A stretch of 22,527 nucleotides of DNA, taken from the NCBI GenBank assembly GCA_001940645.1, contig MDVS01000054.1, positions 1 through 22,527 on the forward strand, read 5' to 3'. The notes beneath the pieces are model-generated. The model was not told where the DNA came from, did no database searches, and saw nothing but the letters and a program-made list of their open reading frames with translations. Made by a program: the position numbers and the translations under genes. The stretch is from Candidatus Heimdallarchaeota archaeon LC_3. GTDB taxonomy: Archaea > Asgardarchaeota > Heimdallarchaeia > Hodarchaeales > LC-3. Below, piece by piece: positions 1 through 22,527 of the stretch; the first letter of the stretch is position 1; each line of letters begins with the position of its first letter.

Positions 1-1463
1 GTTTAATTGGTCCAATTTGGCTTATAGCTACTAGTACCGAATCGAGAACTTCTATTCGATATGGTTCTCGCTCACCCCAATATATTACTTTAGAATTAGG
101 TCATGTTTTAGAAAATTTACGCTTAACCTCATGGGGTAGAGATTTATCTTTACAAACGTTTGTTTCTCCCTCAGAAACACCTGATTGGTTAGAGATACTA
201 GGTGAAGAGCCTAAATTAGAGTTTATTGCAGGATTTACAAAATCTTCTAATCTCTTATCTGATAAATACAAGTTGACGTCAGGAAAATTATCTATATTGG
301 ATAATGATTCCTTTATTCATGATTATTCTATTGAAGAAACTATTAGACTTCGTTCATCAGTTCGAGATTATTTAGATAAAAATATCACTAAATCCGAAAT
401 TGAAACGTTTTTTAGACTATTTTTAGGAATTAATAATAAAAATAGGCAAGTAATTTTTCCTGGGTTTTCAAACAATTCACTTTTAGATTATACTATGTTT
501 GTTGGAGAAAAAATCACTGATATTAACCCTGGAGTGTATAATATTAATTCAAGTACTGGTTCATTTGTTTCTTTAGAAAACACTGATAAAATTCTTGATC
601 TTCAACAAGCTGGCCTTGATCAACAGTGGATTGGATCAGCCAGCTTTAGTATTACAATATCTTCGAAAAACATTCAGCTTACTGCTGATCGGTTGAGCAT
701 TCTTGAAGCAGGAGTTGCAGGTCAACGTTTCTATCATACCTGTACTCTTACTAATTTAGGAATGGTTGTTATAGGAGCGTTTTATGATAATCAAATTCAA
801 TCTCTTATTCAATCAACAGGCCAGCCTTTATATATTATTCCTATTGGCCCAGTGGAACGATCAATAATTGCTTTCCAATTAGAGAGTATTCCTATCACTT
901 TACGAACAATTGGTAACATTGCAGGAATTCTTGCAGTATTTCTATTCCTAATTATGGCAATATTTCATACTAATGCTGTTAAAACATTGTTTCATATCAA
1001 AAGTCAAAAAATTCATTATTTTTTTGCTTCTATGATCATTTTTTTTGTAGTAATTCATGTTTTCATATTAATCGGTTATTATTCTATTAGAACTGGTGAA
1101 TTTTCCCAAATTTTCGATATTTTAATCAAGGCTTTCTTACCCCCTCCTTTAGACTTCGAATTGGCTGAATCAGTTGGCCAATTCTTTGCACGAATGGCTC
1201 TTTGGATGTCAATTGCCTTAATCCTAATTATGCTACCATTGAAAGTATTAGAACGAATTAAACCAAAATTTCGAACTCTGACACACAATATTTTATTTAT
1301 AGTAATTATTGGATCAATCCTGGTGCATTCTTTTCTCAATTCAAACATCCTGAATAGATTCCAAGAGGAATACATTAGTTTAGTTATTATTGGTATGGGA
1401 ATTTGGTATCTGATTCATCAATATTCTAAAAAACAGACTGAAAATAAGAAAAGTATAGATTAG
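1..1463 (+). CDS. Tandem nitroreductase domains fused to a ferric-reductase-like bis-heme membrane domain (5' end outside window)
   Basis: The reading frame is open from base 3, so the gene starts upstream of the window; the TTG at 273 is internal. In order it shows the C-terminal half of one nitroreductase (SagB-like FMN) domain (bases 3-200, with YGSRSPQYITLELGHVLENL), a second complete nitroreductase domain (about 320-860, with the RLRSSVRDY substrate/FMN motif and a GVYNIN segment), and a C-terminal region with about five membrane helices (880-1430). Helices 2 and 4 each carry a His pair spaced H-x13-H (His codons at 1014 and 1056, and at 1284 and 1326). This is the heme-ligand pattern of the ferric reductase/NOX/MsrQ transmembrane family. 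I infer a membrane flavo-heme oxidoreductase moving electrons between an FMN domain and two b hemes. The substrate is unknown. Nitroreductase assignment is firm; the heme domain rests on helix and His spacing. Confidence 0.8.
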   Translation, partial: LIGPIWLIATSTESRTSIRYGSRSPQYITLELGHVLENLRLTSWGRDLSLQTFVSPSETPDWLEILGEEPKLEFIAGFTKSSNLLSDKYKLTSGKLSILDNDSFIHDYSIEETIRLRSSVRDYLDKNITKSEIETFFRLFLGINNKNRQVIFPGFSNNSLLDYTMFVGEKITDINPGVYNINSSTGSFVSLENTDKILDLQQAGLDQQWIGSASFSITISSKNIQLTADRLSILEAGVAGQRFYHTCTLTNLGMVVIGAFYDNQIQSLIQSTGQPLYIIPIGPVERSIIAFQLESIPITLRTIGNIAGILAVFLFLIMAIFHTNAVKTLFHIKSQKIHYFFASMIIFFVVIHVFILIGYYSIRTGEFSQIFDILIKAFLPPPLDFELAESVGQFFARMALWMSIALILIMLPLKVLERIKPKFRTLTHNILFIVIIGSILVHSFLNSNILNRFQEEYISLVIIGMGIWYLIHQYSKKQTENKKSID

Positions 1464-1733
1464 TGACATACTATTATGGAATGTTTATAGAATTTTTATA
1501 TCATTGAATTAAATTGTCTTATCAATTTGGTTTTTGGACTTAAACAAGTTTATCAAAGATGCTCAAGTACTTTTGGACATTATGAAGGTCTGGCCATTCT
1601 GGGCATTCTAAATCGAACTATTCTTAATGAGAGTTATACCTAAGATTTTTTTCATTTCCTGTTCCAAACCATTTAAATTTTGTTGAAGTTTAGTGATAAT
1701 AAGATTGTTTTTTCTAGAGTAAGGGGTAAAGAA

Positions 1734-2570
1734 ATGTTAAAAATTAAAAGAATTTTCTTTATATCAACAATTTTAATATTTTTATTTAATTCATCGATAA
1801 TTTCAAGTGGTAATGCGATTTCTCTATCAGAAGAACCGTTTAGGCCGGTCGATGGTAATTTTTCCACATATACATGGAATTTCACGGGTTTTGCTGAAAT
1901 TGCTAGTATAAATACTGAAGGAGACTTCGTTGATTATACTAACGTAAACGAAAAAGATTTTATCTGGATCGAAAATCCTATTGAGGGTGTTTTAAATGTT
2001 TCAATTCATTCTTATATGTCTTATTTAATGGAGAATGTAAGCAGTATTATCTCGAATGAGACCACTAGTATATTTGCTAATGGATTATATTTAATTAACA
2101 TTACAACAAGGGAATACGTAAATACTCAAGGATTAGGTTCAGCAAATTATGCAAATAGTTACATCGATCCTCGCGGGTTAACTTTAGGAGATAAAGTTTG
2201 GGTAAGCAGTTCTGAATTGAATCTTACCTCTATCGAATCAATTACTATTGTTAACGTTCCTCGTGAAGCCTATAAATTGATTTTGGATTTGGATTCAGTT
2301 AAAATTACCTGTTATTATGATTCTGAAACAGGGATACTATTGAAATTTAGTATTATCCATACAATATCTTCGGAAGTAAGCAATAGATTAAAAATTACAA
2401 CAACTAAAGAAGAAAGTAGGGAATTATTGAGTACAAATGCATTTAATGTTTCTACACTAGTTAAATCAACAAATGAGTCTAATCCAGTAACGAGTTCAGG
2501 ATACGCATTTTTAATCACCATATTTAGTCTTTTAGTGATAAAAAAAGTTAAAAAATATAAAAAATGTTAA
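1734..2570 (+). CDS. Secreted, C-terminally membrane-anchored surface protein, function unknown
   Basis: A 278-residue protein if started at ATG 1734, preceded by AAGGGGT at 1721-1727; an in-frame TTG at 1680 would add 18 residues before the signal peptide and is less likely. The N-terminus is a classical signal peptide: MLKIKR, a hydrophobic stretch, then a likely cleavage after SSGNA. The body contains about nine N-x-S/T sequons, typical of N-glycosylated archaeal surface proteins, and a CYYDSETGILLKF segment seen in archaeal secreted proteins of this shape. The C-terminus is a short SSGYAF motif, a membrane helix and a Lys-rich tail (KKVKKYKK), which resembles CTERM-type sorting signals. 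No catalytic motif is visible. It is preceded by 270 bases of non-coding DNA and is probably transcribed alone. Confidence 0.75.
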   Translation: MLKIKRIFFISTILIFLFNSSIISSGNAISLSEEPFRPVDGNFSTYTWNFTGFAEIASINTEGDFVDYTNVNEKDFIWIENPIEGVLNVSIHSYMSYLMENVSSIISNETTSIFANGLYLINITTREYVNTQGLGSANYANSYIDPRGLTLGDKVWVSSSELNLTSIESITIVNVPREAYKLILDLDSVKITCYYDSETGILLKFSIIHTISSEVSNRLKITTTKEESRELLSTNAFNVSTLVKSTNESNPVTSSGYAFLITIFSLLVIKKVKKYKKC

Positions 2571-2722
2571 TTCGCCTAGGATTATTTTTCCTTCTTTTTA
2601 CCTTCCATTTCCGCAATAATAATTGCTGTGAATAATTATAACTACTCAATTTTGTTTAATTTTTAGTATTTCTTCGCTTTTATTTTAATGATAAGGAAAT
2701 CAATTATTCTGGATCAGGAACC

Positions 2723-3175
2723 ATGGATATTACTGAATCTCAATCTTTTTGCTGTTTTTGTAAAAAATCACTGGTTTTTAGTGAAAAATTCTATCATTTT
2801 ACCTGTCAAAATGAAGTCACTAATTTTAATCAAAATTCAGCAATTAAATTAGACCTTAATAACTATCAAATCCATTTACTAACAATTTTATTAACTGTTA
2901 CTAGTTTGCGGTTACCAGAAGTCTTAACGCTTAAGAAAAACAATTTTGATTTTGAAAATAATCAAATTAATTTTCGCAATAAAAAGTTTAAAATAACCGA
3001 TTCACAAAATAATGAACTAATTCATATTTTTAATAAACTACAAGTCTCAGAAAATCTTTTTTCGATGAATGTTAATTATCCATCCAAGTATTTTCCTCTA
3101 AAGAAATTTTGCTTAAAATCTTCTAATAATAATTTCGCTTTGAAAAACCAATTGAAATTACTAATTAACTTTTAA
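2723..3175 (+). CDS. Small zinc-finger protein with a degenerate tyrosine-recombinase-like core
   Basis: 150 residues, ATG start with AGGA at 2716-2719. Residues 10-28 hold C10-x2-C13 and H25-x2-C28, a plausible treble-clef zinc site. Residues about 50-95 (LLTILLTVTSLRLPEVLTLK, then FDFENNQINFRNKKFK) resemble the start of the tyrosine recombinase catalytic domain: the (T/S)-x-LR-x-x-E-x-L-x-L helix with the first catalytic Arg, followed by the beta-hairpin with its Lys. The protein ends before the HxxR and nucleophilic Tyr motifs, so it cannot be an active recombinase. It is either a truncated remnant or a DNA-binding protein that reuses the fold. Coding potential looks real, because the frame is intact and codon use fits its neighbours. 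The recombinase link is an inference from a short motif. Confidence 0.55.
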   Translation: MDITESQSFCCFCKKSLVFSEKFYHFTCQNEVTNFNQNSAIKLDLNNYQIHLLTILLTVTSLRLPEVLTLKKNNFDFENNQINFRNKKFKITDSQNNELIHIFNKLQVSENLFSMNVNYPSKYFPLKKFCLKSSNNNFALKNQLKLLINF

Positions 3176-3228
3176 ATGCGTTTAGTTATTCATTATCATA
3201 GAAAAAAATATATTAGTTAGTATCAGGT

Positions 3229-3753
3229 TTATTGGTTATGTATTCTATATAAATTTCTTATTATATTTATTTGTCCTAAGTGATAAGCATCATGATGAAT
3301 CATCGTGAAAATGATCCTTTTTATCGACCATGAATCACCCCAATTCGTTTTTACTTTTTTTTCTAATTCATTATCAGATATTCCCTTAATGCTTTCCACC
3401 AATTTTTCTTGTATTTTTTTCGGATAATGCTTACTTTCTGGCCATTCAGGGCAATCTAACTCCTTCCATTGTAGTTTCGCTTCTCTGAATGCACATTCAT
3501 CATACATTAATTTACATTGAGCTATATGTAAAATTAAATATTCAATAGTTGATATCAGATCCAAATTTTGTTCTTCTATCCATCCATTTCCAAATCTATT
3601 CCAATTTTGAATAATATCTAATGTTCTTGAGGTTGAAGTCGGCATCCACTGGGCTTCTTCTTTTGTTAAGGTATCCAAGACCTCTAATAAATCTTGGTAT
3701 CCATGATTTAACTCCCAGATTACTGATAGAATAAAATTATTTGGATGATTCAT
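3229..3753 (-). CDS. DinB-family metal-binding four-helix-bundle protein
   Basis: 174 residues, the usual DinB length. The signature near the C-terminus, HHDAYHLGQI (residues 153-162), supplies the H154-x3-H158 pair, and H76 in LHIAQC is the likely third ligand of the DinB/YfiT metal site. Family members include thiol-dependent S-transferases and many proteins of unknown role; nothing here gives a substrate. A TATA-like element (GGTATTTAAG on the minus strand) lies about 45 bases upstream of the ATG, so the gene probably has its own promoter. Its 3' end is duplicated at 4564-4737 downstream of the Uma2 gene. The family call is firm; the function is open. Confidence 0.8.
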   Translation of the reverse strand: MNHPNNFILSVIWELNHGYQDLLEVLDTLTKEEAQWMPTSTSRTLDIIQNWNRFGNGWIEEQNLDLISTIEYLILHIAQCKLMYDECAFREAKLQWKELDCPEWPESKHYPKKIQEKLVESIKGISDNELEKKVKTNWGDSWSIKRIIFTMIHHDAYHLGQINIIRNLYRIHNQ

Positions 3754-3938
3754 CTTCTTTTCATTGTTTTTCTTTGGTTTTCAACTTAACATAACTTAAA
3801 TACCCTTCTGGAGTCCATGTAAAACTTTTTGATTTATGGTAGTAGGTAATCCTAATTATTCGAATAAGAAGAAAAAAATACCCAAATTAACCGAAAAATT
3901 AAAAAGTATTGATAATTTCAAATAACATGGTGAATATT

Positions 3939-4211
3939 ATGAGTTTATCAGATGAAGAAATTAAAGAGATCGCTGAGCGAGCGGTAGCAAATGTAGATAC
4001 GGATAAGATAGTAAAGAATGCCATGGCTAAAGCTAAAGATAACAGGAAGAAAACAATGAGAAATAGTGTACTAAGTCTAGGGTTAGGAGCTTTTATTACC
4101 TTTGGTGGAGTTTTATCTTTAGATACAGGAGTGGGTATTTATTTATTAATAGCAGGCCTATTATTCTTAGGTCTTGGTGTATTTTTGTTTTTACTTACTC
4201 GGATTACCTAA
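3939..4211 (+). CDS. Small two-helix membrane protein
   Basis: 90 residues from ATG 3939. That start is chosen because a GGTGA ribosome-binding site at 3929-3933 sits five bases before it; in-frame ATG 3927 and TTG 3909 lie upstream but have no such site. The N-terminal 45 residues are soluble and charged (SLSDEEIKEIAERAV, then a Lys-rich stretch), probably helical. They are followed by two hydrophobic helices (about 47-65 and 70-87) joined by a short LDTGVG turn. The topology suggests a helical hairpin in the membrane with a cytoplasmic N-terminal helix. I do not recognise a named family. A run of ten T at 4231-4240 follows the stop. Confidence 0.6.
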   Translation: MSLSDEEIKEIAERAVANVDTDKIVKNAMAKAKDNRKKTMRNSVLSLGLGAFITFGGVLSLDTGVGIYLLIAGLLFLGLGVFLFLLTRIT

Positions 4212-4563
4212 AAATTATAATTCCTTAATGTTTTTTTTTTAAATTTCTTATTTATTTTGTTTACGAGCAAATTTTGAATAATATCCTTGAAGTTAGTAAG
4301 GATTTCTAAATCCTTGGGGATAAAATCAGATTAGGTTTTAGAAGTATTTCTTTGTTTAAATGAGGATGTTTGATTATGGAGAACTCTAACACAGCATTAA
4401 TTTTGATAAAACTATTGTATATTAATTTTCTGTTATTTTGGGTTATTCTTATTAGTTTGTGATTTAAATTATGAAACTTTTTCCAAGGAAAAAAAGTCGA
4501 CGTATCGAAAAAATCTTTAATAGGCGAATTTTACTAAAATAGCTGAAAATTTTAGTACAAGGT
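4212..4563. other. Intergenic stretch with alternating inverted repeats
   Basis: Apart from the T-tract this stretch contains three alternating arms: ATCCTT (4283-4288), AAGGAT (4298-4303) and ATCCTT (4310-4315). The second pair extends to a perfect 8-base arm (4298-4305 with 4308-4315). A 23-codon basic ORF starts at ATG 4471 (MKLFPRKKSRRIEK...) and ends at a TAG; there is too little to call it a gene. I see nothing else. Confidence 0.4.
4231..4240 (+). terminator. T-tract terminator after the small membrane protein gene
   Basis: Ten consecutive T residues lie 20 bases after the stop at 4211, consistent with T-rich archaeal intrinsic termination. There is no strong hairpin in front of it. 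Confidence 0.5.
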
Positions 4564-4737
4564 TTATTGGTTTTGTATTCTATATAAGTTTCTTATGGTA
4601 TATATTTGTCCTAAGTGATAAGCATCATGATGAATCATCATGAAAATGATCTTTTTTATTGGCCATGAATCTCCCCAATTCATTTTTACTTTTTTTTCTA
4701 TTTCCTTATCAGATATTCCCAAACTTTCAGAAAAATA
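4564..4737 (-). pseudogene. Truncated DinB 3'-end copy directly behind the Uma2 gene
   Basis: The minus strand encodes about 57 residues closely matching the last part of the DinB protein at 3229-3753, from ESLGISDKE through HHDAYHLGQI to the terminal NLYRIQNQ, with the stop codon in the same place. Non-coding bases around the stop also match. The N-terminal two thirds, including the first metal-ligand His, are absent. The fragment begins right after the TAG of the Uma2 gene and is in the same frame as it. It is therefore a partial duplication or the remnant of a second DinB gene overwritten by the Uma2 gene. It has no start of its own. Confidence 0.75.
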
Positions 4738-5355
4738 CTATAAATCGCTTATTTTTGGGAATTCTTTCAACCATTTTAAATTAATTTTCATTTCCGGGAA
4801 TCTTTTTGGGGCTATTTCTCCCTTTTCGATTGATTCTGATGAATATTTATTATTATTACCTAATAAATATCTCAACAGTTTAGGGGGATCTTGATAGATA
4901 TACCAAATTTCTTGAATTTTTGCATCCTGATACCATGAAAGTTTTTCACCAAGATCATGGGATTCTGTTCCTTTAGAAACAATTTCAATAATCCATTCTG
5001 GGTTTCCAACATAAATAGCATCATTATCTATGCTAAATGAGTTTGGTAAAAAATATATCAAATCTGGTTCCGGTCGATGACCATTATTAGGTAGTAAGAT
5101 TGCGATACGAGATCCTAGTAATTCTCCTAGATCTTTTTTTTCTAAATAATCATTAATAAATCGGTGCAGAAAACTAAAAATTTTTTCATGCTTAATCGAA
5201 GCTGGTGAATGAATAAATAAACAACCCTGAGAATACTCCACTTTTAGATCTTCGGAGCTAAATTCCCAGTACTCTTTCTCTGTCAAACCTTTTAAGATAA
5301 GAATATAATCTTCAGGAGGAATCCAAGTTTTATTATCTAAATTGATAGTTATCAT
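4738..5355 (-). CDS. Uma2-family (DUF820) PD-(D/E)xK nuclease-fold protein
   Basis: 205 residues, normal length for Uma2. The recognisable core is an early E40 in KVEYSQG, the RPEPDLIYF strand (D98) and the PEWIIEIVSKGT strand (E124), followed by a conserved D/K helix segment (HDLGEKLSWY, K138) and EIWYIY. These are the positions of the restriction-endonuclease-like active site. Uma2 proteins are abundant in cyanobacteria and scattered in archaea; their biological role is unsettled, and many are thought to be linked to mobile elements. Start ATG 5355 follows a TATA-like ATTTATAAAT about 50 bases upstream on the minus strand. The C-terminus abuts the DinB remnant, suggesting arrival by rearrangement. 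Confidence 0.85.
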   Translation of the reverse strand: MITINLDNKTWIPPEDYILILKGLTEKEYWEFSSEDLKVEYSQGCLFIHSPASIKHEKIFSFLHRFINDYLEKKDLGELLGSRIAILLPNNGHRPEPDLIYFLPNSFSIDNDAIYVGNPEWIIEIVSKGTESHDLGEKLSWYQDAKIQEIWYIYQDPPKLLRYLLGNNNKYSSESIEKGEIAPKRFPEMKINLKWLKEFPKISDL

Positions 5356-5652
5356 AATTAAACAAGTAATTTATCTTTGGTTTCTTATTAACATTTCGGA
5401 TTTATAAATACAATAATTTCAATAACATACTTAGGGATCCAAGTTTGATTTTTTTATGCCTTTTCTTCTAGTTTTAAATTTCAAATTACTAAAAGAATTA
5501 TTTAGTGCATATTATCGCTTTCAAATGATTGATTCCAAGAATCCTATTATTTCTGATATTAAAGCACGCTTTTTCATTTGATATATTTGCTAAAAAGGTA
5601 TAAATGAATTTTATTATTTTAACAAATCAATTTGATTCTGATTTCCATAAAA

Positions 5653-6258
5653 TTATTTCTCCTTCTCCTTAGATTCTAAATCGGGTAATCCAAAGTAAAA
5701 TATTAAGCAATTTTCTTCTTTCAACAATGAACCTCTATCCTCCATGCTTGTCACATTTTTTTCTTCCAATTTTTTTTCTATCTCAATTAATCGTTTGATT
5801 ACAAAATGATAATCCTCCTCATTTATTATTAATTGCCTCATGACTACTGGTTTAGCGCTTTCTTTTTGGATCTTAGCAAATTCCTTTGCATTTATTCCTT
5901 CGAGATTCACTAAACTTTTTCTTACCAAAGCTTGCGAAAACCTTATTCTCGAACTGATGTCCTTGGTATTTGATAACAAGGTCGTATTATAAATCCTATT
6001 CTCCACATATTGACTATCTGGAAACGTTTTCTGTTTTGTTCTATACCAAATTTTTTTGAGAAAGTTTTTTACCTTTATTTCTTCTGAAAATATTAGTTGA
6101 TCTTTTTCTAGCATTCTCAAATGATCATATACCGTACTTTGTGGTATGTTAATATTTTTTGATATGCTTGATGCTGAAAGTCCTTCTGTGATCATTGTGA
6201 TTTGAGCTAGTATCGCAGCAGAGGTTTCATCAGCTAATACATCATGTATAGTTCGCAT
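5653..6258 (-). CDS. Winged-helix (ArsR/TrmB-like) transcriptional regulator
   Basis: 201 residues. Residues about 8-58 form a winged helix-turn-helix: LADETSAAILAQI, GLSASSISKNI, then the recognition helix IPQSTVYDHLRMLEKDQLI. The rest is mostly helical, with a charged region near 160-180 (IEIEKKLEEKN) that may form a dimerising coil, and an acidic/Lys tail. It is transcribed away from the tandem SRPBCC gene at 6440. Such ArsR-regulator/SRPBCC pairs are a familiar arrangement, so it probably controls that gene and itself through the palindrome at 6334-6348. No metal-binding Cys cluster is present, so the ligand is unlikely to be a metal. The DNA-binding assignment is strong; the target is inferred from position. 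Confidence 0.8.
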   Translation of the reverse strand: MRTIHDVLADETSAAILAQITMITEGLSASSISKNINIPQSTVYDHLRMLEKDQLIFSEEIKVKNFLKKIWYRTKQKTFPDSQYVENRIYNTTLLSNTKDISSRIRFSQALVRKSLVNLEGINAKEFAKIQKESAKPVVMRQLIINEEDYHFVIKRLIEIEKKLEEKNVTSMEDRGSLLKEENCLIFYFGLPDLESKEKEK

Positions 6259-6333
6259 AATCCTTTTTCTCAGAATAATTTTAGTTTTTTTCTTATTATT
6301 TTATCTTTCAAAACGTATTTAAATATTATATCA

Positions 6334-6348
6334 TTACGATATTCGTAA
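6334..6348. promoter_or_regulatory. Palindromic operator candidate between divergent genes
   Basis: TTACG-N5-CGTAA, a perfect 5-base inverted repeat with an ATATT spacer, lies in the 181-base divergent promoter region, just upstream of the regulator's TATA-like box (6313-6328, read on the minus strand). Size and position fit a dimeric winged-helix repressor site. This is inferred, not shown. Confidence 0.45.
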
Positions 6349-6406
6349 CATAATATTTTTCGAGAATTAATTATTGAGTTATATATTTCCAATGATTATA
6401 GAAAAA

Positions 6407-6420
6407 GATATTTAAATAAA
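6407..6420 (+). promoter_or_regulatory. TATA box of the tandem SRPBCC gene
   Basis: GATATTTAAATAAA is centred about 27 bases before ATG 6440. With the usual archaeal spacing, transcription would start within a few bases of the ATG, so the mRNA is probably leaderless, which agrees with the lack of a ribosome-binding site. Confidence 0.55.
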
Positions 6421-6439
6421 AGAAAGCTAGTGAATAACT

Positions 6440-7501
6440 ATGTTAAAGGAAAAACATGATTGGACATATTTTAAACGAAGAATTTATATTAAAAATACCA
6501 CAGTAAACGAAATTTTTCGTATGTGCGTGACTCCAAAAGGATTAACTGAATGGTTCGTAGAAAAGACGGAATACAAAGATAATAAGGGCCGAATTAGAGA
6601 ACAAAACGAGATTATACATCCAGGTGACACTTTCAAATGGACCTATCACATTGGTAGCACCGTTGAAGGGAAAATACTTGCTATAAACGAAAACAAGTCT
6701 CTTTCTTTTACCTTTGGTGAAAACGAACCTAATACAAATGATTATGTCGTGGTGACATTTACCTTTCACGAAAAACGAGATAAAATCTGGTTTGACATCC
6801 TACAAGATAATATGGCTGACAGTAATTATGGTCGCGTTTTTTATTATATTAGTTGTAATATGGGTTGGGTATTTCATATGAATAATATGAAGTCTATTAT
6901 TGAAAATAACTATGATTTGAGAGTTGAAAATGAAAATCGTATGCACGTTGATGCTCCAAGTGGGTATCCTCTAGAAAATTATCAGTGGACTTCTTTTAAG
7001 ATTCAGGAATACTTCAAAACTACCAAAGAAGAGGTTTTCCAAAAATGGACTTCATCTAATCAAATAATACAATGGTTTCTTAAAGAAGCTATATTTTTAA
7101 CTTCAAACAACGAGGTAAGATCATTTAATGAAAAAATTAAAAAGGAAGATAAATATATTTGGAAATTTCATTCAGGATTAGAATTATCTGGCGAAATTCT
7201 TGATATTGTTGATAATTCATTATTCAAATTTACTTTTGGAAAAAAGGAACCTGATTCAGAGGAAAACGTAGTAGTGACTGTTACTTTTCATGATAATGGT
7301 AATAATCATTGTCGAATTGAAATATCTCAAGAAAATATTGCAGATAACGAATATGGGTATGTTACATATAACTTAAGTTGTATTTTAGGATGGAGTTACT
7401 TTTTAACTAATCTTCGGTCGGTTTTTGAGTCAGGATGCGACCTACGTGAACAAAATCAACAATTAGAGTCTGAATCAAGAAGTTATTCTATCCTAAAATA
7501 A
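6440..7501 (+). CDS. Tandem SRPBCC (AHSA1-like) protein
   Basis: 353 residues made of two homologous SRPBCC/START-like domains (about 8-165 and 182-340); single-domain AHSA1 proteins are about 150 residues. The internal repeat is plain: SFTFGENEPN..VVVTFTF in the first half and KFTFGKKEPD..VVVTVTF in the second, then NMADSNYGRVFYY against NIADNEYGYVTYN, and LRVEN against LREQN. Each half also carries the family's early W-F motif (TEWFVE; IQWFLK). These domains form a hydrophobic pocket; relatives act as ligand-binding or stress-linked proteins, and a link to Hsp90 is not implied. The gene diverges from a winged-helix regulator and probably has a leaderless transcript. The ligand cannot be read from the sequence. 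Confidence 0.85.
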   Translation: MLKEKHDWTYFKRRIYIKNTTVNEIFRMCVTPKGLTEWFVEKTEYKDNKGRIREQNEIIHPGDTFKWTYHIGSTVEGKILAINENKSLSFTFGENEPNTNDYVVVTFTFHEKRDKIWFDILQDNMADSNYGRVFYYISCNMGWVFHMNNMKSIIENNYDLRVENENRMHVDAPSGYPLENYQWTSFKIQEYFKTTKEEVFQKWTSSNQIIQWFLKEAIFLTSNNEVRSFNEKIKKEDKYIWKFHSGLELSGEILDIVDNSLFKFTFGKKEPDSEENVVVTVTFHDNGNNHCRIEISQENIADNEYGYVTYNLSCILGWSYFLTNLRSVFESGCDLREQNQQLESESRSYSILK

Positions 7502-8103
7502 GACTCCCTACTTTTTGAAAAATTAATTAAATTTTTAAAAAAAAAATAACTAAAAAGAAACATTCTTAAAATAAGGTCAGATTTGATAATGAATTATTCT
7601 GAAGAAATTAATAATCAATATGATAGACTCAAACTGTTGGTCTAGATACTGGATGAACTTATTGTTAAAGAACATGGTAATTATTTATTAGATACTTAAA
7701 ATATAAATGAAAAAATTTTATTAGTCAACTCTTTTCCATAAGGAATTACAGTATTTGTTGGAGTCTAAATAAGGAAAAAACGAGCAAATGAAGGATAGTG
7801 ATCGACTGAAGAAAAATACCTTATAAACGATTTTTTATATTTCGTATTAATATTATTTCTAGAAGCATCTCGCCAAATTTACTGTATGAGAAGTAGTATG
7901 TCTTCTGCGGCTTGTCATGAAACTGTAAAATTTCCATTTTGCTTGTCTATAATACCATATATAGCCGATAACAGATAGCCATATTTAACCAATGCCATTT
8001 ACAACCACATCAAGAAGTAACCCGTTTACAAAATCTAAATCACGCGAGTCTTTTGTCTAGTGAGTAACAAGAGAAAAACTGGTTAAATGCCTAAATCTTT
8101 CTT
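7502..8103. other. Long non-coding stretch before histone copy 1
   Basis: About 600 bases without an intact gene. Besides the possible remnant near 7.6 kb there is a Cys-containing frame around 7890-7970 (SSAACHETVKFPFCL) that is soon closed by stops. I see no tRNA, repeat array or convincing RNA element. Confidence 0.4.
7589..7768 (+). pseudogene. Possible decayed small gene with in-frame stops
   Basis: Reading from ATG 7589 gives coding-like text (MNYSEEINNQYDRLKLLV, then ILDELIVKEHGNYLLDT, NINEKILLVNSFP, GITVFVGV) in one frame, interrupted by TAG and two TAA codons. Composition and frame persistence suggest a degraded gene. No family is recognised, and chance cannot be excluded. Confidence 0.3.
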
Positions 8104-8127
8104 GATGAGAAAATAAAAATTATCACA

Positions 8128-8141
8128 ATGTTTAAAAAACG
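8128..8141 (+). promoter_or_regulatory. TATA box of histone gene copy 1
   Basis: ATGTTTAAAAAACG aligns with ATATTTAAAAGACG in copy 2. Normal archaeal spacing puts the transcription start near 8159, immediately before the leader hairpin. Confidence 0.5.
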
Positions 8142-8160
8142 TAATAGTTATTTCATGTTT

Positions 8161-8188
8161 AGTCCAATAAAAAATCTATTGGCGGACT
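8161..8188 (+). ncRNA. Conserved 5'-leader hairpin of histone mRNA, copy 1
   Basis: AGTCC+AATA pairs with TATT+GGACT around the 7-base loop AAAAATC, with GGC bulged on the 3' side. In copy 2 the inner arm is GTTA/TAAT: one A-U pair has become U-A and one A-U has become G-U, so pairing is kept while the sequence changes. It would lie at the very 5' end of the transcript, about 60 bases before the GTG. A cis-acting mRNA element is inferred. Confidence 0.45.
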
Positions 8189-8248
8189 TATGAAGTCAAT
8201 CATTAGGTTAAATTGTTAGGACGAAAAAAACAATAAAAGTGATTAACC

Positions 8249-8524
8249 GTGTCAAAAAAAGGTAAAAAAGCAGCTCCAGCTGCAGCAAAATCAAGTCGAC
8301 GTAGATCTAGCCGATCTAAAGGACAAGCTTTCGCTTCTGCAAAAGTAGAGAAATTAATCCGTGAAGCCGGCGCTTTCCGTGTATCAAGTGGTGCAATTAA
8401 AGCACTGAACGATTTATTAGGTGAGCGTGGTCTCGAAGTGGCCAGATATTCAGTAGAAATTGCACGAAACAGCGGTCGTCGAACTATAAAAGAAACAGAC
8501 GTTGCTTTGTCTTCTTCCAAATAA
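8249..8524 (+). CDS. Archaeal histone with long basic N-terminal tail, copy 1
   Basis: 91 residues, against about 67 for classical archaeal histones. Residues 1-27 form a Lys/Arg/Ala/Ser tail (K3 K4 K6 K7 K14, RRR at 17-19, R22, K24). Residues 28-91 form the histone fold: alpha-1 VEKLIREAG, loop 1 AFRVSS, alpha-2 GAIKALNDLLGERGLEVARY through ARNSG, and loop 2 RRTIKETD with the R-T pair. Alpha-3 is short (VALSSSK) compared with the usual IELAVRRFKK type. It would wrap DNA as dimers and higher assemblies. The GTG start is supported by GTGA six bases upstream and by conservation in copy 2. Tailed histones are known from some Asgard archaea. Codon use is more GC-rich than in the neighbours, consistent with high expression. 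Confidence 0.95.
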   Translation: MSKKGKKAAPAAAKSSRRRSSRSKGQAFASAKVEKLIREAGAFRVSSGAIKALNDLLGERGLEVARYSVEIARNSGRRTIKETDVALSSSK

Positions 8525-8543
8525 AATAGTTTAACAAATTTGA

Positions 8544-8550
8544 TTTTTTT
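8544..8550 (+). terminator. T-tract after histone copy 1
   Basis: Seven T, followed by a second run at 8598-8605. Both are matched at equivalent places after copy 2, supporting T-rich termination. Confidence 0.45.
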
Positions 8551-8655
8551 CTTCGTAGTCGCTGTTTCAAAGACAAATTTACTTCTAAAATTAAAAATTT
8601 TTTTTCTCTTTTTTTCCAGTAATGAGCTTAATCACTGCAGTCGAATTCAGTGTGT

Positions 8656-8895
8656 AGTTAGTGGTTCAATTAAGATCGGTAAAAATATTATTGAAGTTGA
8701 AAAGGCGTTGTTCGAACTTGGTCATGTCTTAGAAAACTCAGAAATCATTATTGCTTAAGAAATCAAGAAAATTTTTTCAGAAACGGTGAGTTTACATCAA
8801 TACGGTAAAAGTCAATATTCTTTTAATTTGAGCTTTATTTTAGAAGTTATAACTGAGAGTTTATTGTCGATTGATGGGTATTTCTAAGTTATTAT
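8656..8895. other. Non-coding remainder between histone copy 1 and asnA
   Basis: Part of the segment that has no counterpart after histone copy 2. A plus-strand frame ending at 8758 reads KALFELGHVLENSEIIIA. Its ELGHVLEN string echoes the nitroreductase at the start of the window, but there is too little to call a remnant. Nothing else is recognised. Confidence 0.3.
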
Positions 8896-9969
8896 TTAAA
8901 GAAGTGAAATATTATATTTCTTACAAGTTTGAATCATACCTTCGGGCCATATTCCACATTGAATTTCTCCAATATGAGCTTTACGTAAGTAAAACATACA
9001 AAGTCGTGATTGTCCAATACCGCCCCCAATAGATAAAGGAAATTCGTCATTGAGTAATTTTTTATGCCAAAAAAGGTTTTCTCTATCTGTAGTTTTAGTT
9101 AATTCTAATTGTCGCCTTAAGGTAGTTTTATCAACTCTTATACCCATCGAAGATATTTCAAATGCGCGTTTTAATACTGGATTATAGATTAATATATCCC
9201 CATTAAGTCCTTTTTTACCATCTAGAGTAGGAGTTGACCAATCATCATAATCTGGTGCTCTTCCATCATGAATTGTTTCATCGGGTAATGTTCCTCCGAT
9301 TCCTATGAGGGAAACAGCCCCGTATTTTTCACAAATTGCGTTTTCCCGCTCTTGAGGTGATAAATTTGAGTATTGAGTGAGTAAATCTTCAGTATGGATA
9401 AACGTTATTTTTTCAGGTAAAACTGGGGTAATTTGAGGATAAAATTCACAAGTTTGTTGCTCTACAAATCGAATAGTATCGTAAATCTTTTGTACTATCA
9501 ATTTCAAGTAATCTAATGAACGTTGTTTGGTATTAATGACCAGTTCCCAATCCCATTGATCAACATAAATGCTATGAATGTTATCGAGGATTTCTTGAGC
9601 CCTAATTGCATCCATATCTGTATATAATCCTTGGTCCTGTTCAAAACCATATGATGCTAATGCCATTCGCTTCCATTTAGCTAATGAATGGACAATTTCA
9701 GCTTTTTTATTATTTACACCCGGAATGTTGAAAGAAACTGGCATTTCAATACCGTTTAAGTCATCATTAATACCAGTTTGAGCGAGGACAAATCTTGGTG
9801 CAGTAACTCTTGTGAGATTTAATTTTCTAGCAAAAGCTTTTTCAAAAGTATCTTTAATCTTCTTAATAGCAATTTCTGTATCTTGAACATCTAAATACGA
9901 TGAATAACCAACTGGAATAGTTAATCGATGATTTTTGTTATCGAATTTTATTGTATCCTTTATTTCCAT
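8896..9969 (-). CDS. asnA: Aspartate--ammonia ligase (asparagine synthetase A), bacterial type
   Basis: AsnA makes asparagine from aspartate, ammonia and ATP (via aspartyl-AMP) in the cytoplasm; it has a class II aminoacyl-tRNA-synthetase-like fold. The protein is about 357 residues from ATG 9969 (an in-frame TTG at 9978 is less likely), against about 330 in Escherichia coli. Highly conserved blocks are present in order: VHSLAKWKR, YVDQWDWE, VSLIGIGG, RAPDYDDWSTP, GLNGDILIYNPVL, FEISSMGIRVD and SIGGGIGQSRLCM. The match is to the bacterial enzyme, not to the archaeal AsnRS-derived paralog, so horizontal transfer is likely. The extra length is at the N-terminus. The gene is transcribed alone on the minus strand, within a segment that appears inserted into the duplicated histone flank. 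Confidence 0.95.
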   Translation of the reverse strand: MEIKDTIKFDNKNHRLTIPVGYSSYLDVQDTEIAIKKIKDTFEKAFARKLNLTRVTAPRFVLAQTGINDDLNGIEMPVSFNIPGVNNKKAEIVHSLAKWKRMALASYGFEQDQGLYTDMDAIRAQEILDNIHSIYVDQWDWELVINTKQRSLDYLKLIVQKIYDTIRFVEQQTCEFYPQITPVLPEKITFIHTEDLLTQYSNLSPQERENAICEKYGAVSLIGIGGTLPDETIHDGRAPDYDDWSTPTLDGKKGLNGDILIYNPVLKRAFEISSMGIRVDKTTLRRQLELTKTTDRENLFWHKKLLNDEFPLSIGGGIGQSRLCMFYLRKAHIGEIQCGIWPEGMIQTCKKYNISLL

Positions 9970-10180
9970 AAGTATCAATTTTCTTCGTCTTTTTTTGAAA
10001 TTGAAATTGTGCTTTTTTACGGACTTTAGAAACTTCTTGATAGGTAGGTAGTCTAAACTTTCACCGTGACTTCATTAAAAAATTCTACTGCAGAAGCATG
10101 GACAAGACAATATAATTTTAACTTATCTCAAATGAAAAAATTATAAGTATTAAATCTTAGATTTTTCAACACATTACAAA

Positions 10181-10999
10181 TTAAGTTGCATCTTTAACTT
10201 TTTTTGCAATTAAAACTAAATAATTTAGAGAACCATCTTGTATGAATTTTTCTCCTTCTCGAAGCCAATTTTTCACTTGTGAAAGACTAATGTTACCTAA
10301 ATTGATTTTTTTTGTCTTTGACACTAATTCAGCTACAAAAAGCATTTTTTTAAACCTTGAGAGCATTTCAATAAGAACGTCACTTTTGTGTTCTAATAAT
10401 TGAATTTTTAAACCAGATTTCTTAAAATATTGTGTATATCCTGTAGTTGAAAGTGCATTTGCTAAGCAAGCAACTTGAAAGATCATTTGTTCTATTTCGA
10501 AAGGTAATTTTTTCTCTATTACGATATCCGACACCCCAATACGACCATTATCTTTCAACACGCGATATATTTCTTGACTAACTGATATTTTATTTTGGAA
10601 AAGACAAAAAGAACATTCAATTATAACAACGTCAAAGGATTGATCTTTAAAAGACAATTGTTCTGCATTTCCAATCTTAAATTTTACACGATGATCTAAA
10701 TTTTCCTGTTTTGCTATTGTATTCGCTTTTATAACATTTTTATGGCTTAAGTCGATTCCTGTGACAGAAGATCCAAATTTTTTTGCTAAAAATATAGCTG
10801 TAGTACCTATCCCCGAAGCTAAATCCAGAATTTTATCTGAAGGTCTTAATCCAAGCTTTAATCCTAATTCTTTGGTTAATGCTAAACCTCCGGGATGAAA
10901 ACTAGGTCCTAAAAAGGTTTGGATATGTTTATTCTCATAAAAATTACAACACGCACTCGAAAAGTCTTGGTCACTTTTAAAAAACTCTAGACTAACCAT
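10181..10999 (-). CDS. Class I SAM-dependent methyltransferase, partner of the radical SAM gene
   Basis: 272 residues. The Rossmann core is clear: motif I ILDLASGIGTTAIFLA (57-72), the acidic end of beta-2 in VTGIDLS (D83), GNAEQLSFKDQSFD (110-123), and the post-motif strand DVVIIECSFCLFQ, then VLKDNGRIGVSD. The N-terminal FHPGGLALTKEL segment and two Cys pairs (C17-C18, C129/C132) are unusual for the UbiE-like group and recall methyltransferases with soft-metal or metalloid substrates; this is a hint only. The ATG lies two bases after the stop of the radical SAM gene, so the two are co-translated and probably act in one pathway. The substrate is unknown: lipid, arsenic compound or small molecule. 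Confidence 0.85.
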   Translation of the reverse strand: MVSLEFFKSDQDFSSACCNFYENKHIQTFLGPSFHPGGLALTKELGLKLGLRPSDKILDLASGIGTTAIFLAKKFGSSVTGIDLSHKNVIKANTIAKQENLDHRVKFKIGNAEQLSFKDQSFDVVIIECSFCLFQNKISVSQEIYRVLKDNGRIGVSDIVIEKKLPFEIEQMIFQVACLANALSTTGYTQYFKKSGLKIQLLEHKSDVLIEMLSRFKKMLFVAELVSKTKKINLGNISLSQVKNWLREGEKFIQDGSLNYLVLIAKKVKDAT

Positions 11000-11001
11000 C
11001 G

Positions 11002-12525
11002 TTATTCAACATTGAGTGGAATTATATTGATTCCTTTGTTCTCTTCTGAATTATTTCTGTATTCAAATTTCTTATTGTTATTGAAATACCGTTCATTATA
11101 TTTATCTCGATAAAGAATATTATATGCACAAAATGGAATTATTTTATTATCAGGTAATACTTCATGAACACAGCATTTCATTAAACGTTTGACATCAACA
11201 TCCCAAGCGCTCATAAAAGGTTTAATAGTAATCATTTTAACATGATCTATATACTCCCCAAGTTGTGCCCGAATGGATTCCAAATTTAAATCAATACCAC
11301 AGGCATTACAATAATCTTCTACAAGCTCGCGTGAACCAGCTGATGTAGAAAATGAAAATAAACCCTCTAAGGCATCTTTAATCGTTCCTGCTACATCGGG
11401 AGTTATGCTATTTTTGAAATAATCCAAATAATCTTCCACTTCAATAATTCGTTTTATTGTGGTGAATTCTCCCGTTTCCGGATCTTGATAAGAAAAAGTT
11501 ATCCCTGAACAATGAGGATATGGGCACGGAATTGGAAAAAAATCTGTTTTTCTATATAAATTATTTGTCTGCTCTTCAATTCGTTGTAAAATATCCGGTA
11601 ATGTTAAGTGATCCATCGGATCGTAATATTGCTCTAATCTTCCTTCTGCAAAAACCGGCTGTAGGGAGAGTCCATTGATACCAGGTGTTTTATGGATAAA
11701 ACGAATAATTTCCCCTATTTCATTATCATTAATCCCTTTCACAACAGTCATCGATAGGGTAATTTTAATACCTACAGATGAAAGATTTTTGATAGCATCG
11801 AGCTTTTCGCCGAGTAATTCCGAATTTCCTCTTAGAGTCTTATAAGTTGAGGAGTCAAACCCATCAAATTGAAGATAAACTCCATTTAGTCCAGCATTTT
11901 TGGCCTTTTCACAAAATTCTACACTTTTCGCAAACCTTCGCCCATTTGAATTTATCATTATTGTTTGAATATGGTCTGTATCCCTTGTAAACTTTATAAT
12001 CTCAATAATTTGAGGATGAATCGTAGGCTCACCTCCACTAATTTGAATTAGTTCTACCGTTCCCTCGGAACGAATCAATGTATTAACCATTCCTTTAATC
12101 GTTTCAAAATCAAGATGATTATGCTTCTGGGATATTCCAGAACTAGCAAAACAGACAGGACAATCATAATTACATGACTGAGTTATTTCTAGAATACCTA
12201 AACAAGTATGCTGTTGATGTGAAGAGCAGAGCCCACAATCAGAAGGGCATCCTTCTTTGACTTCTGTTTGAAACTCTAAAGGGAGTGTACCAGGCTTATT
12301 GAAACGCTCCCAATACCTATAATTCTCAAAATCAGACGATAGAAGAGCTTCAAACCAACCATGTTCCTGACAACGTTTCTTCATTATTACCTTATTATTT
12401 CTGATCAATATTTGAGCATCAATGCTCTTTTTACAGGTTGGACATACACTGCGTGTCAGGTTGTAAAAAATACTTTCTCGTTCTTGTTTCTGGTTGATAA
12501 TTTGTTCTTTTGCTAGTACTTCCAT
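11002..12525 (-). CDS. Tes-like (MJ0619-type) radical SAM enzyme with several Cys clusters
   Basis: 507 residues. The radical SAM motif is C118-x3-C122-x2-C125 (SCNYDCPVC), with GGEP at 164-167. N-terminal to it are C28-x2-C31 and C52 (RCQEHG), then C93, C97, C100 and C108 (CPSDCGLC). C-terminal pairs lie at C334/C339 and C406/C409, and there is a KCCVHEVLP..IIPFCAYN block (C451, C452, C466). This layout matches the tetraether lipid synthase (Tes/MJ0619) family, which joins lipid tails by C-C bond formation using auxiliary iron-sulfur clusters and a rubredoxin-like site. Paralogs of the family have other or unknown roles. The ATG at 12525 is preceded by AGGAAAG and a TTTTTAAAG TATA-like element. 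It forms an operon with the methyltransferase. The family call is strong; the exact reaction is not. Confidence 0.85.
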   Translation of the reverse strand: MEVLAKEQIINQKQERESIFYNLTRSVCPTCKKSIDAQILIRNNKVIMKKRCQEHGWFEALLSSDFENYRYWERFNKPGTLPLEFQTEVKEGCPSDCGLCSSHQQHTCLGILEITQSCNYDCPVCFASSGISQKHNHLDFETIKGMVNTLIRSEGTVELIQISGGEPTIHPQIIEIIKFTRDTDHIQTIMINSNGRRFAKSVEFCEKAKNAGLNGVYLQFDGFDSSTYKTLRGNSELLGEKLDAIKNLSSVGIKITLSMTVVKGINDNEIGEIIRFIHKTPGINGLSLQPVFAEGRLEQYYDPMDHLTLPDILQRIEEQTNNLYRKTDFFPIPCPYPHCSGITFSYQDPETGEFTTIKRIIEVEDYLDYFKNSITPDVAGTIKDALEGLFSFSTSAGSRELVEDYCNACGIDLNLESIRAQLGEYIDHVKMITIKPFMSAWDVDVKRLMKCCVHEVLPDNKIIPFCAYNILYRDKYNERYFNNNKKFEYRNNSEENKGINIIPLNVE

Positions 12526-12535
12526 TTATTCATCT

Positions 12536-13034
12536 TTCCTGCTTTAAAAAGATAATCGGTGTTATTTTCAGAGGCATATTAGTAAATCTAAATAATTAGA
12601 GTTGTGTGGAGGGAAATAACTTGAAACTATTAGAATAATCAATTAATATAGTTCATCTAACTTTTCCATTGTTCTTTTTTTATTGCTAAAATTTATTTTT
12701 CAGGAACTATTTTTTATTCTTTTGACATGAAATCGAATATTTCCGGATATTGATGCTTAAAAAACCTATTTACACTTTTTAAGTATTTGAATGGAAAAGT
12801 ATCCGTTATAATAATAGTTGGTAAGTAATTGATAATCGATATTTATTAAAGAGTTTTAATTTTAGTTGATGCAGAACGTTTCAAATCAATAAAACCATTG
12901 ATAGTAATAATATTGATATTTTTTTACCTACGATATCTAAAATAGAATTTGCATGTGAATATATATAAAATTATATTCGATCCAACATAAATTTTTATCT
13001 TGGTTATGTTTAGAAATAAGGACTACGAAATATT
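12536..13034. other. Non-coding stretch upstream of the radical SAM gene
   Basis: About 500 very AT-rich bases with no frame that reads as protein. Apart from the promoter of the minus-strand radical SAM gene (TATA-like 12542-12551), nothing is recognised. Confidence 0.4.
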
Positions 13035-13235
13035 TTAATTAATAGGCCTTCGTTTTTGAAAACAATCTCAGCAATAGACTTGTTTTCCTTGAGTTGGAAC
13101 AAAGAGCGATTCGTAATCATTTCTACAATCACAACAGGTTGTTTTATGTATTTCTCTTGGTCCTCTGTTAAATCTTCCTTCTTGATTTCCTTCGGATTCT
13201 CTATTTACTCTTTCGTTTCTACGCTTAAATAACAA
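13035..13235 (-). pseudogene. CxxC zinc-ribbon protein gene with an in-frame TGA
   Basis: The minus strand encodes a recognisable small zinc-ribbon protein: a polar Arg/Asn/Glu-rich N-terminus (RRNERVNRESEGNQEGRF), then GPREIHKTTCCDCRN, FVPTQGKQVYC, a TGA at 13068-13070, then DCFQKRRPIN and a TAA. It matches the common HKATCSDCGK...VYC+DCF family found in archaea and candidate-phyla bacteria, with the TGA at the usually basic residue inside the second CxxC. No ATG is present; the best start is TTG 13233-13235. The frame runs up to the left edge of the second histone block at 13239, so the duplication probably removed its promoter and start. Selenocysteine insertion is possible but less likely than decay. 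Confidence 0.65.
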
Positions 13236-13262
13236 ATCGATGAGAAAATAAAAATTATCACA

Positions 13263-13276
13263 ATATTTAAAAGACG
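13263..13276 (+). promoter_or_regulatory. TATA box of histone gene copy 2
   Basis: ATATTTAAAAGACG, aligned with the copy 1 element and closer to the archaeal consensus. The predicted transcription start is near 13293. Confidence 0.5.
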
Positions 13277-13296
13277 TAATAGTTTTTACATGTTTT

Positions 13297-13322
13297 GTCC
13301 GTTAAAAAAACTAATGGTGGAC
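13297..13322 (+). ncRNA. Conserved 5'-leader hairpin of histone mRNA, copy 2
   Basis: GTCC+GTTA pairs with TAAT+GGAC around a 7-base loop AAAAAAC, with GGT bulged. Same architecture, loop length and position as copy 1, with one compensatory change and one G-U change in the inner arm. Confidence 0.45.
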
Positions 13323-13383
13323 CTATAAGTCAATCCTATGGTTAAATTGTCAGGACAAAAAAAAACAATAAAAGTGATTAACC

Positions 13384-13659
13384 GTGTCAAAAAAAGGTAA
13401 AAAAGCAGCTCCAGCTGCAGCAAAATCAAGTCGACGTAGATCTAGCCGATCTAAAGGACAAGCTTTCGCTTCTGCAAAAGTAGAGAAATTAATCCGTGAA
13501 GCCGGCGCTTTCCGTGTATCAAGTGGTGCAATTAAAGCACTGAACGATTTATTAGGAGAGCGTGGTCTCGAAGTAGCCAGATATTCAGTAGAAATTGCAC
13601 GAAACAGCGGTCGTCGAACAATAAAAGAAACAGACGTTACTTTGTCTGCTTCCAAATAA
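13384..13659 (+). CDS. Archaeal histone with long basic N-terminal tail, copy 2
   Basis: 91 residues, differing from copy 1 only by A86T and S89A. At the nucleotide level the first 173 bases are identical, including all synonymous sites; the five differences all lie from 13557 on. Tail (1-27) and histone-fold features are as in copy 1: RVSS loop 1, RRTIKETD loop 2 and a short alpha-3 (VTLSASK). Both changes fall in or next to alpha-3, the part that in other histones contributes to dimer-dimer contacts, so the copies could differ in assembly; that is speculative. It has its own TATA box, leader hairpin and T-tract. The GTG start and GTGATTAACC upstream sequence are identical to copy 1. Confidence 0.95.
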   Translation: MSKKGKKAAPAAAKSSRRRSSRSKGQAFASAKVEKLIREAGAFRVSSGAIKALNDLLGERGLEVARYSVEIARNSGRRTIKETDVTLSASK

Positions 13660-13677
13660 AATAGCTTGACTTTTAAA

Positions 13678-13684
13678 TTTTTTT
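13678..13684 (+). terminator. T-tract after histone copy 2
   Basis: Seven T, with a second run of seven at 13733-13739, matching the pair of runs after copy 1. Confidence 0.45.
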
Positions 13685-13850
13685 CTTCGTAGTCGCTGTT
13701 TCAAAAATAAATCTTCTTCTTAAATTTCAAAATTTTTTTCTCCTTTATTCCATTACTGAGCTTAATCACTACGGTCAAATTCAGGGTGTTGTTATTTTTT
13801 TAACGGATTTTAGTAACTTCTTGATATGTTGATCTAATAAAACTGGTTTA

Positions 13851-14609
13851 TCATTTTTTTTTGTGAAATTCCTTTAATTTTTCTTTTCTTTCTTCTGTTG
13901 TAACCGTTTTTAAACAGCTTCCAACTTCATATTCCATTATTTCATCTAATGTCTTATCTTGTGAAAGTCTTAATCCTTCTTTCATTACTCGGATTGATAA
14001 TAGTGAATTTTTTGAGATTTCTTTAGCTAATTCTTTCGCTTTTTGGAGTAAGTCTTCCATTGTTACTACTTGATTTATCATTCCTATTTTCTTTGCCTCC
14101 TCAGCTGTAATGAATCTAGAAGTAAATAATAGTTCTTTTGCTTTTCCTAATCCAATTATTTCTTTTAATAATAGAAAAGTTCCTCCTGTTATTGAAGATG
14201 CTATTTTAGCTTCTGGAAATCCCATTTTGGCTTGTTGTGATGCTAATCGTATATCACATGCCAAAGCAAGTTCTAGTCCGCTTCCTAATGCATATCCATT
14301 TATTGCAGCAATAGTTGGGTTTGGATAGAAGATGATTTCTTTTGATATTTTTTGTAGTTCTTCTAAATAATCTCTGTATTCCTCTTTTGATCGGTACTGA
14401 GATTCTGTTAGATCTGCTCCTGATGAAAAAGCTCTTCCTGCTCCAGTGAATATTATTGTTTTATTATCCTCTTCTTCTTTGGCTTGTTGTAAAACATCTC
14501 TTAATTCATGCCACATTTGTGCATTCATTGCATTTAAAACTTCTGGTCTATTAAGAGTAATGATGGCATAACTATTTTCTTTTTCATAGGTCAAACAAGT
14601 CAAATTCAA
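13851..14609 (-). CDS. Enoyl-CoA hydratase/isomerase (crotonase) family enzyme
   Basis: 252 residues, full crotonase length. Conserved parts: TLNRPEVLNAMN, the oxyanion-hole segment AFSSGADL (61-68), NGYALGSGLELALACDIRLA (104-123) and MGFPEAKIASSITGG (129-143). Both catalytic glutamates of true hydratases are present (E113 in GLELA, E133 in FPEAK), so hydration of a 2-enoyl-CoA is plausible, and retro-aldol cleavage as in feruloyl-CoA hydratase/lyase is also possible. The start is TTG 14609, since the nearby ATG is out of frame. It follows the acyl-CoA synthetase gene by 14 bases and is surely co-transcribed, so the two likely act in sequence on one acid. Confidence 0.9.
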   Translation of the reverse strand: MNLTCLTYEKENSYAIITLNRPEVLNAMNAQMWHELRDVLQQAKEEEDNKTIIFTGAGRAFSSGADLTESQYRSKEEYRDYLEELQKISKEIIFYPNPTIAAINGYALGSGLELALACDIRLASQQAKMGFPEAKIASSITGGTFLLLKEIIGLGKAKELLFTSRFITAEEAKKIGMINQVVTMEDLLQKAKELAKEISKNSLLSIRVMKEGLRLSQDKTLDEIMEYEVGSCLKTVTTEERKEKLKEFHKKK

Positions 14610-14623
14610 TTCATTTTCATCTC

Positions 14624-16816
14624 TTAAAATGTTAAAATTCTCGCATCTACAATGGTGAATCCGTTTTTATGGAAAATTACTGGATTCAGATCCATTTCTT
14701 TTATTTCTGGATAAATTAGGAAGAAATTTACCAGATCTAATATCAATTTTTTGATTTTTTCTATATTAACAGATTCTTGTCCCCGTATACCTGTGAATAA
14801 TGGATAACATTTCAATTCTGTTATTATTTCTTCAAGATCTAGATCTGTAAGTGGTAATACTTTGATAGAAACATCTTTTATCACTTCTACATAAATTCCT
14901 CCTAAACCAAATAATACAACTTGTCCAAATTGAGGGTCTCTTTTTAGTCCTATTATACATTCTATTCCTTTGGGCGCCATTGCAGTAATTAATACACCTT
15001 GTATATACTCCCGACTAACAAATTTTCCTACTCGTTCGTAGATTTCAGTGAAAGCCTTTCTTACATTTTCAACTGTATGTAAATGTAGTTTTACCCCTCC
15101 AATATCTGATTTATGAATAATTGGAGATGTAACTACTTTACAAACTACTGGAAAACCTATTTTTTTTGCTTTTTCTACTGCTTCTTCTATCGTGTTCACT
15201 AAATAATGCTTGGAAATTTCTATCTGATGTCTTTGTAAAAGCTCTCTAATAATGAATTCATTTGGGTTATTCAGTCTTTGAAATTCCCTATCTTGAGAAA
15301 GAATAGTTAATTTAGATGCCATTTTAGTATTGATAATTTTTTTTGCCTTTGCTAATTGCTTTTTCCTTAATGAATAATGTGTTATTGATGCTAAACATTG
15401 CATTGCACGTTCTGATGATGAAGAAACAAAAATATTATTCTTTTTCAATATTCTCAATGCTTCTACTGCTTCTTCTCCAAAGGAACTATGAACTATTATA
15501 GGTTTTTGATATTGACTCATTAATTCAATTAGTTTTTGACTAGTTTCTTTTTCCTGTTTCCCAATATGTGAAGCAATGATTTGTTCATATCCCCCAAAAA
15601 AACCAGTGATGAATATCGAATCAATAATCTCTTCTTTCATTAATATTTCAACTATTTTATGTATATCTTCTGGATGTTCTTCTGCACTTGCGCCATAATC
15701 AATGGGATTAACTATAGAAACCCCTTTGAGGACTAGTGGACGAATTAAATCTTGTGATTTCTTTGATATTATTGGTAACTTTAATCCATAACGTTCTGCG
15801 TTGTCTGCTGCAACAGTAAAATCACCCCCTCCTTCAGATATTATTGCCACATTATTCCTTTTGGGATGTGGAAGGTTTGCTAATGATGTGGCAACATCGA
15901 TTAATTCATCCACGTTGTGTACCCGAATTATTCCAGCTTGTTTAAATGCTGCATTAACAATTATTTCATCACCAGTTAAGGAACCTGTATGTGATAATGC
16001 AGATCGTCTTCCTGAACTACTGGATCCTATCTTTAAAGCAACAATCGGTTTATCTTTAACACATGCACGTGCAGCTTCTAAAAACTTAACTCCATTTCTT
16101 ATTTCTTCAATATAAAGAATAATTACCTTTGTTCCAGGATCATTATTTAGATATTCTATTATTTCGCTAAGTTCTATACCTTGTGCATTTCCTGCTGAAA
16201 TAATTTTGTTAATTCCGATACTCCGTCGTTCTGCGTAATGAGTTAAGGAGACAATGATGTTACCACTTTGAGCAATAATTGACAAAGGTCCGAATGCTAT
16301 ATTAGGGACTCCTAGCAAATTCATTTTTCCAGATGCAGAGAAAATACCGTTAGAATTTGGGCCCATGATTCTAACACCATTATGAGACGCTAAAGATATA
16401 ATTTCTTGTTCTAATAATTTGCCTTTTTCTCCTGCCTCCCTGAACCCAGCTGTCATAATAACTATTCCTTTAACTCCTTTAGTTATGCAATCTTTCACAG
16501 CTTTAGAAATAAATTCTACAGGAATAACAATCATTACAAGGTCTATGACTTCTTCTACATCTAATATTGATGAATAAGCTTTTCTATTAAAAATAAAAGC
16601 TCTTTTCGGATTTATTAAAAAAATCTTTCCTTCGAAATTACCATTAAGTAAACTCTTTGTTCTTCTTTCTGCAAGCTTTCCAGAAATTTCTGATGCTCCA
16701 ATAATTGCAATAGATCTCGGATTTAAAATTTTCTCCCAATTATCAAAATGATTCACAATTTTTTTATTATTTTCTTCATTCACTAACTCATTAGAGTAAA
16801 GAGATGGTGATTTCAT
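14624..16816 (-). CDS. ADP-forming acyl-CoA synthetase (acetyl-CoA synthetase family, fused alpha-beta)
   Basis: About 730 residues from ATG 16816, which follows GGTTGA by five bases; an in-frame TTG at 16825 would add three residues. In order: CoA-binding domain (NPRSIAIIGASE, about 35-46), the GPNSNGIF segment (usually GPNCLG), the succinyl-CoA-ligase-like domain with phosphohistidine motif SALSHTGSLTGDE (H279), and a C-terminal ATP-grasp domain from about 515 (GFPVVCKVVTSP, HKSDIGGVKL, ending EMDLNPVIF). This enzyme class interconverts acyl-CoA + ADP + Pi with acid + ATP + CoA. In archaea it usually yields ATP during fermentation of sugars, amino acids or acids. Cys-to-Ser in the GPNC motif suggests a substrate other than acetate. 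It is co-transcribed with the crotonase downstream. Confidence 0.93.
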   Translation of the reverse strand: MKSPSLYSNELVNEENNKKIVNHFDNWEKILNPRSIAIIGASEISGKLAERRTKSLLNGNFEGKIFLINPKRAFIFNRKAYSSILDVEEVIDLVMIVIPVEFISKAVKDCITKGVKGIVIMTAGFREAGEKGKLLEQEIISLASHNGVRIMGPNSNGIFSASGKMNLLGVPNIAFGPLSIIAQSGNIIVSLTHYAERRSIGINKIISAGNAQGIELSEIIEYLNNDPGTKVIILYIEEIRNGVKFLEAARACVKDKPIVALKIGSSSSGRRSALSHTGSLTGDEIIVNAAFKQAGIIRVHNVDELIDVATSLANLPHPKRNNVAIISEGGGDFTVAADNAERYGLKLPIISKKSQDLIRPLVLKGVSIVNPIDYGASAEEHPEDIHKIVEILMKEEIIDSIFITGFFGGYEQIIASHIGKQEKETSQKLIELMSQYQKPIIVHSSFGEEAVEALRILKKNNIFVSSSSERAMQCLASITHYSLRKKQLAKAKKIINTKMASKLTILSQDREFQRLNNPNEFIIRELLQRHQIEISKHYLVNTIEEAVEKAKKIGFPVVCKVVTSPIIHKSDIGGVKLHLHTVENVRKAFTEIYERVGKFVSREYIQGVLITAMAPKGIECIIGLKRDPQFGQVVLFGLGGIYVEVIKDVSIKVLPLTDLDLEEIITELKCYPLFTGIRGQESVNIEKIKKLILDLVNFFLIYPEIKEMDLNPVIFHKNGFTIVDARILTF

Positions 16817-16963
16817 AGATTTCAACCAATAAAAATTATAATCATGTGATTAAAAGGATTTTCTTAAATTAGATTTAACGATGAGAAAAGATATATTCCG
16901 CTGAAATTTTGTATTTTTCTTCTTACTATTTTTCTGAGAATTCGAAATTAGTTTTTTTGGATG

Positions 16964-17299
16964 TTAATATGTTATATGATTTTTTATTTCATTTTCAAAA
17001 TTTAGGATTGAATGAAATCTGAATACCTCTTTTTGTTCCTTAAATATAATTATTGTGGGGTGTGTGCTTATATGAAGATTGCTATTAAAATGTTCAAATT
17101 GAGAATTCGCTGTATCCACTTTAATAGCTAACAGATCCTTAAATACTCCATAATTTAAGTCAGAAATAATATCTGATAATTTTTTTGATCTTAATCGACA
17201 AATATCACAAGCACTATTTTGAAAATTCATAACAACAGTAGTTGTCTTTTTCAACTTTTGATTAAGGTTATCCATAGTTTGAACATTCTCAACTAACAT
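16964..17299 (-). CDS. Thioredoxin-like protein with CDIC active site
   Basis: 111 residues, thioredoxin size. The strand VVMNFQNSACDIC leads into a C31-x2-C34 redox pair (CDIC rather than WCGPC), followed by a basic helix (RLRSKKLSDI), a LAIKVDTANS strand and the cis-proline segment STHPTIIIF facing the active site. It should be a cytoplasmic disulfide reductase or a specialised redox partner. The lack of the Trp and Gly-Pro around the Cys pair argues against general thioredoxin. ATG start at 17299. The upstream acyl-CoA synthetase is not closely linked (over 140 bases). No partner can be named. Confidence 0.8.
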   Translation of the reverse strand: MLVENVQTMDNLNQKLKKTTTVVMNFQNSACDICRLRSKKLSDIISDLNYGVFKDLLAIKVDTANSQFEHFNSNLHISTHPTIIIFKEQKEVFRFHSILNFENEIKNHITY

Positions 17300-17474
17300 A
17301 ATTATGACGGTTTATCTTTTTATAATTTTAGCTTTACTCTACTACCATAAACCAAAGTTCTCAGAAATATTTTTCATCATGAGTATTGAGGTATCTTGAC
17401 AAATATTCAAAAATTAATAATTAAAAATTGGTTTTAGAGTAGCTTTATTCATTAATTTGAGTTTTTTCTTAAAA

Positions 17475-17936
17475 TTAAATATCCAAAAGTAAATCTTCTA
17501 CACGCTGGAGAAAATTTTTCGATAAGTTTAGTGATTTAAATTCAGGGATCATTTTGTATCCAATTAATATTTTTAAAATTTCTTTTTTGAAAAATTTATA
17601 TCTTTGAATATTGACTAATGTTCTTTTTTCTAACGTTTTTGAATATCGTTTGAGAAATTTCGAATGAATTTCCTTTATAATTTTCTTTATTTTTGGTTCT
17701 TGAATATCTTTAATCGTTTCTACACAAATTATCAGGATTTTATCATAATAATAATGTAATTTACTATAATTATAAGTAATAACATCAATTTTTGGTTTTC
17801 TCATCCCAACTGATGAAATTATACTAATTAATGATGAAGTAATCCCACCGATAATATCTTTGTCAATTTTTAACATAATTTCAGATTCAAAATTGTAATG
17901 GAGTAAACAAATACCATTTTGATTGATTATCCACAA
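17475..17936 (-). CDS. Longin/roadblock-like small protein typical of Asgard archaea
   Basis: 153 residues from TTG 17936, the only sensible start before an in-frame TAG. The first 110 residues have the longin-type strand pattern: MWIINQNGICLLHYNFES (beta hairpin), IDKDIIGGITSSLISIIS (helix), IDVITYNYSKLHYYYDKILI (strands), then ETIKDIQEPKIKKIIKEIHS (helix). The C-terminal 45 residues are Lys-rich and helical. Asgard archaea carry many such stand-alone longin/roadblock proteins, considered eukaryotic-signature proteins and thought to partner small GTPases; no GTPase gene is in this window. A strong TATA-like AAATATTTATATAG (minus strand, 18024-18037) suggests its own promoter with a leader of about 70 bases. 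The assignment rests on pattern, not on a catalytic motif. Confidence 0.6.
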   Translation of the reverse strand: MWIINQNGICLLHYNFESEIMLKIDKDIIGGITSSLISIISSVGMRKPKIDVITYNYSKLHYYYDKILIICVETIKDIQEPKIKKIIKEIHSKFLKRYSKTLEKRTLVNIQRYKFFKKEILKILIGYKMIPEFKSLNLSKNFLQRVEDLLLDI

Positions 17937-18244
17937 ATTTTTTACAATAATCTAGGCAACTTCCTTCATCTTGATAATTGAATTCCTATTTCTTATCAAA
18001 AATATTGGAAGTATTGGAGCTAATCTATATAAATATTTGGGATCTACATAATTATAAAAAAATATTCCCGAATAAATGGAGGGTATTTACTATCCAAATA
18101 TTGCAAAAAATGGTATCTTTTGGCTACTGAGAATAAAAAAAGTTGAGAATGTAAATAATAGGGTCTTAAAACTATTCTAACAGAATAATTAGAAAAACAT
18201 TGATTAAAATTATATTAATTCTTTATTTTAACCAATTCTTTAAT
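17937..18244. other. Promoter region of the longin-like gene, otherwise empty
   Basis: Holds the minus-strand TATA-like element at 18024-18037. No other gene or repeat is seen; composition is very AT-rich. Confidence 0.4.
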
Positions 18245-18832
18245 TTATGGCAGGAATGCAGCTGCTTGAAGATCCTCACATGCACCAAATTGGCATCCAC
18301 CATCGACTGTATGGAGCATATCATCAATAAATCCAGGAACAGCAGGTCCATGTGTTCTAACAATAAAATGAATCTCAGCTTCACGAGAATTAATTAATCC
18401 AGGACCAAATAGATGAACATTGAGGGCACCATCAGTTTCTCCTACCTTTAAGCTTCCAGCAAAATTAGCACTACTATCTGCACCTACGACATGGCCAGAT
18501 GCAAATCTAGCTGAGGCGTCAACACCAGGTCTAAATAAATCATCTAGACCACATCCATCTTGGCATGCTTCGGGGTTGTTGAAGATAATCCACCAATTAG
18601 TAACTGCATCACCAGGATTAAGTCCTGAAGTGTGAAGAGTGTATGATATTCCTGAGTTTGTTCGAACTAAAGTAGCTGAAGAACCGATTACTTCAGAATT
18701 ATCAGCTAACCAGTGAACAGTGGTAGTACTACGATCCGTAGGAGATGCCAATAATGGTATCACTTGCGATAGCATGAGAATACATGCCAATACTATAAAA
18801 ATTTTAGCTTTTTTTATCAAATTTTTCACCAA
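18245..18832 (-). CDS. Secreted protein of bacterial-type family, function unknown
   Basis: 195 residues with a signal peptide (NLIKKAKIFIVLACILML, cleavage likely after LLAS). The mature part has a recognisable layout I associate with uncharacterised bacterial secreted proteins: NWWIIFNNPEACQDGCG, DLFRPGVDAS, ARFASGHVVGADSSANFAG, GPGLINSREAEIHFIVRTHG, and a C-terminal Cys pair in GGCQFGACED, so disulfides are likely. Gly/Asp/Ala content and codon GC are higher than in the neighbouring genes, suggesting acquisition from bacteria. The start is uncertain: TTG 18832, GTG 18829, or TTG 18820, which has GGTGA exactly five bases before it. No membrane anchor follows the signal peptide, so it is probably released or surface-associated. 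Confidence 0.75.
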   Translation of the reverse strand: MVKNLIKKAKIFIVLACILMLSQVIPLLASPTDRSTTTVHWLADNSEVIGSSATLVRTNSGISYTLHTSGLNPGDAVTNWWIIFNNPEACQDGCGLDDLFRPGVDASARFASGHVVGADSSANFAGSLKVGETDGALNVHLFGPGLINSREAEIHFIVRTHGPAVPGFIDDMLHTVDGGCQFGACEDLQAAAFLP

Positions 18833-19240
18833 GTTGATTTATAAAATTGTGAATAATTTCCCACCACGAAAGATTGCTGACTTCAAAGTTAATAATTGGA
18901 AAAAAAATATTATAAGAGACTAATCGAACCAAAAAAACTCCCCTTTTTTTTATAAATGACCGTCAAAGAATTAGAAAGGTCTTAAATCTGGAGGTCCTTT
19001 AATTTGATTTAAATATGTATCGTCTAGTACAAAGATGGCACTAAAAAAATTGTCTTTTACGTGAATCAAGAATTACAGTGGATTTAAGAAATGTTGAAAG
19101 GAAATAAATCTATGGGGCACATAGAAATTGATATTCTTATGGTGTAGAAATTTATTGTAGGTTTACCTACATTCAAACTCATAACCCATTCATAAATCTC
19201 TAACTCAAATAAACCGGTTTTTTTTGAATGGTTTTCATAA
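18833..19240. other. Non-coding stretch
   Basis: About 400 bases with many stops in all frames. It includes minus-strand promoter-like AT-rich sequence for the secreted-protein gene; nothing else is recognised. Confidence 0.35.
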
Positions 19241-19483
19241 AATGCGCAAAATATACATCGAAATATAATCGTTATACCCTATTATAATGATATAACTCAG
19301 GAGTTTACTGAACTTTGTGAAGATTTAGGTATAACTTGGTTGCTAGCATCTGCTCTTAAAGAAAAGAGCAAAATTTCCCCTGATATCGATAAAAGAAAAA
19401 AAGACTTCCGAATTAGTAAGTTAGATTTTCACTATCCATTTTACAATCTCTTCTCCAATTGTTTTCGGATGGTCTTCTTGTAA
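19241..19483 (+). pseudogene. Possible 3' remnant of an unidentified gene, convergent with the dehalogenase
   Basis: An open plus-strand frame reads like protein over its first two thirds: IIVIPYYNDITQEFTELCED, LGITWLLASALKEKSK, DIDKRKKDFRISKL. It has no start codon, since a TAA lies just before it, and its last 60 bases run into the 3' end of the dehalogenase gene. It looks like the tail of a truncated gene; I cannot name a family. Confidence 0.3.
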
Positions 19484-20305
19484 AAAATGGTATCCTTTTC
19501 CAAGATCTATTGTTGTTAAATTTGTTAAATGCTCTTGACACCATTTCACCATATCTTTTGGTAAGATAGTTCCAGGATTTGCATAAAAAAGTAATTTTGG
19601 AACTTCCCACTGTTGTAATTTATTGTTATAAGTCGATACAATTTCTGTAACATCTTCAGGTTTTCCTTCTATTGGTACCTCGTTGGGCCAGCGCCATAAT
19701 GGTTTTCTTGACTGTGGATCTTTGTAGGGTTCACGATAATAATTCATTTCTGCTTCTTTTAATTTCCGTACAATTCCTCCAGGTAAACTTTGTTCAATAA
19801 AGTAATTTCTATCTACCACTAGTCCCCATCCTTTTTCGGATCTGTACATTTGAAACATTTTCCTTATCATTTCAGGCATAATATCATAACTTGGAACCGG
19901 TGCTAAAATCGCTTCCATGAAGACAATTCCTCTAACATTTTCTTGGTTTCGTGTTGCATAGTGAAATCCAAGAGCTGATCCCCAATCATGGATTACTAAA
20001 ATAATGTTTTTTAGATCCATTTTCTCTATAAAACCCTCAACGTATTTAACATGATCAGTAAACCGATATTCAATATCTATTTTATCAGATTTTCCCATAC
20101 CGATAAGATCCATTGCAATGCACCGTGCATTCGATGCTACTAGAGGAATAATATTCCTCCAAAGATAGGAAGAGGTAGGATTACCATGCAAAAAAAGAAC
20201 TGGATCTCCTGTTCCTTCCTCTATATAATGAATTTTCGAACCAAGAATATCAATATTTTTTGATTCAAAAGGGAAATCGGATGAAATTTCGTCAAATACC
20301 GCCAT
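19421..20305 (-). CDS. Haloalkane dehalogenase (HLD-II, DhaA/LinB-like alpha/beta hydrolase)
   Basis: 294 residues, the exact family size. Haloalkane dehalogenases hydrolyse carbon-halogen bonds to an alcohol and halide without a cofactor. All catalytic positions of subfamily II are visible: nucleophile D107 in VIHDWGSALGF, halide-binding N42 (HGNPTSSYLWRN) and W108, acid E131 (FMEAIL), and base H273 (GYHFLQEDHP). Further family blocks are DLIGMGKSDK, YREPYKDP and PLWRWPNEVPI. ATG start, with a TATA-like ATTTTATAC about 33 bases upstream on the minus strand, so the leader is nearly absent. Such enzymes are mostly bacterial, so transfer is likely. Activity on haloalkanes is predicted from the intact site; the natural substrate is unknown. 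Confidence 0.93.
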   Translation of the reverse strand: MAVFDEISSDFPFESKNIDILGSKIHYIEEGTGDPVLFLHGNPTSSYLWRNIIPLVASNARCIAMDLIGMGKSDKIDIEYRFTDHVKYVEGFIEKMDLKNIILVIHDWGSALGFHYATRNQENVRGIVFMEAILAPVPSYDIMPEMIRKMFQMYRSEKGWGLVVDRNYFIEQSLPGGIVRKLKEAEMNYYREPYKDPQSRKPLWRWPNEVPIEGKPEDVTEIVSTYNNKLQQWEVPKLLFYANPGTILPKDMVKWCQEHLTNLTTIDLGKGYHFLQEDHPKTIGEEIVKWIVKI

Positions 20306-20409
20306 TATTACCAGTTTAGTTGATTTTCAAAGAAGTATAAAATAGTTATTTGTAATTCAATTTTTGATAAAAAAGTATAGATAAAAAATTAATTGGATAA
20401 AAAGCAAAT

Positions 20410-20811
20410 TCACTTGCTTATCTTTAATACTAATTCGTCAGGGGTTAAATAGTGATCTTTTCCCATCCAAGTAAAATGTTTAATATTGTATGTTATCAAA
20501 ATATTTTGGGTTAATAAGGCCTGAGTTCCTATTATAAAATCTCTAGCATGATGTTTAAACGGTAATGTCGATGATTTTGCATTAGTACTAATATCATAAA
20601 TCTCCTTGGTTGTTAAATTTTGAATTTTTATGTTTAGAGCTTGTAAATCTTTATTAAATAATTCCTGACTTATTCCTTTAATATTATACCAATGATATGT
20701 TTCCAATGCAGTTATTATTGATAATGAAATTGTAACTTCTTTGTGATGTTCTTGTAACCAATCTATAAAGTCTTGATCAGAAAAAACATTGCTATCAAGA
20801 CTGATTTTCAT
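20410..20811 (-). CDS. PIN-domain ribonuclease toxin (VapC-like)
   Basis: 133 residues, typical for VapC. Acidic metal-site residues are D6 (LDSNVF), E37 (TALETY) and D91 (ARDFIIGTQAL), with the C-terminal strand ILITYNIKHF in the place of the usual T-x-N-x-x-D-F, so the fourth acid is replaced by His112, as in some active PIN proteins. PIN toxins cleave RNA, often tRNA or rRNA, and are held in check by a cognate antitoxin. Its ATG lies within the end of the upstream antitoxin gene (17-base overlap), the standard coupling of such modules. The RNA target is unknown. Confidence 0.85.
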   Translation of the reverse strand: MKISLDSNVFSDQDFIDWLQEHHKEVTISLSIITALETYHWYNIKGISQELFNKDLQALNIKIQNLTTKEIYDISTNAKSSTLPFKHHARDFIIGTQALLTQNILITYNIKHFTWMGKDHYLTPDELVLKISK

Positions 20812-21094
20812 CTATGATCCCCCATGAGCTTATTCTCATTTCATCAATTGTAGGGCCAGGTTTACTCAATGCGTTTCGTATAGTTTTTCTCCATTTAATA
20901 TTCTTTCTTTTTAAATACGAGTCTCTTATGAGTTTTCTTGCTTCTGGGATCGGTATATAGTTTTTCACAAAGAAATTTATTTCAAATTGGTCAATAGCTT
21001 TAGCTACAACTTCTCCTTGGGTAGTATCTAATTCAGCAGCTATTTTCTTAATTTTGCGTCGTAATTTATCATTGACAGTTATAGATGATGGCAT
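20795..21094 (-). CDS. Ribbon-helix-helix antitoxin (VapB-like)
   Basis: 99 residues from ATG 21094. The N-terminus is a ribbon-helix-helix domain (SSITVNDKLRRKIKKIAAEL, then TTQGEVVAKAIDQF), which binds its own promoter as a dimer; the C-terminal half (about 55-99, ending ISSWGI) would wrap the toxin. An ATG at 21109 would give 104 residues, but the TATA-like box at 21121-21131 predicts a transcription start near 21100, downstream of that codon, so 21094 is preferred. It overlaps the PIN gene by 17 bases. Confidence 0.8.
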   Translation of the reverse strand: MPSSITVNDKLRRKIKKIAAELDTTQGEVVAKAIDQFEINFFVKNYIPIPEARKLIRDSYLKRKNIKWRKTIRNALSKPGPTIDEMRISSWGIIDENQS

Positions 21095-21120
21095 TATACC
21101 CAATATCATAATAATGTTTA

Positions 21121-21131
21121 CATATTTAAAT
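21121..21131 (-). promoter_or_regulatory. TATA box of the toxin-antitoxin operon
   Basis: Reads ATTTAAATATG on the minus strand, about 27-37 bases before ATG 21094, implying a near-leaderless mRNA. Confidence 0.5.
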
Positions 21132-21362
21132 GTTCCTATTGTCTAATTGAAGTCAAAGAAAAAGGTTTATTTAATGTCACGAGGACAACTGACGGATATT
21201 TCTAAAATATTGAAACGTTACTAGCTTTGAAAATGTTAATGGATCAAAAATATCAGAATTATTAATATTAAGAGGAATTTTTTTCAAACATACATTTCGG
21301 ATTTCTAAATTCTTCACAAGACCATAATAATCAAGAATCCAAATTGTATATTATTTATTCTT

Positions 21363-21713
21363 TTACTTTTCGAGCTCTAATCCACAATTAACACAAAATC
21401 GATCATTTATGCTGAATTGATTTCCACAATTCGAGCAAAAATGTGGTTGTAAGCTTGTTTCATATCTTTCATCAGTACTAAGATCGTTTTCTATCTGAAT
21501 ATCACTATTCACTCTGGAATAATATCTTCTTCTCCTATTTCGTGCACTATTATGATACATCATAGGAAAGAGAAGGAAAAAAATTAATATAAAAGGAAAA
21601 AATGATCTTGTTACAAATATTAAAAAAAAGAAAAATAGCATTGGGAATATGAAAAACCCGTTTTGAGGGCCACAATATGTATTATTATTTGTTGTATTTC
21701 GCAAATCGTTCAC
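21363..21713 (-). CDS. Small membrane protein with C-terminal zinc ribbon
   Basis: 116 residues, GTG start. An Asn-rich N-terminus is followed by two very Phe-rich membrane helices (about 19-35 and 38-54, with a RSFFPF turn), a basic ARNRRRRYY patch, a polar linker of about 30 residues and a C-terminal zinc ribbon with two CxxC pairs (FCSNCGN and FCVNCGL). The Arg patch predicts that the ribbon faces the cytoplasm. Membrane-anchored zinc ribbons of this sort are common in archaea, and their roles are mostly unknown. No operon partner is visible. Confidence 0.7.
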   Translation of the reverse strand: MNDLRNTTNNNTYCGPQNGFFIFPMLFFFFLIFVTRSFFPFILIFFLLFPMMYHNSARNRRRRYYSRVNSDIQIENDLSTDERYETSLQPHFCSNCGNQFSINDRFCVNCGLELEK

Positions 21714-22122
21714 TTAGGTAATTATCTAATTTTTAGCTTTTAAATCAATAGTTACCGGAATTTAAAATTATCGGGATAGTTTTTGGTAATACTTTTCGCA
21801 TTTATTTGAGTCTTTTATCTGAATTAGATGTTGAAATCTTAATTAAATAAAAGTTGGTTACTATAATTAACTAAAATTCGTAGATAAATATTTGATTAGA
21901 TCGACCTACTACGCTTTTTGGAAGTATGTGCTAGCTTTATAAATTATTATTTGTAGGCAAACCCGATTTATAATCTATGCCTAATTAAGATTTGATTTGG
22001 TGTTGATAAGCAGTTTTAGTACTAATTCTGAATTATTTGAATGAAAAAAAAAATAATTGAATCGATATTTTATGAGACATTCTGAAAATTGTTGTAAGGT
22101 CATTTTGATAATAAATTTACCC
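21714..22122. other. Non-coding stretch
   Basis: About 410 AT-rich bases with no persistent frame, repeat array or tRNA-like sequence seen. Confidence 0.35.
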
Positions 22123-22527
22123 TTATTTAAATATAACTTTTTTTAATGATAAATGAAAGCTATTTTGAATAATAGACATAGGAAATATCATTTTTTGTCT
22201 TAAAAGAAATTGTTCAACACCTTTGCTGTGATATTTAAATAATATCCACGATTTAAGGTGTCTATTTGCATTATCAGGAGATCTATAACCTTTATAATTG
22301 ATTTCACGATCGTGGACGCTATTAAATTGTTCAGCTCGATTGGAAGTTATAAACAAATTTGGAAAGGCTTTTTGGACAAGAATAAGTAATGCATAGATCT
22401 CATGAATATCTGGACGTTCTCCAACAGGTTTATTATCAAAGGTTGATTCCCAACTAAGTGCTATACCTGCTGGTTGATTAGAAGTTTGTATCAGGAGTCC
22501 ATATCCAGTTAACATCTTCGATCGGGT
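22123..22527 (-). CDS. Unrecognised partial protein, possibly transposase-derived
   Basis: The frame is open to the right edge of the window (TRSK precedes the ATG at 22515), so the gene probably begins outside. The visible 130 residues include TGYGLLIQTSNQPAGIALSW, GERPDIHEIYALLILVQKAF and EINYKGYRSPDNANRHLKSW. The GLLI..QPAGIALSW strand pair, then a helix and a late Arg/His/Lys-rich segment, recall the RNase-H-like core of some transposases. However, I cannot identify a DDE triad or a family, and the last 25 residues look non-conserved. It could be a remnant of an insertion sequence or another host gene. Confidence 0.35.
   Translation of the reverse strand, partial: TRSKMLTGYGLLIQTSNQPAGIALSWESTFDNKPVGERPDIHEIYALLILVQKAFPNLFITSNRAEQFNSVHDREINYKGYRSPDNANRHLKSWILFKYHSKGVEQFLLRQKMIFPMSIIQNSFHLSLKKVIFK

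Follow-up and report, generated by a model that had tools for sequence, protein, structure and literature searches.

Two genes of Candidatus Heimdallarchaeota archaeon LC_3 encode near-identical archaeal histones with a basic N-terminal tail, and their starts lie 5135 nucleotides apart in the window, as we call the whole stretch of 22,527 nucleotides that was analysed. We consider it quite probable that they represent a single DNA-wrapping histone in two copies, a tailed histone of the LC_3 HA type, in which tail, gene dosage and gene conversion have the roles proposed below.

A pair of tailed histone genes

Copy 1 (8249..8524) and copy 2 (13384..13659) were both located on the plus strand, where the preliminary description had placed them; each has a GTG start and codes for 91 amino acids. 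The open reading frame, a Pfam match, an AlphaFold2 model and homologs identify copy 1, and the open reading frame, a Pfam match and the pairwise alignment identify copy 2. The genes differ at 5 of 276 nucleotides (271/276 identical), and the proteins differ, as had been noticed before, only by the exchanges A86T and S89A, the remainder being identical. In both genes a TGA lies in frame three codons before the GTG; beyond the GTG, the first further ATG, GTG or TTG in frame comes at codon 64 (copy 1) or codon 87 (copy 2). Because these later start codons sit within the fold, a working histone translated from one of the three kinds of start codon would include the tail, which is very likely made as part of the protein. 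Opposite the two genes run long antisense open reading frames (8203-8520 and 13350-13655, minus strand; 105 and 101 amino acids), which are most probably a side effect of the codons on the sense strand.

The canonical histone fold that had been claimed for the part following the tail was borne out by structural alignment with HMfB and by the Pfam family CBFD_NFYB_HMF, which matched both copies (E 6.2e-07 and 7.5e-07; 29.8-30 bits, cut-off 21.4). With the Pfam Histone family (PF00125), used as a mark of eukaryotic core histones, both copies stayed under the cut-off (25.7-25.8 bits vs 26.4). Helices of the AlphaFold2 model comprise residues 30-39, 47-74 and 82-90. The motifs of archaeal nucleosomal histones (L1 RV, L2 RKT, R-D clamp and loop glycine, according to excerpts of PMC13260811) are represented by R44 V45 in L1, R77 R78 T79 in L2 ('RKT'-like, with R instead of K in the second position), an R-D clamp with D84, and G41. 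In the structural alignment the model follows HMfB as far as HMfB residue 66, and its C-terminal end is level with that of HHoB (9qv5), thus approximately three residues are missing relative to HMfB. This small difference is what stands of the shortened alpha-3 reported earlier; a distinct shortness was not seen, the helix covering residues 82-90 and HHoB ending alike. Membership in a truncated-alpha-3 histone class was rejected, as helix 82-90 is aligned up to HMfB residue 66.

Like the window, the LC_3 genome has been described as carrying two tailed histone genes, one of which encodes HA (OLS22332.1; Henneman et al. 2018, PMC6136690, cited here and below from excerpts). HA is modeled there with R17-R19 at the DNA gyres, and E14-R48, K26-E57, R41-E45 and N at the H49 position are listed for it. 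The window proteins carry, like HA, a basic N-terminal tail of H4-like length, and they match all eight of eight HA features (RRR 17-19, E14, K26, R41, E45, R48, N49 and E57). Among 108 proteins checked, the complete set was otherwise present in P0003 alone, leaving aside P0001 and P0026, which represent the window protein itself. Since the same residue mapping on the 9qv5 core returned the residues listed for LC_3 HB, the numbering is supported. HHoB is presumably LC_3 HB. To judge from the excerpts, this type of histone is already published with its tail, its arginines and its possible modification, the assignment being based on the features of HA and not on a comparison of sequences. What is modestly new is reported below: how often the tail is kept among relatives, how it compares statistically with eukaryotic tails, and the pattern of conversion.

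HHoB (PDB 9qv5, 9qv6 and 9qv7) has the same fold as the window proteins and ends alike at the C-terminus, the model alignment giving 52% identity. Its chain of 68-71 residues, however, has no long tail, position 49 is H, and the stacking residues are otherwise different as well. HMfA and HMfB of Methanothermus fervidus share the histone fold but not the tail, and HMfB is approximately three residues longer at its C-terminus. H49 of HMfB and its K30-E61 stacking contact (PMC6136690) are absent from the window proteins, the latter because the equivalent of residue 30 is D in both copies.

Duplication and the identical stretch

The local alignment of the two copies spans approximately 580 bp and includes flanks on both sides; the pair arose by duplication of about this length of DNA and is no chance likeness. 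The upstream regions (8083..8248 and 13225..13383, plus strand) are identical in 140 of 158 ungapped columns, with 9 gap columns, and contain TTTAAA at 8131 and 13266, of which the former is TATA-like by eye alone. The downstream regions (8525..8660, T-rich, and 13660..13794, plus strand) are identical in 113 of 133 ungapped columns, with 5 gap columns. Whereas these flanks differ by 11-15%, there are no differences over a 198-nt stretch (8224..8421 and 13359..13556, plus strand) that comprises 25 nt of upstream sequence, codons 1-57 and part of codon 58, and thereby the tail and the first helix. Synonymous differences number 0 in approximately 43 sites over codons 1-57 and 3 in approximately 27 sites over codons 58-91 (Fisher p = 0.053). 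With 41 mismatches distributed randomly among 361 neutral-like sites, 0.5% of the draws gave a run of this length, the divergence rate of the flanks being treated as neutral in this test. Taking into account that the 198 nt are identical while the flanks have diverged, these observations suggest that the identity is best explained by gene conversion across the tail and the first helix.

Conversion may, however, not have taken place at all: the duplication could be recent, with the coding part held by codon or protein constraint while the flanks diverged freely. Synonymous sites are often constrained in highly expressed genes, constraint near the start of the gene could lower synonymous change, and the contrast within the gene is weak, as the Fisher test indicates. 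On the other hand, the identical run begins before the start codon and ends inside the gene, and codons 58-91 diverge at a rate like that of the flanks. Constraint acting in this way is thus a possible, somewhat doubtful explanation. For the histones of Methanobacteriales, the excerpts of PMC7776873 report no support for gene conversion. In the preferred reading the duplication would have been followed by conversion holding the 5' two thirds of the genes identical, and this, if real, would point to dosage of one protein, not to two variants.

The tail and its relatives

The 27-residue basic tail with K3, K4, K6, K7, K14, R17-19, R22 and K24, noted at the outset, is present in both copies (8249..8329 and 13384..13464, plus strand), and its DNA is identical in 81 of 81 nucleotides. 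It has 6 K, 4 R and 6 S but lacks acidic residues, and the AlphaFold2 model gives it low confidence (mean pLDDT 49 for residues 1-20 and 66 for residues 21-30, with residues 5-15 below 50). Lys-rich tails may arise by accidental reading of AT-rich upstream DNA, a route discussed in excerpts of PMC10919886. The tail DNA has a GC content of 43% vs 30% window-wide, with just 7% at third codon positions; with 43% GC the tail is unlike an accidentally read AT-rich stretch, and a read-through origin appears improbable.

A first protein search, ranked by whole-protein likeness, yielded 25 proteins at E <= 1e-3 out of 39 candidates, one of them (P0001) the window's own protein. A basic tail, 13-43 residues long and with a net charge of +6 to +11, was present in 24 of the 25 and absent in P0024; the start MS[KR]K was found in 23 and the box R[RK][ST]SRS in 21, and Lys and Ser are conserved within the tail. 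Loss of conservation over the first 27 codons had been named as the observation that would speak against the tail, and in these relatives the tail is kept. The statement that tailed histones are known from some Asgard lineages agrees with excerpts of PMC10919886, PMC11390915, PMC12993045 and PMC13260811, and the tails found here are real, conserved and of an Asgard kind.

A profile search gave 540 proteins at E <= 1e-10 out of 7991 scored, and the best 120 of the 540 were examined. A tree was built from the fold only (107 rows, 64 columns); rows longer than 112 aa or lacking the anchor motif were omitted, as were P0001, P0025 and P0026, and tail labels were set by pattern. In this tree, in which 54 of 98 inner branches were drawn open, 28 rows of the R[RK][ST]SRS tail type, including the window's two, form a cluster (support 81, not starred) that adjoins tailless Asgard histones and stands apart from histones with MAKKK or MPKKK tails. 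P0047 and P0056 received the RSSR label by pattern, yet have another tail and another position in the tree, and P0083, labelled KAP, is an apparent upstream read-through. Within the class of 28, MS[KR]K occurs in 26 and the box in 23, counts that are partly circular because the class was picked by pattern, so that the counts on the 25 proteins are fairer, although these too come from a ranking by whole-protein likeness. The fold tree requires four changes between tailed and tailless, a count by which gain and loss are indistinguishable. The MAKKK.../MPKKK... histones, which do occur in Hodarchaeota genomes, also have a basic tail before an archaeal histone fold, but theirs is rich in K, A and P, lacks the R[RK][ST]SRS box and is found elsewhere in the tree; separate origins of the two Asgard tail types are plausible from this arrangement.

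Relatives are encoded at 15 reference-genome loci, with a best identity of 64%; every one of these loci belongs to a record under the name Hodarchaeota, Hodarchaeum or Heimdallarchaeota. Matches at E <= 1e-20 were obtained from 8 of 58 genomes of the host class, with up to 61% identity. At E <= 1e-28, 7 matches came from 5 of 227 Asgard genomes; they start at profile positions 10-19, none of them showed the R[RK][ST]SRS tail type, and a DNA pattern scan of the retrieved loci detected no box ahead of a histone fold. Viral carriage was considered and rejected: 14 stretches in viral contigs matched a pattern, and none codes for a relative.

Proposed function and neighbouring genes

In the proposed mechanism homodimers and, equally, the mixed dimer would use the customary L1-L2 and alpha-1 surfaces to bind DNA and, by stacking, build a loose hypernucleosome. 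As stated for HA in PMC6136690, N at the H49 position may weaken the contact between dimers; true hypernucleosomes may therefore be short. The disordered basic tail would most likely pass out between the DNA gyres and place RRR17-19 at the minor groove, its lysines contacting DNA in cis or in trans, and the two genes would supply more of the same protein.

Alternatively, the tail could be a signalling platform, on which Lys acetylation and Ser phosphorylation are read by other proteins and chromatin is regulated as in eukaryotes. The conserved Lys and Ser residues are compatible with this role, as are the GNAT proteins and the YEATS reader reported in LC_3 (PMC6136690), but a narrow literature search found no modification data for Asgard histones, and YEATS was detected in just 2 of 58 genomes of the host class (G011 and G014). 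It was found in none of a set of nine genomes, several of which bear the MAKKK/MPKKK tail type. The sensitivity of this search rests on the two hits, since none of the 14 control genomes matched. On balance we regard regulated signalling through the tail as unlikely. A broader conjecture, that the R[RK][ST]SRS tails are a distinct Asgard class of single origin, in which the Ser-Arg box acts as a modifiable DNA-gripping switch and the copies are kept identical by conversion, is rather improbable as a whole.

It had also been suggested that A86T and S89A let the two copies stack differently, so that as specialised variants their homo- and heterodimers would form different chromatin. Positions 86 and 89 correspond to HMfB 61 and 64 and lie inside alpha-3 of the model, the former being a partner in the K30-E61 contact (PMC6136690), and the reading frame is intact in both copies. 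However, the exchanges leave the charge unchanged, D at the equivalent of residue 30 removes the contact in both copies, the proteins are otherwise identical, and 24 of the 25 proteins of the first search carry V, I, L, T or K at position 86 (one was unreadable). The two exchanges look like drift, and specialisation of the copies is quite improbable.

The tail had been called eukaryote-like, and to the eye its RSSR and KKR boxes bear a striking likeness to H2A and H2B. In a shuffled-tail test against eukaryotic tail sequences, the window segment gave p = 0.48 over 28 comparisons and 0.58 in register with H2A, and 15 distinct segments spanned 0.006-0.58 and 0.026-0.89, respectively. The window proteins thus showed no significant likeness to H2A or H2B, nor did they have a tail specific to one of the classes H2A, H2B, H3 and H4. 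Some relatives gave low values: six of the 15 segments reached p 0.026-0.063 in register with H2A, and two were below 0.05 over 28 comparisons (P0012, 0.006, H2B; P0030, 0.026, H2A). In the majority form of the tail, KKRRSSRSK-xTF, RSSR aligns without gaps with RSSR of H2A, and matches to the profile of the relatives extend beyond the fold to include tail sequence in an H2B-H2A fusion chain (E 0.0004) and, at E 0.003 or weaker, in individual chains of H4, H2B and H2A. By contrast, 13 of the 15 segments were above 0.05 over 28 comparisons, the tail class adjoins tailless Asgard histones on the tree, and excerpts of PMC10919886 find no discernible homology between Asgard and eukaryotic tails. 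Descent from a common ancestor with the proximal tail of H2A or H2B, which the permutation tests led us to reject, is therefore most improbable, and we take the likeness to be convergence on a basic, Ser-rich sequence. Tailed Asgard histones bear on the origin of eukaryotic chromatin; the present results indicate that in one histone class the tail is genuine and conserved, being eukaryote-like in charge but not demonstrably in descent.

Between the histone genes lie genes for AsnA (aspartate-ammonia ligase; 8896-9978, minus strand; Pfam E 4.5e-100) and, by Pfam, for a radical SAM protein with an HMPTM zinc ribbon (11002-12525, minus strand). AsnA had no match in the 58 genomes of the host class at a strict E <= 1e-30, and a neighbouring acyl-CoA synthetase had none in the same 58 at E <= 1e-150, both searches being run without a positive control; AsnA was perhaps acquired from elsewhere. 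The radical SAM protein, whose family we take to include tetraether-lipid enzymes, is 61% identical to its counterpart in Heimdallarchaeota MAG_8 (G002, locus L002) and at most 43% to the other matches listed at E <= 1e-50, a threshold at which 93 of 227 Asgard genomes matched; this distribution is in keeping with a place in Hodarchaeales.

Elsewhere in the window, a 169-nt direct repeat (3217-3385 and 4552-4720, 91% alike) contains the end of a DinB_2 gene (3229-3753, minus strand), which recurs as a fragment (open reading frame 4564-4722, minus strand) adjoining a Uma2-family gene (4738-5355, minus strand). Two overlapping small genes (20410-20811 and 20795-21109, minus strand) have a toxin-antitoxin-like layout; the pair had no Pfam match at E <= 0.001, and the first protein is PIN-like by eye. 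A single protein encoded at 273-1463 on the plus strand combines a Nitroreductase domain (Pfam) with a following stretch that looks membrane-like by eye.
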